Assembly (NCBI RefSeq): GCF_000255135.1
Contig: NC_016751.1
Coordinates: 930,001 to 994,000 of the forward strand
From: Marinitoga piezophila KA3
GTDB taxonomy: Bacteria; Thermotogota; Thermotogae; Petrotogales; Petrotogaceae
Reading direction: 5' to 3'
Length of the DNA stretch: 64,000 nt
Part shown: in pieces, positions 1-64,000 of the stretch
Layout: the number at the start of each line of letters is the position of its first letter
Numbering within the stretch: the stretch's first letter is position 1
Made by a program: the position numbers and the translations under genes
Notes under the pieces: model-generated
Told to the model about the DNA's origin: nothing
Seen by the model: only the letters and a program-made list of their open reading frames with translations
Databases searched by the model: none

Positions 1-657
1 AGTATGATATTAATACCTTTTTCTTATTTAATAATTGTTTTATTAAATAAGAATTCAAATATAGATTATTTAATTAGCGGATTTATGGTTTCAATGATGA
101 TAGGAACATATTTTGGAATACTTTCTTTGAGAGTTTCAAACTTAATGCAAACTGAAGTTATTGAATTATATACAATTTTTTCTGTTTCAAAGACTGTAAT
201 AGTAATATCGATGGGGATAACATATTTTTTGTTAACGCTACCAATTTTTGGAATATCTTATATTTTCATGATATCAAATAATACAGAAAAATTTTTAAGT
301 ACCTTGGTACCGTTATTAATAGGAAATATCTTTTTAATTCTAATCTCCATAACAATTGGATTAAAAGTGAGAAATTATTATACATTAATGGGGATAATGC
401 CTCTTGTGAGTTATATTTTAATAATAATTTCCCCTATTTATTACCAAATAAAAACTCAAAATATAATAGTAAAAAGTTTACTATTTTTGAATCCAATTAC
501 TCATATATTGAATATATTAAGAGTGGGATTAAATGAAAGCTATATAATTTTCTCCTCAAAGTATTCTTATGGAATAATAATTATTATTTCATTATGGCTA
601 ATATTTTATATAAATAAAAAATTAAAAGATATATATATTTTAGAAAAAATATTTTGA
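1..657 (+). CDS. ABC-2 type transporter permease (5' truncated)
   Basis: The reading frame is open from the first base, so the gene probably begins upstream; the first visible Met is at 4. The 217 visible residues are almost entirely hydrophobic, with about six predicted membrane spans, a short charged C-terminus and no catalytic motif. This is the architecture of an ABC-2 exporter membrane subunit, which pairs with a separate ATPase not present here. Eight bases after its stop is a perfect Shine-Dalgarno and a 41-aa Cys-rich peptide, so the two are probably co-transcribed and the transporter may export that peptide (inference). Family call is from hydropathy and context; substrate unknown. 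Confidence 0.6.
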   Translation, partial: SMILIPFSYLIIVLLNKNSNIDYLISGFMVSMMIGTYFGILSLRVSNLMQTEVIELYTIFSVSKTVIVISMGITYFLLTLPIFGISYIFMISNNTEKFLSTLVPLLIGNIFLILISITIGLKVRNYYTLMGIMPLVSYILIIISPIYYQIKTQNIIVKSLLFLNPITHILNILRVGLNESYIIFSSKYSYGIIIIISLWLIFYINKKLKDIYILEKIF

Positions 658-673
658 TAAGGAGGTGAAATTG

Positions 674-799
674 ATGAAAAATAAGAATAAAAAAATTAAA
701 ATATTAGAAATCGGTAGTTATAATATTGAAGAACCAAACTTCTGTAAGTTTTGTAAATTTTGTAGTCCAATTGGTGGAAAAATAGTTTTAGTCCCCTAA
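674..799 (+). CDS. 41-aa Cys-rich peptide, possible RiPP precursor
   Basis: A short ORF starts at ATG 674 behind an ideal Shine-Dalgarno (AAGGAGGTGA, 6 nt before the ATG). The peptide has a Lys-rich N-terminus (MKNKNKKIK), an acidic middle ending in EE, and a core with three cysteines spaced by two residues (FCKFCKFC) followed by SPIGG and a hydrophobic tail. A leader-like half plus a Cys/Gly core next to an exporter permease is typical of ribosomally made, modified peptides matured by radical SAM enzymes, but no maturase lies in the window (upstream sequence is missing). A small metal-binding protein is the alternative. Confidence 0.5.
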   Translation: MKNKNKKIKILEIGSYNIEEPNFCKFCKFCSPIGGKIVLVP

Positions 800-822
800 A
801 GAAAATATATTAATTAATATCG

Positions 823-990
823 ATTGAACGCAATTTCTTAAAAACACATCAAAAAGTCTCGTTTCCTCATCACTGAGCTTAAAATAATTATAGTTGGTTA
901 TAAGCTATTAGTAGTTCATTTTTCTGTTATTCTCATTGCTGCAAAATATATTGCTTTTATTATCAATGATTCATTTGTTGGGAATACGTT
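823..990 (-). pseudogene. Decayed transposase remnant (IS256/mutator-like C-terminus)
   Basis: Read on the minus strand from 990, the frame gives NVFPTNESLIIKAIYFAAM followed by RITEK and then TGA where the mutator-family transposase C-terminus normally has Trp (FP.-ESL-KA-Y-A---I--KWT). After the stop a second frame continues with a plausible peptide (YFKLSDEETRLFDVF). No start, no inverted repeats and no intact ORF are visible, so this would be a scrap. Family assignment is by eye only and weak. Confidence 0.3.
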
Positions 991-999
991 TTTATTTTT

Positions 1000-1030
1000 T
1001 TGTTATTTTTTTATAAAAATGTGATATAAT
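1000..1030 (+). promoter_or_regulatory. Promoter of the riboflavin operon
   Basis: TTGTTA (1000-1005) and a consensus TATAAT (1025-1030) preceded by TG (TGATATAAT, extended -10) lie just before the FMN aptamer. The spacing of 19 is long, so the extended -10 probably carries most of the strength. Confidence 0.55.
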
Positions 1031-1044
1031 TAAGAAAAGTTAAT

Positions 1045-1156
1045 ACTCTCCGGGGCAGGGTGAAATTCCCGACCGGCGGTTAAAGCCCGCGAGTCTTCGG
1101 ACTGATCCGGTGAAATTCCGGAGCCGACAGTGAAAGTCTGGATGGGAGGAGAGAAC
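1045..1156 (+). promoter_or_regulatory. FMN riboswitch (RFN element)
   Basis: The conserved RFN core is directly readable: CTCTCCGGGGCAGGGTGAAA at the 5' side, CCGACCGGCGGT, AAAGCCCGCGAG, the hairpin with TCCGGTGAAATTCCGGA, CCGACAGTGAAAGTCTGGATG and the closing GGGAGGAGAG that pairs with CTCTCC to form P1. It sits between the promoter and ribBA, with a rho-independent terminator downstream as expression platform. By family knowledge FMN binding favours termination, reducing riboflavin synthesis when flavin is plentiful. Confidence 0.95.
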
Positions 1157-1227
1157 AATATAATTTATATAGACATAAATGCATAAATTTGCGTTTGTGT
1201 TTATATATGTAATATATATTAAATCAG

Positions 1228-1257
1228 GCCCTGGAGATATCCAGGGCTTTTATTTTT
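1228..1257 (+). terminator. Rho-independent terminator of the FMN riboswitch
   Basis: A 7-bp perfect stem GCCCTGG/CCAGGGC with a 6-nt loop is followed directly by TTTTATTTTTATT. It lies after the aptamer and before the ribBA Shine-Dalgarno, so it is the expression platform rather than the end of a gene. Confidence 0.85.
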
Positions 1258-1277
1258 ATTTATAAGGAGGTTTTCAC

Positions 1278-2462
1278 ATGGATAAGGAAATTCTTACAAA
1301 AACATTTTTTTCAAACAAACCTATAATCCTATGGGATAAAAAAAAGGAAAATGAAGCTGATTTTGTGTTTCCAGCAGAAATGGCAAACAAGGATATTATT
1401 AATTTTTTAATATCCAATGGTAAAGGATTATTATGTTTAGCATCTGAAGAAAAAAATCTTTTACAAAGAGGGTTTTTTAAACTTCCTTCTAATAATGCTG
1501 ATATACTTAATACCAATTATTTTATTAGTATTGATCATAAAAAAACAATAACCGGTATTTCTTCAAAAGAACGTGCAAAAACTATAAAATCTATCTCTGA
1601 AAATACCACAATAAACGATTATAAATATCCGGGCCATATTCAATTATTAGGAAGTATCGGATTAAATAAGAGAAAAGGACATACAGAAAGTTCTATTGAA
1701 TTAATGAAATTATTGGGTTTTAAACCTTTTTCTATATTAATTGAAATTTTAGATGAAAATGGAAATTCCCATAATTTTAATTATATAAAATCATTATCTC
1801 AAAAGTTTAAAATCCCCATAATTTCTGTAGAAGATATAGCTGTTGAAGTATTTAAAAGCAATCTATATGTAACTCCAATTTCTGAAGCAAATCTTCCTAC
1901 ACAATTTGGTTCTTTTAAAATTATAGGTTTTAAAAATAATTTTGATGAAAAAGAACATTTTGCAATATATACAGGTAATTTAAAAAACACACCTTTATTA
2001 GTCAGAATACATTCCGAATGCGTTACTGGTGATGTGTTAACTTCAAGAAAATGCGATTGCGGAAGTCAATTGCATCTTGCAATGAAAAAAATACAGGAAA
2101 ACGGCTCAGGTTTAATAATTTATTTAAGACAGGAAGGTAGAGATATAGGAATTACAAATAAAATAAAAGCTTATGAATTACAGGATAAGGGTATGGATAC
2201 AGTAGAAGCAAATGAAAAAATTGGTATGCCAGCAGATAATAGAGATTATGCAATAGCAGCACAAATTTTAAAATCATTAAACATTAAAAACATTATTTTA
2301 ATGACAAATAATCCTGATAAAGTCAATCAATTAAAAAAATATGGTATCAATGTGATAAATACAATACAGCATATAGGCGAAGTAACGCCAGAAAATAAAT
2401 TCTATTTAAAAATCAAGAAAATAAAAATGAATCATAATCTTTCAATTGAGGAGGTAATATAA
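1278..2462 (+). CDS. ribBA: Bifunctional DHBP synthase / GTP cyclohydrolase II
   Basis: Catalyses two entry reactions of riboflavin synthesis: ribulose-5-phosphate to 3,4-dihydroxy-2-butanone-4-phosphate, and opening of GTP. The N-terminal half (about 1-195) has the RibB acidic motif ENEAD, ISIDH, TGIS--ERA-TI, PGHI and GHTESS. The C-terminal half carries the RibA zinc motif (Cys at SECVTG and the KCDCGS pair) and LRQEGRDIG. The residue before PGHI is Tyr where Arg is common, and RQEGRDIG has Asp where RQEGRGIG is usual. Start ATG 1278 is behind AAGGAGG. First gene after the FMN riboswitch; the next ATG lies 2 nt after its stop. Confidence 0.95.
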   Translation: MDKEILTKTFFSNKPIILWDKKKENEADFVFPAEMANKDIINFLISNGKGLLCLASEEKNLLQRGFFKLPSNNADILNTNYFISIDHKKTITGISSKERAKTIKSISENTTINDYKYPGHIQLLGSIGLNKRKGHTESSIELMKLLGFKPFSILIEILDENGNSHNFNYIKSLSQKFKIPIISVEDIAVEVFKSNLYVTPISEANLPTQFGSFKIIGFKNNFDEKEHFAIYTGNLKNTPLLVRIHSECVTGDVLTSRKCDCGSQLHLAMKKIQENGSGLIIYLRQEGRDIGITNKIKAYELQDKGMDTVEANEKIGMPADNRDYAIAAQILKSLNIKNIILMTNNPDKVNQLKKYGINVINTIQHIGEVTPENKFYLKIKKIKMNHNLSIEEVI

Positions 2463-2464
2463 CT

Positions 2465-2929
2465 ATGAAAATTTTTGAAGGTATTTTTGATGGAAAAGAT
2501 TTAAAAATTGCTATTGTAATTTCAAGGTTTAACTCATTTTTTTCTGAAAGATTATTAGAGGGTGCTCTGGACGCATTAAAAAGGCATAATGTAAAAGAAA
2601 GCAATATAGATATTTTCAAAACTCCAGGTTCTTTTGAAATTCCATTTATTACAAAAAAACTAATAAATAAAAATTATGATGCTATTATAGCTTTAGGGGT
2701 TGTAATTAGAGGAGAAACATATCATTTCGAAGTTGTTGCCAATGAAGTTTCAAAAGGAATTGCTCATTTAAATTTAATATCAGATATACCAATTACCTTT
2801 GGAATAATAACTTCAGAAACTCTGGAACAGAGTATGGATAGATCAGGTGCAAAAGCTGGAAATAAAGGTTTTGAAGCTGCAATGGCTGCTTTAGAAATGG
2901 CAAATCTCAATAAGCAATTGAAGGTGTAA
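2465..2929 (+). CDS. ribH: 6,7-dimethyl-8-ribityllumazine synthase
   Basis: Condenses 5-amino-6-ribitylaminouracil with the butanone phosphate from RibBA to form lumazine. The 154 residues match the usual family size. Motifs visible include the N-terminal I-ISRFNSFFSERLLEGA stretch, TPGSFEIPF and GVVIRGETYHFEVVANEVSKG, whose His is the catalytic residue. The start follows GAGGAGG with good spacing and is 2 nt from the ribBA stop, so the genes are almost certainly translationally coupled. Confidence 0.95.
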   Translation: MKIFEGIFDGKDLKIAIVISRFNSFFSERLLEGALDALKRHNVKESNIDIFKTPGSFEIPFITKKLINKNYDAIIALGVVIRGETYHFEVVANEVSKGIAHLNLISDIPITFGIITSETLEQSMDRSGAKAGNKGFEAAMAALEMANLNKQLKV

Positions 2930-2933
2930 AAAT

Positions 2934-3995
2934 ATGAATCATGAATATTTTATGCAACTTGCTATAAATGAAGCAAAAAAAGGAATAGGAAAGGTGAATC
3001 CAAATCCCTTGGTAGGAGCTATTATAGTAAAAAACGGAAAAATTATATCGAAAGGTTATCATGAATATTATGGTGGGAGACATGCAGAAGTTGTAGCTAT
3101 TGAAAATGCCAAAAAAAGAAATATAGATTTAAAAGGAGCTACAATGTATGTAACTCTTGAACCATGTTCTCATTTTGGAAAAACTCCTCCATGTGCAAAC
3201 AGACTGGTAAAGGAAGGATTTAAAGAGGTTTATATAGGTATGCTTGATCCAAATCCAATGGTAAATGGAAATGGAATAAAAATATTAAAAGAACACGGCA
3301 TAAAAGTAAAATACAACATTTTAGAAAGTGAAATCAAAAAATTAAATGAAATTTTTATTACATATATAACTAAAAAAAGACCTTTTATTGCTTTAAAATT
3401 TGCTATGACAATGGATGGTTTCATTGCTTCAGAAAAATTTGATTCAAAATGGATATCAAATAATATGTCAAGAAATTTTGTACATAAATTAAGAAATTAC
3501 TATTCATCAATTTTAATTGGAGCTAATACTTTAATAAAGGACAATCCAAATTTAACCTGTAGAATAAAAAATGGAAGAAATCCCATAAGAATTATTCTGG
3601 ATAAAGACGGGAAATTTTATAATAAAAAATTAAATATTTTTATGGAAAAAGGGCAAAATATAATATTCTCAAATTCAAAAAAAGAAATAAAATACAAAAA
3701 TACAGAAATAGTAAATGAAACAAACATACATCAAATTCTAAAAATATTATTTGAAAGAAAAATTGATAGTATTTTAGTTGAAGGCGGTGCAACAATTTTA
3801 TCTTTATTTCTAAAATATAATCTTGTTGATAAAATTCATGTTTTTTATGCACCCAAAATTATTGGAAAGGGTATATCTCCTTTTAATAATTTAAAAATTG
3901 ATAAAATAGAAAATTCCATCAGGTTTAAACCCGTAGAAAATAAAATTTTTGAGAATAACCTTTATTGGGAGTTGATACCATGTTTACAGGAATAA
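2934..3995 (+). CDS. ribD: Riboflavin deaminase/reductase
   Basis: Two consecutive steps of riboflavin synthesis: deamination of the pyrimidine intermediate, then NADPH-dependent ribosyl reduction. The N-terminal deaminase domain (about 1-145) has the zinc motif HAE (50-52), EPCSH (76-80) and Cys87. The C-terminal reductase domain (about 146-353) shows the FIALKFAMTMDGFIA start, the WISNN segment and a VEGGATI motif. Length 353 aa is typical. It starts 4 nt after ribH, and its 3' end overlaps the start of ribE by 16 nt. Confidence 0.95.
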   Translation: MNHEYFMQLAINEAKKGIGKVNPNPLVGAIIVKNGKIISKGYHEYYGGRHAEVVAIENAKKRNIDLKGATMYVTLEPCSHFGKTPPCANRLVKEGFKEVYIGMLDPNPMVNGNGIKILKEHGIKVKYNILESEIKKLNEIFITYITKKRPFIALKFAMTMDGFIASEKFDSKWISNNMSRNFVHKLRNYYSSILIGANTLIKDNPNLTCRIKNGRNPIRIILDKDGKFYNKKLNIFMEKGQNIIFSNSKKEIKYKNTEIVNETNIHQILKILFERKIDSILVEGGATILSLFLKYNLVDKIHVFYAPKIIGKGISPFNNLKIDKIENSIRFKPVENKIFENNLYWELIPCLQE

Positions 3996-4546
3996 TACAG
4001 CATTTAGCGAAAATGAATATTATAAATAATAAACTTATTATAAATAATCCTTTCAAAAATATTCAATTAGGGGAAAGCATTTCAATTAACGGTGTATGTT
4101 TAACTGTTGAAAAAATAGAAAATAGCAAGCTTTATTTTTCAATAGGAGAAGAAACATACAGAAAGACAAATTTAAGGTATTATAATAATAAAATTGTCAA
4201 TCTCGAAAGGTCTTTAAGATTATCTGATTTTGTTGGAGGACATATTGTTACCGGTCACGTTGATGGAATAACAAAATTTTTAGGTTTAAGAAAATCTTCA
4301 AATACATTTTGGATGAAATTTAAAATTCCTCAAGAAAAATGGGCCATTGCAACAAAAGGGGCTATTACAATAAATGGAATAAGTTTGACAATTGCAAAAA
4401 AAGAATTAGATACCTTTGAAATACAAATAATAGAGCATACATATCAAAATACAAACTTAAAATTTCTAAAAATAAGTGATTTTGTTAATTATGAAATAGA
4501 TATAATTGCTCGTTATTTAAAAGAACAATCTGAATATATTTATTAA
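3980..4546 (+). CDS. ribE: Riboflavin synthase, alpha chain
   Basis: Final step: dismutation of two lumazine molecules to riboflavin. Start taken at ATG 3980 because the family begins MFTGIIQ and TGGGAG lies 8 nt upstream inside the end of ribD; an upstream in-frame start at 3965 would lie before this Shine-Dalgarno. Two tandem lumazine-binding repeats are visible (ISINGVCLTVE near 40 and ITINGISLTIA near 137), with GGHIVTGHVDG between them. 188 aa. Last gene of the FMN-controlled operon; gene order BA-H-D-E differs from the Bacillus D-E-BA-H order. Confidence 0.95.
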   Translation: MFTGIIQHLAKMNIINNKLIINNPFKNIQLGESISINGVCLTVEKIENSKLYFSIGEETYRKTNLRYYNNKIVNLERSLRLSDFVGGHIVTGHVDGITKFLGLRKSSNTFWMKFKIPQEKWAIATKGAITINGISLTIAKKELDTFEIQIIEHTYQNTNLKFLKISDFVNYEIDIIARYLKEQSEYIY

Positions 4547-4554
4547 CCAAGTAG

Positions 4555-4583
4555 TTGACATTGTAAAAAAAATGTAGTATAAT
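4555..4583 (+). promoter_or_regulatory. Consensus sigma-70-type promoter for the asnA leader
   Basis: TTGACA (4555-4560), 17-nt spacer, TATAAT (4578-4583): both hexamers perfect. It lies 8 nt after the ribE stop, and no terminator is seen between, so transcription of asnA is mainly independent but could include riboflavin-operon read-through. Confidence 0.9.
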
Positions 4584-4624
4584 AAGAAAAAATTTAATAT
4601 ATATTTTTTCAGGTGGTGTTAGGT

Positions 4625-4702
4625 ATGAAGATAAGAACAATAATAATAAAAGTTAATAATTTCAATAATAATATCAACCAGCGTTGGTGGAACGCGAGGT
4701 AA
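4625..4702 (+). CDS. Asn-rich leader peptide (25 aa) of the asnA attenuator
   Basis: ATG 4625 follows AGGTGG by 8 nt; the ORF ends at TAA 4700-4702. Seven of 25 residues are Asn: residues 11, 12, 14, 15, 16, 18 and 23, with six within eight codons. The codons after the Asn cluster (for QRWW) are the RNA bases that form the left arm of an antiterminator. The gene downstream makes asparagine. This is the layout of a classical leader peptide whose translation reports charged tRNA-Asn. The peptide itself needs no function. Confidence 0.8.
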   Translation: MKIRTIIIKVNNFNNNINQRWWNAR

Positions 4703-4734
4703 GCTGTCGTTTACTATCAATTCACCGGCGCTGG
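4678..4734 (+). promoter_or_regulatory. Antiterminator stem of the asnA leader
   Basis: CCAGCGUUGGUG (4678-4689) can pair over 12 bp (two G-U) with CACCGGCGCUGG (4723-4734). The latter includes the whole left arm of the terminator hairpin, so the two structures are mutually exclusive. A competing small hairpin GCGTT/AACGC (4681-4685 with 4691-4695) could serve as the protector stem. Stalling at the Asn codons leaves the left arm free; a ribosome reaching the stop codon covers it and allows termination. Confidence 0.75.
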
Positions 4735-4758
4735 ATTTTACCAGCGCCGGTTTTTTAT
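4725..4758 (+). terminator. Attenuator terminator upstream of asnA
   Basis: Perfect 10-bp GC-rich stem CCGGCGCTGG/CCAGCGCCGG with a 6-nt loop and TTTTTT tail at 4751. It is the strongest hairpin of the region and sits between promoter and gene, so it must be conditionally bypassed for asnA to be expressed. Confidence 0.92.
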
Positions 4759-4824
4759 TTATCTATTTAAATTCAATGAGAGGGAGAGATTTTTATAAAA
4801 TTATATTTGAAGGGAGAGGGTATT

Positions 4825-5781
4825 ATGATGAAAGAAAGTATGGAAAGAAAGGTTGACACGGTACCATTGGTAAAGGAATATATGGAAAATCCTGTATTTA
4901 AAGACGCTACACTTATTCAAAGCGAAATTTTAAAAGGAATTAGACATGTATTGGATGAAAAAGGATTTGTGGAATTATTGCCTGTAACTGTTTCACCTAT
5001 TACTGATCCACTAAACCATCCACATTTTGAAGCTGAATTTGAATATTATGGACAAAAGTATTCAGTTACAAAATCTATGATTTTACACAAGCAGGTTGCT
5101 GTTCTTGTTCATAAAAAGATTTATATTGTTTCACCAAACGTTAGATTGGAAACAGAGGACAAAATGCATTCAGGAAGACATTTATTTGATTTTGTTCAAA
5201 TAGATATGGAAATGTTAGAATCACCAAGAGAGGTTGTATTTGATGTAATGGAAGATGCCATTATCCATACAATAAAAACAATAAAAGAAAAATATCCTGA
5301 GATTATTGAAAAGTATCATCCTTCTTTGAAAGTTCCTGAAAAACCTTTTAAATGCTATACCGTAAAGGAATTAAAGGAAAAATATGGCGAGGACTATGAG
5401 AAAAGAGCTTCTCTTGAAGCAACTGAACCATTCTGGATGATCGATATTCCACTTTTAGAAAGAGAATTCTATGATAAACAGGATCCTGAAAGACCTGATG
5501 TTTTATTGGATTTTGATTTGATTTACCCTGAAGGTTATGAAGAAGCTATATCCGGTGGGGAGAGGGAGCATGAATACGAACAGATTCTAAAAAGAATGGA
5601 GTTAAAGGGAACTCCACCAGAGGCTTTCCAGGATTATCTGGAAGTTGCAAAAGCTGGTTTGTTAAAACATTCTGCCGGATGTGGAATTGGAATAGAAAGA
5701 TTTACAAGATGGATTTTAGCGCTCGATCATGTTGAAAAAACCAGACTTTTTGCAAAAACTCCTGGAAAGCACTCTATCTAA
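4825..5781 (+). CDS. asnA: Archaeal-type asparagine synthetase A (AspRS-like fold)
   Basis: Resembles the archaeal asparagine synthetase related to the catalytic core of aspartyl-tRNA synthetase, which makes Asn from Asp, ATP and ammonia; there is no anticodon-binding domain. Class II features: VSPNVRLETE with HLFDFVQIDMEM (motif 2 region) and GCGIGIERFTRWIL (motif 3, with its Arg). Length 318 aa from ATG 4825. I prefer this start because AGGGAGAGGG lies just before it; a TTG at 4807 would put the Shine-Dalgarno inside the gene. Expression is probably controlled by the Asn-codon attenuator upstream. A free-standing AsxRS paralogue of another function is the alternative. Confidence 0.85.
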   Translation: MMKESMERKVDTVPLVKEYMENPVFKDATLIQSEILKGIRHVLDEKGFVELLPVTVSPITDPLNHPHFEAEFEYYGQKYSVTKSMILHKQVAVLVHKKIYIVSPNVRLETEDKMHSGRHLFDFVQIDMEMLESPREVVFDVMEDAIIHTIKTIKEKYPEIIEKYHPSLKVPEKPFKCYTVKELKEKYGEDYEKRASLEATEPFWMIDIPLLEREFYDKQDPERPDVLLDFDLIYPEGYEEAISGGEREHEYEQILKRMELKGTPPEAFQDYLEVAKAGLLKHSAGCGIGIERFTRWILALDHVEKTRLFAKTPGKHSI

Positions 5782-5791
5782 ATTTAAAAAA

Positions 5792-5820
5792 GAAGACCGG
5801 AATTTCCGGTCTTCTTTTTT
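5792..5820 (+). terminator. Terminator after asnA (bidirectional)
   Basis: GAAGACCGGAA/TTCCGGTCTTC stem followed by TTTTTT on the plus strand, with an A-run on the other side. It also overlaps the stop of the minus-strand small gene, so it probably serves both. Confidence 0.9.
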
Positions 5821-5959
5821 AAATTATATAATTGTTTCTCGTATAAACCTCTAAAGCTTCTTCTTTAAAGTTTTCTACTAAGTTATCAACGCTGTTTTCA
5901 GAAATCCTTTCAAACATGTTGTTTAATCTTCTGTCAATATAACCTTTTATAATTTTCAT
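5819..5959 (-). CDS. Small hypothetical protein (46 aa)
   Basis: ATG at 5959 follows a strong AAAGGAGAGGGAGAG. The 46-residue product is charged and helical (MKIIKGYIDRRLNNMFERIS at the N-terminus), with no signal peptide or Cys, and ends in a hydrophobic YII. Its stop is embedded in the terminator shared with asnA. The good ribosome-binding site and intact frame support a real gene; I do not recognise a family. A 6+1+6 palindrome-like TTCGGTTTCCGAA lies upstream (6031-6043) and might be an operator. Confidence 0.55.
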   Translation of the reverse strand: MKIIKGYIDRRLNNMFERISENSVDNLVENFKEEALEVYTRNNYII

Positions 5960-6084
5960 ACTCTCCCTCTCCTTTAAAAAGAATGTATTAAATCTATTTT
6001 CAATTTTATTCTATTCCTAAATCTATGCAATTCGGTTTCCGAACTATTATGTTATTGTAATATTGTATTGCATTATGATAAATT

Positions 6085-6113
6085 AAAACCCAGGATTAAA
6101 TCTCCTGGGTTTT
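6085..6113 (-). terminator. Terminator of the MoxR operon
   Basis: AAAACCCAGGA/TCCTGGGTTTT hairpin in the minus-strand direction, with the stop codon of the last gene lying in its loop (6096-6098). The T-tract is in the stem and continues TTTTAATT. Confidence 0.8.
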
Positions 6114-7526
6114 AAAGTGTTCTATAGAGCTATTTATAAGATTTATAATTTCTTTTTTAGACAGATTATAACCTTTGTTACCATATTCTTTTAATATAAA
6201 TAAATCTGTTAATCTTTTGAACTCTTCTGGTGAATCTACTTTTTTTAGTAGTTCATACGGAGTAAGATGTTGGAATTTTTTAAAAAACCTTTTTCTTATG
6301 TATATATATCCTTTGTCAATTAAATATGGTATATCCTTCCCATCAAATTCATCTTCCTTAAATTTCTCATTCTTTAATTCTTTAAATTCAAGATCCTCTT
6401 TCTTACTATCTTTATCCTTTTTAAGTATTTTATAAATAAAATATGCCAATATTAAAATATTTACTAAGTAAATATACCTCGAGAATTTTATTATTAGTTC
6501 TGCAATTTTTAATATTAAAATTTCTGCTTTCCCATTATATGTAATTTGTGTTGAATTTGCAGTCATCCCATTAGCTTCATGATTTATTGTAGTTGGTTCT
6601 TTTGAAATTTGTTTTTCAATATTTGATGTAAAGAATTCCGGTGTTTCTAATTTATATTGTAAAGGTTTAAGATGTGCTATTGTATTTAATCCCATAAATG
6701 TAATAATAAAAAATAAAGCAAGAGAAATGTATAAACGTTTTTTATCTTTTTTTGTCATATATTTATAAGAATAATATGCAATTACCAAACTTGATATTAC
6801 CCCTAACACTAATACTCCTAAAAATAATTTTTCCTTTTGTGTCATGGTTTCCTGTGGTTTATATACCCTTGTGTATATTGGATTTGTTTCTGATTCTTTA
6901 AATAATCTTTTGACCCTTTCTTTTTTTTCAGTATTTTCATCTTCAACATTTATTTTATTATTTTCTATATTATTCTCATTTTCATATGTTTTATAATATT
7001 TTTTATCCATAAAGAGACTAAAATCTTTAAATGGATTTATACTTGTTTGAAAGGACACAAATGAAAATACAAAAAATATAGCAAAAAGTGTTATATATAA
7101 TTTCTTGTTTTTTTCTTCTTTTAATAGTTCATATAAGAAATACAACAATACAGCTCCCACAAGAATATGATTAATTGTATTTCTTAGAATTACTGCTGCT
7201 ATTATGTATACATAAATATATCTAAATAAATCCTTTCTTTCTTCTGGAAGAAAATAATTCACTATAATTATCAATGTAACATTATATGCAAAAAAAGGGC
7301 TCCTATCTAAAGCCATTTCAATGGAAAATGCAGTTCCAAATACCAGAAATAATGCGAGAAAGGCTATGTAATACGGCATATTCATCTTTTTAAACTTTTT
7401 AAATAATAATGTATAAATTTGAGTAACTATAAAAAGGGCTATAAAGTCTATTACATTAAGCGGCAAAAGAGAAATTATAACTAATTGCTCAAATAAATTG
7501 CGAACTTTTTTATCCAACCCCATCAC
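6096..7526 (-). CDS. Multi-pass membrane protein with DUF4129-like C-terminus
   Basis: Third gene of the MoxR-DUF58 string. About 476 aa: an N-terminal block of five or six membrane spans (1-165), an extracytoplasmic stretch, two more spans (about 233-285), another exposed region, one span near 350, and a cytoplasmic C-terminus with HLTPYELLKKV and LTDLFILKEYG, the pattern of DUF4129. Such loci usually carry a transglutaminase-like gene here; I see no Cys-His-Asp transglutaminase core. Start uncertain: GTG 7526 and ATG 7523 sit on the Shine-Dalgarno (GAGGTG), and TTG 7517 has better spacing. Confidence 0.7.
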   Translation of the reverse strand: MMGLDKKVRNLFEQLVIISLLPLNVIDFIALFIVTQIYTLLFKKFKKMNMPYYIAFLALFLVFGTAFSIEMALDRSPFFAYNVTLIIIVNYFLPEERKDLFRYIYVYIIAAVILRNTINHILVGAVLLYFLYELLKEEKNKKLYITLFAIFFVFSFVSFQTSINPFKDFSLFMDKKYYKTYENENNIENNKINVEDENTEKKERVKRLFKESETNPIYTRVYKPQETMTQKEKLFLGVLVLGVISSLVIAYYSYKYMTKKDKKRLYISLALFFIITFMGLNTIAHLKPLQYKLETPEFFTSNIEKQISKEPTTINHEANGMTANSTQITYNGKAEILILKIAELIIKFSRYIYLVNILILAYFIYKILKKDKDSKKEDLEFKELKNEKFKEDEFDGKDIPYLIDKGYIYIRKRFFKKFQHLTPYELLKKVDSPEEFKRLTDLFILKEYGNKGYNLSKKEIINLINSSIEHFKTQEI

Positions 7527-7527
7527 C

Positions 7528-8772
7528 TCAAATACTTGAAAAGACTTCTGTTAATGAATCATCTGGCGAAACTAACCTAACAATTATATGATTTTCTTCA
7601 AGTAATACTGCTTTTTTCTCCAATTCAATAGCTTCAACCCTGAAAATCTCCTGATTATTTACATCCAGTTTCCCTTCGGTTTCAACTCTAAAACCATATG
7701 GCATAACCAGCACAATGACTTTTGAAACTTTTGAACGCATTTTTATTAAATATGGAATTATTTCATCGGTTAAATGTATTGATATTATTATTACTGTATC
7801 TTCAAATGTGAGATACGGAATTTCTGATTCAAGTACTTTTTCAAGGTTTATATCACTATTATTATCCCCATATGCTGAAGCTATTGTATCAAAATATTCA
7901 ACCCAATCGTTTGAAGATATTTTTTTTATTTCTTTTCCCAATATAACAAGGTTAAGATCCTGATATTTTTCTTTTTGATATTTTACAATACTTGCGGTCG
8001 CCTTTAACGCATATTCTTCATATACTTTTCTTTCATTTTTCCAGAAGATATTTTCTTTCGGAATACCATCTGGCAAATTTAAGTCAACAAACATATATAC
8101 CTGCCCTGTTGAAGTATGTGCATATTTTTTTACCATTAACCTGTCATATTTCGCTGAAATTTTCCAATTTATTCTGTTTAATGGTTCATTATTGTATTCA
8201 TCAATATTTTCAACATAAGTAACGTCTTCCAATACTCTTATATTAGATTTTTGAGCTGGCAATAACTTTTTCAAACTTTCTTTGTTAAACTCAGAATATA
8301 TAAATTCCGGCAAAACTTCAACCTTTTTTTCAACGATTTTTGTTTTCCAGAATTCAAAACCCAATGAAGTATTGTATTTAATGCTAATTCTTCCTATATC
8401 TTTAATTCCTCTTGTCCCAAAGGATATATTAAAAATCAGTTTTTTTCTTTCACCTGGTTCAAGATAAACCTTTTGATTTAATGGTCGAATTCTCTGAAGT
8501 AAGTTCGATGGTGAGACAAGTAATAAAATACCATCATTAGAATTGTTTTTTAAATATATTCTGTATTCAAAGATTTCATCAATAAATGCCTTTTCATATT
8601 CTAATTTATATTCTATTTCTATATTCTCAATAATTGCTTTTTTTCTAAAAAAATCATACCAGATATATCCCAATAATGCCAATAATAGCAATGTATAATT
8701 GCTAAAATAAAATATATTTATTGTTACCCCTATAACAGAGTACCAGACGAGACCTTTTATTTTATATCTCAC
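7528..8772 (-). CDS. DUF58 domain protein
   Basis: 414 aa, starting at GTG 8772 behind AAGGTGATATAA. Two N-terminal membrane spans (about 8-45) are followed by an immunoglobulin-like stretch and the DUF58 signature INWKISAKYDRLMVKKYAH near residue 205, then VYMFVDLN as the start of a von Willebrand A-like fold. DUF58 proteins are partners of MoxR ATPases, whose gene ends a few bases upstream. Role in envelope or stress-related complex assembly is inferred from the family. Confidence 0.85.
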   Translation of the reverse strand: MRYKIKGLVWYSVIGVTINIFYFSNYTLLLLALLGYIWYDFFRKKAIIENIEIEYKLEYEKAFIDEIFEYRIYLKNNSNDGILLLVSPSNLLQRIRPLNQKVYLEPGERKKLIFNISFGTRGIKDIGRISIKYNTSLGFEFWKTKIVEKKVEVLPEFIYSEFNKESLKKLLPAQKSNIRVLEDVTYVENIDEYNNEPLNRINWKISAKYDRLMVKKYAHTSTGQVYMFVDLNLPDGIPKENIFWKNERKVYEEYALKATASIVKYQKEKYQDLNLVILGKEIKKISSNDWVEYFDTIASAYGDNNSDINLEKVLESEIPYLTFEDTVIIISIHLTDEIIPYLIKMRSKVSKVIVLVMPYGFRVETEGKLDVNNQEIFRVEAIELEKKAVLLEENHIIVRLVSPDDSLTEVFSSI

Positions 8773-8777
8773 TTATA

Positions 8778-9710
8778 TCACCTTATAACTCTTACTTCTT
8801 CTAATATATCGCTTATTAAGTCATATGGTGATACTTTTTTTATTTTTGCTTCTGCTTTGAGAATTATTCTATGTGCCAAAACATATTTTGCTATGTTTTT
8901 TACATCATCTGGAATAACAAAATCCCTTCCTTCTATTGCAGCAACGCTTTTTGATAATTTCATTAAAGCAATAGAACCTCTTGGACTGGCACCTACCTTT
9001 ATATCTTTGTGATTTCTTGTTCTATTAACTATTTCAATAATATATTCTTTTATTTCATCGGAAACAAGTACATTATTTACTTCTTTTTTCACTTCTGATA
9101 ATTCTTCAGCAGAAGATACACTTTCTATATGATTTATAGGATGTTCTTTTTCCTGCGAATTTAACATTTCAACTTCATATTGAGGATCAGGATATCCTAA
9201 GGATAATCTAATCATAAATCTATCTACCTGTGCTTCTGGTAATGGAAATGTTCCTTCGAACTCAATTGGGTTTTGCGTGGCAATTACAAAAAAATGTTTT
9301 TCAAGTTTGTGGGTTATTCCATCTATAGACACCTGATTTTCAGCAAGTGATTCAAGCAATGCTGATTGTGTTCTTGGCGTTGCTCTGTTTATTTCATCAC
9401 CAAGTAATATATTGGTAAAAATAGGACCTTTTTTTAAGACAAATTCATTTTTATTTTTATCGAATATATATAAACCTATTAAATCGTTTGGAAGTAAGTC
9501 CGGTGTAAATTGAACCCTTTTAAAATCAAGATTAAATGATTTTGCAATTGCTCTTGCAAGTATTGTTTTTCCTGTTCCTGGAACATCTTCTAATAAAACA
9601 TGTCCTTCACTAAAAAACGTTGCTAATACATATTTTATTTTTTCATCTTTTCCTTTTATTACTTCATTCACATTTGATATTATTTTATTAGTTAGTTTTT
9701 CTGCTAACAT
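8778..9710 (-). CDS. MoxR-family AAA+ ATPase
   Basis: 310 aa with Walker A (VPGTGKT), Walker B (LLGDEINRATPRTQSALLE), sensor 1 (ATQNPIEFEGTFPLPEAQ) and the arginine finger region (EAQVDRF). MoxR ATPases act as chaperones that mature or activate protein complexes together with DUF58 and VWA partners, which here is the next gene (6 nt apart). Length is normal for the family. Start ATG 9710 follows AGGAAGGGG. Confidence 0.93.
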   Translation of the reverse strand: MLAEKLTNKIISNVNEVIKGKDEKIKYVLATFFSEGHVLLEDVPGTGKTILARAIAKSFNLDFKRVQFTPDLLPNDLIGLYIFDKNKNEFVLKKGPIFTNILLGDEINRATPRTQSALLESLAENQVSIDGITHKLEKHFFVIATQNPIEFEGTFPLPEAQVDRFMIRLSLGYPDPQYEVEMLNSQEKEHPINHIESVSSAEELSEVKKEVNNVLVSDEIKEYIIEIVNRTRNHKDIKVGASPRGSIALMKLSKSVAAIEGRDFVIPDDVKNIAKYVLAHRIILKAEAKIKKVSPYDLISDILEEVRVIR

Positions 9711-9743
9711 TTAAAATCCCCTTCCTGCTTTGATTTTATATTA

Positions 9744-10061
9744 TTACTTGTTTTTTTCTATTCTTATGCTTTCAACATCCCAATATACAACTAACCCATC
9801 AAAATTACATTTTTTTACTTCTTCAATTATCTTTTCTATTTTATCGCTGGAATCTACTATTTCAACTACTATTGGCAAATCTTCACTTAATGTAAAAAAA
9901 TCAACTCTATGTACATGATGTTTTTCTCCAAAACCCATTATCCCTTTTAAAACAGTAACTCCTTTAATTCCATGGTCATAACATAATTTTACTATATGTT
10001 TATATACAGGGGTTCCATCGCAATGATCACCTTCACCAAGATAAATTCTTAAAAATTTCAT
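9744..10061 (-). CDS. DUF190 (PII-like) protein
   Basis: 105 aa with the DUF190 pattern: MKFLRIYLGEGD at the start, Y--I---C---GI-GVTVLKGIMGFG in the middle, and LPIVVEIVDSSDKIEKI. The fold is PII-like and trimeric. Its start overlaps the crcB stop by 4 nt (ATGA), so the two are translationally coupled; DUF190 genes accompany fluoride channels in many bacteria. A regulatory or ligand-sensing role for the channel is inference. Confidence 0.88.
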   Translation of the reverse strand: MKFLRIYLGEGDHCDGTPVYKHIVKLCYDHGIKGVTVLKGIMGFGEKHHVHRVDFFTLSEDLPIVVEIVDSSDKIEKIIEEVKKCNFDGLVVYWDVESIRIEKNK

Positions 10062-10435
10062 GTTCCCAACCTCCCCAATGCATAGCCAAGAAATGCAAAT
10101 AAAAGACCTAAAAACACGCTTATTGATAGATACAATAATGAATATACATTAAACCCTTCTTCACTTAAAACTATTGTTTCATACATAAATGTTGAGAATG
10201 TGGTAAAAGAGCCTATAAACCCTGTGGTGAAAAATAACATAAAATTTTTAGGTAGTTCAAGTCTGTATATACTCAGCGACATTAAAAAACTCAAAACAAA
10301 TGCACCTATTAAATTTACCATTAATGTTCCATAAGGCATATTTGAAAATGGAAATGCTGTATTTACATATTTTGATACAAGATACCTCGATATTGCTCCT
10401 AAAAATCCTCCAATACCAATATAAATCAAGTTCAT
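10058..10435 (-). CDS. crcB: Fluoride ion channel
   Basis: 125 aa, four membrane spans, with the Fluc signatures GGFLGAISRY (N-terminal), PYGTLMVNLIGAF and TGFIGSFTTFSTFMYE. Works as a dual-topology dimer exporting fluoride. Start ATG 10435 follows GGAGGAATTGT. There is no fluoride riboswitch motif in the 50 bases upstream, so expression is not obviously fluoride-controlled. Confidence 0.94.
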   Translation of the reverse strand: MNLIYIGIGGFLGAISRYLVSKYVNTAFPFSNMPYGTLMVNLIGAFVLSFLMSLSIYRLELPKNFMLFFTTGFIGSFTTFSTFMYETIVLSEEGFNVYSLLYLSISVFLGLLFAFLGYALGRLGT

Positions 10436-10487
10436 ACAATTCCTCCAGTATCTTAATTTTATAAATATGGATTATTATCATAAATTT

Positions 10488-10513
10488 AAACGGAGCCAGA
10501 ATGGGCTCCGTTT
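10488..10513 (-). terminator. Terminator after the HU gene
   Basis: AAACGGAGCC/GGCTCCGTTT stem with a 6-nt loop immediately after the HU stop, ending in TTTAAATTT in the minus-strand direction. It separates hup from crcB. Confidence 0.8.
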
Positions 10514-10516
10514 AAA

Positions 10517-10789
10517 TTATTTTACTTTTGCTTTTAATTCTTTACCAGCTTTGAATTTAGGTACTTTTCCACCAGGAATTTCAATAGTTTCCTTTGTTTG
10601 TGGGTTAACACCTTTTCTTGGTTTTCTTTCTACAACTTCAAAAGTACCGAACCCAACGATTTTTACGTTGTCGCCTTTTGATAAAGCTTCTGACACAACG
10701 TCTACAAATGAATCAACAAATAAAGCTGCTTCTTTCTTTGTAACGGATAATTTTTCAGCTAATGCACTAACGAGTTCCTTTTTGTTCAT
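10517..10789 (-). CDS. hup: HU-family nucleoid protein
   Basis: 90 aa, full-length HU: MNKKELVSALAEKLSVTKKE at the start, GDNVKIVGFGTFEV in the core, and the DNA-intercalating arm RKPRKGVNPQTKETIEIPGGK, followed by VPKFKAGKELK. A dimeric DNA-bending protein. Monocistronic, with its own promoter (10832-10860) and terminator. Confidence 0.96.
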   Translation of the reverse strand: MNKKELVSALAEKLSVTKKEAALFVDSFVDVVSEALSKGDNVKIVGFGTFEVVERKPRKGVNPQTKETIEIPGGKVPKFKAGKELKAKVK

Positions 10790-10831
10790 ACATGCACCCC
10801 CTATGTATTGATATAAACGTATTTCAAGGCA

Positions 10832-10860
10832 ATTTTACCACATTTTTTTGTTAAAATCAA
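10832..10860 (-). promoter_or_regulatory. Promoter of hup
   Basis: Reading on the minus strand: TTGATT, 17-nt spacer ending ATGTGG, then TAAAAT (a TG two bases upstream gives a near-extended -10). A GGGGGTG Shine-Dalgarno follows in the leader. Confidence 0.7.
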
Positions 10861-11025
10861 GCATCTATGTTAATTTTAAACATTACAAAAGACTTTATTT
10901 TTAAAAGTTCTCTTCTTATTATATGAATATTATTTATTTTCAAGGTTTTCATCATTAAAATATTACTAAAAAACATGTCACTATTTAGAAACCAATCAGG
11001 ACTGGATTTGTAATATTTCTTTCGG

Positions 11026-11031
11026 TATAAT
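11026..11031 (+). promoter_or_regulatory. -10 element of the tRNA-Asp promoter
   Basis: TATAAT 16 nt before the tRNA 5' end. No good -35 at standard spacing (TGGATT at 11003), so the assignment rests on the -10 and position. The 230 bases between the hup promoter and this site hold no gene I can support. Confidence 0.5.
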
Positions 11032-11046
11032 ATATCCGGAAAGCTT

Positions 11047-11123
11047 GGGGACGTGGTGCAGTTGGTTAGCATGCCGGTCTGTCACACCGGTGGCCGCGGG
11101 TTCGAGTCCCGTCGTCCCCGCCA
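11047..11123 (+). tRNA. tRNA-Asp (GTC)
   Basis: 77 nt including encoded CCA. Acceptor GGGGACG pairs with CGTCCCC; discriminator G; anticodon stem CCGGT/ACCGG around CTGTCAC gives anticodon GTC (Asp); T-arm GCGGGTTCGAGTCCCGT is canonical. A terminator follows directly, so it is a single-gene unit. Confidence 0.97.
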
Positions 11124-11124
11124 A

Positions 11125-11156
11125 AAAATCCGGATCTTATGATCCGGATTTTTTTT
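11125..11156 (+). terminator. Terminator after tRNA-Asp (bidirectional)
   Basis: AATCCGGATC/GATCCGGATT stem, 4-nt loop, then TTTTTT. The stop codon of the minus-strand methyltransferase is at its far edge, so it also terminates that operon. Confidence 0.9.
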
Positions 11157-12669
11157 ATACATATATCTTTTTTATATTCTTCTTTATAACTTCTTCTATT
11201 TGTTCTTCATATATTTTTGTTTCCTTTTTCTGTTTTTTCAATCTTATTATTTCTTTAGTAATATGAGAAATTTCATCTTGTATTGTTAAATCAAATTCAG
11301 GTATTTTTATATTTTCAAGCAATTTTTGTGTAAAAGACATTCTTCCGCCACGCTTCCCGCCATAGGATATATAATACTCTCTAAAAAATAGCGAATTTAA
11401 ATATCCTAAAAGAAAATATATATCTTTTTCTAAATACGGTTGAATAAACAATACATCTCCTGAAGGGAAATAACTTTCTTCTGAAAAACTAAAACGATTA
11501 TATGGTTTTCTATCTAATGCTGGAACATATATTCTTTTACCTGGATTTTCCATTAAAAATTTATAGTTTCTTGCCGCCTGCCATTGATACCATTTTGTTC
11601 TCCCTGGCAAAAACCTTTCTGACATTTCTTTTTTGTGTTTTAATAATCTTATGTATATTTCTGGATACTTTTCTTTCAAAATTTTTTCTTCAATGCTTTT
11701 ATCTATAAATATATATCTATGAAAACCATTTACTATATATCTATCGCAATTTTTAGCTTTTATAAACGGTTTTATGAGTTCTTTTGATGAGTTATCCATT
11801 TTTTGATACTCATTTTCAGAAATATAGAAAGCTTTTTTATATCCAGATACAAATCCTACACCTATTTTTGCTATATCTTTTAATAATTTATATTCTTGAA
11901 TATCCCATTTTCGCATTTCTGATGTTGACCATACAGTATTTTTTTTAAATGGCGGTAATTCATAATATTCAAAAAGCTCACTGCTTTTTTTTTCTTCCAG
12001 AACTTTTTCAATATCTGATCTAATTTTATTTATATCATTTATTTGCTGGTTTTTGATATTTAATACTTTTATTTTTTTTTCAAATATTCCTTTTTTATAC
12101 TTAAATATAATTGTTTCAGGATTTTTTGAAAATAACCTTATTTCTCCAAGATCTATTATAATCTCAAAAGATCCGTTTTTTATCATAAAATTTCTTAAAT
12201 ATGCCGCATGTGTGTTAAAAAAGAAATGGTATGGAACTATATATATAAGTTCTCCTTCTTCTTTTAATAACTCTATTGATTTTATAATAAATGCATAATA
12301 AATATCCGCTTCAGCATTTTTTGCAATCTTTTTTATTTGTTTGGATAATCTCTTTGGTAAATCACTATAATGTACATAAGGTGGATTACCCATAATAAGA
12401 TCAAATCTTTCTTTAAAGTTTTTTGTAAGAAAATTTTCTGCTAATATTTCATATTGTGGATATTTTTCTTTGCATAATTTATAAAATTCTTTATTCATCT
12501 CTATTCCATATACATTATTAAATCCATACTCCTGTAATTTTTTTAAAAAAACTCCCCTTCCGCATCCAGTATCCAGGGTAAGGGAGTTTTTATTTTTGCC
12601 GGTTAATTTAACCATTAATTCTGCTATTAATTCAGGTGTTTCTACAAAACCTATTGGTTTTTTATACAT
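11155..12669 (-). CDS. N6-adenine DNA methyltransferase, TaqI-like
   Basis: 504 aa. N-terminal SAM-binding domain with motif I DTGCGRGVFL (about 33-42) and catalytic motif IV NPPY near residue 95 (LIMGNPPYVH), in the gamma-class order. The C-terminal part (about 250-480) resembles a TaqI-type target-recognition domain, with WYQWQAARNY, PALDRKPYNRFSF and GDVLFIQP. There is no nuclease motif in the protein and no restriction gene beside it, so it may be an orphan methyltransferase. Last gene of the ruvB-led operon, 4 nt after the uracil-DNA glycosylase gene. Recognition sequence cannot be told. Confidence 0.82.
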   Translation of the reverse strand: MYKKPIGFVETPELIAELMVKLTGKNKNSLTLDTGCGRGVFLKKLQEYGFNNVYGIEMNKEFYKLCKEKYPQYEILAENFLTKNFKERFDLIMGNPPYVHYSDLPKRLSKQIKKIAKNAEADIYYAFIIKSIELLKEEGELIYIVPYHFFFNTHAAYLRNFMIKNGSFEIIIDLGEIRLFSKNPETIIFKYKKGIFEKKIKVLNIKNQQINDINKIRSDIEKVLEEKKSSELFEYYELPPFKKNTVWSTSEMRKWDIQEYKLLKDIAKIGVGFVSGYKKAFYISENEYQKMDNSSKELIKPFIKAKNCDRYIVNGFHRYIFIDKSIEEKILKEKYPEIYIRLLKHKKEMSERFLPGRTKWYQWQAARNYKFLMENPGKRIYVPALDRKPYNRFSFSEESYFPSGDVLFIQPYLEKDIYFLLGYLNSLFFREYYISYGGKRGGRMSFTQKLLENIKIPEFDLTIQDEISHITKEIIRLKKQKKETKIYEEQIEEVIKKNIKKIYV

Positions 12670-12673
12670 TTTA

Positions 12674-13342
12674 TCATCCTTTGTTTATTTTATTTTCTGC
12701 TGCAATTACGCCTTTTTCAACCGTTGTTACCAGCTTTTTTATATCTAAATCTGGATTATTTTTCAACTGTTTGTACATATAACCTATCGCCTGCATATCA
12801 ATTTTTGCATAAAACAATGGAGATCCTTCTTTTTCACTCCTATTTCTAAGAAGATAGCTTGGGTGAAATGTTGGGAATATATATATATCGCCATACCATT
12901 CTTTGAATCTTCCTCTATGTTTTGTAATGGGAACTGTTTGCTTCAAAAAATAATTTAATGCTGTAGAACCTAACGCAACTATAATTTTTGGTTTTATTGT
13001 CATAACCTGCGCAAGGAGAAAATGACTGCATTTTTCCATTTCTTCGCCTGTGGGCACTCTGTTTTTAGGCGGCCTACATTTTACCACATTGGTAATATAT
13101 AAATCTTCTCTATTTATCTTTGCCACTTCTTTTAACAATTTATCAAGTAAATTCCCTGCTCTTCCTACAAATGGTCTTCCCTGTAAATCTTCATTTGCAC
13201 CAGGACCTTCACCAACAAACATTATAGGTGTATCTAAACTCCCTTCACCTACTACTACATTATTTCTTGATAAACTTAAAGAACACCCTTTACATTTTTT
13301 TATTTTTTCGCTAATTATATCCATATCTTCCATTTTTCCCAT
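12674..13342 (-). CDS. Uracil-DNA glycosylase, family 4 (Fe-S)
   Basis: 222 aa. Removes uracil from DNA, important at high temperature. Shows the family 4 cluster ligands C17 and C20 (CKGC) plus two further Cys (NVVKCRPPKNR and MEKCSHF), motif A GEGPGANEDLQGRPFVGRAG and motif B HPSYLLRN. A C-terminal extension of about 40 residues has no recognised motif. Follows the LPS-permease fusion gene by 16 nt. Confidence 0.93.
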   Translation of the reverse strand: MGKMEDMDIISEKIKKCKGCSLSLSRNNVVVGEGSLDTPIMFVGEGPGANEDLQGRPFVGRAGNLLDKLLKEVAKINREDLYITNVVKCRPPKNRVPTGEEMEKCSHFLLAQVMTIKPKIIVALGSTALNYFLKQTVPITKHRGRFKEWYGDIYIFPTFHPSYLLRNRSEKEGSPLFYAKIDMQAIGYMYKQLKNNPDLDIKKLVTTVEKGVIAAENKINKG

Positions 13343-13358
13343 TGTTTTCCCTCCAGAA

Positions 13359-16300
13359 TTAGAACATATTTATATCTACACCTTTTTCTTCGGTATATCC
13401 AAATGATTTCTCAGGTATATCTGCAATAAAGAACTTTAATTCAAATTGTTTAAATGAAAATTCTGGCAATAATTGTAAATCTCCCTTTAAGTATATTGAC
13501 CAACATATGATCTTTTTATTAATTTCAAACTGCGAAAATGTCCATTCGTTATTTTTTATATCATATGTAAACGAAATCTTCGCCCAATCATATTTAGTCG
13601 CTGTATCATAACCTATTCCAGTTTTTAAATATTGATTTTCAATATCATAATCTATTGAAGTCGTAAGACTTTTAGACGCATCTTTGGCTTTGTAGCTCAA
13701 ATCGTAATGAATATTGTTATAATCATTAAATAAATTTAAATTCCCTTTATATTTTCCACCATATTTATCGTAAAAAAGATATTTTGATTTTATTTGAGGA
13801 ATTGTTTCTTTCCAATCTTCTTTTTTAAAATAATAATCATAAAATATTTCTATTTTATTTTTACCAAAGGTTATTATATCGTTATTTTCTATCTTTATTA
13901 TAGGTAATTCTTCATCTTTGTGATTGTATTCAAATTCATATTTATGCTTTAAAATTGCAATCTTTAAAAAACCATTGAAATTTGTCGTAATAAATTCAAA
14001 ATTTTCTTTTTCCAGAGATGTTTTTGTATTATTTTCAAATTCTAAAATACTATATTTTAAATTATATTTTGTTGTAAAAAAATGCGCAATAAATCTATCT
14101 TCTCTATTTTCTTTCATAAAATCAAAAGTTCTATTATATCTTCCATCAAAAGAGTTTTTTACATCTAATATATCCCACGATGCATCGATACCAACAAAAT
14201 CGGTTAATTTGTTTGTATGCGTAGCGGGAGTGGAAATCCATTTCGGTTCATTAACTAAAACTCTATAATATTGATAATCTGAAACACCATATTGAAAAAC
14301 AAAAGCTCTAATTTTAAAGTTACCTTTTGTCCCATAGGTAAAATAATTGTATATTCTATCAGGATATATATGTTTAAATGACATTCTCATCTCAGGAGAA
14401 AGAGATGAGTCTATTGAAAACCAATTATTATAAAAAAAATCATTTGAATATTTTATAGGTGTAATTTTATTGTATATTGCATCTTTTAAATATAAATTCA
14501 AACTTCTTAAATTATCTCTTTCATATAGAGCTGAAAAAGATGTTTTTATTTCATTTTTTAGAGAACCATTGTATATTTTTGAATTTGTAGATGTATTTAT
14601 ACTTATTTTCTTTTTATCCCACGAATCCGATAATTTAGTTGCAGGTCCAGTAATATATAGACGAGTAGAATTTAACTTAAAATAACTTTTTTTATATTTT
14701 TTTTCCAGTGAAGGTGTTGTAAGTTTTAAAAAAGTTACAGAACTTAAATTTCTATTTCTCCATGAATACGCTGAATATAATGAAAACTTACCTAAATCTG
14801 TTTTTATATCCTTTAAAGACAGAGAAAATGCATCTGAATTGTTTGAAAAACTATGAATAACCTGTGCAGAATAAGTAAGGTTTTCCAATTTTTTTGTTAA
14901 TGAAAATTTCAAATCTGAAATGCTTGAATTTGAAATACTATTTGAAAACGCAAGTGTTCCAAGAATCATAGGAATTGAATATGTATAACTCATTTTTTGT
15001 GAAACTGTATTTTCTTTTGTATTTCTTGAATATTCCTGTGAATAAGATAGTATAGATTTGTCTGGAAATGTGTGATTAATTTTTACTGTAATAGTAATTG
15101 AATCATTTTTAAATGCAAAAGCAGCCAAAAATGGAGCTTTCTGTTCTTCAGCTAAACTTTGAAAATAGAAAGGAAAATAAAAAACTGGAATACCAAAAAA
15201 TTCAAGTGTAACGTCACGCGCAATAAGAAATTGATCAGGATAGATTGTTACATGAGAAGATTTAAAGTAATATGTAATACATTCCTTACATGTTGTCATC
15301 TTTACTCTTTCGGAAAATACAACATCATCATCTGTTTTCTTTTTTGAAATTTCAGACCATACGCGTATTTTTACATTCTTTTTTTTTTCATTTTTAAATG
15401 ATTCTATTGAATATGTATGATTTAAAATTACATCTTTACTTTCAAAATTAACTTCCATTTGAGACGCTTCTATGGTTCTTTTGCCCTGAATATATGTAAC
15501 ATTATCCAATAAATATGCGTTTTGAATTTGATTTTTATCATTAAGAAACCCATATCCTCTTGGAGCTTTAATAATTGAATCTTTGTATTTTATAGTTGTA
15601 CTTCCTTCAAATGTAATCTTTGTTCCATCTATAGTGATATTCTCGGAATCAATAAATACCTTTTCAGAATATCCGTAATTTGCAAGAAATACCACTACAA
15701 TACCAACACCAATTATTCTTTTTAAAGGTTCAATTAATTTATATGCTGCTCTTGTATCAAGTAATATAAATAATACAATTCCAACTATACCAAAAAATAT
15801 ATTAGGCAGCCACGGTGCAAGATATGGATTTATAATCTTCTCCTTTCCCAAAGCACTTAACCATGCACCAGACCCCTGATATAATACAACAAGTATAAAT
15901 GTTGAAATAACACTCCACGATTTACTTTTCAGGTTTATAAATAATGAAAGCGCTACTCCAAGAAGCGCTATAACCATTGGCGCAACTGAATTAGAAAATT
16001 TTTCCTGATAACCAACAATTAAAGCTGATGGATCTCCACCAAGTCTTTGGGTTATTTCAATTTTGTGCTTTAATTCTTTTGTTGTCATATCATTTGGACT
16101 TTTTGAAAATCTCAGATATTCTTCAACATCCTTTGATATATCCAATTTTAATTTTTTAAATGTAATATCAAGTTTTAAAAGTCCATCATCTGTTAATCTA
16201 AAAATTCTTCCATTTTCCATATACCAGGTATCTTTATCCTTAAATGCCTTTTCTGCATGAAAAACCGTTGTTTTAGAATAATCCACCTCATATAATAATA

Positions 16301-16823
16301 TTCCATACAAAATACCCTTATCTTTATCTATTTTCCTTACGTATAAATACTTTTTATTTCTTTCAACCTCAACGAATTTATTCATCTCTATGTTTGCTTG
16401 AGCACTTTTATACACATACTTTGAAATAGCTTCTTTTGCTTTCATATTTGATTTTGGAACTATTGTATCGTATAACGCAAAAGTAAAAATTGAAAGAATA
16501 AACGATAACACCAGAAAAGGTAATATTATCTTTTTTGATGGGATACCCAAGGACTGTAAAGCTATAATTTCATTATCATTAGATAACCTTGATAAAACCC
16601 AGAATATAGAAAAAAGTATTCCCACGGGAATACCCATCACAAGAAAATATGGAATATGGAAAGAGATTAATATAAATAATTTATCAATTCCAACTTTATT
16701 TCTTACAATTATATCTGATAATTGATACAATAATTCAACACTTACAAATACGATAAATCCAACAAGTCCCATTAAAAAAGGGGATATAAACTCTTTGGAT
16801 ATGTATTTCAGCAATTTTGTCAT
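13359..16823 (-). CDS. LptF/LptG-type permease fused to LptA/LptD-like outer-membrane protein
   Basis: 1154 aa in one uninterrupted frame. Residues 1-365 form a YjgP/YjgQ permease: spans near 15-35, 50-75 and 100-120, a periplasmic domain, then three C-terminal spans (about 275-360). Residues about 366-388 (RIIGVGIVVVFLANYGYS) look like an internal signal peptide with small residues at -3 and -1. Then an OstA/LptA-like jellyroll (about 390-490: IDGTKITFEGSTTIKYKDS), an LptD-like linker (IARDVTLEFFGIPVFYFPFY) and a beta-strand-rich barrel to the end. In Proteobacteria these parts are separate Lpt components. The protein could span the envelope or be cleaved at the internal signal. Start ATG 16823 behind GGGGGAATAG. 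Confidence 0.85.
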   Translation of the reverse strand: MTKLLKYISKEFISPFLMGLVGFIVFVSVELLYQLSDIIVRNKVGIDKLFILISFHIPYFLVMGIPVGILFSIFWVLSRLSNDNEIIALQSLGIPSKKIILPFLVLSFILSIFTFALYDTIVPKSNMKAKEAISKYVYKSAQANIEMNKFVEVERNKKYLYVRKIDKDKGILYGILLYEVDYSKTTVFHAEKAFKDKDTWYMENGRIFRLTDDGLLKLDITFKKLKLDISKDVEEYLRFSKSPNDMTTKELKHKIEITQRLGGDPSALIVGYQEKFSNSVAPMVIALLGVALSLFINLKSKSWSVISTFILVVLYQGSGAWLSALGKEKIINPYLAPWLPNIFFGIVGIVLFILLDTRAAYKLIEPLKRIIGVGIVVVFLANYGYSEKVFIDSENITIDGTKITFEGSTTIKYKDSIIKAPRGYGFLNDKNQIQNAYLLDNVTYIQGKRTIEASQMEVNFESKDVILNHTYSIESFKNEKKKNVKIRVWSEISKKKTDDDVVFSERVKMTTCKECITYYFKSSHVTIYPDQFLIARDVTLEFFGIPVFYFPFYFQSLAEEQKAPFLAAFAFKNDSITITVKINHTFPDKSILSYSQEYSRNTKENTVSQKMSYTYSIPMILGTLAFSNSISNSSISDLKFSLTKKLENLTYSAQVIHSFSNNSDAFSLSLKDIKTDLGKFSLYSAYSWRNRNLSSVTFLKLTTPSLEKKYKKSYFKLNSTRLYITGPATKLSDSWDKKKISINTSTNSKIYNGSLKNEIKTSFSALYERDNLRSLNLYLKDAIYNKITPIKYSNDFFYNNWFSIDSSLSPEMRMSFKHIYPDRIYNYFTYGTKGNFKIRAFVFQYGVSDYQYYRVLVNEPKWISTPATHTNKLTDFVGIDASWDILDVKNSFDGRYNRTFDFMKENREDRFIAHFFTTKYNLKYSILEFENNTKTSLEKENFEFITTNFNGFLKIAILKHKYEFEYNHKDEELPIIKIENNDIITFGKNKIEIFYDYYFKKEDWKETIPQIKSKYLFYDKYGGKYKGNLNLFNDYNNIHYDLSYKAKDASKSLTTSIDYDIENQYLKTGIGYDTATKYDWAKISFTYDIKNNEWTFSQFEINKKIICWSIYLKGDLQLLPEFSFKQFELKFFIADIPEKSFGYTEEKGVDINMF

Positions 16824-16827
16824 TTAT

Positions 16828-17547
16828 CTATTCCCCCATTGAATAAAATATATCAAATCCTTCTTTTGTACATTTATATCTATCCCCGGTCAATATAAAT
16901 ATTGTATACTCTGCAATGTTAGCACTTAAATCAGAAAACTTTTCTATATTTGAAAGTATTTCAATATGTGCCATAATAGATCTAAAATTATCTTTTGAAA
17001 CTTTCAACATTAAATTTCTTTTAAACGCTTCATACAAACTATCTATTTCATTATCGGTATTACAAATTTCTTTAGCAAGTTCAAATGACTCTCCAAGAAC
17101 ATTCCCGTCTTCTATAACATTTGAAAATAATTTTAACGCATCACCTAACATTCCCTGAGAAATTTCAAAGAGATCTTCAAATTGATATGGATTTATAGAA
17201 TTCGGTAATTTTAAAAGATCCACATTATTTTTAGCCATTGTTTCACACATATCTGCCATGCTTTCAAGGATTCCTATTATTTTATTGCCTAAAAAAACAA
17301 TTTTTAATGATTTTCCATAAAGATTATTGGTTGCTATAATCTCCATAGCCTTATATTCAAGGCGTGCTTCTACAAAATCAACACGCGCATCCTGTTCTAT
17401 AATTTCTTTTGATAACTTCATATTTTTTTCAAAAAAAGCATCTTTGAACTTTAAAAACATTCCCTGGACAATTCTGCCCATTTTTAAAATTTCGTTATGA
17501 TATGAAATTATTATATTCTTTGTTTCTTCTGGTAATAAATCTATCAT
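16828..17547 (-). CDS. PhoU-domain protein
   Basis: 239 aa, all-helical, with the repeated PhoU E/D-rich helices (for example IIEQDARVDFVEARLEYKAME and EICNTDNEIDSLYEAFKRNL). PhoU proteins bind metal clusters and modulate phosphate uptake or related transporters. No pst genes are nearby; it overlaps nadK by 4 nt and precedes the Lpt fusion gene, so it may serve a different transporter. Confidence 0.78.
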   Translation of the reverse strand: MIDLLPEETKNIIISYHNEILKMGRIVQGMFLKFKDAFFEKNMKLSKEIIEQDARVDFVEARLEYKAMEIIATNNLYGKSLKIVFLGNKIIGILESMADMCETMAKNNVDLLKLPNSINPYQFEDLFEISQGMLGDALKLFSNVIEDGNVLGESFELAKEICNTDNEIDSLYEAFKRNLMLKVSKDNFRSIMAHIEILSNIEKFSDLSANIAEYTIFILTGDRYKCTKEGFDIFYSMGE

Positions 17548-18371
17548 ATCAATCTCCTACCAAAGCCTAATTTATTTATTAATACTTTAAAAAATGAATA
17601 ATCATTTTTCTGTGCAAGAGTTACTTTCTTATCAGATGATGAAACTAATACAGCCATTCCACTTTCAATTCTATGAACTATATCGCCATCAACAGTTACA
17701 TATGCATTACCCGCATCAATATGATGAATCATTATTTCAACATAATTATCAGGAGAAATTACCAACGGTCTTATATTTAAAGAATGTGAAGCTAAAGGAT
17801 TTATAGTTATAAGATTTAATGAGTGCTCAATTACCGGTCCGCCCATGGACAAAGCATAACCCGTAGAACCTGTTGGAGTTGAAATAATAACTCCATCTCC
17901 AGAATAATTTAAAACGCTTTCTCCTTTTATTAATATTTCAAGATCAACTGTTCCAATAGGCTGACTTTTCTGAATGGTTATATCGTTTAAAGATAATATT
18001 TTCTTTCCTCCAACATAGCATTCAAGCAAAAATCTATCTGAATAATGCAAATTGTTAGAAGCTATGTCTTTAGCAGCCTGTTCCATTTCTGTGCTATCAT
18101 ATGCAGTTAAAAATCCCAATGTTCCAAGATTTATCCCAACTATAGGTACAGAATATTCAGCAGATAATTCTGCAACTCTTAAAACAGTTCCATCTCCTCC
18201 CAAGACAATAAAAACATCAGATTCCTGATAAAGAGTATTATCAGGAAGTGCAGAACCTGCTGGCATTACCTTTAAAATTTCAATATCATTTTCTTCAAAA
18301 ACATGAAGATAATTGTCTATTATTTCCTGTTTTTTTGCTTTTATAGGATTAAAAAATAAAATTCCTTTCAA
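17544..18371 (-). CDS. nadK: NAD kinase
   Basis: 275 aa. Phosphorylates NAD to NADP. Motifs: VLGGDGTVLRVAEL (GGDG ATP site), GINLGTLGFLTAYD and VIISTPTGSTGYALSMGGPV. I place the start at TTG 18371: it gives the family N-terminus MKGILFFNP and sits 6 nt after GAGGTG; a GTG at 18380 would overlap the Shine-Dalgarno. The gene lies between yggT (stop near 18377) and the PhoU-like gene. Confidence 0.93.
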   Translation of the reverse strand: MKGILFFNPIKAKKQEIIDNYLHVFEENDIEILKVMPAGSALPDNTLYQESDVFIVLGGDGTVLRVAELSAEYSVPIVGINLGTLGFLTAYDSTEMEQAAKDIASNNLHYSDRFLLECYVGGKKILSLNDITIQKSQPIGTVDLEILIKGESVLNYSGDGVIISTPTGSTGYALSMGGPVIEHSLNLITINPLASHSLNIRPLVISPDNYVEIMIHHIDAGNAYVTVDGDIVHRIESGMAVLVSSSDKKVTLAQKNDYSFFKVLINKLGFGRRLI

Positions 18372-18376
18372 GATTA

Positions 18377-18682
18377 TCACCTCAAAACTCGAGCAAGGTC
18401 AAAAAGCGTATTAACCAAAAAGCTATCGAGTAATATTAAAATTAATATTGACACAAATGGTGTAAAATCAAACATTCCAACAACCAATCTCCCACCAAAT
18501 AACCTTCTTACAGGTCTATTTATAAGTTCAGAAACCTGATCGAAAAAATTTCTAATAGGATTATGATAATTAAAGGATATAAATGAAAAAATAGAAGATA
18601 TAACTATAGATATTTCAAAAAAGTTTATTACTATTCTTAAAACATTTGCTATACCATAAAAAAGATTCCCTAATATGAACAT
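18377..18682 (-). CDS. YggT-family membrane protein
   Basis: 101 aa from ATG 18682, preceded by CAGGAGGTTGAT; a longer frame reading back into yggS lacks a ribosome-binding site. Two hydrophobic blocks (about 3-35 and 70-98) around the YggT-type segment YHNPIRNFFDQVSELINRPVRRLF. Family members are involved in envelope or division functions next to yggS in many bacteria, as here. Confidence 0.87.
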   Translation of the reverse strand: MFILGNLFYGIANVLRIVINFFEISIVISSIFSFISFNYHNPIRNFFDQVSELINRPVRRLFGGRLVVGMFDFTPFVSILILILLDSFLVNTLFDLARVLR

Positions 18683-18686
18683 TTTA

Positions 18687-19385
18687 TCAACCTCCTGTTG
18701 TATAATTTCGTTTTCCAAATATAAGAGATCCAATTCTCACCATTGTTGTGCCACTTTCTACAGCAATTTCATAATCATTGCTCATACCCATTGATAATTC
18801 AGTAATTTTTTTATATTTTACATTTAATTTATCTCTTAATTCTCTCAATTTATCGAAGATATTTTTTATGAGCCCTTTATCATCTGTATATGGTGCCATT
18901 GTCATTAAACCCACAACTTCTAAATTTTCATAATGCATCGCCATTTTTATAAATTCTTCAACTTCTTCTGGAACAATACCACCTTTTGTTTCTTCTCCAG
19001 AAACGTTTACCTCTATCAATATCTTTTGAATTTTATTGTGTTTTTTAGCTATTTTATCAATTTCCTTTAATTCCTTCTCACGATACACAGAATGTATATA
19101 TTCAGCAATTGGAACTATATATTTAACTTTATTTGTTTGAATTCTTCCTATAAAATGCCATGTTATATCATAACCCTCTAATTCCTGATGTTTTGCTCTT
19201 AATTCCTGAGCTTTGTTTTCTCCAAAATTCTTTATTCCATATTCATATGCTGCTTTAATATAATCAACTGGAAATGTTTTAGAAACTGCCACCAATCTAA
19301 TTTCGTCAAATTGTCTATTTGATCTTTCAGCTGATTCTTTTATCTTTTCATTTACAAAATCAAGATTTGATTTTATAAATTCCAT
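18687..19385 (-). CDS. YggS/PLPBP-family pyridoxal-phosphate homeostasis protein
   Basis: 232 aa from ATG 19385 behind GGGGGAATTA. TIM-barrel PLP-binding protein without known enzymatic activity. Motifs: RLVAVSKTFP (PLP-Lys), NFGENKAQEL, WHFIGRIQTNK, LIEVNVSGEETKGG, GLMTMAPYTDD and SMGMSNDYEIAVESGTTMVRIG. Ends 4 nt before yggT and starts 1 nt after the ruvB stop. Confidence 0.94.
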   Translation of the reverse strand: MEFIKSNLDFVNEKIKESAERSNRQFDEIRLVAVSKTFPVDYIKAAYEYGIKNFGENKAQELRAKHQELEGYDITWHFIGRIQTNKVKYIVPIAEYIHSVYREKELKEIDKIAKKHNKIQKILIEVNVSGEETKGGIVPEEVEEFIKMAMHYENLEVVGLMTMAPYTDDKGLIKNIFDKLRELRDKLNVKYKKITELSMGMSNDYEIAVESGTTMVRIGSLIFGKRNYTTGG

Positions 19386-19386
19386 A

Positions 19387-20409
19387 TTAATTCCCCCATA
19401 ACGAATATAAATTTTTATTTGACTTTTCAATTCCTAAATGTTTTAAAGCTTTTTCTGTTATCATCCTGCCTCTATGTGTTCTTACCAAAAATCCTTTTTG
19501 TAATAAATATGGCTCATATACCTCACTGATACTATCAGCTTCTATTCCTAACGAGGCTGCAAGCGCCTTCAATCCAACCGGACCACCATTATAAAAATCA
19601 ATAATGGTATTTAATATCTTTCTATCCATTTCGTCAAGACCTTCTTTGTCAATTTCAAGAAGTGTCATTGTTTTTTCTGCAGTATCGACATCTATTAATC
19701 CACCATTATTAATTTGAGCATAATCTCTAACACGCTTTAATAATCTATTTGCAATCCTTGGTGTTCCTCTCGAACGTTCCGCAATTAATAAGGCGGCATC
19801 ATCGGTAATCTTTACATTTAATAAATTCGCACTTCTTATGATTATTTCCTTTAATTCATGCGGTGGATAAAAATTCATTTCCATAATTATTCCAAATCTA
19901 CTTCTTAATGGCGCAGCAATTAATCCTGTTCGAGTTGTTGCACCAATAAGTGTGAAATGATTTAAATCTATTCTTATTGACCTGGCACCTGGTCCTTTGC
20001 CTATAACAATATCAAGCTGAAAATCTTCCATAGCAGAATATAAGATTTCTTCAACTGATCTGTTTATTCTATGAATTTCATCTATAAATAACACATCTCC
20101 ATTTTGTAAATTGGTTAAAATAGCTGCTAAATCGCCAGCGCGTTCAAGAACAGGACCACTTGTTATCTGTATATTAGCTCCCATTTCATTTGCTATTACA
20201 TTTGCAAGAGTTGTTTTACCAAGACCAGGTGGCCCTGCAAGTAAAATATGATCTAACGGCTCTTTTCTTTCTTTAGCCGCATCAATGGTTATTTTTAATT
20301 TTTCTTTTACTTTTTCCTGACCAATATATTCATTTAAAAATTGTGGTCTTAAATTTATTATTGTACTTTCTTCTGGCTTTTCCTGTGGGTCAAAAATTCT
20401 TTCGTCCAT
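19387..20409 (-). CDS. ruvB: Holliday junction DNA helicase RuvB
   Basis: 340 aa, full length. Branch-migration motor of RuvAB. Walker [12 protein letters not shown], Walker B FIDEIHRI, sensor [18 protein letters not shown], and the C-terminal winged helix [12 protein letters not shown] with the [11 protein letters not shown] end. First gene of the long minus-strand operon; ruvA and ruvC are not here. Confidence 0.96.
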
Positions 20410-20439
20410 ATATTCCCTCCAAAAAACTTCGCTTTTATT

Positions 20440-20448
20440 ATTATATCA
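20440..20448 (-). promoter_or_regulatory. Extended -10 promoter of the ruvB operon
   Basis: TGATATAAT on the minus strand, about 30 nt before the ruvB start, in an AT-rich divergent region shared with rseP. No clear -35. Confidence 0.6.
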
Positions 20449-20477
20449 TATTATGATATACAAAAAATATATAATTA

Positions 20478-20507
20478 TTGACAAAAATTATAAAAAAACA
20501 ATATAAC
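20478..20507 (+). promoter_or_regulatory. Promoter of rseP-ispG
   Basis: TTGACA (20478-20483), 18-nt spacer, TATAAC (20502-20507), followed by an untranslated leader of about 75 nt to the rseP Shine-Dalgarno. Confidence 0.75.
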
Positions 20508-20591
20508 ATATTAGAAACAATATACCTTCATAATTTAACACATACATATGGTAAAATATTTATAAAAGGATTTATTGACGGAGGTGTTTCA

Positions 20592-22109
20592 ATGGCAACT
20601 ATTTTCTGGTTTTTAGTGGTAATAACAATTGTAGTCTTTTTTCATGAATTAGGACATTTTTTATTTGCAAAATTGTTCAAAACCAAAGTAGAAGAATTTG
20701 CAATAGGAATGGGACCAAAGTTATTTAGTATAAAAGGTAAAGAAACAGAATTTAAATTTAATCTAATTCCTCTTGGCGGATATGTAAAAATTGCCGGTGA
20801 AGAAATGGAAGATACTGATAAAATTTCTGACGATCCATCTTTATTTTATAATAAAAAACCATGGCAGAAATTTCTCATTGCTTTTGCTGGCCCGGCATTT
20901 TCAATATTACTTGGATATATAATCTTAGCCTTTTCTGGAATGATATATGGATTTAACGAAGTTAAAATTGCAGAAGTAATACCTGATTCTCCGGCATTTT
21001 ATAGCGGTCTTGAAGCTGGTGATGTAATTCATAAAGTAAATGGAAATCTTGTTTTTGACAGTTCTATTTTAAGCTTTACCATAAAAGAAGGAAAACCTGT
21101 AAAACTTGAAGTTTTGAGAAATAATATACCTGTAGAAATTACTGTAAAACCTGAAAAAACAATACCTGAATATGTTATCGCATTTAAACCTGATACAAAC
21201 AATATCGAATTAACTAATAAAAAAATTCTGGAATTCAATACACATTCTGCAAATGAAATAAAGGACATTTTGCCTAATCTGGAAAAAAATGACCGTTTAA
21301 TTTTGAAATTAGATGATGGAAATACTATAGAAGGAAAAATAGTAACTTATTCTATTATTCCTGAAAGATATGCTATAGGTGTATACTTTGCCTCATTTTC
21401 AAATGAAATAAATAAAGATATTGAACCTTTTAGAGCAGGAGATAGAATTACAAGTATAAACGGCATTGAAATAAAAAATGGTATTAATCTTATAGATGCA
21501 CTTTCTAAAATAACTCTTGAACCTGGAACTGAATTAATCAGAATAAAAAATGGGAAAATAGTAGAAAATTACACAGGAAAAGAAAATAAAGACCTGAATA
21601 TAACTGTATTAAGAAACAATCAAAAAACAAATATAAAAATTTCTAAAGATGCATTTATACAGATTTTACAGGAGCCAATGGTTTTAAAATTTGATTTTGA
21701 TAAATGGAGACCAAAAGGTTTTGAGGTTATTACTACTTCAATTCAATGGGCAAATACATTGTTAAAGGCTATGGTTGATATGATTGGACAATTATTTACT
21801 GGCAAGGTTAAAACCAGTGAAGTTATGGGGCCTGTCGGAATAGCTGGAGTTGTTGGTCAAGCTGCCAAAGCCGGTCCTGAAGCTTTGATTTCTCTAATTG
21901 CATTAATCACCTTGAACCTTGGTATTGTTAATTTATTGCCTATACCTGCCTTAGATGGCGGAAGGATAGTATTTTCTATATATGAAATGATTACCGGAAA
22001 AAGAACAAATCCAAAGGTGGAAGCTACAATTCACACTATTGGTTTTATACTCTTAATGATATTATTTATTTTTATTACTTTTAATGACATATCAAGATTT
22101 TTCAAATAA
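20592..22109 (+). CDS. rseP: Site-2 protease, RseP/MmpA family
   Basis: 505 aa from ATG 20592 (GGAGGTG 6 nt upstream); an earlier in-frame start at 20478 coincides with the promoter and is rejected. Intramembrane zinc protease: FHELGHFLFAK (HExxH) in the first span near residue 18, and NLLPIPALDGGRIVF near 455 supplying the third ligand. Between them are two PDZ-like segments (about 125-195 and 285-350), making the protein longer than the usual 350-450 aa. Likely cleaves membrane anti-sigma factors or signal peptides. Followed by ispG, a common pairing. Confidence 0.93.
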   Translation: MATIFWFLVVITIVVFFHELGHFLFAKLFKTKVEEFAIGMGPKLFSIKGKETEFKFNLIPLGGYVKIAGEEMEDTDKISDDPSLFYNKKPWQKFLIAFAGPAFSILLGYIILAFSGMIYGFNEVKIAEVIPDSPAFYSGLEAGDVIHKVNGNLVFDSSILSFTIKEGKPVKLEVLRNNIPVEITVKPEKTIPEYVIAFKPDTNNIELTNKKILEFNTHSANEIKDILPNLEKNDRLILKLDDGNTIEGKIVTYSIIPERYAIGVYFASFSNEINKDIEPFRAGDRITSINGIEIKNGINLIDALSKITLEPGTELIRIKNGKIVENYTGKENKDLNITVLRNNQKTNIKISKDAFIQILQEPMVLKFDFDKWRPKGFEVITTSIQWANTLLKAMVDMIGQLFTGKVKTSEVMGPVGIAGVVGQAAKAGPEALISLIALITLNLGIVNLLPIPALDGGRIVFSIYEMITGKRTNPKVEATIHTIGFILLMILFIFITFNDISRFFK

Positions 22110-22180
22110 ACTTATAAATTAATTTTTAGCCATAATATGGTGAAATTAAACAAGAATCTTTGAATACGAGAGGTGTTTTT

Positions 22181-23227
22181 ATGTTTTCAAAAAAAGTAGT
22201 AACTGTTGGAAATGTTAAAATAGGTGGAGATAATCCCATTGTTATACAATCAATGACAAATACAGACACTTTAGATTTCGAATCCACATTAAGACAAATA
22301 ATTAGATTATCAAATGCAGGAGCTGAAATAGTAAGAGTTTCTGTAAGAACACTTGATGATATACCTTCATTTAAAAAATTATGCGAAAATTCCAATGTAC
22401 CTCTGGTAGCAGATATTCACTTCGATTACAAAGTAGCAATTGAAGCTATAAAAGCTGGTGCTTCAAAAGTAAGGATTAACCCGGGTAATATTGGCGCAGA
22501 ATGGAAAGTAAAAGAGGTTGCAAAAGTTGCAAAAGAATATGGAATTCCTATAAGAGTTGGTGCAAATTCAGGTTCTATAAAGAAAAAATATGAAAACCTT
22601 GTCCCAAGATATAGGGCATTAGCAGAAAGTGCTCTTGAAGAAGTAAGAATACTGGAAAAAATAGGTTTTGATGATATTGTTATTTCCATCAAATCTACTG
22701 ATGCAAAAGAAAATTTCTTAGCAAATAAATGTCTTGCTGAAAAGGTTCAATATCCTATTCATATAGGTATTACAGAAGCTGGAATTTATGAGGATGCTGT
22801 AATTCTTTCTTCAGCTGGACTTGGTGCTTTGTTATTAAATTATATTGGCGATACAATAAGAATTTCAATTGCAGGCGATCCGGAAAAAGAAGTCGGTGTT
22901 GCAAGAAAATTATTAACATTATTGGGATTTAAAAAAGGACCAAGAGTAATTGCATGTCCAACATGTGCAAGAACAGAAATCAACGTTGAAGAACTTGCTT
23001 TGAAAGTTAAAGAATGGACCAAAGATATAGACAAAGAAATAAATATAGCTGTAATGGGATGTGTAGTAAATGGCCCGGGAGAAGCTAAACACGCTGATAT
23101 AGGAATTGCCGGAACAAAAACAGGTGGAGCAATTTTTGTGAACGGTGAAATTGTCGAAAGTGTTTCACATGAAAAATTAGAAGAAACATTCAAAAGATAT
23201 ATTGAAAAAATGAATCCTGCGAATTAA
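22181..23227 (+). CDS. ispG: 4-hydroxy-3-methylbut-2-enyl diphosphate synthase (IspG/GcpE)
   Basis: 348 aa from ATG 22181 behind GAGAGGTG. Penultimate step of the MEP isoprenoid pathway. Motifs: IQSMTNTDT at the N-terminus, VADIHFDYKVAIEA, KVRINPGNIG, and the [4Fe-4S] ligands in ACPTCARTEI and the downstream VMGCVVNGPGEA. Short bacterial form without the extra insertion domain. Confidence 0.96.
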   Translation: MFSKKVVTVGNVKIGGDNPIVIQSMTNTDTLDFESTLRQIIRLSNAGAEIVRVSVRTLDDIPSFKKLCENSNVPLVADIHFDYKVAIEAIKAGASKVRINPGNIGAEWKVKEVAKVAKEYGIPIRVGANSGSIKKKYENLVPRYRALAESALEEVRILEKIGFDDIVISIKSTDAKENFLANKCLAEKVQYPIHIGITEAGIYEDAVILSSAGLGALLLNYIGDTIRISIAGDPEKEVGVARKLLTLLGFKKGPRVIACPTCARTEINVEELALKVKEWTKDIDKEINIAVMGCVVNGPGEAKHADIGIAGTKTGGAIFVNGEIVESVSHEKLEETFKRYIEKMNPAN

Positions 23228-24615
23228 TCGCAGGATTTTTTATTTCTTTTCATTTTATACATTAAATCATCAACCAGCTTCAAATTTTCCTCAGGACTTA
23301 ATTCATGTGATACTTCAATTATTCCATACGAAAAACTTATATTTTCTTTTATTTTTAACGTTTTCATTTCGATTCTTTTCATAATTAAAGTGGCATCTTT
23401 TTTATTTGTATTTGGAAATATTATTACAAATTCATCACCACCATATCTTGCAAAAATATCAGATCCTCTAATGGTTTCATGAACAATTCTGGCAAATTCT
23501 TTTAATATTAAATCTCCAACATTATGCCCATATCTATCATTAATCAATTTAAAATCATTTATATCAATAAATGCTATAGAAAATATTTCATTATATCTTT
23601 TTGATTTTTCACAAAGTTTTTTAAAATACCCTTCAAAAAATGCTCTATTATATGCTCCTGTTAAGTAATCCCTGATAGATGCCTCATAATATTTTTTTCT
23701 CTCTTCATTTAATTGATTGTATAAATCTTTAAAGATTATAATAGCATCTATTATATTAGTTATTTCATCCATTAAACGAATTTCATTTTTTGTAAATGAA
23801 TCTTCACCCACTTTTTCATACAATATAGCTCCAAAAACCTTATTTTCTTTTTTTAATGGAACCCCATATACGCTATATACCTTTGGGTCTGTTACATGAT
23901 AAATTTCATATCCTTCAGGAAGTTTAAATTTCACAGAATTTGGTATGTATATCTTCTGGGCTTTATCAATTACAAAATTAGTCAAACTCTTATTATCTCG
24001 TGGAAATATTTTATTGCTATATTCAATATTTTCAATATAACCAAAATCAATATATATTTTATTATCTTTTAATGTTGCAATTACAAGAGAATCAATAATT
24101 CCTTCTTCTCTTAATGTTTCAAAAATCTTATTGTATAATTTCATACTATCAAAACTTTGTGGAGAAAAAAGCGATAAAGTTTCTCGTCTTAATTTCTCAG
24201 CAACTTCAAGATATTTTTTATTATACAAAATGATATCACGTGTAATATCAGCAACATATATAACAGAATAGGCCTCATTATTATATATAATTCCACGAAA
24301 ACCTATTTCATATAAAGTATTCTCTATCTCTTCAAGATATGAAAAATCCATTTCGTTCTTATTATCCTTAAAATATGTTAAAACCTGAAAAATCGGCATA
24401 AATTTTTTGAAATTAGGAAATTTTTCTATAAACATATCAAACGCATTTTGAGAGCAAATGGGAGGGATTTGCTGCAAATCTACCTGGAATCTTTTTGCTA
24501 ATTCCGTCATTTTTTCATTTACATATATGTACTTTTTATCTTTTAAAATTGCAATTCCAACATCACTTTTATTTAAAAATTTTTCAAATAATCCACCAAG
24601 TAATTCTTTGTTTAT
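23224..24615 (-). CDS. Diguanylate cyclase with PAS and GAF-like sensor domains, probable ATA start
   Basis: C-terminal GGDEF domain (about 290-455) with DINDFKLINDRYGHNVGD, an intact RYGGDEF active site and an RGSD inhibitory site five residues before it, so it should make c-di-GMP with product inhibition. The middle (about 155-285) looks like GAF. The first ATG (24510) lies inside a PAS-like domain: 35 upstream in-frame codons continue it (VGIAILKDKKYIYVNEK). No ATG, GTG or TTG occurs in that extension; a strong AAGGAGGG sits 6 nt before an ATA codon at 24615, just after an in-frame stop. 463 aa with that start. Soluble, no membrane spans. Confidence 0.82.
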   Translation of the reverse strand: MNKELLGGLFEKFLNKSDVGIAILKDKKYIYVNEKMTELAKRFQVDLQQIPPICSQNAFDMFIEKFPNFKKFMPIFQVLTYFKDNKNEMDFSYLEEIENTLYEIGFRGIIYNNEAYSVIYVADITRDIILYNKKYLEVAEKLRRETLSLFSPQSFDSMKLYNKIFETLREEGIIDSLVIATLKDNKIYIDFGYIENIEYSNKIFPRDNKSLTNFVIDKAQKIYIPNSVKFKLPEGYEIYHVTDPKVYSVYGVPLKKENKVFGAILYEKVGEDSFTKNEIRLMDEITNIIDAIIIFKDLYNQLNEERKKYYEASIRDYLTGAYNRAFFEGYFKKLCEKSKRYNEIFSIAFIDINDFKLINDRYGHNVGDLILKEFARIVHETIRGSDIFARYGGDEFVIIFPNTNKKDATLIMKRIEMKTLKIKENISFSYGIIEVSHELSPEENLKLVDDLMYKMKRNKKSCD

Positions 24616-24846
24616 ATTTTTCCCTCCTTAATTATGAGCTCACTAAGAATTATAACATAAATATTACTTTTATAAATGACAATATAATAAAAACACATTC
24701 CAAAATCCGAATAATTTTCTAAATCCAGTAATCATATTAATTATGTAATATTATTTTAACAAAAATAGTTAATCCCCTTTTTAAGTGGAATGTTTTTTGG
24801 TGCAAGTAGATAATAAAATTCGGTGTGCTAACTTCCTGATTTTTTA

Positions 24847-24855
24847 TGATATAAT
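24847..24855 (+). promoter_or_regulatory. Extended -10 promoter of the M20 peptidase pair
   Basis: TGATATAAT 38 nt before the start, with AAAGGAGG in the leader. The intergenic stretch 24616-24846 otherwise shows no gene or clear structure. Confidence 0.6.
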
Positions 24856-24892
24856 TTAATTATCATATATATCCTTAAAGGAGGTTAGCATT

Positions 24893-26116
24893 ATGAAAGA
24901 GAAAATTCTTGAACATGTAGAAAAAAATAAAGATGAAATTATTGAAACTTCAAAACGTTTTATATCTATAAATTCCGTAAATCCCCGTGCAGGTGGCCCC
25001 GGGGAAAAAGAAGTTGCTGAATGGCTTGAATCATATTTAAAAACAATGAAATTTGATGAAATAAAACGTTATGACGCACCAGATGATATTGTGGAATATG
25101 GTTTCAGACCTAATATTGTAGCTATTTATAAGGGAACTTCACCAGAAAGAACTATATGGTTTATTACACATATGGATAAAGTGCCTGAAGGGGATCTTTC
25201 ATTGTGGGATCATGATCCATTTGATCCAGTAATTAAAGATGGAAAAATATACGGAAGAGGTGCAGAAGATAACGGAAGCTCACTTGTTGCAACTCTTCAC
25301 GGTTTAAAAACATTAATGGATTTAAATATTAGACCTAAAAACAATATTGCTCTTGTTTTTGTTTCAGATGAAGAAACAGGTAGCGATTATGGTATAAAAT
25401 ATCTTGTCAAACAGGGAATTTTTGATAAAAATGACTGGTATTACGTACCCGATTCAGGTAATCCTGAAGGTTCTTTTATAGAAATTGCAGAAAAATCCAT
25501 ATTATGGTTAAAAATAGTTACAGAAGGAAAACAGGCTCATGCTTCTGCACCAACTGTTGCTAAAAACGCTCATAGAGCTGCAATATACTTTGCAAAAGAA
25601 TTAGATGAATTTTTACATGAAAAATATGTCGCAAAAGATCCTTTATTTAATATTCCGTTTTCAACATTTGAACCTACCAAAAAAGAACATAATGTGGATA
25701 ATATAAATACTATTCCAGGAACAGATATAATGTATTTTGATTGCAGAATTTTACCTCAATACGATTTAAATGAAATACTTGCAGATGTGGAAAATATAAA
25801 GAAAAAATACGAAGAAAAATTCGGTGTAAAGATTCATATTGAAACACCACAAATGGAAAAGGCTCCTGATCCAACTCCAGCGGATCATCCATCTGTATTG
25901 AAATTAAAAGAAGCTATTAAAGAATTAAGAAATATTGATGCAACAGTTGGCGGAATCGGTGGCGGAACATGTGCTGCCATTTTAAGAGAAGCAGGATTAC
26001 CTGCTCTTGTATGGGGAACCATGGATCACACTGCACATCAACCAAATGAATATATAAAGATAGAACATCTAATTGCAGATACAAAAATCTATGCATATTT
26101 AATGGCAAATTTTTAA
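24893..26116 (+). CDS. M20-family metallohydrolase
   Basis: 407 aa. ArgE/DapE-type zinc hydrolase: first metal ligand in WFITHMDKVPEGD, bridging Asp in IYGRGAEDNGSS, catalytic EE in VFVSDEETGSDYG, dimerisation lid about 190-300, and a C-terminal His in GTMDHTAHQPNEY. It acts on an N-acyl or peptide bond of a small substrate; the exact substrate is not evident. YgeY-like roles in purine catabolism are possible given the nearby hydroxylase, but the sequence looks closer to generic thermophile DapE/ArgE homologues. Followed after 16 nt by a second M20 gene. Confidence 0.85.
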   Translation: MKEKILEHVEKNKDEIIETSKRFISINSVNPRAGGPGEKEVAEWLESYLKTMKFDEIKRYDAPDDIVEYGFRPNIVAIYKGTSPERTIWFITHMDKVPEGDLSLWDHDPFDPVIKDGKIYGRGAEDNGSSLVATLHGLKTLMDLNIRPKNNIALVFVSDEETGSDYGIKYLVKQGIFDKNDWYYVPDSGNPEGSFIEIAEKSILWLKIVTEGKQAHASAPTVAKNAHRAAIYFAKELDEFLHEKYVAKDPLFNIPFSTFEPTKKEHNVDNINTIPGTDIMYFDCRILPQYDLNEILADVENIKKKYEEKFGVKIHIETPQMEKAPDPTPADHPSVLKLKEAIKELRNIDATVGGIGGGTCAAILREAGLPALVWGTMDHTAHQPNEYIKIEHLIADTKIYAYLMANF

Positions 26117-26132
26117 ACAGGAGGGAATTACA

Positions 26133-27584
26133 ATGGGCGTTTTAGACGGATTAAAACCTGAAAAAGTTTTTAAATTTTTTGAAGAAATAAGTATGATTCC
26201 AAGATGTTCTGGTAATGAAAAAGCCATTAGCGATTATCTTGTTAAATTTGCAAAAGAAAGAAATCTTGAATATATTCAGGATGATGCATTAAATGTAATT
26301 ATAAAAAAACCTGCAACCCCTGGCTATGAAAATGTTCCTGGAGTTATTATACAGGGACATATAGATATGGTATGTGAAAAAACTTCTGATAGTAATCATG
26401 ATTTCTCAAAGGATCCTTTAAAACTTCAAATAGATGGTGATTTCATAAAAGCTACAAATACCACTTTAGGTGCTGATAATGGAATTGCTGTAGCTTATGC
26501 GCTTGCAATACTTGATTCTGACGACATTGAACATCCGTATATTGAAGTGTTGATGACAACTGAAGAAGAAACAGGAATGGGCGGAGCTAATGCTTTAGAT
26601 CCAGAATTATTAAAAGGAAAGGTATTATTAAATATCGATTCTGAAGAAGAAGGAATCTTTTACGTAAGCTGTGCTGGTGGTTTAAGGGATATAATTACAT
26701 TACCTATTGAATTTATGGATGCACCATCAGGTTTTAAATCATATGAAATAAAAGTTTTTGGTCTTCAGGGTGGCCATTCAGGAATGGAAATAATAAAACA
26801 AAGAGGAAATGCAAATAAACTTCTTGGAAGAGTTTTATATGATTTAAATAAAAAAATAGAAGTTTATGGTATTTCAATTGATGGTGGAGATAAGAGCAAT
26901 GCCATCCCAAGGGAAGCTACTGCAAAAATTCTTACTAAAGATAAAGCAAAATTAATTGAAATTATAGATTATTGGAAAAAGGTATTCAAAAATGAATTTT
27001 CTATTACAGATCCTGATGTTGAATTATCTGTAAATGAAATTGAGCATTATAATAAAGTTATGACAAAAGATTCGTTTGAGAAAGCTATAAACATTTTAAT
27101 GCTTGTTCATGACGGAATTCAAACAATGAGTAAAGCAATAGAAGGTCTTGTAGAAAGCTCAAGTAATCTTGGCGTTGTTAAAACTTTCGATAATAGAATT
27201 GAATTTACAAGCGCCACAAGAAGTTCTGTTGAGACATTAAGAGATCTTATTCATAATAAAGCTGAAATTATAGCAAAGTTAAATGGCGCTAAAATTACAA
27301 CAAATGCTCCATATCCTGCATGGGAATATAAAAAAGATTCTAAAATTAGAGAATTAATGAAAAAGGTTTATAAAGATATGTACGGAAAAGAACCGGAAAT
27401 AACAGCTATTCATGCTGGACTTGAATGTGGTATTTTATCCGGAAAAATGAAAGATGTGGACATGATTTCATTTGGACCAAATATTTATGGTGCTCATACA
27501 CCTGAAGAAAAATTGAGTATTTCTTCAACACAAAGGGTATGGGAATTTCTTCTTAACGTATTAAAAGAAATGAAAAATTATTGA
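26133..27584 (+). CDS. pepD: Aminoacyl-histidine dipeptidase (M20C)
   Basis: 483 aa. Di-zinc peptidase with GHIDMVCEK, LGADNGIAVAYALA, TTEEETGMGGA and GLQGGHSGMEI; C-terminal FGPNIYGAHTPEE. Cleaves dipeptides with broad specificity. GGAGGG precedes ATG 26133. In an apparent two-gene operon ending in a strong terminator. Confidence 0.93.
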   Translation: MGVLDGLKPEKVFKFFEEISMIPRCSGNEKAISDYLVKFAKERNLEYIQDDALNVIIKKPATPGYENVPGVIIQGHIDMVCEKTSDSNHDFSKDPLKLQIDGDFIKATNTTLGADNGIAVAYALAILDSDDIEHPYIEVLMTTEEETGMGGANALDPELLKGKVLLNIDSEEEGIFYVSCAGGLRDIITLPIEFMDAPSGFKSYEIKVFGLQGGHSGMEIIKQRGNANKLLGRVLYDLNKKIEVYGISIDGGDKSNAIPREATAKILTKDKAKLIEIIDYWKKVFKNEFSITDPDVELSVNEIEHYNKVMTKDSFEKAINILMLVHDGIQTMSKAIEGLVESSSNLGVVKTFDNRIEFTSATRSSVETLRDLIHNKAEIIAKLNGAKITTNAPYPAWEYKKDSKIRELMKKVYKDMYGKEPEITAIHAGLECGILSGKMKDVDMISFGPNIYGAHTPEEKLSISSTQRVWEFLLNVLKEMKNY

Positions 27585-27612
27585 AAAACCCCCGTCTAAC
27601 GGGGGTTTTCTT
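27585..27612 (+). terminator. Terminator after pepD (bidirectional)
   Basis: AAAACCCCCGT/ACGGGGGTTTT stem with a very short loop followed by CTTTA; symmetric A/T flanks also serve the convergent minus-strand gene ending at 27615. Confidence 0.9.
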
Positions 27613-27614
27613 TA

Positions 27615-28970
27615 TCAAAGACTATTTATAACTCTTTTAGATATTTCGTTATGTTTTTCTATAATTTTCGGAAGTTCTTCATCTAATATTTCTCCATCTT
27701 TTATTCTAATTTTACCATTGATTACTGAAAGATCTACCTGTTTTCCATCGCACATTAACACTGCACCAAGTGGATCATCAAGGCCTCCTGCAAACTCAAG
27801 TCTATTAAGGTTAAAACCTATAAAGTCTGCAGCTTTTCCAATTTCAAGACTTCCTATATAATCATCCATTCTTAACACTCTTGCTCCGCCCATTGTTCCC
27901 ATCTTTAACGCTTCTCTTACTGTTAAAGCATCCGCACCATATTTTACTCTTTGAAGCAACAATGCATTTCTAACCTCTGCTATCATATTATTTGTATCAT
28001 TACTTGCGCTCCCGTCTACTGCAATCCCTATGCGTATTTTATCTTTCATTTCTGTAACTGGTGCAATACCTGAGCCCAATCTCATATTTGATGATGGACA
28101 ATGAGCCATTCCAACATCATTTTTTGCCAATTTATCTATATCGCTTTCGTTTAACCATACAAGATGTGCAAACCATGCTCTTGGATTTAACCATCCAAGT
28201 TCTTCCATGTAATCTACTGGTCTTTTACCAAAACGTTCTATACAATAATTCTCTTCATCAAGTGTTTCTGCAACATGTGTATGGATTAATACGTCATATT
28301 CATCGGCAATTTTTACTGTTTCTCTCATTAAATCTGCTGTTACTGAAAATGGAGAACATGGAGCAAGTGCTACTCGTAACATTGAGTATTTTGATGAATC
28401 ATGATATTTTTCTATTACCCTAATGCTTTCTTTTATGATTTCTTTTTCTGTTTGAACAACGCTATCTGGTGGTAATCCTCCATCTTTTTTACTCATTGAC
28501 ATACTTCCTCTTGTAGGATGGAACCTAATACCAGTTTTTATAGCTCCTTCTACTTCAGCGTCAAATGCCTCATTTAATCCGTATGGATAAAGATATAAAT
28601 GGTCTGTAGTGGTTGTTACACCTGTTTTCATCATTTCATAATTACCAATTATTGAGCTGATGTAGAATCCTTCTCTATCTATATTTTTCCAGCGTTCATA
28701 TAAAAATACAAGCCAGTCAAAAAGTTTTGCATTTTGTGCTCCTTTTACATTTCTTGTTAATGTTTGATATAAGTGATGATGTGTATTTACAAAACCTGGC
28801 ATTATAAGCATGTCTTTACAATCAATAATTTCATCAACTTCCTCATCGAAGTTCCCGCTACCTATATCTTTTATCACATTATCTTCAACAAGAATATAGG
28901 CGTTTTCAATTTCAGTATCTTTATTATCAAAAGTGGCAAGATATGAAATATTTTTGAATAACTTTCTCAT
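27615..28970 (-). CDS. Amidohydrolase, 8-oxoguanine deaminase/SsnA-like
   Basis: 451 aa cytosine-deaminase-type metal hydrolase: metal motif MPGFVNTHHHLYQTLTR, TTTTDHLYLYP, second His pair HTHVAET, FAHLVWL, CPSSNMRLGSG and the metal Asp in IAVDGSASND. The closest family by eye is 8-oxoguanine deaminase and the related SsnA/atrazine chlorohydrolase group. It overlaps the PLP-enzyme gene by 4 nt and shares an operon with a molybdenum hydroxylase, supporting a purine or N-heterocycle pathway (inference). Confidence 0.82.
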   Translation of the reverse strand: MRKLFKNISYLATFDNKDTEIENAYILVEDNVIKDIGSGNFDEEVDEIIDCKDMLIMPGFVNTHHHLYQTLTRNVKGAQNAKLFDWLVFLYERWKNIDREGFYISSIIGNYEMMKTGVTTTTDHLYLYPYGLNEAFDAEVEGAIKTGIRFHPTRGSMSMSKKDGGLPPDSVVQTEKEIIKESIRVIEKYHDSSKYSMLRVALAPCSPFSVTADLMRETVKIADEYDVLIHTHVAETLDEENYCIERFGKRPVDYMEELGWLNPRAWFAHLVWLNESDIDKLAKNDVGMAHCPSSNMRLGSGIAPVTEMKDKIRIGIAVDGSASNDTNNMIAEVRNALLLQRVKYGADALTVREALKMGTMGGARVLRMDDYIGSLEIGKAADFIGFNLNRLEFAGGLDDPLGAVLMCDGKQVDLSVINGKIRIKDGEILDEELPKIIEKHNEISKRVINSL

Positions 28971-30382
28971 TCGTCAAGCCACACCTTTCTTAAAGTTGCT
29001 TTATGTTCTTCCCTATATTGTTCAAGCATTTTATCCATTTCTTTTACTTTTCTCTGATGTTCTTCCCAATATGCCTGTTCCTTTTGTGCATTTAATTCTT
29101 CAAGCGTTTTTCCCTGTTGTTCTATCCATGTATAGTATTTTAGATTATGCCATCTTTCTCTGTTATACTTGTCTCCTTCGAAGATACCTGATGTTTCCTG
29201 ATAAAGGAATATTCTTTCCACTCTTGATTTTGCTTCAGCTCTATCCAATTTTCCATATGTTTTTGTCATCTGTTCCATAACTGAATGATATCTATCTATA
29301 TTATCTGTTGCAACAACAAAGATATTATCATCTGATTTTAAATTATAGAATTTAGCCATTTTTATTGCACCGATAACATTAGCAACACCTGATATACCAA
29401 ATTTATCTGAAATATATTCAACCATTTCTGGATCTACAAATTCCTTAAGGAATTTTTTACCTTCTTCATCTGTTAATACCTGAAGCATTTTTTTACTATC
29501 TATATCGTCAACAAGTACTACCGCATCATTATTCATTACATTATGAATCCATGTAACGTGTTTATCCCCAATTCCCTGAATATCATGTCCGCCATATCCA
29601 TTTAATGAAATTGTTGGACATTGTACAGGTTCCATAGCTACAACCTTAACTTCAGGAAATTCCTGTTTTACTCTATCTCCACTGGCAATTGTTCCCGCAG
29701 AACCTACTCCCAATACAATTGCTGCAATTCTTTCATTACCTATATGATATCTTCTAACTGTTTCTATCATTGTATTACCTGTTACATAGTAATGAAATCT
29801 GTAGTTCCCAAATGCTTCAAACTGGTTCAATATTCTAATATGTTCTGGATCCTGTTCGTATAGTTCTTTGGATTTATCATATATCTCTTTAACGTTTGAT
29901 TCACAACCTGGTGTTGGAATAACGTCTGAACCATACTTTCTGATAATATCAAATCTTTCCTGACTCATTTCTTCAGGCAATAATACAAGAGAATCATAGT
30001 TCATTCTTGAACTTACAAATGCTCCACCTATTCCATAATTTCCTGTTGATGGCCATACCAATTTATGTATTGATGGATCAACTTCATGTGTAATTGTTTT
30101 TTCCATCAATACAGAATATGTTGCTCCAACCTTATGACTTCCTGATGGAAAATCTTTTGCATATAGCACTATAATATTTGCTTCAACACCTGTTAATTCT
30201 TTTGGCATAACAAAATATCTAATTTCATTGTTTTCATCCTTCCAGGATATATTAAAAAGGTTAATTGGATGAAGCGGATCCTTTTCTTTCATTTCAATAG
30301 CTCTCTGTCTAATCTCTGGATCGATTTTTTCTGGATGTAGCATTTCTTCATATGTAGGTCCTACTATAGGCACTTTTTTCAT
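28967..30382 (-). CDS. Fold-type II PLP-dependent lyase/synthase
   Basis: 471 aa of the tryptophan-synthase-beta/threonine-synthase superfamily: PSGSHKVGATYSV carries the PLP Lys, WPSTGNYGIGGAF the substrate loop, and VLGVGSAGTIASGD the phosphate-binding Gly loop. A charged C-terminal tail (about 400-471) is extra. Specific reaction not evident; YgeX-type ammonia lyases occur in purine-degradation clusters, but this protein is longer and the match is uncertain. Sits between the hydroxylase and the amidohydrolase genes. Confidence 0.75.
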   Translation of the reverse strand: MKKVPIVGPTYEEMLHPEKIDPEIRQRAIEMKEKDPLHPINLFNISWKDENNEIRYFVMPKELTGVEANIIVLYAKDFPSGSHKVGATYSVLMEKTITHEVDPSIHKLVWPSTGNYGIGGAFVSSRMNYDSLVLLPEEMSQERFDIIRKYGSDVIPTPGCESNVKEIYDKSKELYEQDPEHIRILNQFEAFGNYRFHYYVTGNTMIETVRRYHIGNERIAAIVLGVGSAGTIASGDRVKQEFPEVKVVAMEPVQCPTISLNGYGGHDIQGIGDKHVTWIHNVMNNDAVVLVDDIDSKKMLQVLTDEEGKKFLKEFVDPEMVEYISDKFGISGVANVIGAIKMAKFYNLKSDDNIFVVATDNIDRYHSVMEQMTKTYGKLDRAEAKSRVERIFLYQETSGIFEGDKYNRERWHNLKYYTWIEQQGKTLEELNAQKEQAYWEEHQRKVKEMDKMLEQYREEHKATLRKVWLDE

Positions 30383-30401
30383 ACTATTACCCCCCTGAGT
30401 T

Positions 30402-32657
30402 TTATATTATATCTTCCATAGATATTGGAATTTTTGTTATTTTTTTACCTGTTGCATGCGCAACCGCATTTGCTATTGAAGGTGGTGCTGTCATCAATGA
30501 AGGCTCTCCTATACCTTTAGCCCCAAACGGCCCATATGGAAATTCTTCTTCTACAACATCAGCAACAATTTCAGGTATATCCTTTATTGTTGGAATTATA
30601 TAATTATTAAAGTTATCTGTTATAATTTTTCCTTCTTTTTGCATTATTTCTTCCATAATAGCATGCCCCATACCCTGAACAGCTCCGCCTTGAATCTGTC
30701 CAATTACTCCGTCATAATTTATTGCTTTTCCTATATCGTGGGAAATCCACATCTTTTTTACATCAATCTTTCCTGTTAATGTATCAACTTCAACAAGGGA
30801 TAATTGTGTAGAATAAGTATAAGTAACATATGCCTCGCCAACTCCATTTTCCATATCAAAATGAAGTTTAGGTGACTTAAACCAGCCCGATTCATTGAGC
30901 TTTACATTGGCATCATTGGCCATTTTAGCAATTTCATCAAAGGTAAAGTTTTTATCCTTTATTTTATAATACCCAAGATTAATTTCTATATCAGATTTTT
31001 CAACATCAAATTTATCAGATAAAAACTCAAGTATGTTGTTTTTAATCTTTTCTGCAGCATCTTTTGCTGCATTACCACTAAATATTGTTGTTCTTGAAGC
31101 AACTGTTGGACCACTATCCTGAACAATAAATGTATCTGTCTGCAATACTTTTATTTTTTCAAGTTTTTGCCCTAATATCTCAGAAACAATCATTGATATT
31201 GCCGTTTTAGAACCCTGACCAATTTCAGTACCCCCAAACATTATGTTTATTGTTCCGTCTGGAAATACATGAACTTCTGAATTTGATGCATCAAGATGTT
31301 GCCCGCCAGCACCAAGACTAACCCCGTATATAATATGAGACCATCCCAACCCACGTTTTTTTATTTTATTTGTTTTATTAAATTCTTCAACTTCCTTTTT
31401 TAGCTCTTCATAATTTGATAGTTTTTTAATATTTTCCAGTGTTTTTTTAGCTCCAACAGAAAATTCTAATTTATGACCTGTTGATGTTTCCGCACCAACT
31501 TCAAGAGCATTTTTATAACGTATTTCCCACGGATCTATATTTAATTTTTCCGCTGCTTCATCCATTACTCTTTCTATAGCAAATAATACCTGTGGTGAAC
31601 CAAATCCTCTAAATGCACCACATGGAACTTTATTTGTATATACACCATAAACATCTACATGTACATTTGGAACATTGTATGCTCCAGCTGCATGTGTAAG
31701 CGTTCGATACATTACTATTGGCGATAATGTTGAATATGCTCCCATATCAAGATAAGATTCAACCTTTACTCCAAGTAAAGTTCCATCTTTCTTAAACGCT
31801 ACTTTATAATGAGATTTTGATGGATGTCTTTTACTTGTTTCTTTTATATCGTGTTCTCTGGAATATATTAACTTCACAGGCCTTTTTGTTAAATATGAAA
31901 GCAAAGCTGCCTTCGAAGCAATATATGATGGAACATCTTCTTTTCCACCAAAACCGCCGCCAGTTTCCATTTGAATTACATCTACTTTATTAAATGGAAT
32001 GTCGAGTATTTCAGAAACGTCTTCCTGAACATAGAAAGGACATTGCATCGAGGCATATATTTTCATTATTTCACCATCATAATATGCTACCGCTCCCTGT
32101 GTTTCAAGATATGCCTGTTCCTGATAATCTGTTCTGAATTCTCTTTCAATTACAAGATCAGCATTTTCAAATGCTTTATCTATTTCTCCACGTCTTATTT
32201 TCTTATGAAATGCTATATTGGATTCAGGATCATGTACTTTTATTTCATCTTTTATGGATTCTTCTATAGTAAGTACCGGCTGTAATTCTTCAATTTCAAA
32301 CTTTACTTTTTTAATAGCTTCTTCTACAGCTTCTTTTGTCTCACCTGCAATTAATGCAATAGCATCATGTTCAAAACGTATTTTCTCCCCAACAGGAACC
32401 AAAAACCACATATCCTTTATTAAAACTCCAAATTTGTTTGTTCCCGGTACATCTTTATATGTTGCCACTTTTATTATCCCGGAAACGTTTTCAGCCTCAG
32501 ATATATCAATACTTTTTAAGATACCATGAGGAACATTTGAATAAACAACACCTGCATAAATCATTCTATCTAAATATAAATCAGGTGTATATTTGGCTTC
32601 GCCATATGCTTTTTCATGAGCTTCTATTCTTTTCGCAACCTTTCCAACTATTTTCAT
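30402..32657 (-). CDS. Molybdenum hydroxylase large subunit (xanthine dehydrogenase family)
   Basis: 751 aa, the molybdopterin-binding subunit: N-terminal a/b hammerhead (GEAKYTPDL), ETGGGFGGKE, GAFRGFGSPQ, FGGTEIGQGSKT and the catalytic Glu in GAKGIGEPSLMTAPP. Hydroxylates an aromatic N-heterocycle or purine. The FAD and [2Fe-2S] subunits that normally accompany it are not adjacent in the window. Resembles the stand-alone XdhD-type subunits in purine-catabolic clusters. Start ATG 32657 follows a GGGGGG tract. Confidence 0.88.
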   Translation of the reverse strand: MKIVGKVAKRIEAHEKAYGEAKYTPDLYLDRMIYAGVVYSNVPHGILKSIDISEAENVSGIIKVATYKDVPGTNKFGVLIKDMWFLVPVGEKIRFEHDAIALIAGETKEAVEEAIKKVKFEIEELQPVLTIEESIKDEIKVHDPESNIAFHKKIRRGEIDKAFENADLVIEREFRTDYQEQAYLETQGAVAYYDGEIMKIYASMQCPFYVQEDVSEILDIPFNKVDVIQMETGGGFGGKEDVPSYIASKAALLSYLTKRPVKLIYSREHDIKETSKRHPSKSHYKVAFKKDGTLLGVKVESYLDMGAYSTLSPIVMYRTLTHAAGAYNVPNVHVDVYGVYTNKVPCGAFRGFGSPQVLFAIERVMDEAAEKLNIDPWEIRYKNALEVGAETSTGHKLEFSVGAKKTLENIKKLSNYEELKKEVEEFNKTNKIKKRGLGWSHIIYGVSLGAGGQHLDASNSEVHVFPDGTINIMFGGTEIGQGSKTAISMIVSEILGQKLEKIKVLQTDTFIVQDSGPTVASRTTIFSGNAAKDAAEKIKNNILEFLSDKFDVEKSDIEINLGYYKIKDKNFTFDEIAKMANDANVKLNESGWFKSPKLHFDMENGVGEAYVTYTYSTQLSLVEVDTLTGKIDVKKMWISHDIGKAINYDGVIGQIQGGAVQGMGHAIMEEIMQKEGKIITDNFNNYIIPTIKDIPEIVADVVEEEFPYGPFGAKGIGEPSLMTAPPSIANAVAHATGKKITKIPISMEDII

Positions 32658-32895
32658 ATATTATCCCCCCGAAATACTATTGAATTATTTTTTAACTCTA
32701 GATTAAATTTTACCTTATTTTAGGCTTATTTTAATAACTCGTTTTAAAAAGAAAAAGTTTCTTTTTTAAACTTAAATAAACATAACGTCGTTAAATCCGT
32801 TTTATTCGAGAATATAGAAAAATATTCTTTTTATTATATTGATTTGTCCAGGATAAAAATATTATAATATAAAAGTTTCTAAAATATCGATTATA

Positions 32896-32934
32896 AAAGA
32901 AAAACAACCCCTTACAACGGGGTTGTTTTTCTTT
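32896..32934 (-). terminator. Terminator after the PHP hydrolase (bidirectional)
   Basis: AACAACCCC/GGGGTTGTT stem with a 7-nt loop, flanked by AAAGAAA and TTTCTTT, so it works either way. It ends the minus-strand gene stopping at 32933. The rest of 32658-32895 holds a GAATAT/ATATTC hairpin near 32812 but no gene. Confidence 0.85.
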
Positions 32935-34657
32935 ATTGGATTCTCAATAGCTTTTTTACAAAAGTTAGATTTTCATCATTTAAAAATGGATTACCAGGAA
33001 ATATCACAAAATTTTTATTTAATACAAAACCTCTTTCTTTATTTTTATATAAAATTCTCCATGCTTCATTATAATAAATATTATTAACTTTTATATTTTC
33101 TATTTTTTCATCAGTTACAGTAAAACGAGATGGAATTAATGAAAGAACATATTTATTCTTTTCATCAAGAATAATACCTATTCGTTTCTTTTTAGCGATT
33201 TCTAACAATCTTTTCAATATTTCTTCGCTATTTATACTTTTAGCGTTTATAATTATTGCTTTCGATGTATCGTTAATCTCGTTTATTACTTTATATGAAT
33301 TTTCTAACTTACTTATCTCGACATTTATTACAGAAATTGTATCTTGATTTAATAAATTTACCTCCTTGCTGTACCATAATAAATTATTTATATAGATCTC
33401 CATTTTTGCATTTGATATATCAGGTGTTTTAAAAGACAATGGAATCAAAGATTTTTCATATGGTTTCAAAATTAAATCTTTTTCAAAAACTATATTATCA
33501 TTAATTTTTATTTTTACCGGAGAATTTTCTACATTATTTCCTGTATTATAAAAATAAAGATTCAATGTATTTTCCGAATTTCTATATAATTTTATATCAG
33601 GAACATTGAAAATTCTAATTCTATTTTCTGGTTCGTACCATATTGGCGATGATACTATTTCATCACCATCCATCTGTTTAAAGTATACAAAAAGCCAGAA
33701 ATATGGTGAGGTTACCTTTATTTTTACAACTTCATTAATCTTATTTCCATTAGGTGATAACTCATAAATTTTATCTGGAGTATATACCTTTAATTCTGAA
33801 AGAGAATTTTCATCTTCATATTCAATTTTCAAGGATATTTCCCCGGGCATTTTATCATAATAATATATATCTCCCATTTCAGCATTATCTGTTTCTACCC
33901 ATATTTTTGCATTCTTATCTTCAGTTCCATATGTTTTCCTATTCCACATTGCTTTTAATAAACCGTCTTTACTTCTGGATAATACCCATACTCCTGTTCT
34001 TGAATCATTAGCAGTTCCCCAATTTGCTTTATGATTGTCCTGTCCAATTGTAGCGCCAAGATGCCAGCCTTTTTTCAAGGCTACAATATAATTTGAAAAC
34101 ATTTCAGGTGTAATTGTATCGTTTTTTGACCAATTTCCATTTCCAACTTCAACAAGATTTAAATAATTATCTGCTTCAGGATAATATTCAAAATTTTTAA
34201 ATGTACCAAACATCGATATTGGGTGATTAAATTGGGCCAAAGCTTTTTCATTTATTAGCCACTTATAAAATTCTTCTATTGTGGTATCAATATTTCTACT
34301 TGTCCACTCTTTTGACCCATATACATTAATATGCCCACTACCAGCAGTCCACTCAAATCCAGCAAGTGCAATAAAATTTTTTGTCGTATTTTCTTCCGCC
34401 ATTCTTTTCATTACTAAAAATTTATCTTCACCATTATATAATGCTTCAAAATAATAAGCATGGTCTGTAACAGCATGAAAATCAAGTTTGGCAATATCTC
34501 TTGCATATTTATATGCATCTGCTGGTGTAGTGTTTACTGCACCATCAGAAAATGCAGTATGCGAATGTGGATTACCAAAAAGTAATATATATTTTTGTGG
34601 AAAAGAAAACAAAGATACTATCATTAAAATGAAAATAAACAAAAACAGTTTTTTCAA
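32933..34657 (-). CDS. Secreted PHP-domain metallohydrolase (CehA/McbA-like)
   Basis: 574 aa with a signal peptide (LFLFIFILMIVSLFSF). PHP-type metal motifs follow at once: GNPHSHTAFSDG, FHAVTDHAYYF, GFEWT, QFNHP and GQDNHKANWG. These define a CehA/McbA-like phosphoesterase or hydrolase facing the periplasm. The C-terminal part (about 270-574) is beta-rich and contains a CARDB-like segment (LYFYNTGNNVENSPVKIKIN). Start is TTG 34657 behind AAAGGGTGAG. Its promoter has TGATATAAT at 34702-34710. Substrate unknown. Confidence 0.82.
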   Translation of the reverse strand: MKKLFLFIFILMIVSLFSFPQKYILLFGNPHSHTAFSDGAVNTTPADAYKYARDIAKLDFHAVTDHAYYFEALYNGEDKFLVMKRMAEENTTKNFIALAGFEWTAGSGHINVYGSKEWTSRNIDTTIEEFYKWLINEKALAQFNHPISMFGTFKNFEYYPEADNYLNLVEVGNGNWSKNDTITPEMFSNYIVALKKGWHLGATIGQDNHKANWGTANDSRTGVWVLSRSKDGLLKAMWNRKTYGTEDKNAKIWVETDNAEMGDIYYYDKMPGEISLKIEYEDENSLSELKVYTPDKIYELSPNGNKINEVVKIKVTSPYFWLFVYFKQMDGDEIVSSPIWYEPENRIRIFNVPDIKLYRNSENTLNLYFYNTGNNVENSPVKIKINDNIVFEKDLILKPYEKSLIPLSFKTPDISNAKMEIYINNLLWYSKEVNLLNQDTISVINVEISKLENSYKVINEINDTSKAIIINAKSINSEEILKRLLEIAKKKRIGIILDEKNKYVLSLIPSRFTVTDEKIENIKVNNIYYNEAWRILYKNKERGFVLNKNFVIFPGNPFLNDENLTFVKKLLRIQ

Positions 34658-34701
34658 TTATCTCACCCTTTCCTTAAATTAGTTAGTTTTAATAACATTG
34701 T

Positions 34702-34710
34702 ATTATATCA
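34702..34710 (-). promoter_or_regulatory. Extended -10 promoter of the PHP hydrolase gene
   Basis: TGATATAAT on the minus strand about 45 nt before the TTG start. Confidence 0.55.
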
Positions 34711-34767
34711 TAATTTAAATACCTTTTTTAAAATAAAATACCTTTACTTTTTTAGATTAAAAAATTG

Positions 34768-34776
34768 TGCTATAAT
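34768..34776 (+). promoter_or_regulatory. Extended -10 promoter of the GNAT gene
   Basis: TGCTATAAT 27 nt before the start codon, placing the transcript start only about 20 nt before the ATG. Confidence 0.55.
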
Positions 34777-34803
34777 TATAATGTAGGGGAAGGAGGGATC
34801 TTT

Positions 34804-35649
34804 ATGGATTTCAAAAAAGCCAGTGAAGTTTCAAAAGGAATAATTGTCGATCTTGTAAATAAAACTTTTGCAGATTATGAAGTACCTGTCAATTGGACAT
34901 TAACCTCATTTGAGCTTGATATAAGAGAAAATTCAATTTCTCTTGATGACTCTTATATAGTATTTGAGGACGAAAAACCCATTGGATTTTCATTGGTTTC
35001 AATTAGAGGAGCAAGGGGAAGAATCGATGCTTTTGGTTTTTTAAAGGAATACAGATTAAAAGGCTACGGTTCTGAGCTTTTATACTATACACTTGAAAAA
35101 ATGAAATGGAAAGGCATTTCTAAAGTTACACTTGAGGTTGTAGATACTGAAACAAGCGCAAAAAAGTTTTATGCTAAACATGGTTTTAAAGAAAAACGCG
35201 TTTTGGAAAGCTTCATACGTTATTTAGAAAAAACTGATGAGATTAAATTTGGATATTCTATTGTTGATCATAAATGGATTCATGATAGGGCAGTTGAAGC
35301 TTTGCATTATATTGGAAGAAAACCAAATTGGCAAAGAGAGCCTAAAACTTTAGATCTTTCCTATGATAGATACCAAATGGAAAAAATCACTTCAAAAGGC
35401 TTTTCAATTGGTTATGTGGTTTGGGGAATGACATCAAAAGGGGCGTTTATTGTAGATGTTGCACCTTTGGTTGATGAAACAAAATATGAGGATATTGTAA
35501 AAGACCTTTTAAATAGATTCGCTGATTTAAAATTCAAAGACGTAACTATGGTATCTCTTCCAGAAGATGATCCTTTAAACAAAATACTAAAAAAATTCAA
35601 CTTCAATGTATTTTTAAAACAGGTAGAAATGGAAAAAAGAATACATTAA
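34804..35649 (+). CDS. GNAT-family N-acetyltransferase
   Basis: 281 aa from ATG 34804 (AAGGAGGGA 6 nt upstream). The N-terminal GNAT domain has the acetyl-CoA loop EYRLKGYGSELL (R/Q-x-x-G-x-G/A type), beta-4 IDAFGFL and the VTLEVVDTETSAKKFYAKHGFKE segment. The second half (about 150-281) resembles a degenerate second GNAT fold. Acceptor unknown; monocistronic between its own promoter and terminator. Confidence 0.88.
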   Translation: MDFKKASEVSKGIIVDLVNKTFADYEVPVNWTLTSFELDIRENSISLDDSYIVFEDEKPIGFSLVSIRGARGRIDAFGFLKEYRLKGYGSELLYYTLEKMKWKGISKVTLEVVDTETSAKKFYAKHGFKEKRVLESFIRYLEKTDEIKFGYSIVDHKWIHDRAVEALHYIGRKPNWQREPKTLDLSYDRYQMEKITSKGFSIGYVVWGMTSKGAFIVDVAPLVDETKYEDIVKDLLNRFADLKFKDVTMVSLPEDDPLNKILKKFNFNVFLKQVEMEKRIH

Positions 35650-35651
35650 AA

Positions 35652-35684
35652 AAATGCTCTGGTTTTAACCAGAGCATTTTTTTA
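35652..35684 (+). terminator. Terminator after the GNAT gene (bidirectional)
   Basis: AATGCTCTGGTT/AACCAGAGCATT stem followed by TTTTTATT, with an A-run on the other side; also ends the convergent carboxyltransferase gene. Confidence 0.9.
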
Positions 35685-35687
35685 TTA

Positions 35688-37073
35688 TTATACTGGATAT
35701 ATACTTTCATCTTCAACAAAATCTTCTGTTTCTTCAACAAGTTCGAAATCAACCTGTATTTCTTTTTCATATTTGTCTTTTAGATATTTCTTTCCTACTT
35801 CACCAAATAGGATATATGTCAATAAATCTTCATCTGTTTCAGCTAAAACACATATTTCATTTCTTGCTTTTTCTATTTCAGGTTTTAATAAATCTGCTGG
35901 TCTGCAGTCTATTGGTTTTTCGTTTCCAAGTGCTTTCTTTAAAAGTTCTTCATCTACTGGTGCAGGTGGTCTTCCATACATTCCTTTTAGGTAATTTTTA
36001 ACCTCTTTTGTAATTGACTTATATCGTTCTTTATACATAACATTTAAAACTGCCTGAACACCAACTATTTGACTTGTAGGAGTTACAAGTGGTGGATATC
36101 CAAGATCTTTTCGCACTCTTGGAACTTCTTCTAATACTTCATCTAATAAATGCAACATTTTTTGAGCTTTTAATTGGGATACAAGGTTTGAAAACATTCC
36201 GCCTGGAATTTGTGCCTTTAATATTCTTGAGTCAATTGATACCATTCGCATATCGTCTTCTATATGATTTTCCCTTACTTTCCAGAAATAATGCGCGAGA
36301 TCATAAAGTTTATCGGAATCAAGCGGTTCTCCTAATGCAAAGTTAAATGGTTCAACTGCCGGTTGAGAACTTGCATTTGCAAATGGGCTTAATGCTGTAT
36401 CTATTAAATCAACACCAGCATCAATTGCTGCTTGATATGCAATAGAAGCCATACCTGCCGTATTATGAGAATGCAATTCTATTGGTACATTGTATTTTCT
36501 CTTTAATTCTTTTACTAAATCATACGCCATTTTAGGAGTTAATAATCCAGCCATATCTTTTATAACTATTGAATCAACACCGTGATCTATTAATTCTTTT
36601 GCATAGTTTAAATAAAATTCAAGATTATGAACAGGACTTATTGTATAAGATATTGCACCCTGAACATGTATATTCCTCTTTTTAGCAACTTCTATACTCT
36701 TTTTTAAGTTTCTTATATCATTTAAAGCATCAAATACTCTTATTATGTCCATACCATAATCCGCTACTTTGTTTATAAATAATTCAACTACATCATCAGC
36801 ATAATTTCTATATCCAACAATATTTTGTCCTCTTAATAACATCTGTATTTGCGTGTTTTTTAACTTTTTTCTTATTGTTTTTAGTCTTTCCCATGGATCT
36901 TCGTTTAGATATCTTATACATGAGTCGTATGTTGCACCGCCCCATACCTCCATTGAATGAAAACCTACTGTATCAAAATCTTTTAAAACAGGCTCAAATT
37001 CAGAGGTTTTCATTCGAGTCGCAATTATTGATTGCTGGCCGTCACGTAATGTGGTATCAACAAATTTTGTCAT
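35688..37073 (-). CDS. Pyruvate/oxaloacetate carboxyltransferase (OadA/PycB-like)
   Basis: 461 aa. HMGL-like TIM barrel: FVDTTLRDGQQS (metal Asp), VWGGATYDSCIRYLNEDPWERL, IVIKDMAGLL (carboxylated or PLP-type Lys region) and HSHNTAGMA (metal His pair); the C-terminal carboxylase domain has YKERYKSITKEVKNYLKGMYG. There is no biotin-acceptor domain (no AMKM), so a separate biotin carrier is needed. Acts in pyruvate/oxaloacetate interconversion, as sodium pump alpha subunit or pyruvate carboxylase B. Confidence 0.87.
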   Translation of the reverse strand: MTKFVDTTLRDGQQSIIATRMKTSEFEPVLKDFDTVGFHSMEVWGGATYDSCIRYLNEDPWERLKTIRKKLKNTQIQMLLRGQNIVGYRNYADDVVELFINKVADYGMDIIRVFDALNDIRNLKKSIEVAKKRNIHVQGAISYTISPVHNLEFYLNYAKELIDHGVDSIVIKDMAGLLTPKMAYDLVKELKRKYNVPIELHSHNTAGMASIAYQAAIDAGVDLIDTALSPFANASSQPAVEPFNFALGEPLDSDKLYDLAHYFWKVRENHIEDDMRMVSIDSRILKAQIPGGMFSNLVSQLKAQKMLHLLDEVLEEVPRVRKDLGYPPLVTPTSQIVGVQAVLNVMYKERYKSITKEVKNYLKGMYGRPPAPVDEELLKKALGNEKPIDCRPADLLKPEIEKARNEICVLAETDEDLLTYILFGEVGKKYLKDKYEKEIQVDFELVEETEDFVEDESIYPV

Positions 37074-37232
37074 AGTTTCACCTCCACTATAAATTAAAAC
37101 ATTATTTTTTTAAAAAAGGGTTAAGAATATAAGAATTTAGTTTGGTAGGAAAATTATTATTCTAATGGAAAAATATAATGATAGAATTTTCAATAATTTA
37201 AAAAGGTGTATAATGAATATGTAGGTGATTTT

Positions 37233-37814
37233 ATGCGTATTAATGTTAATAATTATTATTCTCCTACTGAATTTAAAGAGAAATATCTTGAGAGTAAGTT
37301 AAGAAAAATCCTTATTGAAGCTATAAACAATAAGGATAATGCTTTGTTGTTTAAACTTGGAAAAATCAGTTCAATGATAAAAATAGGTAATATTTCAGAA
37401 GCCGAAAAAGAATTGGAACGCATAGACAGAAATATCAATGAGCAGGGTATAAAATCTCAAAAAAATAAAAAGGGTATTTCCAATTCAAATGAGCATGTTG
37501 TTAATAGGAATATTAATAATAAAATATCAAAAAATAATTTTCCAGAAACTTCGGAATCTGTTGTTTATCTTCAGGATGATTCGCCTGATTCAGCTGTTTC
37601 ATTTCAATACCCAACACCGGTTAGTGAAAATGCTTCTTTTTTATTTATAAAATCTCATGAATCAGAACATGCACGAGAAATTATTAAGGAAGCTATGTTT
37701 AAAGGAAAGATGGCTCAGGTGTATGTTCGCTATTTTACTTCATATGATCCAAATGGACATCTGGTTTATACAGGTGGTGTAACCTGGGGAAAAATTCTTG
37801 ATTCTAAAGCATAA
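37233..37814 (+). CDS. Putative zincin-like protein with HExxH
   Basis: 193 aa from ATG 37233 (GTAGGTGA upstream). An N-terminal helical and Asn/Lys-rich half (1-105) is followed by a compact motif block: DDSPDSAVSFQYPTPVS, then HESEH at 142-146, and a tail with YDPNGHLVYTGGVTWG. This order matches a group of small putative metalloproteases related to SprA in anaerobic bacteria. No signal peptide. Gene lies 23 nt before a Crp-type regulator. Protease activity is inferred from the HExxH only. Confidence 0.6.
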   Translation: MRINVNNYYSPTEFKEKYLESKLRKILIEAINNKDNALLFKLGKISSMIKIGNISEAEKELERIDRNINEQGIKSQKNKKGISNSNEHVVNRNINNKISKNNFPETSESVVYLQDDSPDSAVSFQYPTPVSENASFLFIKSHESEHAREIIKEAMFKGKMAQVYVRYFTSYDPNGHLVYTGGVTWGKILDSKA

Positions 37815-37837
37815 AATTTTTATATAGGAGGAAAAAA

Positions 37838-38470
37838 GTGAGAAGTGAATTTTTTCAAAATGTTTTTGGTGAAAACAGTGAGATATTAAAAAAGTACGGT
37901 CGTACTCTTAAAATCAAAAAAAATCACGTTTTACATTCACCAAATGAAAAATTAGAACAAATTAGTATTATATTATCCGGTAAATTGAAAGTTGTAAAAT
38001 ATGCTCCAGACGGTAATGAACAGGTTTTAAAATACTTGAAAGAGAATGAAAGTTTTGGTGAGGGACTAATTTTTTCTGATGAAAATTATCCATCATATAT
38101 TGTTGCGGAAAAGGATTCTGAAGTCTTTGAAATATCAAAAGAAGGTGTTTTGAAGTTATTTAAAGAAAATGAGACTTTTCTTATATTGTATTTAAATGAA
38201 ATCTCCAAGAAATTATTAAATCTTTCTAATATTGTGGATATTCTAATTATAAAATCGATAAAGGAGCGTTTAATTCGATATTTCCTATTATTACATAAAC
38301 AGCAAAAATCTGATATTATTTATTTTAAATCAAAGCAGCAAATAGCAAATGATATCGGCAGTGTTCGTGAAGTGGTATCAAAAAAGATAAAAGAATTAGA
38401 AAATGAAGGTTATATTAAAATTATTGATAGAAATCATGTCAAGTTGTTGAATATTAAATCTCTAAAATAA
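37838..38470 (+). CDS. Crp/Fnr-family transcriptional regulator
   Basis: 210 aa from GTG 37838 behind ATAGGAGG. N-terminal cyclic-nucleotide-type beta barrel (about 20-115, with SGKLKVVKYAPDGNEQVLKYL and ESFGEG), dimer helix, and a C-terminal winged helix with KSKQQIANDIGSVREVVSKKIKEL as the recognition helix region. There is no N-terminal Fe-S Cys set, so it is not an oxygen-sensing FNR. It may control the adjacent HExxH gene and the permease pair downstream. Confidence 0.9.
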   Translation: MRSEFFQNVFGENSEILKKYGRTLKIKKNHVLHSPNEKLEQISIILSGKLKVVKYAPDGNEQVLKYLKENESFGEGLIFSDENYPSYIVAEKDSEVFEISKEGVLKLFKENETFLILYLNEISKKLLNLSNIVDILIIKSIKERLIRYFLLLHKQQKSDIIYFKSKQQIANDIGSVREVVSKKIKELENEGYIKIIDRNHVKLLNIKSLK

Positions 38471-38502
38471 AACCGTGTTTAAAATCACGGTTTTATTTTT
38501 TT
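38464..38502 (+). terminator. Terminator after the Crp-type regulator
   Basis: AAAATAAAACCGTG/CACGGTTTTATTTT stem overlapping the stop codon, followed by TTT. A TATAAT at 38511-38516 directly after it is the likely -10 for the permease genes. Confidence 0.88.
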
Positions 38503-38556
38503 ATATTGTCTATAATAGGGTATGAAGAATAAATAAAGAATCAGGAGGTTGATACA

Positions 38557-39033
38557 GTGAATACCATTGTATTATATGGAATAGCCGTTTCATTTTTAGG
38601 TTGGTCTATTTTTAAGAGTAAAGATAAAACAAAGGAAAGTTTAGTATTATCAAAAAATTTGTTGGTAAAAACTTTTATTGAAATTATTGGAGTTATGGCT
38701 TTAGTAGGTTTAGTATTGGCTATATTGCCACCGGAATTAATTAAACAGTTATTGGGAAATTCAAACGAGTTTTTAAGCACAATATATGGTGCAGTTATAG
38801 GTGCTTTAACTATAATACCAGCATTTATTGCATTCCCGCTTTCTAAATCTCTCTACCAAAGTGGAGCAAATTTAACAGCAATTGCAGCATTTATCACAAC
38901 ATTAACTATGGTTGGATTCGCTACTATGCCAATTGAAATTAAATATTTTGGAAAGAAATTTACATTGCATAGATTATGGCTTAGTTTTGTTGCTGCTATA
39001 TTAATTGCTACAGGAATGGCGGTGATATTATGA
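38557..39033 (+). CDS. Permease, first half (ArsP/YraQ-like)
   Basis: 158 aa from GTG 38557, 8 nt after AGGAGG. About five membrane spans; conserved stretch IYGAVIGALTIIPAFIAFPLSKSL and LYQSGANLTAIAAFITTLTM. Resembles one half of the two-domain PF03773-type permease family, which is often split in thermophilic anaerobes. Start of the partner gene overlaps its stop by 4 nt, so the two halves are probably made in equal amounts and form one transporter. Confidence 0.72.
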   Translation: MNTIVLYGIAVSFLGWSIFKSKDKTKESLVLSKNLLVKTFIEIIGVMALVGLVLAILPPELIKQLLGNSNEFLSTIYGAVIGALTIIPAFIAFPLSKSLYQSGANLTAIAAFITTLTMVGFATMPIEIKYFGKKFTLHRLWLSFVAAILIATGMAVIL

Positions 39034-39725
39034 AGAAGATATTGGATTTAATTAAAAATAATAAATTAATCTTTGTAAGTATCGTTTTGTATGGAATTGC
39101 ATTTTTTGTAAAACCAGAAATTTTCTTTAAAGGGTTAGAAATGACAAAAGGATTTCTAATTGAAATGGTTGAGGTTATGCCACCTATTCTTATAATCTCC
39201 TCATTGATTACTGTATGGGTACCATCAGAAGTTATAATGAGACATTTCGGTGAAGAATCTGGATTTAAAGGAAAGTTGTTATCAATGTTTACAGGTGCAA
39301 TTTCAGCCGGTCCTATATATGCAGCATTTCCAGTTGCACAGGCTTTATTCTTAAAAGGAGCAAGTATTGCTAATTTAGTTATAATTATTAGTTCATGGGC
39401 AGTAGTTAAGGTTGTTATGTTCATGGTTGAATCAAGCTTCCTTGGATTGCCTTTCGCTTTAACAAGATATGCTTTAACAATTCCTGCAATATTTATTATG
39501 GGATATATAATGGAAAAACTTGTAAAACGTGAAGATATATTAAATGAAATTGAAAATACAGAAATTGTATATAGGAATGAAAAAGAAGTATTAAATGATT
39601 TACCAAATATGAATTGTGGTGCTTGTGGTTATGCAAATTGTAAGTTATTTGCAGAGGGAGTTATAAAAGGCGAAGTTACAATAGATGATTGTGTAATTAG
39701 AGCAAAAATGCGTAAATCCGCTTAA
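39030..39725 (+). CDS. Permease, second half, with C-terminal 4Fe-4S (RnfB-type) domain
   Basis: 231 aa. About five membrane spans (residues 10-160), with AISAGPIYAAFPVAQALFLKG mirroring the inner motif of the first half. The C-terminus (about 185-231) carries NCGACGYANCKLFAEGVIKGE followed by DDC, the four-Cys pattern of the Fe-S (Fes) domain found in RnfB and related redox proteins. A permease with a cytoplasmic Fe-S domain suggests redox-linked or metal-sensing transport; the substrate is not evident. Confidence 0.75.
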   Translation: MKKILDLIKNNKLIFVSIVLYGIAFFVKPEIFFKGLEMTKGFLIEMVEVMPPILIISSLITVWVPSEVIMRHFGEESGFKGKLLSMFTGAISAGPIYAAFPVAQALFLKGASIANLVIIISSWAVVKVVMFMVESSFLGLPFALTRYALTIPAIFIMGYIMEKLVKREDILNEIENTEIVYRNEKEVLNDLPNMNCGACGYANCKLFAEGVIKGEVTIDDCVIRAKMRKSA

Positions 39726-39740
39726 TTAATAACATAAAAA

Positions 39741-39772
39741 TAAAAGGCCCTTCGCGGGCCTCCTTTTATTTT
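39741..39772 (+). terminator. Terminator between permease and Fur-like genes
   Basis: GGCCC TTCGC GGGCC hairpin extended by AAAA/TTTT, ending TTTTATTTTA. Convergent genes end on both sides. Confidence 0.8.
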
Positions 39773-40199
39773 ATACCTGACATTCTGTACAAATACCATA
39801 AATCTTTAATTCAAAATCTTTGATTTCAATATCTTTTTTAGGTAAAAGATTTTTTATTGCTTCTTTACTTACTTCCATTTTTACTGCTTTCCCACAATTT
39901 TCACATATGAAAATTGCATTTACTTCATCTGTTACATCATCAATTAATTCATACCTAACAACACCATCATCAAAATCTATTTTTCTTATTATTCCAAGTT
40001 CTTCCAAAAGTTCTATTCCACGTTTTATAGTCATTTTACTGGTTTTGTGATTTTTTCTTCTTCTAATTTGCATATACACATCATCAAGACTCATTAATTT
40101 TCCATTGGATTCGAGAAAAACCTTAAGAATTAATTCCCTTTGGGCTGTCATTCTTTGTTTTTTTTCTCTGAGAACTTTTTTAAGCATTTGTTGGGACAT
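39771..40199 (-). CDS. Fur-family regulator, atypical metal site
   Basis: 142 aa. N-terminal winged helix (MTAQRELILKVFLES and the recognition segment TSKMTIKRGIELLEELGI). The structural zinc CxxC pair is present twice (ICENCG and ICTEC). The His-rich HHDH motif that normally precedes the first CxxC is missing (DDVTDEVNAIFICENCG), so the regulatory site must use other ligands or be absent. Start ATG 40199 behind GAGGAGG. A perfect palindrome lies on its own promoter, suggesting autoregulation. Confidence 0.85.
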   Translation of the reverse strand: MSQQMLKKVLREKKQRMTAQRELILKVFLESNGKLMSLDDVYMQIRRRKNHKTSKMTIKRGIELLEELGIIRKIDFDDGVVRYELIDDVTDEVNAIFICENCGKAVKMEVSKEAIKNLLPKKDIEIKDFELKIYGICTECQV

Positions 40200-40223
40200 A
40201 GTATTAAATCCGCCTCCTCATTC

Positions 40224-40238
40224 TTTAGTTCGACTAAA
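40224..40238. promoter_or_regulatory. Palindromic operator on the Fur-like gene promoter
   Basis: TTTAGT-TCG-ACTAAA, a perfect 6+3+6 inverted repeat directly abutting a -10 (TAAAAT on the minus strand, 40238-40243) that has ATGAAA 17 nt upstream (40261-40266). Its position at the transcription start fits repression. Confidence 0.6.
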
Positions 40239-40303
40239 TTTTACATCAGAAAGAAAAATATTTCATTTAAACACTATTAAAATTGTGTGCATTTTTAATT
40301 AAA

Positions 40304-41329
40304 TTATACAGTATGTATATCTATTTTCCAGCCTGTTATTTTAGCGGCAGCACGAGCATTTTGCCCACCCTTACCTATAGCAAGAGATAATTGATTTTCC
40401 GGAACATGCACTAATGCAAATTTTTCTTTTTTGTCTAATTTTATTTCTACTACCTGAGCTGGTGCAAGTGCATTTCTTATTAGTTCTTCAATATCATCAG
40501 ACCATTTTATTACGTCTATTTTTTCAAGATTTTTTAAATCTTCCAATATTTGCGCAATTCTCATGCCATTTTCTCCAATACATGCCCCAATAGCATCAAC
40601 TTTAGGATCTTCTGAATATACTGCAACCTTACTTCTAACTCCTGGTTCTCTATATATTTTTTTTATTTTTACTATTCCATCTTCTATCTCTGGGATATTC
40701 ATTTTAAATAACTCTTCTACAAATTCAGGAACACTTCTTGAAACAAGAATTTTTGGACCTTTAGTTGTTTTTTGAACACTTTTTATATAAACTTTTATTA
40801 TGTCTCCATTGTACATTTTTTCTCCCGGAATCCATTCTTTTGCTGGTAACTTTGTTTCAAGTTTTCCTATTCTAATATCTGCATATTCTGGAGTTACTTT
40901 TAACACCTCAGCTGTTGTTATTTTTCCCTCTAATGTAGAATATGTCTGATATAACTTTTCTTTTTCTATTTCCCTTATACTTTGTTTAATTACCTGTTTA
41001 GCGGTTTGTGCAGCTATTCTTTTAAATTCTTTTTTAGGGTTTATTTTTTTCTTGATAATATCTCCAATTTGGGCTTTAGAAGATATCTTTTTAGCTTCTT
41101 CTAATGTAATTTCTTCTCCTTCATTTTCTACTTCTTCAACAACCTTCAACAGCTGATATATTGTGATTTCCCCATGATTTTTATCAACAATAACCTCCAC
41201 GTTTTCCATTTCATAATTGTTTTTATATGCCTTTTCTATAGCCTTTTCAATTATTTCAAGTAATACTTCTTTTTTTATTCCCTTTTCTCTTTCTAATTCT
41301 GTTAATGCTTCTCTTAATGCAAGATTCAT
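40304..41329 (-). CDS. nusA: Transcription termination/antitermination factor NusA
   Basis: 341 aa from ATG 41329 (GGAGGTGATTATA upstream); the longer frame to 41344 would include the Shine-Dalgarno. N-terminal RNAP-binding domain (1-130, EREKGIKKEVLLEIIEKAIE), S1 domain (about 135-200, EGKITTAEVLKVTPEYADIRIG), then KH1 and KH2 (VGACIGENGMR-like IGACIGENGMRI and LSLAIGKGGQNARAAAKITGW). It lacks the C-terminal acidic repeats of E. coli NusA. Second gene after rimP; infB does not follow. Confidence 0.95.
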   Translation of the reverse strand: MNLALREALTELEREKGIKKEVLLEIIEKAIEKAYKNNYEMENVEVIVDKNHGEITIYQLLKVVEEVENEGEEITLEEAKKISSKAQIGDIIKKKINPKKEFKRIAAQTAKQVIKQSIREIEKEKLYQTYSTLEGKITTAEVLKVTPEYADIRIGKLETKLPAKEWIPGEKMYNGDIIKVYIKSVQKTTKGPKILVSRSVPEFVEELFKMNIPEIEDGIVKIKKIYREPGVRSKVAVYSEDPKVDAIGACIGENGMRIAQILEDLKNLEKIDVIKWSDDIEELIRNALAPAQVVEIKLDKKEKFALVHVPENQLSLAIGKGGQNARAAAKITGWKIDIHTV

Positions 41330-41344
41330 TATAATCACCTCCAT

Positions 41345-41809
41345 TTACAAATCTATTTCTAAGTTTGCTTTTAATACTATATCATACGGGAATTCTATTA
41401 TTTTACCACCATCTTTTTCTTTTATATAAATAGTTTCGTCATTTATATCTTCAATATATCCCTTTATAGCTGTTCTGTTTTGTACCCTTTCTTTTAGAAT
41501 TACTTTTACTAACTTCCCTTTAAATCTAATAAAATCCTTTAAACTTCTTAAAGGTCTATCTAATCCCGGAGAACTTACTATTAAATCATATGATGTATCT
41601 ATAAGATCTTTTTCGTCAAGATATGATTCTATTGTTCTTGAAAATCTTTCACAATCATCAATTCCAACATATCCATCTTCTTTATCAATAATAATTTCAA
41701 GCTTTACTTTTTTTCTAATTTTTTTAATCGATACGTCGAAAATTTCTAAATCCATATTCCTGGCAATTTCTTGCGATTCTTTTAAAATCAGGTCTTTTAA
41801 ATCTTTCAT
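41345..41809 (-). CDS. rimP: Ribosome maturation factor RimP
   Basis: 154 aa, needed for 30S assembly. Family pattern: LEIFDVSIKKIRKKVKLEIIIDKEDGYVGIDDCERFSRTIESYLD followed by YDLIVSSPGLDRPL. GGAGGTGCAAA precedes ATG 41809. rimP-nusA order is widespread. The 5' leader between promoter and gene carries a strong hairpin. Confidence 0.94.
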   Translation of the reverse strand: MKDLKDLILKESQEIARNMDLEIFDVSIKKIRKKVKLEIIIDKEDGYVGIDDCERFSRTIESYLDEKDLIDTSYDLIVSSPGLDRPLRSLKDFIRFKGKLVKVILKERVQNRTAIKGYIEDINDETIYIKEKDGGKIIEFPYDIVLKANLEIDL

Positions 41810-41835
41810 TTTGCACCTCCTTTTATAATAAAACA

Positions 41836-41863
41836 GAATTCGAGGGCTACTGCCCTCGAACGA
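41836..41863 (-). promoter_or_regulatory. Leader hairpin of rimP-nusA, possible attenuator
   Basis: TTCGAGGGC-AGTA-GCCCTCGAA, a perfect 9-bp stem with a tetraloop, followed on the minus strand by TTCTGTTTTATT. It lies about 20 nt after the predicted transcription start and 30 nt before rimP, so it is not the end of dnaE but part of the rimP leader. The interrupted U-tract would give a weak, factor-sensitive terminator. Confidence 0.6.
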
Positions 41864-41884
41864 TTATTTCTATATCTGCAATTG

Positions 41885-41913
41885 ATTATACCATAAAATA
41901 TAGGTAAAATCAA
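41885..41913 (-). promoter_or_regulatory. Promoter of rimP-nusA
   Basis: On the minus strand TTGATT, 17-nt spacer, TATAAT with TGG before it (extended -10). It sits just after the dnaE stop at 41924. Confidence 0.8.
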
Positions 41914-41923
41914 GTAGTTTAAA

Positions 41924-44224
41924 TTAGTTGATTTTAAATCCGTATACTTCTTTTTCAAATTTAATTATATCTTCTTTATCTGTAATAACCTCTTTGTCAG
42001 TTGATATATTTTCTCCAAAAACATCACTTAATATTTTTTTTGCTTTTCTACTTGTATTATGTTCAATTTCAGAAATCATTCTCAATAATTGTCTTCGATT
42101 TTTTGTAAAAATATCAAAAACTCCACCTTTTATCATCTGTTCAATTATATTTCTTGTTATGCGTTTTTCCTTTGTTCGCTTTATAAAATCTTCAAAATCC
42201 TTATAATTCCCTTTTTCTTTTATATCTTTAGTTAAAACCTCTTCTGCAAATATACCTACTCCTTTTATAACCCTTAAAGGTAAATATAATGCATTATCTT
42301 TGCACATACCTTGTGGATAAAGAATACTTGCATTTTTAATTTGAATATTCATATACTTACTTTCTTCAAAAAGAGTTTCTGACAAACCTTTAAACTTTAT
42401 ATATTCCAAAAAGAATTTACATCTTTCTCTTGTTTTTATTTCAGCCAGCCAATAACTAAGATGAGCATATGCAACACTATGTGATTTATTAAACGCATAT
42501 TCTGCAAATTTTTCTATTTTAGAGTAGAGCTCCTGTGATTCTTTATTTCCAATCTTTTTAGCTGCATTAAAAATAAACTTTTCTTTCAACTTTTTTAATT
42601 TTTCTATATCCTTTTTTGACATTGCTTTTCTAAAATCGTCTGACTCTTCTGGGGATAATCCTCCCAATTTTTGTGCAATATACATCACCTGTTCCTGAAA
42701 AATAATAACTCCCTTAGTCTCAGGCAAGAGTTTTTTTAGATATTCCCTGGAACTACCCTCAAGATACTCATCAAACATTCCAGAATTCAAAGGTCCCGGT
42801 CTATTCATTGCAAGTAAAATTGTTAACTCCATAAAATTTTTAGGCGCTAATTTTCTGGATAGTTTTTTACCCAATCTGGATTCAAGCTGGAATATCCCTT
42901 CTGTTAAACCAGCAGAAATTAACTTATATACTTCTTTATCTTCTAAATTTACAAATTTATCTTTAGCATATTTAAAATTAAAACGTTTTAACAGGGCAAG
43001 TGTATCTAAAGACAATATATCAAATTTTTCTATACCTGAAAGCTTTAATTCATCCATTTCCCATAATGTAATTGGAATATTGTTTTGCCTATAATCAAGA
43101 GGGATTTTTAATCCCATATCTTCTTTTGATAATATCACACCAGCCGCATGTACAGATTCAGCTATTTCCAATCCTTCAAAATAAAATGCAAGAGTATAAA
43201 ACTTTTTTAATTTTTCATCCATATTAGGATATCTTTTCATATTTTCTAAAGACCTAATTGGAAATTTTAACTTTTGAGACATATCATATCCTAAAATTTC
43301 TTTTGCTTTTTTTACAGCGCTTTTTTCTTTCATTCTTACATATGTTCTAACCTGAGCAATACTAAAAATTTCATTTAATTTTTTTATGACATTATCTCTA
43401 TTTTCAGAATCTATATCCAGATCTATATCTGGCAATTCTTTTCTAGACGGATTAAGAAATCTTTCAAAATATAAATTATATTTTATAGGGTCTATTAGCG
43501 TTATTCCCAACATATAAACTATTAGCGAACCAACAGCAGAACCTCTTCCTGGACCAACATATGCCCCTGTATTTCTAGCTGTTTCAACTATTTTTTTTAC
43601 AGTTAATATATAATCTGAAACTTCCATATCCTTTATAACCAATAATTCTTTTTTTAATCTTTGCATATATTCATCTGGCAATTTTGCCATATAGGGCAAT
43701 AGCGATTCATATAATCTTTTAAATCCTCCCATTTGAGGCAAATTTACATAAAAATCTTTTACATTATAAGAGGGAGTTGTTGAGTTTATATATTTTAATA
43801 TATTACTTCCCAAATAATCTTCTATTTTAAGATTTCCTTTTAAACATCCACCAGAAATATTTTCAGAATCCAATAATTCTTTAACCGTCTGTGTGGGGAA
43901 AAGTATCTTCTCTTTTATCTCATTTTTTTCAAAATATCTTACATTTATATTTTCTTTTTTTCCGTTGTAAAATTGTATAATTTCCAACAACTCTTTTGAA
44001 TTTACAGGAAAATAAATTTTTCCCTTCATTTCAAATAAAATATATGGTACTATTTTATATTTTTTAGCTAAATTAATAAATGTTGGCCAGGATTTCGGAT
44101 GTGATTCGCATAAAATAATTGAATCATATCCAAATCTCTTGGCCATAGGAAAAAGGTCATTTATTTGTATTAGAGATTTACCTATACTTTTTGATGTGAC
44201 TACAGGTCCTAAAAATTTTTTCAA
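41924..44224 (-). CDS. dnaE: Short DNA polymerase III alpha subunit (DnaE-like)
   Basis: 766 aa C-family polymerase. Palm motifs: VGPGRGSAVGS (224-234) and the catalytic aspartates in PDIDLDID (265-272); fingers with GIFQLESRLGKKL, MNRPGPLNSGMFDEYL and SFNKSHSVAYAHLSYWLAEIKT-type sequence, and the C-terminal helix-hairpin-helix. The catalytic Asp pair lies about 135 residues earlier than in E. coli DnaE: the N-terminal PHP domain is reduced and lacks its His motifs. OB-fold and tau-binding domains are also absent, as the protein stops soon after the hairpin region. May be a repair or lagging-strand enzyme with a PolC elsewhere. Confidence 0.9.
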   Translation of the reverse strand: MKKFLGPVVTSKSIGKSLIQINDLFPMAKRFGYDSIILCESHPKSWPTFINLAKKYKIVPYILFEMKGKIYFPVNSKELLEIIQFYNGKKENINVRYFEKNEIKEKILFPTQTVKELLDSENISGGCLKGNLKIEDYLGSNILKYINSTTPSYNVKDFYVNLPQMGGFKRLYESLLPYMAKLPDEYMQRLKKELLVIKDMEVSDYILTVKKIVETARNTGAYVGPGRGSAVGSLIVYMLGITLIDPIKYNLYFERFLNPSRKELPDIDLDIDSENRDNVIKKLNEIFSIAQVRTYVRMKEKSAVKKAKEILGYDMSQKLKFPIRSLENMKRYPNMDEKLKKFYTLAFYFEGLEIAESVHAAGVILSKEDMGLKIPLDYRQNNIPITLWEMDELKLSGIEKFDILSLDTLALLKRFNFKYAKDKFVNLEDKEVYKLISAGLTEGIFQLESRLGKKLSRKLAPKNFMELTILLAMNRPGPLNSGMFDEYLEGSSREYLKKLLPETKGVIIFQEQVMYIAQKLGGLSPEESDDFRKAMSKKDIEKLKKLKEKFIFNAAKKIGNKESQELYSKIEKFAEYAFNKSHSVAYAHLSYWLAEIKTRERCKFFLEYIKFKGLSETLFEESKYMNIQIKNASILYPQGMCKDNALYLPLRVIKGVGIFAEEVLTKDIKEKGNYKDFEDFIKRTKEKRITRNIIEQMIKGGVFDIFTKNRRQLLRMISEIEHNTSRKAKKILSDVFGENISTDKEVITDKEDIIKFEKEVYGFKIN

Positions 44225-44243
44225 ATAGCTTCACCTCATTATA

Positions 44244-45275
44244 TTAATTGGATACCTTTTTTAACAACTCTATCGTTTCTTCAAAAGAAAGATCTAATAT
44301 ATTTTCAGCAATTTCAGTTAATTCTTTTAAAGTCATATAATCAAGAGCATCAATATATGGTTCTATTTTTTCACCAAATTTTTTTCTTAATAATGAACGC
44401 GTTAATTTTCTTTCTCCAGCTAACATTCCACTTTTAAATCCCTGTTCTATTCCCTGTTCTATTCCCTGCTCTATCCCTTGTTTCATTCCTTGCTCTATAG
44501 CATCTTTATATGCACCATTTACAGCTTTTACAAAATTTTCAAACATTTCTTCCACCTCCTCCTCTTCAAATATCTCTTCATCTAAATTCAAATCTCTATT
44601 TCTTTTGACGAGAGTTTTTATCACTCCGTTCACGTAATTTCCAAATTTTTCCTTTTCTTTTTCAGGTAATTTTTCTAATTCTATTTTTATTTCCTCTATT
44701 ATTCTGGTTACTGTTTTGTTTTCTGCCTTATTTAATGCCAGTAATAACCCTAATGCCTTTTTTATTTTTATTAATTGTTCTTCAGGTATTTGAGTTAAAT
44801 CAATCACCTCATATTTGAACTTTGGTGTATATTCATCAAACATTTCCCAATTTTCTACTTTTTTCATAAACCAATTTTCAGCCGTCCATTTTCTTTTTCC
44901 TGTATAAAACACTATTGGCATTATTGGTATTAATTTAAATCCTTTTGTTCTCGATTCTTTTTTATGTTCATTTATATAATTTTTCCATATTCGCACCATA
45001 TATTCGAGTATTCTAAATTGCATTAAATAATCTACAGTTGATTGATGTTCTATCAATAAATATAGATATACCTCATTTTCAAAATATTTTACTTTAAATA
45101 GTAAATCACTTTCCTTATCTCCATATTTTATATCTGTAAATTTTGTATGTTCTATTGTTATATCTTCTGCTGAAATCCCATAACTTTTTAATTTAGGAAT
45201 AAAGATATCTATAAACTCAACGATCATTTCCTTATCGGATAATATCTCTTTAAATAGTTGATCATATATCCCCAT
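44244..45275 (-). CDS. Rpn-family PD-(D/E)XK nuclease / transposase-like protein
   Basis: 343 aa from ATG 45275 (AGGGGTGAAACA upstream). N-terminal nuclease core with YDQLFKEIL, Asp57 in KESDLLFKV and E76-x-Q78 in YLLIEHQS, the pattern of recombination-promoting nucleases. The middle has HKKESRTKGFKLIPIMPIVFYTGKRKW. The C-terminus contains a run of IEQG tetrapeptides (about 255-275) and a DUF4351-like helix. Such genes are abundant paralogues with links to recombination and phage defence. Isolated gene, divergent from rqcH. Confidence 0.85.
   Translation of the reverse strand: MGIYDQLFKEILSDKEMIVEFIDIFIPKLKSYGISAEDITIEHTKFTDIKYGDKESDLLFKVKYFENEVYLYLLIEHQSTVDYLMQFRILEYMVRIWKNYINEHKKESRTKGFKLIPIMPIVFYTGKRKWTAENWFMKKVENWEMFDEYTPKFKYEVIDLTQIPEEQLIKIKKALGLLLALNKAENKTVTRIIEEIKIELEKLPEKEKEKFGNYVNGVIKTLVKRNRDLNLDEEIFEEEEVEEMFENFVKAVNGAYKDAIEQGMKQGIEQGIEQGIEQGFKSGMLAGERKLTRSLLRKKFGEKIEPYIDALDYMTLKELTEIAENILDLSFEETIELLKKVSN
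44439..44499. repeat. 12-bp tandem repeat within the Rpn gene
   Basis: About five near-identical 12-nt units (CCCTGTTCTATT and variants on the plus strand) encoding IEQG/MKQG tetrapeptides. Being a multiple of three, copy-number change would lengthen or shorten the protein without a frameshift. Confidence 0.8.
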
Positions 45276-45307
45276 TGTTTCACCCCTTGTTAACTTTTTC
45301 ATATTTT

Positions 45308-45316
45308 ATTATATCA
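45308..45316 (-). promoter_or_regulatory. Extended -10 promoter of the Rpn gene
   Basis: TGATATAAT on the minus strand, 33 nt before the start codon. Confidence 0.55.
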
Positions 45317-45354
45317 TAATTTTTATTTTCACATCATCAATCTCTTTAAAACTA

Positions 45355-45363
45355 TGATATAAT
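45355..45363 (+). promoter_or_regulatory. Extended -10 promoter of rqcH
   Basis: TGATATAAT, 42 nt before the start codon, facing away from the Rpn promoter 40 nt to the left. Confidence 0.6.
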
Positions 45364-45404
45364 TGGTTTAGAAAATTTCTACATAACAATGGAGGAATGT
45401 TAAT

Positions 45405-46991
45405 ATGCCCATAGATGGACTTTTGTTAAATAAATTAATAAGGGAAGCCAAAAAATTTGAAGGTCAAAAAATCCGAAATATATATCAACCGGTAAATGAT
45501 GAAGTGCTTTTGCAACTTCAAAACGGTTTTTTGTTGTTTGTATTAAAGAATCCCTCGTATATAATCTCACTTGAAACAAAACCAAATATGCCTGATACAC
45601 CACAAAATTTTTCAATGTTCCTAAGAAAAAGAATTAAGAATGCTAAAATTATGAAAATAGAGCAACTTGGACTTGATAGAGTTGGATATATTGAACTTTC
45701 AGTAATAGATGAAACCTTTGAAATGAGAAATTACAAATTGTATTTTGAATTAATGGGAAGAAATTCAAATATATTATTGGTAGATGAAAATAATAAAATC
45801 TTAGATGCATTAAAAAAAGGGATTACACCTTCAAGAAGTATAATGCCTGGCGCAGAATATATTCCATTTTATAAAGAAGAATATATCAACATATTAAAAC
45901 ACGATAAAATTGATTTTGATATAGACAGGCAATTAATGGGTTTTTCAAAGTTAAGCAAAAAATTCTTTTTTGAGTATATTGAAAAATATGATTATATATC
46001 CTTTGTTTCTGAATTCATGGATAATTTAAATGTTTATACCTTTGATTATGAAAATAAAAAGGAGATCCTCGCTTTTAGACCTGTAAATTATGAATATAAT
46101 GAATTTAAATCGCCTTCAGAAGGCTTATTAAATTTCTTTGAAAAGCAAAGTATAAATTCAAGGTTTTCTGAATTGAAGAGAAGATTGGAAAAGATAGTAA
46201 TAAAAGAAATCGAAAAATATGAAAAACTTCATAAAAAGCTAAAATTAGAAGAAAAAGAAATACAAAAAATTCCCGAACTTGAAAAACAGGGACGATTATT
46301 GCAGGCTTATCTGTATATGTTTAATCAGAAAACTGATTTTGTTGAAGTAGAAGATTGGGAAACTGGTGAAAAAATGAGAATCAAGCTTAATCCATTAAAA
46401 ACACCAAATGAAAATTTACAAACCATATTTAAAAAGGTTCATAAACTTAAATCAAAGGAAATTCACTTAAAAGAAAGACTAAAAATCACATCTGAAATGA
46501 TTGACTATTTGTATCAACTATGGCAGAGCATAGAAATGGCAGAAGATATTGAAACATTAATGGAAATCAGGGAAGAAATGATTCAAGAAAGATTTATTAA
46601 TGAAAATAATAAAAAGAAGAAAAGAAAAAAAATCATTTCAAAACCACTTGAATTTAATTATAACGGTTTTAAAATCCTCGTTGGGAAAAATAATATTCAA
46701 AATGACCAGATTACAAGAGAAGCTGATAAGGAAGACATATGGCTTCATGTACAGGGGATTCCCGGAGCTCATGTAATTATAAAAACAGAAAGAAAAAAAG
46801 ATATTCCACAAGAAGTTATTGAATATGCTGCATCTCTTGCTGCATATTATTCAAAAGGGCGAATGTCTTCAAAGGTTTCTGTAGATTATACTCAAAAAAA
46901 GCATGTATGGAAACCAAAAGGGGCAAAACCAGGAATGGTCTTATATAAAAACTTCAAAACCATATACATAGAACCAAAATCCCCATCCTGA
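45405..46991 (+). CDS. rqcH: Rqc2/RqcH (NFACT) ribosome quality-control protein
   Basis: 528 aa. Binds stalled 50S-peptidyl-tRNA complexes and recruits tRNA-Ala to add C-terminal Ala tails. NFACT-N domain with MPIDGLLLNKLIREAKKFEG and the functional Asp-Arg in LGLDRVGYIEL (about 87-97), then helix-hairpin-helix, coiled coils (about 260-420) and the C-terminal NFACT-R domain (DIWLHVQGIPGAHVIIK, KVSVDYTQKKHVWKPKG). GGAGG precedes ATG 45405. Previously named fibronectin-binding protein. Confidence 0.93.
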   Translation: MPIDGLLLNKLIREAKKFEGQKIRNIYQPVNDEVLLQLQNGFLLFVLKNPSYIISLETKPNMPDTPQNFSMFLRKRIKNAKIMKIEQLGLDRVGYIELSVIDETFEMRNYKLYFELMGRNSNILLVDENNKILDALKKGITPSRSIMPGAEYIPFYKEEYINILKHDKIDFDIDRQLMGFSKLSKKFFFEYIEKYDYISFVSEFMDNLNVYTFDYENKKEILAFRPVNYEYNEFKSPSEGLLNFFEKQSINSRFSELKRRLEKIVIKEIEKYEKLHKKLKLEEKEIQKIPELEKQGRLLQAYLYMFNQKTDFVEVEDWETGEKMRIKLNPLKTPNENLQTIFKKVHKLKSKEIHLKERLKITSEMIDYLYQLWQSIEMAEDIETLMEIREEMIQERFINENNKKKKRKKIISKPLEFNYNGFKILVGKNNIQNDQITREADKEDIWLHVQGIPGAHVIIKTERKKDIPQEVIEYAASLAAYYSKGRMSSKVSVDYTQKKHVWKPKGAKPGMVLYKNFKTIYIEPKSPS

Positions 46992-47010
46992 ATCAGGATG
47001 GGGATTGTTT
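46982..47010 (+). terminator. Hairpin between rqcH and the OYE gene
   Basis: CCCCATCCTGA/TCAGGATGGGG stem overlapping the rqcH stop, followed by ATTGTTT; the U-tract is modest on both strands. Confidence 0.65.
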
Positions 47011-47015
47011 AAAAA

Positions 47016-48893
47016 TTACAATTGTTCTGCAAGTTCTTTCGCTGAAGATATTGCATCTACTATTTGGCCAACTTTGTTTGCATCACCTATTACATATACA
47101 TTATTAAATTCTTCTTTGAGTTTTTCATATAATTCATTTACAGGTTTTGTTCCTGCTGTAACTACAATATCATCAAATTCGCCTAAAGAAGTTATTCCTT
47201 CTCCTATTTTTTCAACAATAACTTCTTTACCTTTTATTTCTTTTACCATTGTTTTAGTATAAATATTTATCTTTGGAGCATAATTTTTCTGGAACAATTT
47301 ACTTGCAACTACTTCCATTCCCTTTCCAACTTCTTCCATTAATTCAACAACAGTTACATTTTTACCTTCATTAACAAGTGCTTCTGCTGCTTCTAACCCA
47401 ATTAATCCACCGCCAATTACCAATACATTTTTACCTTCAACCTTTTTACCGTCAAAGAAGTCAAATCCTGTAATGTAATCTGTTAAACCAGGAATTGGTG
47501 GAACAAATGGCTTTGCACCAGTAGCAACGATTATAATATCATAATTTTCTTTTTTGAGCATTTCTGGCGTTACTTCTGTATTATATTTTATTTCAACTGA
47601 TTTTTCTGTTTTTCTTATAATATCTTCAAGTGTATCTTTCATATAAATCTTTCCTGGAGCTCTGTAAGCTAATACCCATTGACCACCAGCATAATCATTC
47701 TTTTCGTAAATAGTTACTTCATAACCTTTCTTAGATAAATATGTTCCTGCAAATAAACCTGCAGGTCCTGCACCAATAATAGCAACCTTTTTCTTTTCAG
47801 GAATCTTTTCAACAACAAATTCACTATGAACTTCTGGATTTGCAATACAATTAATTGGTTTTCCTGCTTTAACATTTGCAAGACAGCCCTGCAAACAACC
47901 TCCACATCTTACAAAATCATCTGAGTTAGATAAAATTTTATTAGGAAAATCTGGATCTATTATTAATTGTCTTCCAAATACAACTCCATCAATTGTTCCG
48001 TCATCTACAAGTTTCTTATATCTTTCATCAATTTGCATTCTTCCTACTGCAATAATAGGAATTTTTGTTAATTTTCTAATTTCTTTCAATCTATTATCCA
48101 TTATATCTGTTGGTAATGACATGTGATTATAATACCATGGTGCTGAATCACATGCGTTACCCCAACCAACGTGAATAATTGATACACCAAACTCTTCTGC
48201 TAAAGCAAATATCTTTGTTAAATGTTCATCTGTAATTCCACCTTCAACAAATTCGCTTCCTGAGATTCTTAAAATTAAAGGTATATTTGTAACTTCCTTT
48301 ACAGCTGATAAAACTTCCCTGGCAAATTTAAATTTATCTTTTCCATATTCGTCATCTCTTTTATTCAATCTTTCAGAATAGAATTGATGAACAATATAAC
48401 CATGACCAAACTGGATTTCTATTCCATCAGCACCTGCTTTTTGTGCTCTTTCAGCATTTTCTTTAAATGCCTGTATTAATTCCTTTATTTCATCAAGAGT
48501 TAATTCTTCAGGAGTTACTCCTGTAGATGGGCATTTTACAGCAGAAGATGATTTTACAACTTCAGATGCTTTTGGATTTGCTACCCTTCCAGCATGATTA
48601 AGATGTACAATTAATTTGGTGTCGTATTTGTGTAATGTGTCAACAAGTTTCTTTAATCCTTCAATGTGTTCATCAGTATCCAACATTACCTGTTTTGGAT
48701 GTTCTTTTCCTGATTTTAACACTGATATAGGCTCAAGAATAATTGCTCCGACTCCACCTTTTGCTTTTCTTTCATAATATTTAATCAATTCTTCTGTAAT
48801 AAAACCTGTCTTTGGTGTAGCTAATGCTGTTTTTACAGGTGACATAAAAATATGGTTTTTTGCTTCAAAATCCCTGAATTTCAAAGAAATCAC
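47016..48893 (-). CDS. NADH:flavin oxidoreductase, 2,4-dienoyl-CoA reductase type
   Basis: 625 aa. N-terminal old-yellow-enzyme TIM barrel (1-345; FMN) with HLNHAGRVANPK, GADGIEIQFGHGYIVHQF and VVFGRQLIIDPDFPNK; the [4Fe-4S] motif CGGCLQGCLANVKAGKPINC; then two Rossmann domains for FAD (VAIIGAGPAGLFAGTYLSKKG) and NAD(P)H (VLVIGGGLIGLEAAEAL). Electron path NADH-FAD-FeS-FMN-substrate. Only 12 nt after the ferredoxin gene, so last gene of the MinD/NifX operon. Natural substrate unknown. Confidence 0.9.
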   Translation of the reverse strand: MISLKFRDFEAKNHIFMSPVKTALATPKTGFITEELIKYYERKAKGGVGAIILEPISVLKSGKEHPKQVMLDTDEHIEGLKKLVDTLHKYDTKLIVHLNHAGRVANPKASEVVKSSSAVKCPSTGVTPEELTLDEIKELIQAFKENAERAQKAGADGIEIQFGHGYIVHQFYSERLNKRDDEYGKDKFKFAREVLSAVKEVTNIPLILRISGSEFVEGGITDEHLTKIFALAEEFGVSIIHVGWGNACDSAPWYYNHMSLPTDIMDNRLKEIRKLTKIPIIAVGRMQIDERYKKLVDDGTIDGVVFGRQLIIDPDFPNKILSNSDDFVRCGGCLQGCLANVKAGKPINCIANPEVHSEFVVEKIPEKKKVAIIGAGPAGLFAGTYLSKKGYEVTIYEKNDYAGGQWVLAYRAPGKIYMKDTLEDIIRKTEKSVEIKYNTEVTPEMLKKENYDIIIVATGAKPFVPPIPGLTDYITGFDFFDGKKVEGKNVLVIGGGLIGLEAAEALVNEGKNVTVVELMEEVGKGMEVVASKLFQKNYAPKINIYTKTMVKEIKGKEVIVEKIGEGITSLGEFDDIVVTAGTKPVNELYEKLKEEFNNVYVIGDANKVGQIVDAISSAKELAEQL

Positions 48894-48905
48894 CCCTTTT
48901 ATATT

Positions 48906-49196
48906 TTAATATCCCCTTCTACCTAATCCTGCACCTCTTCCCATTCCATGTCCCATGCCGCGACCCATTCCTCTTCCCATTCCAGCACCTCTACCCATAC
49001 CTCTCATTGCTGGATTTTCAGAATTTGGTCTTATAGCATCTTTAGGACATTTTTCCATACAAATACCACATCTTGTACATATATCATTATGTATATATGG
49101 ATATCCATCATCTTTTAATTCAATTGCGCCTTCCACAGGACATACATTTACACATATCTTACATTTTATACATTCGCTTTCTTTTACCCAGGGCAT
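48906..49196 (-). CDS. 2x[4Fe-4S] ferredoxin with Gly/Met/Arg-rich tail
   Basis: 96 aa. Residues 1-60 hold two CxxCxxCxxxC clusters (CIKCKICVNVCP and CTRCGICMEKCP). The remaining third is a low-complexity run of GMGRG/GAG units. The tail resembles the Gly/Arg-rich DUF5320 proteins encoded 2.5 kb upstream, suggesting a common interaction surface. Possible electron donor for the neighbouring flavoenzyme. Confidence 0.88.
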   Translation of the reverse strand: MPWVKESECIKCKICVNVCPVEGAIELKDDGYPYIHNDICTRCGICMEKCPKDAIRPNSENPAMRGMGRGAGMGRGMGRGMGHGMGRGAGLGRRGY

Positions 49197-49211
49197 ATAA
49201 TATCCCCTCCT

Positions 49212-49550
49212 TTACTCTTCCACTTCTCCTGCAAGAATAAATCTCAATTCTTCCATAGCGTCTTCAACTGTTTCACTTTCCACTATAATAGGTTTATAAC
49301 CAAGTTTATCAAGTTTTATCATTGAACCTTTTCCCATGCTTAATCCTACCCATACCTTACAGTGACCCAAAAACTCCAATATTTCTTCAACTTTTGCGTG
49401 CATATGCGTTTCTGCATATGGATTTTTTATCTCTTCTACTTTTTTAAAATTTTCTCCATCATATTCATATACTACATATAATTCTGAGTGACCAAAATGT
49501 TCATCGTTCAAGTGTACTCCGTCTTTTGTACCAAATGCTATTTTCATCAT
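49212..49550 (-). CDS. NifX/NifB-type dinitrogenase cofactor-family protein
   Basis: 112 aa with the family pattern MKIAFGTKDGVHLNDEHFGHSELYVVYEYDGENF, HAKVEEILEFLGHCKVWVGLSMGKGSM and a C-terminal EELRFILAGE. Ribonuclease-H-like fold that binds iron-molybdenum or Fe-S cofactors in nitrogenase systems; there are no nif structural genes here, so the ligand is unknown. Start ambiguous between two adjacent ATGs (49550 or 49547). Confidence 0.85.
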   Translation of the reverse strand: MMKIAFGTKDGVHLNDEHFGHSELYVVYEYDGENFKKVEEIKNPYAETHMHAKVEEILEFLGHCKVWVGLSMGKGSMIKLDKLGYKPIIVESETVEDAMEELRFILAGEVEE

Positions 49551-49561
49551 TTCACCCCTAA

Positions 49562-49906
49562 TTAATGTGTAGCGTGTTCTACTTTTTCTAATTTTCCATT
49601 CTTATAATTTTCTATGATATTTGAAAGTTTATCCTTTTTTGTTAAATATACTTCAATACCTGCAGCATTTAACACTTCAAATGCATTTTTACCAACACTT
49701 TCAAGTATTAATACATTAACGCCTTTTTCAGCAAGCATTTGTGAAACCTTTGGTCCCATTCCATGTGCTTCGCTTGCATTATTTTCAACAACTTCTACAA
49801 TTTCATCATTATCGAGGTCATAAATTACAAATAACTCTGCCCTCGCAAATCTGTCATTACTTAATGATTCTAAGTCTCTTCCCTGTGATGGTATAGCTAA
49901 TTTCAT
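49562..49906 (-). CDS. Second NifX-type cofactor-binding protein
   Basis: 114 aa from ATG 49906, 6 nt after GGAGGTG. Pattern MKLAIPSQGRDLESLSNDRFARAELFVIYD, then GMGPKVSQMLAEKGVNVLI and AFEVLNAAGIEVYL. Related to the next gene downstream but not a simple duplicate. Follows the MinD-type ATPase gene by 15 nt. Confidence 0.86.
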   Translation of the reverse strand: MKLAIPSQGRDLESLSNDRFARAELFVIYDLDNDEIVEVVENNASEAHGMGPKVSQMLAEKGVNVLILESVGKNAFEVLNAAGIEVYLTKKDKLSNIIENYKNGKLEKVEHATH

Positions 49907-49921
49907 CACTAACACCTCCGT

Positions 49922-50794
49922 TTATTTTAATTTTTCCATTACTTTTTCAAAGATTTCTTTTATTGCTTCAGCCGCTTTACTGTTTTCATAATTCACTACA
50001 GGATTAATTTCTAATACTGCTTTTAATACTGTTTCATCAAAAGGTATTTCTCCCAATACTTCTATGCCATCGCTTATACAATAATTGATTATTTCTTTAC
50101 TTACATCTGGATTTAAGTCGTATTTATTAATAACTACACCAAAATCCCTTTTAAAGTATCTTACTGTTTCTACTATTCTCTTTAAATCATGAAGTCCTGA
50201 TGAGGTTGGTTCTGTTACAATTACAACATAATCTGTTGCTGTAATTGAAGATGTTGCAGGACAACCTATACCAGGTGCTCCATCAATTAAAACAATATCT
50301 TTGTTATTTTCTTCTGCCTTTTTCAAAGCGAGTTTTCTAACTTCTGCTACTAAACCTCCTGATGTTTCTTCACCAGGATTTAGATTAGCATGAACAATTT
50401 CTTTTCCATCAGATACTACAGAATAATAATATTCTCCCGATAAAGCTGTTTCTAATCTTATTGCATTTTGAGGACATGCAATAACACAGGCATTACATCC
50501 TTCACATGCATATGGATCAACATCATATATTCCATTTTCAAATGTAATAGCTTCAAATCTACAAACATTTTTACAAATACCGCATTTATCGCATTTATTT
50601 TGATCTATTATAGCCTTTTTTCCACCATAATATTCATATTTTTCTTTTAAATCACCATTAAACATTAAGTTTAAATTTGCTGCATCAACATCACAATCTG
50701 CTAATACTGCATTTTTCAACAAAGCACCAAATGATGAACTCAATGTGGTTTTTCCTGTTCCACCTTTTCCACTAACTATTGCAAGTTGTCTCAT
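49922..50794 (-). CDS. MinD-type ATPase with inserted ferredoxin domain (second copy)
   Basis: 290 aa. Deviant Walker A VSGKGGTGKTTLSSS (8-22), Walker A' VLADCDVDAANL, an inserted pair of 4Fe-4S motifs (CDKCGICKNVC near 69-79 and CEGCNACVIAC near 98-108), then VLIDGAPGIGCPATSSI and VIVTEPTSSGLHDLKR. The architecture of Mrp/CooC-like P-loop proteins acting in Fe-S or metallocofactor handling. Overlaps the first copy by 4 nt; the two proteins probably work as a heterodimer. Confidence 0.9.
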   Translation of the reverse strand: MRQLAIVSGKGGTGKTTLSSSFGALLKNAVLADCDVDAANLNLMFNGDLKEKYEYYGGKKAIIDQNKCDKCGICKNVCRFEAITFENGIYDVDPYACEGCNACVIACPQNAIRLETALSGEYYYSVVSDGKEIVHANLNPGEETSGGLVAEVRKLALKKAEENNKDIVLIDGAPGIGCPATSSITATDYVVIVTEPTSSGLHDLKRIVETVRYFKRDFGVVINKYDLNPDVSKEIINYCISDGIEVLGEIPFDETVLKAVLEINPVVNYENSKAAEAIKEIFEKVMEKLK

Positions 50795-51639
50795 TTAACC
50801 AACCCCTTTATTTCATCAAACACATTTAAGAATTTTTCTTCCCATTCTGGTAAATACTCAGAAAAGATTTTTCCTTCTGAATATAATTTAGCAATTTCTC
50901 TATCAAAAGGTATCTTCAATAATATTGGTACATTTGCTTCTCTGGCATAATCATCTATAATTGTTGTATCATCACTATCTCTATTTACAATAATACCTGA
51001 CGGGATTCCCATTTCTTTCACCAGATCTACAGCAAGGCTTAAATCATGCAATCCAAATGTAGTTGGTTCAGTTACAAGAATAGCAAAATCTGCATTTCTC
51101 AAACTTTCAACAACAGGACAAGAAGTTCCTGGTTGTGAATCTATTAAAACAACATCGGCATTATCATCTATATGTTTTTTTAATTCCCTTATAATCCTTA
51201 CTCCTGAAGGTTCTCCAATATTTAATAATCCCATTCCAAATTCGAGATTTTCATTGATTTTACCTAACTTGATTTTACCGAGGCTTTTTGGTTTCTCTGT
51301 AATTGCATCAACAGGACATACCATTGCACATGCCCCACAACCATGACATAAACTTTCAAAAACCAACGTTCCCGTTGGAAATACTGAAATTGCTCCGAAT
51401 TGACAGGCTTTTGCACATTCACCACATCTAATACATGCATTATTATCAACTACTGGTAATAACATATCTACACTTTCTTCTTTATAAAAGTCTATATTGA
51501 AAAAAAGATGATCATTTGGTTCTTCAACATCAACATCTAATAATTGAATTTTATATTTTTTTGATAATGCATAAGCTAAATTTGTTGAAACTGTAGTTTT
51601 TCCTGTTCCACCTTTACCACTTAAAACGGTTATTCTCAT
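50791..51639 (-). CDS. MinD-type ATPase with inserted ferredoxin domain (first copy)
   Basis: 282 aa. Walker A LSGKGGTGKTTVSTN; LLDVDVEEPND; Cys 69, 72, 75, 79 and 98, 101, 104, 108 form two 4Fe-4S sites; VLIDSQPGTSCPVVESL and LVTEPTTFGLHDLS follow. First gene of the operon MinD-MinD-NifX-NifX-ferredoxin-OYE, all on the minus strand with gaps of 16 nt or less. Likely carries out ATP-dependent cofactor or Fe-S delivery (family inference). Confidence 0.9.
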   Translation of the reverse strand: MRITVLSGKGGTGKTTVSTNLAYALSKKYKIQLLDVDVEEPNDHLFFNIDFYKEESVDMLLPVVDNNACIRCGECAKACQFGAISVFPTGTLVFESLCHGCGACAMVCPVDAITEKPKSLGKIKLGKINENLEFGMGLLNIGEPSGVRIIRELKKHIDDNADVVLIDSQPGTSCPVVESLRNADFAILVTEPTTFGLHDLSLAVDLVKEMGIPSGIIVNRDSDDTTIIDDYAREANVPILLKIPFDREIAKLYSEGKIFSEYLPEWEEKFLNVFDEIKGLVK

Positions 51640-51688
51640 TTCATAACCTCCATTCTATATATTAGGACTATATATACAATTCATATAT

Positions 51689-51716
51689 ATCATACCACTT
51701 TATTTTTAAATTTCAA
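51689..51716 (-). promoter_or_regulatory. Promoter of the MinD/NifX operon
   Basis: On the minus strand TTGAAA, 16-nt spacer, TATGAT with TGG before it (extended -10). Downstream the leader contains an imperfect AT-rich dyad around TAGTCCTA (51660-51675). Confidence 0.65.
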
Positions 51717-51718
51717 AG

Positions 51719-51748
51719 AGGGTTGTCATTATGGCAACCCCCTTTTTA
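51719..51748 (-). terminator. Terminator-like hairpin after the DUF5320 genes
   Basis: GGGTTGTCAT/ATGGCAACCC, about 10 bp with one wobble; tail TCTTTG on the minus strand is weak, while the plus strand has TTTTT. It separates the DUF5320 unit from the MinD operon. Confidence 0.6.
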
Positions 51749-51760
51749 AACAATTATTTT

Positions 51761-52021
51761 TTACCACCAGCCTCTACCAAACCCACGACCTCTGCCAAAT
51801 CCTCTTCCATATCCATAACCTGCTCCGTATGTTCCTCTACCGTAACCATATCCCCTACCGAATCCTCTTCCGTATCCTCTACCATATCCAAAGAATCCTG
51901 CAAATCCTCCAAACCAACCTCTTCTTACTGGTGTTGTATAATACCCTGGATTGCTGCATGGTCCCCTTCTTAAACCTATTGGACCTGTACCCATTGGGCC
52001 TGTACCATCAAATCCTGGCAT
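51761..52021 (-). CDS. DUF5320-type Gly/Arg-rich protein
   Basis: 86 aa. The N-terminus MPGFDGTGPMGTGPIGLRRG is the DUF5320 signature, with a single Cys in PCSNPGYY. The second half is a run of YGRG/FGRG units ending in GWW. Two ATGs overlap the preceding stop; I use the second because the family starts MPG. Translationally coupled to the gene before it. Function unknown; genes of this type travel with MinD-ferredoxin and NifX-like genes, as here. Confidence 0.82.
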   Translation of the reverse strand: MPGFDGTGPMGTGPIGLRRGPCSNPGYYTTPVRRGWFGGFAGFFGYGRGYGRGFGRGYGYGRGTYGAGYGYGRGFGRGRGFGRGWW

Positions 52022-52299
52022 CATCTTTCACCTCCCTGATTATATCTATCGAGTTCTCTTAATCTTTCTTCTACAAAATGCAACTCCTCTTCAAGATATC
52101 TTTTATAATCCAAAAGCATAGCTTTTTCTTCTTCTACTGAATATCCATAGTAATCATCATATGGTTCATCGTAATATCTTCCGTATCCACCAAAACCTCT
52201 TCCATAACCACGTCCAAATCCTGCTCCTCTACCGAATCCTCTTCCATATCCTCTACCCATGCCTCTTCCAAAACCATATCCACCATTTCCGTATCTCAT
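52021..52299 (-). CDS. Gly/Arg/Tyr-rich protein with C-terminal coiled coil
   Basis: 92 aa. First half is (Y/F)GRG repeats (residues 3-40), then an acidic DEPYDDYYG patch, then an amphipathic helix EEEKAMLLDYKRYLEEELHF continuing to residue 85, likely a coiled coil. DUF5320-related by composition. First gene of a two-gene unit driven by a perfect promoter, so probably abundant. RGG-like low complexity could mediate RNA or protein clustering (inference). Confidence 0.75.
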   Translation of the reverse strand: MRYGNGGYGFGRGMGRGYGRGFGRGAGFGRGYGRGFGGYGRYYDEPYDDYYGYSVEEEKAMLLDYKRYLEEELHFVEERLRELDRYNQGGER

Positions 52300-52349
52300 A
52301 TCCTCACCTCCGGATAAATTATATATGTTTTTTGCATATATCCATTTTT

Positions 52350-52378
52350 ATTATATACCTAATACATATATATGTCAA
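52350..52378 (-). promoter_or_regulatory. Consensus promoter of the DUF5320 pair
   Basis: On the minus strand TTGACA, 17-nt spacer, TATAAT, both perfect. The leader can form a 7-bp AT hairpin (ATATATG/CATATAT). Confidence 0.9.
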
Positions 52379-52440
52379 GTAAACATTGTAAAAAAATTTT
52401 TGCACATCAATGAAAATTCCTCAATAAACATATAAAAAAT

Positions 52441-52473
52441 ATCACCGTCTGAATAGCATTACTTCAGACGGTG
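52441..52473 (-). terminator. Terminator of purA
   Basis: ATCACCGTCTGAA/TTCAGACGGTGAT, 13-bp perfect stem, followed on the minus strand by ATTTTTTATA. Confidence 0.92.
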
Positions 52474-52491
52474 ATCGGTTATTTCATTTAA

Positions 52492-53745
52492 TTAAATATT
52501 TTTTATTAAATCATTTTTTGTGCACATTTCCTCTGTTTTAGGACCATATGAAATATGAGATATTTCTATTCCTGTTTTTTCTTCAATAAACGCCATATAC
52601 TTTAAGAAATTAACATGATTTGTATCTGGCCAGCCTTTTAATGTCTCATATACAGGTTTTCCAACAAAAAAATCATATGAAGAAGATGGAATTTCTTTTA
52701 TTTCACCATTTACATCATATGCAACACACACTTTAATTTCATCAAAACCATTTAAAACATCGGCTTTGGTAATAACAAATTTTGTCAAACCTGATCTCAA
52801 TTTTGCATATCTCAAAGCTGGTAAATCAAGCCAGCCAACCCTTCTTGGCCTTCCAGTTGTTGCACCAAATTCATTTCCAAATTTTCTTATTTTTTCTCCA
52901 ATTTCACCAAATTCCTCTGTTGGAAATGGCCCTTCACCAACCCTTGTGGTATACGCTTTCAATACTCCCAATACCTCATCTAATTCAAATGTTGAAAACC
53001 CTACAGAAGATACACCATGAGCCATTGTTGCACCAGAGGTTACAAATGGATATGTCCCAAAATCAAGGTCAAGCAATACACCCTGAGCACCTTCAAAGAG
53101 AACAGAAGTATTTCTGAATACCTGCGCCATATCTATTGCTGATGTGAATTTGACATTTAATTTTTCAAGCTTTCTTTTTTGTTCCATTAAATAATTAAAA
53201 ATTTCTTCAGATGTAAAATTAAATCTTTCTTTGTATATATTTTTCTTTAAATACATTACTTCTTCTAATCGTTCTCTTAAAAGTTTTTCATCAAATAAAT
53301 GATATATTTTAAATCCTTCTCTTGATACTTTATCTGTATATGCTGGACCTATTCCTTTTCTTGTTGTACCTATTGGATTTTTTCTTAATTCTTCAAGGAT
53401 TCCATCCTCTTCTTTATGATACGGAAGAACAAGAAAGGCTTCTAAATCTATGTATATTTTTGATGAAACTCCTGGAAAATCTGCTTCTAATATTTCCAGT
53501 TCTTTTATTAATTGTTCAATATCTATAACCATTCCAGCACCTAAAAATGCCTTTGAATCCCCCTCAGGAATTATAGACGGAAGCAAATGATTTACATATT
53601 TTTTCCCTTTATAATATATTGTATGACCGGCATTGGCACCACCAGAAAACCTTACTATCCATTCGTAATTTCCAGAAAAATAATTTACCACCTTTCCTTT
53701 TCCTTCATCACCCCATTGAGCACCAACAATAGCAACTCTTTCCAT
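52492..53745 (-). CDS. purA: Adenylosuccinate synthetase
   Basis: 417 aa from ATG 53745 behind AAGGAGGAAGCA; a longer frame reads back through the leader terminator and is rejected. First committed step from IMP to AMP, GTP-dependent. Motifs: VGAQWGDEGKGKVV at the start, GGANAGHTI, GTTRKGIGPAYTDK, FEGAQGVLLD and GEGPFPTE--TTGRPRRVGWLD. The 5' leader has a small ORF ending in a terminator hairpin. Confidence 0.96.
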   Translation of the reverse strand: MERVAIVGAQWGDEGKGKVVNYFSGNYEWIVRFSGGANAGHTIYYKGKKYVNHLLPSIIPEGDSKAFLGAGMVIDIEQLIKELEILEADFPGVSSKIYIDLEAFLVLPYHKEEDGILEELRKNPIGTTRKGIGPAYTDKVSREGFKIYHLFDEKLLRERLEEVMYLKKNIYKERFNFTSEEIFNYLMEQKRKLEKLNVKFTSAIDMAQVFRNTSVLFEGAQGVLLDLDFGTYPFVTSGATMAHGVSSVGFSTFELDEVLGVLKAYTTRVGEGPFPTEEFGEIGEKIRKFGNEFGATTGRPRRVGWLDLPALRYAKLRSGLTKFVITKADVLNGFDEIKVCVAYDVNGEIKEIPSSSYDFFVGKPVYETLKGWPDTNHVNFLKYMAFIEEKTGIEISHISYGPKTEEMCTKNDLIKNI

Positions 53746-53772
53746 ACTTTTGCTTCCTCCTTCCAACAAAGT

Positions 53773-53800
53773 AAAAGAAGCCCTATAAAGGGCTTCTTTT
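53773..53800 (-). terminator. Terminator hairpin in the purA leader (possible attenuator)
   Basis: AAAAGAAGCCC/GGGCTTCTTTT, 11-bp perfect stem with a 6-nt loop, located between the promoter and purA, with the Shine-Dalgarno starting about 10 nt later. The stop codon of the leader ORF falls in its loop and left edge, so translation to the end would block folding. Confidence 0.75.
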
Positions 53801-53839
53801 AGTATTTTTATGTAATTGTAATATTGTATATTTCCGCAT
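53783..53839 (-). CDS. 18-aa leader peptide upstream of purA
   Basis: ATG 53839 preceded by GGAGGAAAAGAAA (8-nt spacing). The product, MRKYTILQLH followed by KNTKRSPL, has no codon bias towards one amino acid. Its UAG stop (53783-53785) is inside the purA leader hairpin. Expressed from the promoter at 53871-53899. Regulatory leader translation is inferred from layout. Confidence 0.55.
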   Translation of the reverse strand: MRKYTILQLHKNTKRSPL

Positions 53840-53870
53840 TTTCTTTTCCTCCATACAAAAATACACATGT

Positions 53871-53899
53871 ATTATATCATAATTATCCTGTGATTTCAA
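53871..53899 (-). promoter_or_regulatory. Promoter of purA
   Basis: On the minus strand TTGAAA, 17-nt spacer, TATAAT preceded by TGA (extended -10). It overlaps the last codons of rsmA, so purA is mainly transcribed independently. Confidence 0.8.
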
Positions 53900-54705
53900 T
53901 AATCATTTTTTAATTTCATATAATTATTGTATAAGATTATAAATTTTTCTATAGAAATATTTTCCGGCCTTGTTTTTGGATCTATATCTGATTTTTCAAG
54001 TAATTCATCAAGCCTATCCTTTATTAATCCCTTTAAATTATTCCGTATTGTTTTTCTCCTCTGCGAAAACGCAACATGAACAAATTTGAAAAATCCTTTT
54101 TTGTTAATATCAGGAATATCTTCTTTTGGAGTTAATTTTAATACAACAGAATCAACTTTTGGATTTGGAATAAATGCATGAGGTGGAACATTTAATACTT
54201 TTTCCACCTTACAAAAAAATTGGACAAATATACTCAAAGGGCTATAATTTTTCCCGCTTTTTGCCATCATTCTTTCGCCATATTCTTTTTGAACCATTAA
54301 TAACGCTAATTGAAAATCTGGCGTCTCAAAAAAAATCTTTTCTAGTATTGGTGAGGTTATATAATACGGAATATTGGCGATATACTTTGGTTTCTGAATT
54401 TCTGATATATTCGCTTTTAAAAAATCTATAAATTGAATTTCTACATTTTGATATTCTTTAAATCGTTCTAATAATAATGGTTTAAGTCGTTCATCTATTT
54501 CAAATGCATATAGTTTTGCCCCGGTTTTAGCAATTTCCTCTGTTAGTGTGCCTGCACCAGGTCCTATTTCTATAACTGTATCCTCCTCTGTTACAGAACC
54601 TTTTTTTACTATTTTTTTAGCATATTCAGATGTAGACAAAAAATTCTGTCCAAGACTTTTTTTTAGTTGTATATTATATTTTTTTAACCAGTCTGATGTC
54701 TTCAT
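53896..54705 (-). CDS. rsmA: 16S rRNA (adenine1518/1519-N6) dimethyltransferase
   Basis: 269 aa. Motifs: LGQNFL near the start, VIEIGPGAGTLTEEIA (SAM), the catalytic NIPYYITSPIL, and HAFIPNPKVDSVVLKL; C-terminal FSQRRKTIRNNLKG. Dimethylates two adenines in helix 45 of 16S rRNA. Normal length. Confidence 0.95.
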   Translation of the reverse strand: MKTSDWLKKYNIQLKKSLGQNFLSTSEYAKKIVKKGSVTEEDTVIEIGPGAGTLTEEIAKTGAKLYAFEIDERLKPLLLERFKEYQNVEIQFIDFLKANISEIQKPKYIANIPYYITSPILEKIFFETPDFQLALLMVQKEYGERMMAKSGKNYSPLSIFVQFFCKVEKVLNVPPHAFIPNPKVDSVVLKLTPKEDIPDINKKGFFKFVHVAFSQRRKTIRNNLKGLIKDRLDELLEKSDIDPKTRPENISIEKFIILYNNYMKLKNDY

Positions 54706-54735
54706 TCTTCTCGCCTCGCATGTAAATATATATAC

Positions 54736-54764
54736 TTGACAAAGTATAGTTTTTGTTGTATAAT
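54736..54764 (+). promoter_or_regulatory. Consensus promoter of an orphan transcript
   Basis: TTGACA (54736-54741), 17-nt spacer, TATAAT (54759-54764), perfect. It points away from rsmA, and no plus-strand gene lies between it and the terminator at 54856. Confidence 0.88.
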
Positions 54765-54770
54765 ATCAAA

Positions 54771-54885
54771 AAAAGAAAATAACTGCCAATAAACCCAAAT
54801 AAATGCCAATATCAAAGTTAAACAACTTGTAGTAATTCCCCCTGTTTAACTCTTTAGCAGCCCGAAAATCGGGCTGCTTTTTTTT
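54771..54885 (+). ncRNA. Candidate small regulatory RNA (about 115 nt)
   Basis: Bounded by a perfect promoter and a strong plus-strand terminator, with no ORF that has a ribosome-binding site. The 5' half is A-rich and single-stranded with GCCAATA twice. It then forms a 7-bp stem GTTAAAC/GTTTAAC (54817-54823 with 54844-54850) whose 20-nt loop ends in TTCCCCCT (54836-54843), complementary to Shine-Dalgarno sequences. The terminator hairpin follows. No known RNA family recognised. Start is predicted from the -10 position. Confidence 0.65.
54856..54885 (+). terminator. Terminator of the candidate small RNA
   Basis: AGCAGCCCGA/TCGGGCTGCT with a 3-nt loop, then an 8-T run on the plus strand. The minus strand has no T-run after the hairpin, so it is not the terminator of the convergent permease gene. 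Confidence 0.92.
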
Positions 54886-54890
54886 ATACA

Positions 54891-55871
54891 TTATATTTTC
54901 TTTAAATAATCAACAACATACATTTTCCAGATATTTTTAAATATTATCAGCAAAGGAATTGTTATTAATACACCAACCACACCGTATAATTGGGCAAAAA
55001 TTAACATTGAAGTTAATATTAAAAACCAGTTTATATTTACCTGACCTCCTGAAATTCTTGGTGCAAGCACCCACATTTCAAGTTGATTGGCAAAGGTTAT
55101 TATTATTACTCCCTTTAATAATCCCATTAAACCAAAGTTAGTAAATCCTAATAGTAATATTGGAATTGCTGTAATAAATATTCCTAAATATGGTATAAAA
55201 TCTGTAATACCTGCAAGTATTCCTAAAAATAAAGCATAAGGAAAACCAAATATCAATGCCATTATCCAGGTTATCACACCAACTGATAATGCTGTTATTA
55301 TCTGCCCTGAAACAAATTTTCTCAAATCACTATATGTTTTTATTAAAAAATCCTTTGTGCTATCTATTTCGGAATTTGGAAAAAACATATCAATAAGATT
55401 CCACATTCTTTTACTTGCTATTGCCATATATCCTGATGCCACTATTAATAATAATGCAATAGTTAGAAAATTGGATATATTAGAAGCTAAATAACTTGCA
55501 AATTGAACTATCATATTTCTTAAATAATCTCCTGCAGTATCCAATAATGTATTTACAACTTCACCAGTTGTCCCGGGAATCCCCTGGAAATCAAATTCAG
55601 CTATTGAATCAAAAACCTTTTTACTCTCTTCTATTGTAATAGGAATTACACTATAAAAAGCATATACTATTGCTCCATAAAATATCAATGAAGCTATAGG
55701 AACAGTAAGTTTTCTCGGTATTTTTATTTTTTCAAGATATGATGCAATTACATCTATTAAAATAGTAAAGAACATGGCTATTACTAAACTTCCAACTATT
55801 GTAGAGAAAATTTTTAATGATATCATAAACACTATTAAATACATCATTATAAACCAAAAGCTTTTTTTCAT
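54891..55871 (-). CDS. AI-2E (PerM/TqsA)-family transporter
   Basis: 326 aa with about eight membrane spans. Family marks: FFTILIDVIASYLEKIKIPR, IMALIFGFPYALFLGILAGITDFIPYLG (the conserved G-L--FIPY-G core), and LEMWVLAPRISGGQVNINW. Members export autoinducer-2, other small molecules or exchange Na+/H+, so the substrate is open. Starts on the last base of ruvX. Confidence 0.88.
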   Translation of the reverse strand: MKKSFWFIMMYLIVFMISLKIFSTIVGSLVIAMFFTILIDVIASYLEKIKIPRKLTVPIASLIFYGAIVYAFYSVIPITIEESKKVFDSIAEFDFQGIPGTTGEVVNTLLDTAGDYLRNMIVQFASYLASNISNFLTIALLLIVASGYMAIASKRMWNLIDMFFPNSEIDSTKDFLIKTYSDLRKFVSGQIITALSVGVITWIMALIFGFPYALFLGILAGITDFIPYLGIFITAIPILLLGFTNFGLMGLLKGVIIITFANQLEMWVLAPRISGGQVNINWFLILTSMLIFAQLYGVVGVLITIPLLIIFKNIWKMYVVDYLKKI

Positions 55872-56509
55872 TATTCTACCTCCTTAGAATTAAATATTAT
55901 ATCATATGGAGGTTCAAGATCTGATTCCAGAGTTGTGGAATGAACATTTCTTTTAAAATACCACCAGAAGATATATGGGTCTGTTGCATAGACATCTGCT
56001 ATCGAATATATCTTTGAATTTTTTATTATTACATTATCTATTAATATTTTTTTATCATTATATGATTCATCATATTCTATTTTATATTCTTTTTGAGATA
56101 CTAATTTTATAGAATTAGCTGGATTAGCCAGATAACGTTGTAATATAATCAATGCACTATTTTCATCTTTTTTCTTTTTTGCCTTTTTAGAATTTAAAAA
56201 ATCCTTTGTCATTAAATAGCTATTTTGTGTTGTAAGTCTTTCATCTACCAAATACACTTCAGAATTAAATTTATTTTTTAGTTTTATTGCAAAATCTATT
56301 GTTTTAAATGTTTGTGTGGAATATCTCCCGGACATTGATATTGGAAGACCTACTATAAATATATCTCCATCTTTAAAAATTTCATTTTCAAGCACCTTTA
56401 ATAATTTATCGCTTCCAACACTGTTTTTTATTGTTGGAATTTTCAAAGCAGCCTCTGCAGTAGCTATACCTGTTTTTTTTAATCCATAGTCAAGCGCTAT
56501 AAATTTCAA
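55871..56509 (-). CDS. RuvX/YqgF-family nuclease with C-terminal extension
   Basis: 212 aa. N-terminal RNase-H-like fold: FIALDYGLKKTGIATA (first Asp), VGLPISMSGRYSTQTF and YLVDERLTTQNS (Glu), then KKKDENSALIILQRYL (last Asp). Involved in 16S rRNA 5' processing or Holliday junction cleavage. Family members are about 140 aa; the extra 75 residues at the C-terminus have no recognised motif. Overlaps the small upstream gene by 4 nt. Confidence 0.87.
   Translation of the reverse strand: MKFIALDYGLKKTGIATAEAALKIPTIKNSVGSDKLLKVLENEIFKDGDIFIVGLPISMSGRYSTQTFKTIDFAIKLKNKFNSEVYLVDERLTTQNSYLMTKDFLNSKKAKKKKDENSALIILQRYLANPANSIKLVSQKEYKIEYDESYNDKKILIDNVIIKNSKIYSIADVYATDPYIFWWYFKRNVHSTTLESDLEPPYDIIFNSKEVE
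55896..55904 (-). promoter_or_regulatory. Possible internal -10 promoter for the AI-2E-family gene
   Basis: TGATATAAT on the minus strand inside the 3' end of ruvX, 25 nt before the permease start. Could be chance in AT-rich coding DNA. Confidence 0.35.
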
Positions 56510-56751
56510 AACGTTAACATCTCCTCTATAATATCCTTTTGAGTTTTTATAATATTATATTCAATTTCTTCATTTTTCAATATCTTTACAACTTTTTCCT
56601 TATCTTCTTCGGAAAATGCAATTACAGGATTAGCACCAAGTGCAAATAATTTTGAAAAAACATTATTTTCTCTTAATTTATCTAAAATATGTATTATATG
56701 TTTTTGCTCTAATTTTATATACATATTTAAATCCCTTGTAGTTTTGAACAT
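56506..56751 (-). CDS. Small hypothetical protein (81 aa)
   Basis: ATG 56751 follows GGAGG located at the end of recJ (spacing about 9 nt). Soluble, alpha/beta by eye: a helix (KLEQKHIIHILDKLRENNVF) then LFALGANPVIAFSEED and another helix. No Cys or known motif. Tightly packed between recJ and ruvX, so probably functionally tied to DNA or RNA processing. Confidence 0.65.
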   Translation of the reverse strand: MFKTTRDLNMYIKLEQKHIIHILDKLRENNVFSKLFALGANPVIAFSEEDKEKVVKILKNEEIEYNIIKTQKDIIEEMLTF

Positions 56752-56753
56752 TT

Positions 56754-59700
56754 TTACTTAACCTCCGCAAATTGGTTATTTAACAGAGAAATAAACTGTC
56801 TTGATTTGAAATTCATAAAGAAATTTATAGAACTCTTTAATAACCATTTATCAAGAATACTTTCTTTAGCTTTTACATTTTTATGTATTAAATCAAGCTT
56901 AAAGTCGTCTACTGCTTTAAGTCCATTTGATGTATTTACAACTATACCGGAATTTATCAGTTCGTCTGTTATAGTCTTTACAAGTTCTGTGTCATTATTA
57001 AAGTATTTTTCCGATAATGCATTTATGGTAATGTTTGTATTTTCTTCTATCATTTCATATACTTTCTTTAATACTTCTGGTGAAGGATAATTTCTTGAAA
57101 AATCATACATTAATTTTGTTGAAAAATCTGTATTATATGCCATAACAAATATTATATTTTCTTTTTTATTATGTGGCCATGATGATACAAGATCCAATAA
57201 TTCAATACGCGTCTTAGGAACATCATATAACATAATTATAGAATTTCTATCCTTCTGTTCTAAAGCTAACCCATCATTTGCAAATTCTGAAATTAATATT
57301 CTCGAAGGTCCTTTTTTATTAATCTCTCTAATATTTATTTTTTCAAAAAATGTATGCATGTGCGAATAATACAATATATAATCTTCGGAATATTCATATG
57401 TTTGAGAAATATAATTCTTTAAATTTTTATATGGTGTGACATTATCAACTATAATATTGAGATTTTTGGAATTATATAAATAATCCTTTATAAGTTTTAA
57501 CTTGTTGGAATTTATTTCCTTTACAACTTCAAAAGAAGGAACATTGGAGTTAACATTTGCAACTCTATATCCACTAAGTTTCAAAAATTCTTTTATGGTT
57601 TCATCATAAAATGTCCCTAAAATGTTTATATTATATATTTTAGTTCTAACTACTTTTCTAAACTGAATATACTCTGGAATATTTGCTATAGCCTGATGCG
57701 AGAATGAATAGATTGGTTCATCAATTAAAAGGTTTTTAGAAAACTCATTGAGCTTGTGTATATTTTGCATATACGCCGGTACTGTTAAAAGAATAACTCT
57801 TTTACTTTTTAATACACTATTTTCTATATGAGATTTTTTATTATAATAAATTTTATCGGAAGAAATATATTGATTAATAATTTTATAAGTATACTCAAGC
57901 AACAAGTGCGATGCACCTATGATAATGAGTTTTTCTCCCTTTGATACAGTATTTTTAATCTTTTCAATTAATAATGTATTTTTTATCTTAAGAGGTGCAA
58001 ATATTGCAGTTCTATTTTGTTCTATAATATCGAGCAATATTTTATACTTATAATTTGTAAGATGATGAACATTATCTTTAGCATGTAATGATATTAATAA
58101 ATTTCCATGATTTTCTTTTTCAGTTAAAGAATCACCGACAAATTCTATATCTTTTACATAAAATTTCAATACCTTTTGATTGTTATAAAATGTTCTCTCA
58201 ACTCTGAAATTACCAACTATATTACATTTTATATTCCCCGTAATATTTTCCCTTTTATTTGCTAATACACCATAACCAACAATTTCAAATATCATACCCT
58301 TAGGTGTTTTTGCTATTGCTGCTATATTCTCTTCTTCAGCACCAAAAAGTTTTACTTTTTCAAGTACTACATCCTTTATTAAAAATGTCGGCTCTGGATT
58401 TTGATAACCAAATGGTTCTAAAAGAGATATATCGTCAAAGAAATTACCCCATAAATTCTCAATTTCCATGTCTATTTCTATTTCAGATTCCGGTTCTTTA
58501 TCGCCATAAATATTTGAGTATACTTCATTAATCTTTTCTCTAAGCATTTCTATTTTTTCAGAATCAATTGTAAATCCGGCAGCCAATTCATGACCACCAT
58601 ATTCCTTAAAGAAATCTTCATTTTCTTTAGTAATATTTTTCATTAATTCAATAAGACTAACTCCCTGCGGACTTCGGGCAGACCCTTTTCCAAGATTATC
58701 TTCAGAAGTAGTTGAGACAAGAAGAACAGGCTTGTTAAATTTATTTGAAAGCTTAGAAGCCACAATTCCAAGAACCCCTAGATGCCAATCCTGGCCGCTT
58801 AAAACAAGAACCTTTTTATCATGAAAATCCGGATTAATATCCATTAAACTTAATGCTGATTTATATATACGCCTTTCATGTTTTTGCCTTTCGGTATTTA
58901 AGTCTAATAATTGTTTAACTTTCTTTTCTATATTTTTTTCTTCTTCCGTAAGCAATAACTCAAATGCTTTCATGGCATCAGCCATTCTTCCAGCTGCATT
59001 TATTTTAGGTGCAATTTTATATGCTATAACATAAGATTTTACATCTTCTGGCATCACACCAATTTCCCTCATCAAATGCCTTAATGCAGGACTGGGATCA
59101 GTTCTTAACTTTTCAAGCCCTCTCTTTACAAAATACCTATTCTCGGATCTTAAAGGAACTATATCAGCAATAGTTCCAAGAGCAACAAGATCCACAAGAG
59201 AAAACGGATCAAATTTTATATCATTTATTTTCTCATAAACTGCAAGTAACACCTTAAAAGCAACACCTACTCCCGATAATCCTTTAAACGGATATTCATC
59301 ATCATGCCTTTTAGGGTTTACAATAGCATCTGCTTCCGGTAAAACCTCCTGCATTTCATGATGATCAGTAATTATAATTCTCATTCCTTTTTCTTTTGCA
59401 TGAGCTATTTCTTTAAGTGACGTTGTTCCACAATCTACAGTAATAATATTTTTATATCCCTTATTATATAGCTCATCTATAGCTTCAATATTTAAACTAT
59501 ATCCTTCATCTATTCTATTTGGAATATATGCTTCTATATCCCATCCCAATGCTTTAAATCCCTGGTAAATTACAGCAGCCGCTGTAACCCCATCAGCATC
59601 ATAATCTCCATATACAACTAATTTTTCTCCTTTATCCCTTATATCAAATAAAATATCAACAGTTTTATCCATATCCTTCAAAAGATATGGATCTATAACC

Positions 59701-59882
59701 GTTGATTCATCGGGATATAAAAATTCTTTTATCTGCTCTATATCGGTAATTCCACGTGCAATAAGCAGTTTAACCAGAAATTCGGATAATCCTAATTCTG
59801 AGGAGATATGCCTTGCAAGCTTTAAATTCTCCTCAAATAAAGGATTAGCCGAGTCCCAAAAGACCCTCCAATTCTTTTTCAA
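56754..59882 (-). CDS. recJ: Single-stranded-DNA exonuclease RecJ with helicase-like C-terminus
   Basis: 1042 aa from TTG 59882 (GAGGAGAG upstream; this gives the RecJ-like KKNWRVFWDS start). DHH core (about 60-330): VVYGDYDADGVTAA, ITVDCGTTS, IITDHHEMQ, NPKRHDD; DHHA1/OB region with GKGSARSPQGVSLIEL and YGGHELAAGFTI (about 385-460). Residues about 590-1042 are an extra, lineage-type region reminiscent of a degenerate helicase plus winged helix (LLIDEPIYSFSHQA; ITINALSEKYFNNDTELVKT), with no intact Walker A. Degrades ssDNA 5'-3' in recombination and repair. Confidence 0.92.
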   Translation of the reverse strand: MKKNWRVFWDSANPLFEENLKLARHISSELGLSEFLVKLLIARGITDIEQIKEFLYPDESTVIDPYLLKDMDKTVDILFDIRDKGEKLVVYGDYDADGVTAAAVIYQGFKALGWDIEAYIPNRIDEGYSLNIEAIDELYNKGYKNIITVDCGTTSLKEIAHAKEKGMRIIITDHHEMQEVLPEADAIVNPKRHDDEYPFKGLSGVGVAFKVLLAVYEKINDIKFDPFSLVDLVALGTIADIVPLRSENRYFVKRGLEKLRTDPSPALRHLMREIGVMPEDVKSYVIAYKIAPKINAAGRMADAMKAFELLLTEEEKNIEKKVKQLLDLNTERQKHERRIYKSALSLMDINPDFHDKKVLVLSGQDWHLGVLGIVASKLSNKFNKPVLLVSTTSEDNLGKGSARSPQGVSLIELMKNITKENEDFFKEYGGHELAAGFTIDSEKIEMLREKINEVYSNIYGDKEPESEIEIDMEIENLWGNFFDDISLLEPFGYQNPEPTFLIKDVVLEKVKLFGAEEENIAAIAKTPKGMIFEIVGYGVLANKRENITGNIKCNIVGNFRVERTFYNNQKVLKFYVKDIEFVGDSLTEKENHGNLLISLHAKDNVHHLTNYKYKILLDIIEQNRTAIFAPLKIKNTLLIEKIKNTVSKGEKLIIIGASHLLLEYTYKIINQYISSDKIYYNKKSHIENSVLKSKRVILLTVPAYMQNIHKLNEFSKNLLIDEPIYSFSHQAIANIPEYIQFRKVVRTKIYNINILGTFYDETIKEFLKLSGYRVANVNSNVPSFEVVKEINSNKLKLIKDYLYNSKNLNIIVDNVTPYKNLKNYISQTYEYSEDYILYYSHMHTFFEKINIREINKKGPSRILISEFANDGLALEQKDRNSIIMLYDVPKTRIELLDLVSSWPHNKKENIIFVMAYNTDFSTKLMYDFSRNYPSPEVLKKVYEMIEENTNITINALSEKYFNNDTELVKTITDELINSGIVVNTSNGLKAVDDFKLDLIHKNVKAKESILDKWLLKSSINFFMNFKSRQFISLLNNQFAEVK

Positions 59883-60031
59883 AATATTCTCTCCTCTCTT
59901 ATTTATTTTTTTTATTTTGTTATAATTATACAAAATTTATAGTACCAAAATCATTAGAGATATATTCCATTAATTTTAATTTAACGTTAATTCATTTCTT
60001 ATTTCATATTTATTTCAAATTTTGTATATTG

Positions 60032-60040
60032 TGATATAAT
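60032..60040 (+). promoter_or_regulatory. Extended -10 promoter of the CsgG-like gene
   Basis: TGATATAAT, 32 nt before the start codon; TTTCAA at 60013 is a poor -35. Confidence 0.55.
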
Positions 60041-60071
60041 AAAAAAGAAATCTTATTGGAGGTGAATTTAT

Positions 60072-61310
60072 ATGAATAATAAAAAGATTCTATTAATTTT
60101 ATTAATGTTTTCTTTATTTATTTCTATTTTCGCTGTAAACAACAAAGATTCAAGAAAAACCCTTTTAATTTATTCAAGAGGTTATTCATTTTTATCAACA
60201 AAAGTAGAACACAAACTTAAAGAAGCATTAATTAACCAGGGAAAGTATAGACTTGTAGAAAGAGATATAAACGTAATGAATGAAATAGAAAGAATTTTAC
60301 ACGGTCTCACATCAAAAGATAATTTTAATTTAAATCAATTAGCAGCAGATTATATTGTTTATATAGAAGTTATAGATGCAGAATCATATAGAAAAACCGA
60401 TGAATATGATAATATCTGGTATGAATACCACATTGAAGGGGCATATAGATTAATAGATATTGAAACAAGTCAGATTCTGGAAATAAAAACTATAGATGCT
60501 GTTGGAACTCATTACGTTTCACAATATGTTTCAGAATACGAAGCAAAAGAAATGGCAAGAGAGGAAGCCATATCAAGTCTGGTAAATACCCTTGTATATA
60601 GAATGAATAAATTATTTTTAATTAGCGGTAAAATTATAGGTATTGAAGCAAATTCACGTGTTTTAGTAAATATTGGAAGAAATAATGGAGTATATAAAGG
60701 AATGATGTTCTCATTCGCAAAAAATTACGAAATAAATGGTGATGTATATAGAAAAACAAGCGGAAAATTAGTCACAAAAGAAGTTTCCTCCAATTCCGCA
60801 ATCTTAGAGATTTTAGAAGAACCTGAATTCGCTCTAGATAATACAGTCAGTGTAATAGAAAATCCGGATATTTCTCCATTTAGAGCACATTTTTCTTTAT
60901 CAATGACAACAAAACTCCCGGATATTTATTCATTAAGAATGGATTTTCTTATTGACAATTATAAAAACTTCACATATGGTGTTTTTGTAGAATTTTCAGA
61001 TGATATAAATACATTTTACACTTCTACAGGATTAAATATAAGATACACACCTGAATATACATTTGGAAATTTAAATCTGGGGGCCGATTTGTATATCTCA
61101 AGTTATTACAATACCGAAATTGATTACAATGAAGACTATATTGCTGATGTTGGTATTGGTATAACTCCTATAATAGGATTAGAACTAAAACCACATAAGA
61201 ATTTTGGAATTATCATAGAAAGTGGTTATACTTTTGAAAGCTCAATAGGTGGTAATTATCCAGCTAACAATGCACCTTATATAAAAGCTGGGATTGATTT
61301 AATATTCTAA
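60072..61310 (+). CDS. Secreted CsgG/FlgT-like protein with C-terminal beta barrel
   Basis: 412 aa. Signal peptide (KKILLILLMFSLFISIFA). Residues 28-185 resemble the periplasmic CsgG/TolB-N-type fold (LKEALINQGKYRLVERDINVMNEIERIL; AADYIVYIEVIDAESY). Residues 190-265 look like the small beta domain found at FlgT C-termini (GKIIGIEANSRVLVNIGRNNGVYKGM). Residues 275-412 are alternating beta strands ending in a terminal Phe (GIDLIF), as in outer-membrane barrels. Likely an outer-membrane-anchored envelope protein of the toga; exact role unknown. Monocistronic. Confidence 0.7.
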   Translation: MNNKKILLILLMFSLFISIFAVNNKDSRKTLLIYSRGYSFLSTKVEHKLKEALINQGKYRLVERDINVMNEIERILHGLTSKDNFNLNQLAADYIVYIEVIDAESYRKTDEYDNIWYEYHIEGAYRLIDIETSQILEIKTIDAVGTHYVSQYVSEYEAKEMAREEAISSLVNTLVYRMNKLFLISGKIIGIEANSRVLVNIGRNNGVYKGMMFSFAKNYEINGDVYRKTSGKLVTKEVSSNSAILEILEEPEFALDNTVSVIENPDISPFRAHFSLSMTTKLPDIYSLRMDFLIDNYKNFTYGVFVEFSDDINTFYTSTGLNIRYTPEYTFGNLNLGADLYISSYYNTEIDYNEDYIADVGIGITPIIGLELKPHKNFGIIIESGYTFESSIGGNYPANNAPYIKAGIDLIF

Positions 61311-61318
61311 ATTAATTC

Positions 61319-61352
61319 AAACCCGGGATGCAATAAAATCCCGGGTTTATTT
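61319..61352 (+). terminator. Terminator after the CsgG-like gene
   Basis: AAACCCGGGAT/ATCCCGGGTTT stem, followed by ATTTAATTTT. A second small hairpin GGATAG/CTATCC with a TTTATTTTTT tail lies at 61426-61452. Confidence 0.88.
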
Positions 61353-61450
61353 AATTTTAATTATTATGTTACCAAAAAGAAATTATTTTTTTGAACATTC
61401 TATTCAAAAAACAGTCTAATATGTCGGATAGCAAATCTATCCTTTATTTT

Positions 61451-61488
61451 TTGAAATATTCTTAGCAAATAATTATTACGATTGCTAA
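61451..61488 (+). promoter_or_regulatory. clpC promoter with CIRCE-like HrcA operator
   Basis: TTAGCAAAT-N9-GATTGCTAA (61462-61488) matches CIRCE (TTAGCACTC-N9-GAGTGCTAA) at 14 of 18 positions, with the exact N9 spacing and outer TTAGCA/TGCTAA conserved. TTGAAA (61451-61456) and TATTAC (61474-61479) at 17-nt spacing make a promoter whose -10 sits inside the operator. Heat-shock control by HrcA is the family expectation. Confidence 0.75.
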
Positions 61489-61528
61489 AAATAAAAATTA
61501 AAAATAGATACCTCAGGAGGTGATGGGT

Positions 61529-64000
61529 ATGCTAAACCCAAAAAACTTTACAGAAAAATCGCTGGAAATAATAGAAAACGCCAGAACAATTGCCAATGGA
61601 TATGGCACCAATGTGTTAACACCTGAACATATTACACTTGCCATTCTTGATAGCGATGATGAACATGTAAAAAAATTATTTGAAACAATAAACGTAGACG
61701 CTATAAAGGATAATATAGAAAGTGAATTGGCAGAAAACGCACAATATTCATACGGAAACCTTACTGATAATAGGGTATATATTTCCAGCACATTAGAAAG
61801 AATCTTTGAAATTGCAAAAACAGAAGCAAGAAAAACCAAACATAAACTTATTACAACATTGCATTTATTACTTGGAATAATGCTCGATGGAACATCTTAT
61901 TCAGCAAAATTATTCTCAAAATACGGATTAACAACCACAGAAGTTTATGAAGAATTAAAAAACATAAAAGTAACCAAAGAAGGAACAGAAGAAAAAGTTG
62001 GAGATGTTTTAGAACAGTTTACCATTGATTTGACAAAAATGGCAGAAGAAAAGAAATTAATGCCTGTTATTGGAAGAGATATTGAAATCCAAAGAACTAT
62101 TGAGATATTAAGCAGAAAAACAAAAAACAATCCTGTTCTCGTTGGTGATCCAGGTGTAGGTAAAACAGCTATAGTAGAAGGATTAGCACAGAGAATAGTA
62201 AAAGGTGCTGTTCCAGATGCATTAATAGACAAAAGAATTTTACAGCTAGATATGGGTAGATTACTGGCAGGCGCAAAATTCAGAGGAGAATTTGAAGAAC
62301 GTCTAAAAAATGTAATCGATGAAGTAAAAAAACAGGGTGATAAAATTATATTATTCATTGATGAATTGCATACAATTATCGGCGCAGGAAAAGCAGAAGG
62401 AAATTCGATGGATGCTGCAAATATGTTAAAACCTGATCTTGCACGAGGAGAATTAAGAGTTATAGGTGCAACAACACTTGATGAATATAGACAGTATATT
62501 GAAAAAGATAAAGCTCTTGCAAGAAGATTCCAACCTGTTCAGGTTGATGAACCTTCATTAGAAGACGCAATAGAAATCTTGAGAGGTATAAAAGAAACAT
62601 TTGAAAAACATCACAATGTTAAAATTTCAGATGAAGCAGTAGTTGCAGCAGTGAAGTTATCACATAGATATATAACAGATAGATTCTTACCAGATAAAGC
62701 TATAGATTTAATCGACGAAGCTGCAGCAAAAGCAAGACTTGAAAAGAGCTCTAAATTATCCAATATTAAGAAATTGGAATACGAAGCAAAGGAATTAGAA
62801 GAAGAAATTAACGACTTAACAGTAAAAGGAAAATATGAAGAAGCTGCTTTAAAGAAACAAAAATTATTTGAATTGGAAAAAGAAATTGAGAGACTAAAAG
62901 AAGAATACGAAAAGGAAAAAGACAAAGAAGAGGAAGAAGTAATTGTAGATGAAGACAAAATTGCAGAAATTATTGAAAAATGGACAGGAATTCCAGCTAA
63001 AAAAATGCTCGAAGAAGAAAGAGAAAAATTACTTAACCTTGAAAAAGAAATACACAAAAGAGTTGTAGGGCAGGAAGATGCTATTGTTAAAGTTGCTCAA
63101 CATATAAGAAAAGCAAGGGCTGGTTTAAAAGATCCAACAAGACCTATAGGTTCATTCTTATTCCTTGGTCCAACTGGAGTTGGTAAAACAGAATTAGCAA
63201 AAGCATTAGCTGAAGTATTATTTGATACAGAAGACGCACTAATCAGAATTGACATGTCTGAATACATGGAAAAGCATGCAGTTTCAAGATTAATTGGTTC
63301 ACCTCCAGGATATGTAGGATATGAAAGAGGAGGTCAATTAACAGAAGCTGTTAGAAGAAAACCGTATTCAGTAATACTAATCGATGAAGTAGAAAAAGCA
63401 CATCCAGATGTATTCAATGTATTATTACAGGTATTAGACGACGGAAGATTAACCGACGGAAAAGGTAATACCGTAGACTTCAGAAATACCATTATTATAA
63501 TGACAAGCAACATCGGTTCTGAAGGGATTTTAAAAACATTAGAACACAAAGGGCACCTTGGATTTGTAAGCGAAGAAGAAAAGGCTTCTACAGAAGAAGA
63601 ACTGGAAAAATTGATAAAAGAAGAATTAAAGAAATTCTTTAGACCGGAATTCCTTAACCGTTTAGATGAAATAGTGGTATTTAAACCATTAACCATAGAA
63701 GAAGTAAAAGAAATTGTTGGAATATTATTAAAACGCACAGAAGAAAGATTAAAAGAAAAAGATATAGAATTAATGATTACAGAAGACGCAAAAGAATATA
63801 TTGCTAAAAAAGGTTATGATAGAATCTTTGGTGCTCGTCCATTAAGAAGAGTTATAGAAAGAGAAATCGAAATGGAATTGGCAAATAAAATAATTGCTGG
63901 CGAAATTCCTCCAAAAAGTAAAGTAATTATTGACTTAAAAGATGATAAATTATTAATCAGAACCAGCAACGGCGAAATAAAACCAAAAGAAGAAAAGAAA
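61529..64000 (+). CDS. clpC: ClpC-type AAA+ unfoldase (3' truncated by window)
   Basis: 824 codons with no stop before the window end. ATG 61529 follows AGGAGGTGATGG. N-terminal Clp repeats (1-150); AAA-1 with VLVGDPGVGKTAIVEG, LFIDELHTIIGAG; a short middle domain with a UVR-like helix pair (VKGKYEEAALKKQKLFELEK), typical of ClpC and too short for ClpB; AAA-2 with FLGPTGVGKTELAKAL, VILIDEVEKAHPDVFN and FFRPEFLNRLDEIV. The ClpP-docking LGF loop (HKGHLGFVSEEE) is present. The Lys/Glu-rich end suggests it stops soon after the edge. Confidence 0.93.
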   Translation, partial: MLNPKNFTEKSLEIIENARTIANGYGTNVLTPEHITLAILDSDDEHVKKLFETINVDAIKDNIESELAENAQYSYGNLTDNRVYISSTLERIFEIAKTEARKTKHKLITTLHLLLGIMLDGTSYSAKLFSKYGLTTTEVYEELKNIKVTKEGTEEKVGDVLEQFTIDLTKMAEEKKLMPVIGRDIEIQRTIEILSRKTKNNPVLVGDPGVGKTAIVEGLAQRIVKGAVPDALIDKRILQLDMGRLLAGAKFRGEFEERLKNVIDEVKKQGDKIILFIDELHTIIGAGKAEGNSMDAANMLKPDLARGELRVIGATTLDEYRQYIEKDKALARRFQPVQVDEPSLEDAIEILRGIKETFEKHHNVKISDEAVVAAVKLSHRYITDRFLPDKAIDLIDEAAAKARLEKSSKLSNIKKLEYEAKELEEEINDLTVKGKYEEAALKKQKLFELEKEIERLKEEYEKEKDKEEEEVIVDEDKIAEIIEKWTGIPAKKMLEEEREKLLNLEKEIHKRVVGQEDAIVKVAQHIRKARAGLKDPTRPIGSFLFLGPTGVGKTELAKALAEVLFDTEDALIRIDMSEYMEKHAVSRLIGSPPGYVGYERGGQLTEAVRRKPYSVILIDEVEKAHPDVFNVLLQVLDDGRLTDGKGNTVDFRNTIIIMTSNIGSEGILKTLEHKGHLGFVSEEEKASTEEELEKLIKEELKKFFRPEFLNRLDEIVVFKPLTIEEVKEIVGILLKRTEERLKEKDIELMITEDAKEYIAKKGYDRIFGARPLRRVIEREIEMELANKIIAGEIPPKSKVIIDLKDDKLLIRTSNGEIKPKEEKK

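Follow-up and report, generated by a model that had tools for sequence, protein, structure and literature searches.

The trp, his, leu and thr attenuators of Proteobacteria share their plan with the leader of the asparagine synthetase gene asnA described here. Common to them are a short translated ORF (predicted in the case of asnA) that is rich in codons for the product of the pathway, mutually exclusive protector, antiterminator and terminator helices, and a stop codon sited so that a terminating ribosome covers an arm of the antiterminator. The asnA leader differs from these attenuators in its Asn codons, its archaeal-type asnA target and its Thermotogota host, and its RNA is unrelated and without a match in Rfam. 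In Firmicutes, asparagine genes are controlled by the T-box, which senses the charging of tRNA(Asn) and switches a terminator; it binds the uncharged tRNA directly, and translation of a leader is not needed. The asnA leader would likewise sense tRNA(Asn) charging and switch a terminator, but it lacks a T-box match: searched against Rfam at the gathering score, it yielded no T-box (RF00230), riboswitch or other known leader, and the Rfam covariance models of the His, Trp, Leu and Thr leaders did not match it either.

Two further systems from comparative studies bear a resemblance. uORFC-8-2, which precedes cysS, and related uORF attenuators were identified by comparative genomics and carry Cys codons in Rhodobacterales (PMC8632094). 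As with the asnA leader, the attenuation predicted for uORFC-8-2 is mediated by the ribosome and acts at a gene linked to an aminoacyl-tRNA; the main text of that report contains no mention of asparagine (PMC8632094). His leader peptides preceding hisS and hisZ in Bacilli provide an example of leader-peptide attenuation outside Proteobacteria and Actinobacteria, differing from the asnA leader in their His codons and Firmicutes hosts, and the main text of that source mentions neither Thermotogota nor asparagine (PMC2965389). Mechanistically, the asnA switch belongs to the leader-peptide attenuators. We found neither an Asn-specific member of this class nor any member from Thermotogota in the literature searched, with the attenuator survey of Lopatovskaya et al (2010) being a possible prior report.

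The features of the locus are collected in the Table; coordinates refer to the window, that is, the whole 64-kb stretch of DNA analysed. The original prediction had described a perfect promoter, a 25-codon ORF with a good ribosome-binding site and seven Asn codons (six of them within codons 11-18), a 12-bp pairing between 4678-4689 and 4723-4734, and a perfect 10-bp terminator with a U6 tail in front of an archaeal-type asnA, and each of these elements is present in the sequence base for base.

Table. Elements of the asnA leader and its target gene, in window coordinates.
Feature	Position	Strand	Evidence
Promoter, sigma-70-type, TTGACA-17 nt-TATAAT	4555..4583	+	12/12 consensus bases
Shine-Dalgarno-like AGGTGGTG of leader ORF, ATG 6 nt downstream	4611..4618	+	sequence
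Leader peptide ORF, MKIRTIIIKVNNFNNNINQRWWNAR and stop, 25 codons	4625..4702	+	Asn-rich leader in 50/50 loci examined
Putative sensing Asn codons 11, 12, 14, 15, 16, 18	4655..4678	+	density unmatched in 5,000 shuffles
Antiterminator 5' arm (A), CCAGCGTTGGTG	4678..4689	+	pairs with 4723-4734; homologous helix covaries
Protector hairpin, GCGUU-GGUGG-AACGC	4681..4695	+	MFE fold; helix of equivalent role covaries in Mesoaciditogaceae group
Shared arm (C), antiterminator 3' arm and terminator 5' arm	4723..4734	+	pairing and covariation
Intrinsic terminator, perfect 10-bp stem 4725-4734/4741-4750 and U6	4725..4756	+	homologous helix 100% paired
asnA, archaeal-type (AspRS/AsnRS-like) asparagine synthetase, 318 aa	4825..5781	+	NF005054; PDB 3p8t, 1nnh

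The seventh Asn codon of the leader ORF, codon 23, lies at 4691-4693, shortly before the stop codon at 4700-4702, and arm A overlaps Asn codon 18 by a single base (4678), with which the arm begins. Two of the 12 pairs between CCAGCGTTGGTG and CACCGGCGCTGG are G-U, and the duplex surpasses shuffled sequences at p=0.003. The terminator reads CCGGCGCTGG-ATTTTA-CCAGCGCCGG (4725-4750) with the T6 run at 4751-4756, and its stem grows to 11 pairs if the flanking A-T is included. Promoter-like hexamers occupy the equivalent site in other Marinitoga-group loci, and the Shine-Dalgarno motif of the leader is identical or near-identical in relatives from this group. Further upstream, an FMN riboswitch (RF00050, 120 bits) is located at 1042-1157, in front of the riboflavin genes lying upstream of asnA.

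The asnA product matches the NCBIfam model for asparagine synthetase A (NF005054) at 417.9 bits (cut-off 309), as well as the archaeal asparagine synthetase A structures 3p8t/3p8v. The enzyme is of the archaeal type and paralogous to the catalytic domain of AspRS and AsnRS. Since the Marinitoga-type genome also encodes AsnRS, the free asparagine that AsnA synthesizes can be loaded onto tRNA(Asn), and the pool that the leader would report is presumably the Asn-tRNA produced by AsnRS.

The original prediction could be judged by whether the Asn run and compensatory changes in the stems recur in relatives, and both do. We compared the regions preceding AS-AR genes, both in relatives and across a broader set of genomes. 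Each of the 45 Thermotogota AS-AR asnA loci whose upstream DNA could be read (L001-L045) has a terminator behind an Asn-rich leader ORF, which ends inside or close to the antiterminator. The same combination occurs at five further loci, three from Mesoaciditogaceae and two from Caldisericum, so that the 50 conserved loci span families f1, f2, f5, f6 and f8 as well as Caldisericum. Leader peptides of relatives include MKILKLLSSSNKVNNNNNNIQRR, MSKFLNLISKINNNNNNNSIGIGRLG and MRSAIIFINLNNNNNNGPGSVGFAFA, each followed by a stop codon, and Mesotoga-like leaders have shrunk to DNN or NNN, leaving only two to three sensing Asn codons. AAT (217) and AAC (80) are mixed among the sensing codons of relatives, and selection therefore appears to act on the amino acid. 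At one locus (L015), the leader is displaced upstream by extra sequence and is found in the longer upstream DNA (L046). Archaeal orthologues, mostly from Thermoplasmata and with an upstream GC content of ~0.37, show a run of at least three Asn codons in 0 of 40 cases, a count that leaves out L066, a misfiled Thermotogota locus; some Caldiserica records and one from Bipolaricaulota also have an asnA orthologue without an Asn leader. In one genome assigned to the genus of the window (G002, L025), asnA matches as two overlapping pieces behind an intact leader, which likely reflects a frameshift or sequencing error. In another genome (G023), asnA (L007) is similar to the Petrotoga-family type and is preceded by a leader. 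This genome retains a second Asn leader (L235, 440-590), of the type found in its own order; it is not followed by any recognisable asn gene, and the next ORF (589 aa) has no family match. The second leader is possibly an orphan remaining after gene replacement.

Pairing between arms A and C surpasses shuffled sequences at p<=0.017 at 49 of the 50 loci, the sole exception being L058, and arm A starts 0-11 nt past the end of the Asn block. In MAFFT alignments of three groups, standard pairs make up 92%, 89% and 92% of the antiterminator, and its covariation scores exceed those of all 500 shuffles and of slid registers in each group. For the group with the helix homologous to that of the window, the score is 0.320 compared with 0.202 in shuffles, with 16 double-change cells, although related sequences inflate such counts and the shuffles thus serve as a guide rather than a probability. 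The terminator helix (C:D) consists of 100%, 97% and 98% standard pairs in the three groups and also shows compensatory changes, including those in the fully paired homologue of the window terminator (19 loci). In the Mesoaciditogaceae group, the protector helix is 91% paired and has nine double-change cells in 11 sequences. Compensatory changes were thus found in every helix tested. With both A:C and C:D conserved and covarying, arm C is constrained by A as well as by D, and the two pairings are mutually exclusive.

On sequence grounds, we regard it as very probable that the asnA leader is a ribosome-mediated transcription attenuator sensing Asn-tRNA, the interpretation put forward in the original prediction, and conservation, compensatory changes and modelled folding geometry all argue for it. 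We infer coupling of translation and transcription, ribosome stalling and a response to asparagine. According to this model, a ribosome would translate the leader while RNA polymerase is still making it. When Asn-tRNA(Asn) is scarce, the ribosome would stall at the first Asn codons and leave arm A free to pair with C before D (4741-4750) exists, so that the terminator is pre-empted and transcription continues into asnA. When Asn-tRNA is plentiful, the ribosome would reach the stop codon and cover A, allowing the C:D terminator to form. If the leader is not translated at all, the protector hairpin, which hides arm A, and the terminator would hold asnA off.

The RNA geometry fits the predicted switching, in which stalling favours the antiterminator and arrival at the stop codon the terminator. 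In one model, a ribosome halts on the first codon of the Asn block, and its 3' edge is assumed to lie 12 nt downstream of the first base of the A site; in RNA made before arm D, the antiterminator then folds at 48 of the 50 loci, the two others being L022 and L077 in this simple nascent model. With a ribosome at the stop codon, again with a 12-nt 3' footprint, the terminator folds in 50/50 loci, and the ribosome is predicted to mask the antiterminator arm. Without a ribosome, the terminator folds in 46/50. With these footprints, which are assumed E. coli-type values, the models reproduce the classic logic of stall on, stop codon off and no translation off. At equilibrium, the whole window leader folds as the terminator, implying that antitermination must be kinetic.

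Covariance models of the leader, whose R3 scores serve only as a screen, led to further copies of the switch; weak R2 and R3 matches inspected by eye were mostly plain terminators. Among the related switches, one has Asp codons and precedes the AspRS gene aspS (G013), another has Thr codons and precedes the ThrRS gene thrS (G016), and a Met-rich leader occurs in G050 (the loci with other sensing codons are L142, L144, L143, L239 and L238). Their antiterminators are also better than shuffles. This set also includes a Val/Ile-containing switch in front of an ABC transporter and, at other sites, leaders rich in Met or aromatic codons. The match between sensing codons and target gene lends strong independent support to the attenuation mechanism. 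This exchange of codons also speaks against a sequence-specific arrest peptide, in which the nascent chain (poly-Asn, QRW/QRR) would stall the ribosome upon sensing a small molecule rather than upon low Asn-tRNA. Such a peptide might be suspected from short C-terminal motifs conserved within groups (QRR, QRW.NAR, WPGSVG and SIDIGR); yet these differ completely between families and overlap arm A and the protector arm, so that their conservation is explained at the RNA level, and we consider an arrest peptide highly improbable.

It is equally hard to believe that the leader ORF exerts translational or Rho-dependent control, with the hairpin being only a processing site. A precedent for such control could be seen in the asnA leaders of the G061 class, where Asn codons are combined with a GTCCCC/GGGGAC hairpin without a U tract; Asn leaders may accordingly work without an intrinsic terminator somewhere. 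At the Thermotogota loci, in contrast, the hairpin is strong and its tail T-rich, and in the window ~55 nt separate the U tract from the downstream asnA ribosome-binding site, which is outside the switch. The G061-class leader, from Aminicenantes/Acidobacteriota records (L060, L088, L093, L097, L203-L205, L207 and L216), ends in NNVPF, NNVPL or similar, and its hairpin contains the stop codon in most cases. It is a different switch from that of Thermotogota.

The probability that the leader is a chance product, an AT-rich stretch with accidental AAT repeats followed by an unremarkable terminator that belongs to the rib operon upstream, is practically nil: the genome is AT-rich, slippage can produce AAT trinucleotides and the upstream gene ends at 4546, but the leader has its own perfect promoter, mixed AAT/AAC runs stay in frame with start and stop in 50 loci, the switch is conserved despite differing upstream sequence, and the antiterminator covaries. 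The shuffle test rejects a chance repeat, as none of 5,000 dinucleotide shuffles of 4555-4825 contained a short ORF with at least six Asn in eight codons. Nor did such an ORF occur in 20 shuffled 64-kb windows, and the leader is the only short ORF with six Asn in eight codons on either strand of the real one. Moreover, the folding energy of the leader RNA lies 4.6-5.0 sd below that of shuffles.

Attenuation by Asn codons appears to extend beyond asnA. In five Petrotoga-type genomes, an Asn run (SSNNNNNKQRRLKTL and stop) forms the C-terminal tail of GltD and is followed by the same switch, amtB and glnK (L137, 63-2450, and L138-L141). This tail lies beyond the family match, as TIGR01317 ends at residue 183 of a 196-residue fragment, and the full-length gltD would act as the leader peptide of the amtB-glnK switch. 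Searches for short ORFs would miss such cases. Asn leaders with antiterminator and terminator are also found directly upstream of glnA in G049, G057 and G055 (L236, L237 and L241), and glnA lies directly behind asnA in G007, G033, G043 and G065. Position thus suggests that amtB and glnA are controlled by the Asn switch. Control of glnA is not universal, since 12 genomes (G000, G017, G021, G023, G026, G040, G041, G046, G059, G038, G050 and G054) have no Asn leader upstream of it. Taken together, we think it somewhat probable that Thermotogota widely use charged tRNA(Asn) as a nitrogen-status signal, through Asn-codon attenuators on asnA, on glnA (with its own leader or close behind asnA) and on the Petrotoga-type amtB-glnK with the gltD tail as leader, and that other genes have received the same chassis with its sensing codons changed to Asp, Thr and perhaps Met or others.

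With the asnA switch, asparagine would join the amino acids that leader-peptide attenuators sense, and this mechanism would be placed in a mostly thermophilic phylum from which the literature searched describes none. The exchanged sensing codons on one switch amount to a natural test of specificity. The gltD-tail leader, if true, means that a full-length gene can be a leader peptide, and if the glnA and amtB-glnK cases hold as well, these bacteria would read their nitrogen status partly through Asn-tRNA.

Follow-up and report, generated by a model that had tools for sequence, protein, structure and literature searches.

A fused lptF/G-lptD gene in Marinitoga piezophila KA3, its product probably a polyprotein cleaved to yield a permease and LptD

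The window, that is, the whole stretch of DNA analysed here, comprises 64,000 nucleotides of Marinitoga piezophila KA3 and carries on its minus strand one ORF of 1154 codons with an ATG start and no internal stops, the plus strand across the same interval being stop-rich. This ORF is a complete LptF/LptG-type permease, followed by a seventh hydrophobic helix and a complete LptD (Table 1). The first-pass annotation had read it as an LptF/G permease joined to an LptD-like barrel, which was borne out by the Pfam LptF_LptG match of the N-terminal half and by the identification of LptD in the C-terminal half with Foldseek and profile comparison. Structure prediction, proposed in that annotation, was carried out with AlphaFold2 (mean pLDDT 82.7) and placed LptD and LptG/LptF folds in one chain, with full-length LptD occupying ranks 1-11 of the Foldseek search (best E 4.6e-19) and LptG/LptF coming next. 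The adjacency of the PhoU-domain gene to the fused gene was retained in many of the loci checked. In plasmid records, the best 5 of 17 matches to the whole protein were distant permeases alone, at E 1e-14 or weaker.

Table 1. Coordinates (window positions) of the fused gene, its parts and its upstream neighbours.
Feature	Position	Strand	Basis or remark
Whole fused gene, LptF/G permease + pre-LptD	13359..16823	minus	1154 aa
LptF/LptG-type permease, residues 1-356	15756..16823	minus	Pfam, VIA-align, AlphaFold2 model
Seventh hydrophobic helix / putative internal signal peptide, residues 358-386	15666..15752	minus	model, alignment, natural splits
Beta-taco (LptA / LptD N-terminal domain), residues 387-556, 12 strands	15156..15665	minus	model, PF03968, VIA
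LptD-type outer-membrane beta-barrel, residues 565-1154	13362..15131	minus	Foldseek, VIA
Cys512 codon	15288..15290	minus	aligned with LptD N-terminal-domain Cys
Cys1107 codon, C-terminal CW motif	13503..13505	minus	alignment
PhoU-domain gene	16828..17547	minus	immediate upstream neighbour, same strand as fused gene
NAD kinase gene	17544..18380	minus	second upstream neighbour of fused gene

For the permease half, Pfam LptF_LptG (PF03739) matched residues 6-353 with E 6e-77 and 259.5 bits (cut-off 27.9), covering positions 1-352 of the 353 in the profile. The scores fell below the NCBIfam equivalog cut-offs for both LptF (158 vs 230) and LptG (144.4 vs 240), and this half is thus neither subunit by name. 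The AlphaFold2 model showed six transmembrane helices with a periplasmic jellyroll between TM3 and TM4 (strands 149-227), and VIA-align superposed residues 1-356 on LptG 6mjp_G with Z 27.8 and rmsd 7.9 over 348 aligned residues. In addition, E85 in the NEIIALQ helix was invariant across 55 aligned rows. Since PF03739 had a single match in the organism's own genome, with no second LptF/G gene found there to form a heterodimer, the permease is probably active as a homodimer together with LptB.

For the LptD half, a single-sequence Pfam scan of residues 390-1154 gave no match. A 41-sequence profile of this half retrieved LptD chains from the PDB (E 1.4e-7 and 8.8e-6), covering the N-terminal domain and the start of the barrel, and hhalign against E. 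coli LptD returned 91.9% (E 6.8e-7, 191 columns). PF03968 matched at the taco position in many relatives and, at E up to 0.1, in 22 of the 41 C-terminal halves. Structural comparison with VIA aligned the taco (residues 386-513) with LptA 2r1a_C (Z 13.4, rmsd 2.7, 117 aligned) and residues 386-1138 with E. coli LptD 9a39 (Z 19.7, 506 aligned), the latter at a high rmsd of 8.7, so that the barrel superposes only broadly. The cut-off of PF04453, the Pfam model of the LptD barrel, was exceeded in 0/103 Thermotogota genomes, this being a narrow model that matched 2/14 control genomes. Moreover, Cys512 was conserved in all 55 aligned proteins and Cys1107 in 45 of the 53 rows carrying a letter there. 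In E. coli LptD, a disulfide pairs a cysteine of the N-terminal domain with one near the C-terminus.

Other components of the Lpt machine were also searched for, as had been suggested along with the initial reading. LptB exceeded the curated cut-off in 98/103 Thermotogota genomes, including that of M. piezophila (288.9 bits vs 240). A separate LptA-like gene, often of about 208-346 aa, was detected in many genomes, and lies in the organism's own genome at C2:118188-118850 (PF03968, 34.5 bits vs 20.4). No convincing separate LptC was found among the PF06835 matches followed, which sat within the LptA-like gene or within ORFs of 158 aa that resemble NfeD. Frames of 160 aa in G046, G047, G049 and G050 were considered as LptC candidates and dropped, the ORFs of G047 and G049 at that place looking, on inspection of their sequences, like NfeD-family proteins beside a stomatin-like gene. 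The view that classical LPS is missing agreed with the profile search for LpxC, which matched the controls and found it in 0/103 Thermotogota and 0/8 Bipolaricaulota. Thermotogae are likewise listed without coding capacity for LPS in the accessible part of an earlier study (PMC5007114). Given the presence of LptB and the LptA-like protein and no LpxC in these searches, the lipid exported by the near-complete Lpt machine is probably not classical LPS; as a guess, the cargo might be a polar glycolipid or phosphoglycolipid.

The fusion was surveyed in Thermotogota and Bipolaricaulota, and a further contig scan used Thermotogota motifs as seed. Results revealed that the join is held in one frame in 97 of the 101 Thermotogota genomes with a match and that the fusion extends to Bipolaricaulota, where 76/91 have frames of at least 900 aa, indicating conservation across the phylum and beyond. 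That two adjacent genes were joined by a sequencing or annotation artefact is so improbable as to be negligible: no support for it was found, although broken frames occur in G041, G043 and G093, and it is refuted by the identical join in dozens of independently assembled genomes of two phyla, single-contig genomes among them. The near-universal persistence of the fusion in both phyla suggests that one chain offers an advantage beyond what cleavage explains.

Split relatives had been named at the outset as evidence against the fusion. Split genes do exist in some genomes, but in the permease tree they were nested inside fused clades at four places, and they are thus read as later fissions. In G053 the permease ends RLLG and is followed by a stop, with the barrel ATG within a few bases and the barrel starting MHLRYKSFSPVLFIISLFFIILSGTKVFSA; further splits at the same point were found in G155 and G154, in G175 (barrel elsewhere, MRAIAAVAAVVCAVLAPVVLA) and in G005. 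The freed barrel ORFs carry signal-peptide-like stretches at their starts. In G005 two permeases group on long branches, and a duplication within f6 is not firm. The second ORF of the split lineages begins at the very place of the join, as would be expected if frameshifting or translation from an internal start produced the two halves separately, without one product ever being read from the long ORF; this seems very unlikely, however, with the join open in a single frame in nearly all Thermotogota with a match. The root of the permease tree was weakly supported (66/65) and the outgroup branches were long, so the tree leaves a single origin before the phyla parted unestablished; judged from these sequences, the fusion may have arisen once at that stage or passed from one phylum to the other, such transfer being possible.

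The join itself looks, from its sequence, like an internal signal peptide. The hydrophobic, signal-peptidase-like stretch ending in GYS that had been described between permease and barrel was located at about residues 370-386, with a predicted signal peptidase I site after S386, between GYS and EK. Signal-peptide anatomy was scored on 49 aligned fused proteins, uncovering a charged n-region (median net charge +3), a short hydrophobic core, a distance from the last K/R to the predicted cut of 17 residues in the median (range 15-22), and a (-1,-3) site; the window protein itself conforms in its n-, h- and c-regions and at (-1,-3). Position -1 was small in 45/49, position -3 small or aliphatic in 45/49, and both in 41/49. 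Alignment column 386 held A, C, G, S or T in 45/49, the surrounding columns being more variable. The strict rule was missed at the aligned column by eight proteins (L010, L019, L032, L057, L058, L061, L066 and L071), among which L057 and L071 have a G one residue downstream. The predicted cut lies 175-193 residues before the barrel in 33/41 Thermotogota proteins, and the N-terminal domain of E. coli LptD is of similar size; in most members the taco thus does not exceed that of an ordinary LptD in length, and it offers nothing extra for crossing the periplasm. Longer taco regions (225-288) occur in 8/41 Thermotogota proteins and in Bipolaricaulota.

The first-pass annotation had offered two options, namely that the chain bridges the envelope or that it is a polyprotein which gets cut. 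The conserved (-1,-3) site, the splits at four places, the ordinary-length taco and the separate LptA-like gene favour the second, and we regard it as probable that this lptF/G-lptD fusion encodes a polyprotein from which permease and LptD are released by cleavage. According to this model, the product would insert as a polytopic inner-membrane protein, the chain would lie in the cytoplasm after the six permease helices, and the seventh helix would act as the signal peptide of LptD itself. Cleavage by signal peptidase I after about residue 386 would then leave the permease with the signal peptide as its seventh transmembrane helix and able to pair as a homodimer with LptB, while mature LptD (beta-taco and barrel, about 768 aa) would go to the outer membrane. 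Permease, LptB, the separate LptA-like protein and LptD would together form an Lpt bridge that brings some lipid, but not classical LPS, to the cell surface. Bradyrhizobium has a comparable arrangement in its cytochrome b/c1 polyprotein, in which a polytopic protein is followed by an internal signal sequence and cut into two subunits; it differs in belonging to a respiratory complex, with both products in one membrane.

It is unlikely that the 1154-residue chain stays intact, held in the inner membrane by its seven helices and in the outer membrane by its barrel, and equally so that the taco starting at the seventh helix combines LptC, LptA and the LptD N-terminal domain to tie both membranes. 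Helix 7 plus beta-taco does reproduce the layout of LptC, LptC 4b54_A aligns to residues 387-511 (VIA; Z 12.6, rmsd 1.9, 110 aligned), and the lack of a convincing separate LptC among the matches followed fits such a role. Moreover, Veillonella parvula MlaD is a published single-chain protein reaching from inner to outer membrane, as described in the accessible part of PMC10665443; it spans, however, by an added helix region of ~150 residues with no counterpart in the fused protein. The signal-peptidase pattern with its short core, the repeated splits and the signal-peptide-like starts of the freed barrels also speak against an intact chain, the 12-strand taco would probably fail to reach across a periplasm of usual width, and such a chain would make the separate LptA-like gene superfluous. 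Counter-points to cleavage are the eight exceptions to the strict rule, the room that the longer tacos leave for a bridge and the MlaD precedent. Partial or regulated cleavage, with some chains giving free LptD and others forming membrane contact zones, for instance around the poles, at sites of toga detachment, would account both for the conserved cut site and for the fusion having been kept so long, and taco length does differ among lineages; it is nonetheless improbable, as the splits make whole chains seem dispensable in four lineages. Put more broadly, it is doubtful, if conceivable, that a covalent bridge is retained in at least a fraction of the population, with helix 7 and taco replacing LptC and the permease homodimer bearing two LptD gates. 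If true, the Lpt machine in two phyla would have the further role of fastening the outer membrane to the cell at selected sites.

Compared with the Lpt machine of E. coli and other LPS diderms (LptB2FGC-A-DE), the fused system shares the LptF/G-fold permease, LptB, an LptA-like taco, the taco and barrel of LptD, and the Cys positions. It differs in having one LptF/G gene instead of two in the organism's own genome, fused in frame to lptD, with no LptC among the PF06835 matches followed and no LpxC match. Borrelia burgdorferi, a diderm without LPS, likewise has an Lpt system, of six proteins, in which, unlike the fusion, all genes are separate, including two permease genes and separate LptC and LptD (accessible part of PMC10353723). 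V. parvula MlaD also unites an inner-membrane part and an outer-membrane barrel in one chain serving lipid traffic, but with an MCE domain, the helix region and a 10-strand barrel in a different transport system, and no signal-peptidase-like join is noted in the part of the source available (PMC10665443).

No description of an LptF/G-LptD fusion was found in the literature searched, which was mostly freely accessible. In the accessible parts of earlier studies, nearly all of 16 listed outer-membrane genes, bamA excepted, are missing from Thermotogota (PMC8871954), and mono- or diderm status was hard to decide for an Acetothermia (Bipolaricaulota) genome (PMC6092417). The set of LptB, LptA-like protein and LptF/G-LptD in Thermotogota and the fusions in Bipolaricaulota suggest that an outer membrane served by a directed route of lipid export is probably made in both phyla, despite LpxC not being found. 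The finding thereby makes testable which lipid the Lpt machine carries when LPS is absent, and whether this machine is older than LPS or its survivor. Moreover, a natural permease-LptD polyprotein would provide a handle on how the bridge's opposite ends are brought together.

The minus-strand ORF, uninterrupted over 1154 aa (Table), lies in a genome of 2,244,793 bases on two contigs (the window corresponds to G000:C2:930001-994000 of it), and a genome scan found the named relative Marinitoga lauensis at 93% over the permease. An LptF_LptG match covered residues 6-353 (259.5 bits). The AlphaFold2 model, built from 55 aligned relatives (mean pLDDT 82.7, pTM 0.41), predicted six permease helices with jellyroll strands at 149-227, a 7th helix at 358-380 leading into a stretch of pLDDT <50 (377-386), a taco domain of 12 strands at 390-556, and, beyond residue 560, 39 strand segments, 34 of them with at least 7 residues; since the pTM is low, the relative placement of these parts is untrustworthy. 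Foldseek against the PDB placed LptD at ranks 1-11, followed by LptG/LptF. VIA-align superposed model residues 1-356 on LptG 6mjp_G (Z 27.8, rmsd 7.9, 348 aligned) and residues 386-1138 on an E. coli LptD model (Z 19.7, rmsd 8.7, 506 aligned), with further matches to LptA 2r1a_C (Z 13.4, rmsd 2.7, 117 aligned) and LptC 4b54_A (Z 12.6, rmsd 1.9, 110 aligned). Moreover, a profile of 41 C-terminal halves matched PDB LptD (E 1.4e-7 and 8.8e-6) and LptA (3.1e-5), and hhalign aligned 191 columns with E. coli LptD at a probability of 91.9%. The Pfam LptD model PF04453 stayed below its cut-off in all genomes (0/103 Thermotogota), which may partly explain why surveys overlooked this LptD.

Table. Coordinates of the fused gene, its upstream neighbours and the separate Lpt genes of the same genome (C2, the contig carrying the window)
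Feature	Position	Direction	Remark
Permease-LptD fusion	window 13359-16823	minus	
PhoU-domain gene and NAD kinase gene	window 16828-18380	same as fusion	directly upstream; arrangement common to many relatives
LptB	C2:261622-262320		288.9 bits vs cut-off 240
LptA-like gene	C2:118188-118850		signal-peptide-like start

The join was analyzed in 49 fused proteins, namely 41 Thermotogota proteins from fetched loci, excluding near-duplicates and cut ORFs, and 8 from Bipolaricaulota. Permeases of the LptF/G family have six helices with both termini in the cytoplasm, and because the permease ends there, the 7th helix is oriented as a signal peptide. The column of S386 held A, C, G, S or T in 45/49 proteins, and both positions of the -1/-3 rule were satisfied there in 41/49, compared with 1-30 of 49 at the remaining 24 offsets up to 12 residues away (17-30 at -5, -4, -3, -2 and +7, and at most 16 at all others). 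Between the last K/R and the cut, the core had a median length of 17 residues, and the median net charge ahead of it was +3. Examples of the cut site are GFS|EK, AFG|DT and VWA|AE in Thermotogota, and GWA|QE and AWA|QE in Bipolaricaulota.

Among 103 Thermotogota genomes, the query P0001 matched in 101 (no match in G004 and G032), 90 of which had open frames of at least 900 aa. Seven more kept the join in one frame though cut or broken elsewhere (G022, G031, G034, G041, G061, G093, and G097), two had split genes (G005 and G053), and contig ends put the join out of view in G001 and G054. G043, counted in the 90, has a 1150-aa frame with one TAA in the barrel part; this break (L005), several breaks in G041 (L007) and a break within the permease of G093 (L054) could be either assembly errors or real.

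Eight loci from the genome scan carried the title Bipolaricaulota or Acetothermia. Whole ORFs of 1086-1160 aa were present in L139, L140, L141, L143, L144, L145, and L149, whereas the ORF of L150 ends at a contig end; L142, titled only 'bacterium', was left out. PF03739 matched in 91/100 Bipolaricaulota genomes, 90 above cut-off, and 76 of the 91 had frames of at least 900 aa, measured stop to stop so that lengths are upper bounds. Of the shorter frames, G154, G155, and G175 are the splits, G121 is interrupted next to masked or unknown sequence, and G170 had a PF03739 match below cut-off; all others, judging from their coordinates, stop at a contig end or close to one. In all 11 fetched long-frame loci (L184-L194), the C-half profile matched within the permease's own ORF (weakest E 2e-4). 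The AlphaFold2 model of the L139 protein (mean pLDDT 82.8, pTM 0.52) likewise had LptD as its first 15 Foldseek matches, ahead of LptF/G, and aligned with LptF 5x5y_F (Z 26.2, rmsd 7.6, 340 aligned) and LptD 9a39 (Z 16.8, rmsd 6.1, 537 aligned).

If the two halves needed linkage to function, natural splits should not be tolerated; in the permease tree (47 rows), splits are nested in fused groups at four places, with the exact place of G175 supported at 91/49. In G053, the barrel ORF (848 aa) starts a few bases past the stop codon of a 387-aa permease and carries a new charged n-region, core and cut-like site; because residues were added, a mere frameshift does not explain it. The permease ORF adjoins the barrel ORF in G154 and G155, with hydrophobic starts, and in G175 the barrel, which has a clear signal peptide, is on the same contig as the permease but far from it. 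In G005, two permeases adjoin each other (394 and 376 aa), LptD (849 aa) is encoded on another contig, and three LptA-type (PF03968) stretches occur in a protein of 603 aa. In this genome (family f6; L035:7410-9743, L092:6294-8105) the fusion is undone and the permease doubled, the adjoining copies being divergent, a state that resembles a reversion to a separate LptF/LptG pair.

The distance from the cut to the barrel start is 175-193 residues in 33/41 Thermotogota proteins, 228-267 in the other 8, and 225-288 in Bipolaricaulota (8 proteins). In E. coli, the LptD N-domain is about the size of the shorter class, and a spacer of the MlaD type is thus absent, in contrast to V. parvula MlaD, where the added spacer is described as ~150 residues of helix (PMC10665443). 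In the proposed mechanism, the fused chain would be cut and an LptA-like protein would form the bridge; the 7th helix would be retained on the permease where, as a guess, it could replace the TM helix of LptC.

Two conserved cysteines passed the alignment filter, C512 (55/55) and C1107 (45/53). The former occupies the position of the LptD N-domain Cys in the profile and hhalign alignments of that domain, and the latter what we take to be that of the C-terminal Cys; the cysteines of E. coli LptD form disulfides. His or Lys takes the place of the C-terminal Cys in 7/41 Thermotogota proteins (L050, L066, L068, L069, L056, L058, and L060), all of which keep the N-domain Cys. The fused proteins of family f2 (L042, L043, and L064) reach 1426-1453 aa, and their Cys-to-Cys stretch spans 852-872 residues vs ~510-640 in other Thermotogota; therefore, their barrel or loops are much larger.

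The gene order ruvB-yggS-nadK-phoU-fusion was kept in many of the 32 loci examined, where phoU abuts the fusion or overlaps it. Within the fetched stretch, some loci were without one or more of these four genes, and L033, L035, L036, L037, L039, and L040 had none. As for the remaining Lpt machine, the M. piezophila genome has a single PF03739 match. Searches for LptB and LptA covered the Thermotogota: LptB was above cut-off in 98/103 genomes, and PF03968 matched in 92/103 (E <=0.01), sometimes inside the fused protein and sometimes in a separate gene, and no convincing match to LptC was found. The LptB gene of M. piezophila lies directly after an OmpH/Skp-like periplasmic chaperone gene (both in L080:6085-7318). 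The LptA-like gene shares the stretch L091:6189-10747 (C2:118188-122746) with two overlapping patatin-like ORFs and a coiled-coil protein of 770 aa; the latter has a weak, sub-threshold SLH match and is perhaps an Omp-alpha-type tether.

LpxC was found in 0/103 Thermotogota and 0/8 Bipolaricaulota, with positive controls in E. coli, Caulobacter, Synechococcus, and Bacteroides. PMC10665443 counts Thermotogae among phyla without LPS, and PMC6092417 describes bipolar appendages as well as an absence of LPS genes from an Acetothermia genome. Both Thermotogae and Bipolaricaulota are described as having an outer membrane that is detached at the poles of the cell (PMC10665443), and thus the two phyla with the fusion are those named together; the fusion and the shared envelope shape may be linked by either cause or kinship. 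The lipids reported for T. maritima include diglucosyl glycolipids (PMC8788747), which are a possible candidate cargo.

Follow-up and report, generated by a model that had tools for sequence, protein, structure and literature searches.

The window analysed here is a 64-kb stretch (G000:C2:930001-994000) of the 2.24-Mb source genome, G000. It contains a promoter and an intrinsic terminator on the plus strand between two minus-strand genes (Table 1). On the upstream side lies rsmA/ksgA (PF00398), which is divergent from the pair and has its ATG at 54705; on the other side is a gene for an AI-2E-family transporter (PF01594), which is convergent with the pair and has its stop at 54891. The promoter consists of a -35 box TTGACA (54736-54741), a 17-nt spacer and a -10 box TATAAT (54759-54764). 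The terminator stem starts 92 nt 3' of the -10 box, at 54856, and is formed by 10 base pairs, 7 of them G-C, with a 3-nt loop (54856-54878), followed by eight T residues. No gene-like open reading frame was found on the plus strand between the two elements. A sequence-only reading of this DNA had reported a perfect promoter, a strong plus-strand terminator at this distance and no plus-strand gene in the stretch, all of which were borne out, and the orphan promoter-terminator pair at 54736-54885 is confirmed as real. With its own promoter, its own terminator and no same-strand gene overlapping it, the locus is organized as a free-standing intergenic small RNA (sRNA) gene, as that reading had proposed, and we consider it very probable that such a gene is present. 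Its transcription start was placed from the position of the -10 box, giving predicted lengths of 102-115 nt across the genus.

Table 1. Predicted features of the sRNA locus and the best predicted pairing site in the window (window coordinates).
Feature	Position	Strand	Evidence
sRNA promoter, sigma-70-type TTGACA-17-TATAAT	54736..54764	+	12/12 matches to consensus; 0.04 expected by chance per window
Predicted small RNA, about 115 nt in G000	54771..54885	+	Conserved at the same place in 7/7 Marinitoga genomes
A-rich 5' part of the sRNA, mostly unstructured	54771..54833	+	69% mean pairwise identity; 22/67 columns invariant
GUUAAAC arm of closing stem (partner 54844-54850)	54817..54823	+	G000 fold only
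Conserved seed AAUUCCCCCUGUUUAAC with complementarity to G-rich Shine-Dalgarno sites	54834..54850	+	17/17 columns invariant in 6 species
Intrinsic terminator, GCAGCC...GGCUGC stem and U tract	54856..54885	+	Sole stem predicted from the 7-species alignment
Best predicted pairing site in the window, UUAAACAGGAGGGAAUUAC, covering the Shine-Dalgarno sequence of beta-Ala-His dipeptidase (aa-his-dipept)	26113..26131	+	RNAduplex

The sRNA locus was compared among seven Marinitoga species (G000-G006) and 14 other genomes of the family. We found the gene as one copy in all seven Marinitoga genomes, each time in the order rsmA/ksgA, sRNA, AI-2E transporter; the neighbouring rsmA/ksgA protein of the source genome shows 78% identity to its Marinitoga lauensis counterpart, which places this genome in Marinitoga, phylum Thermotogota. 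A covariance model scored 155-191 bits on the seven Marinitoga loci versus at most 33 bits anywhere else in the family. Homologues were detected neither in the 14 other family genomes, by covariance model, BLAST and synteny, nor in those further genomes of the order that were searched by BLAST and seed pattern, and the region upstream of ksgA differs in these 14 genomes and in the order genomes examined. Additionally, the sRNA had no phage match and the neighbouring transporter had no relatives on viral contigs; outside the Marinitoga sRNA loci, the seed matched coding regions, a 5S rRNA terminator and viral genes. As judged from these genomes, the sRNA family appears to be restricted to the genus Marinitoga.

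Two of the matches to the seed deserve a separate description. In G001 and G006, the terminator downstream of the 5S rRNA genes contains TTCCCCCTGTCTAAC, which differs from the sRNA seed by one mismatch, a likeness that is probably coincidental. In the source genome, G000:C2:149647-149666 is an exact 20-nt match (E 0.002) to the end of the seed and the start of the terminator. It was rejected as a second copy of the sRNA, as it lies antisense within a coding region (acyl-kinase-like by eye), and it is probably due to chance because part of it falls in the terminator stem.

Within the locus, both promoter boxes (TTGACAAA and GTATAATA) are invariant in the seven species, with 5 of the 15 spacer columns invariant, and promoter and terminator are retained throughout. 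The most conserved part of the transcript is the 17-nt block AAUUCCCCCUGUUUAAC, which is invariant in six of the seven species and shows a mean pairwise identity of 97% versus 69% over the preceding 67 columns, 22 of which are invariant. The block AATTCCCCCTGTTTAAC of the transcript is likewise invariant in six species. The exception to the invariant seed is G002, in which one C of the C5 run is missing. This is probably a homopolymer or assembly error, since the assembly matches the 'quiver' contigs of M. lauensis and since its alr and dipeptidase genes are split into frame-shifted pieces. The C-rich block is thus not lost beside conserved flanking genes, which was the refuting condition named in the sequence-only reading; across 7/7 species, no other part of the transcript is conserved as well. 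That a promoter and a terminator came together by chance, without function, is very improbable when the pair is kept in 7/7 species and the seed is practically unchanged in surroundings that are 69% identical; moreover, exact copies of TTGACA-17-TATAAT were found 3 times in the 64-kb window, versus 0.04 expected from shuffled sequences.

The conservation of the locus in 7/7 Marinitoga genomes is not accompanied by a conserved reading frame. No plus-strand frame is common to the seven species, and no peptide conserved on either strand was found among them. The closest approach to a coding explanation is that the minus strand is the conserved one, either because it encodes a tiny membrane peptide, with AGGGGGAA serving as ribosome-binding site, or because it belongs to the ksgA leader. 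After AGGGGGAA, the minus-strand frame of G000 and G003 starts with TTG and encodes a hydrophobic 19-mer (MFNFDIGIYLGLLAVIFFF and MSLLDIGSYLLLMAVISFF). However, an in-frame stop interrupts this frame in G004, no matching frame is present in G001 or G006, and the versions in G005 and G002 have different ends; it also leaves the plus-strand promoter and U-tract terminator unexplained. The small peptide was rejected on these grounds, and we regard conservation of the minus strand as extremely improbable.

The predicted fold of the source-genome transcript has an energy of -24.8 kcal/mol (z = -4.66), which none of 200 shuffled sequences equalled, and the terminator contributes much of this stability. 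In this fold GUUAAAC/GUUUAAC closes a 20-nt loop that displays UUCCCCCU, as the sequence-only reading had proposed, but the stem is intact only in G000, where alone the full GUUAAAC arm is found; the three outer pairs of the stem are kept in only two of the seven sequences. RNAalifold predicted the terminator stem alone from the seven sequences. No compensatory changes were seen in the closing-stem pairs, the score being equal to that of shuffled controls, and the stem was rejected as a conserved structure because it shows no covariation and is mostly broken among the relatives.

Thermophiles of the Marinitoga lineage grow at 45-65 °C. At 60 °C, the folding model gave the CCCC part of the seed an unpaired probability of 0.71-0.96 in all seven species, which supports the proposed accessible C-rich element resembling an anti-Shine-Dalgarno sequence. 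The GUUUAAC part, which is the would-be 3' arm of the closing stem and is included in the conserved seed AAUUCCCCCUGUUUAAC, was mostly unpaired in the model outside G000 and, in part, G004; in G000, the 3' half of the seed is additionally held in a stem. Because only the terminator stem is conserved and the seed is mostly unpaired at 60 °C, the conserved design is predicted to run from an A-rich leader through a C-rich seed that is single-stranded for the most part to the terminator, with no closing stem. An accessible C-rich (UCCC) element is thus under constraint, whereas the C-rich motif does not lie in a conserved stem-loop of the kind known from sX13. The earlier proposal of a regulatory RNA with a C-rich loop is supported for the sRNA gene and its accessible C-rich element but not for the stem-loop as its defining structure.

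The location of the locus suggested a second possible role for transcription here, namely action in cis. The -35 box adjoins the ribosome-binding site region of ksgA, an overlapping promoter-like site (TTGGCA-18-TATTAT, TG-extended) is present on the minus strand at 54789-54760, and the place beside ksgA is fixed across the genus. Accordingly, a bidirectional promoter might be shared with ksgA, plus-strand transcription might tune ksgA or shield the convergent transporter transcript, and the RNA itself would be a by-product. This explanation accounts neither for the conserved terminator nor for the fact that the best-conserved part of the transcript is the seed, located 70 nt 3' of the -10 box, and we judge it to be quite unlikely.

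We then consider the seed as an element that pairs with ribosome-binding sites. The seed is complementary to AACAGGGGG, CAGGGGGAA and GGGGGAAUU. Sites of the form CAGGGGG-N2-10-ATG occur 13-17 times per genome versus 0-2 per strand in the reversed control, and leaders of the GGGGGAATT type occur 8-15 times per genome. The complementarity of the seed to GGGGG is partly automatic, because GGGGG is an ordinary variant of the Shine-Dalgarno sequence. In the window, the mean pairing energy of the seed was -5.75 kcal/mol with gene leaders versus -3.71 kcal/mol with internal coding positions. None of 300 composition shuffles of the seed paired with the leaders as well as the seed itself, and 25 of 300 did so when the C5 block was kept, which leaves only a slight excess; the specificity signal of the seed is mostly due to the C run itself. 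Many genes had been said to carry GGAGG or GGGGG leaders. By a crude gene call, GGAGG leaders are indeed common (26 of 61 gene starts in the window), whereas GGGGG precedes only 4 of the 61; a C5 seed would accordingly select a subset of genes.

Among individual sites, the best in the window lies at the dipeptidase gene (assigned by TIGR01893), where 18 base pairs with one bulged A are predicted with the seed region at -20.6 kcal/mol and 55 °C, compared with -14.9 kcal/mol for the next best site. This pairing strength was matched by 30 of 1500 flank-shuffled seeds (2%). The site is strong in G000 and absent in the six other Marinitoga species, and the dipeptidase mRNA was rejected as a conserved target. 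The alr leaders contain TTAAACAGGGGG, a perfect 12-nt match to the seed, in four species and a form with one mismatch in a fifth; the match is absent in G000 and G005. The alr leaders and the G000 dipeptidase mRNA may be regarded as candidate targets from their complementarity to the seed. No target site kept in all seven Marinitoga species was found, while matches occur in several species.

Leaders matching half of the seed clustered across species for 5'-nucleotidase, TM1266-like, glycerol kinase, carbamate kinase, FBPase and solute-binding proteins. The clusters also include the pyridoxal-phosphate-linked genes alr, yggS, sufS, ridA, kamA and kbl, a set noticed post hoc, whose leaders have seed matches in 2-6 species each. 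Two of the leaders were set aside. The yggS leader GGGGGAATT, present in six species, was rejected as independent evidence as it overlaps the stop of the upstream gene; the conservation of some GGGGGAATT leaders, such as this one, may reflect coding because the end of an upstream reading frame overlaps them. The GH57 leader TTAAA(C/T)AGGGG, present in five species, was rejected as the stretch appears to continue the upstream reading frame, and its G002 form probably reflects a homopolymer error. It is conceivable that the sRNA acts globally in Marinitoga, discriminates GGGGG-type from GGAGG-type Shine-Dalgarno sites and co-regulates the pyridoxal-phosphate-linked genes, an idea to which we give little credence. 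If true, the set would be a defined regulon of a trans-acting sRNA in Thermotogota, and we know of none described before it.

These target data also bear on the possibility that the sRNA is real and that its C-rich block binds a protein or one other RNA, as a sponge or as the target of one, instead of Shine-Dalgarno regions in general. The entire 17 nt are invariant, which is beyond what a CCCC motif needs, and a fully conserved mRNA target was not found among the seven species; both points fit a single dedicated partner. On the other hand, CCCCC and its flanks match leaders over up to 12-13 nt in several species, and long C-rich anti-Shine-Dalgarno seeds are common among known sRNAs. We consider a dedicated partner of this kind unlikely. 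Pairing of the C-rich seed in trans with ribosome-binding sites is the reading we favour, with reasonable though not high confidence. In this mechanism, a Marinitoga-specific sRNA would be transcribed independently from its own promoter, and its single-stranded seed AAUUCCCCCUGUUUAAC, just upstream of the Rho-independent terminator, would pair with a subset of mRNAs at their G-rich Shine-Dalgarno regions (AACAGGGGG, GGGGGAAUU), block ribosome binding and so cause repression. Hfq, which is encoded in the source genome (PF17209, E 6.9e-26), would probably assist the pairing, with the A-rich 5' part of the sRNA as a possible contact region.

To place the sRNA among known families, we compared it with Rfam and with described C-rich sRNAs. 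No Rfam family scored above threshold, and the RsaE/RoxS family gave no match at the gathering threshold or at E up to 10. The best sub-threshold match was RF02451 ncr1241, a Bacillus sRNA (26.2 bits, E 0.023), and membership was rejected against its gathering score of 60. The likeness is weak and local (UAGUA-UUCCCCC, then a terminator), showed up in G005 alone among the 3-kb loci from across the genus (26 bits, E 1.4), and amounts to the C run and a terminator.

Like the Marinitoga sRNA, RoxS, FsrA and RsaE have a 3' intrinsic terminator. RoxS and FsrA of B. subtilis and RsaE of Staphylococcus are also similar as short independent RNAs with C-rich regions directed against G-rich ribosome-binding sites (PMC8216469, PMC6435200). 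They differ in having several C-rich regions, where the Marinitoga sRNA has a single C-rich seed beside the terminator, and in phylum and Hfq roles, with no sequence-structure match. This mode of action is established in Bacillus for RoxS/FsrA (PMC8216469), in Staphylococcus (PMC5826253, PMC3961350) and in Xanthomonas (PMC3771888). The UCCC motif occurs in 48% of bona fide S. aureus sRNAs; RsaA and others of these resemble the Marinitoga sRNA in carrying a UCCC-type seed that is unpaired and in belonging to a low-G+C genome (PMC5826253), while the Marinitoga seed is longer (17 nt invariant), shows no homology to them and has candidate targets only. In Xanthomonas, CCCC motifs of sX13 act on G-rich motifs near translation start sites, and 5% of genes there carry such motifs at their ribosome-binding site (PMC3771888). 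The Marinitoga sRNA resembles sX13 in its CCCC motif complementary to such G-rich motifs; the motifs of sX13 lie in stable loops, whereas the stem of the Marinitoga loop is unconserved. Overall, the sRNA probably belongs to a known general class of gene regulators, within which it forms a new family.

The Marinitoga sRNA bears on whether C-rich anti-Shine-Dalgarno seeds had an independent origin in yet another phylum, and it offers a concrete case for asking if seed-pairing sRNAs and Hfq are at work at 45-65 °C in the thermophiles of this lineage. Regulation by trans-acting sRNAs is nearly uncharted in Thermotogota: a survey of Thermotoga maritima listed only 12-13 putative ncRNAs, none of them with a defined structure or function (PMC3636130). 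The Marinitoga sRNA is like these in being a small non-coding RNA of the same phylum and differs from them in being found in Marinitoga only.

Other features were also noticed in the window. A perfect TTGACA-17-TATAAT is also present in 4555-4760 (+), where it is followed by a short leader reading frame encoding MKIRTIIIKVNNFNNNINQRWWNAR and ending in a stop, with seven Asn and two Trp codons, and then by a strong G+C-rich hairpin and U tract. The gene downstream (4825-5778, PF00152) encodes a short protein resembling class II (D/K/N) tRNA synthetases, and the element resembles a peptide attenuator, perhaps one that senses Asn. Another perfect copy, at 52378-52350, precedes two adjacent genes for small Gly/Arg/Tyr-rich proteins, MMPGFDGTGPMGTGP... 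and MRYGNGGYGFGRG..., at 51761-52299 (-). Finally, an FMN riboswitch (RF00050, 120 bits) was found at 1042-1157 (+).
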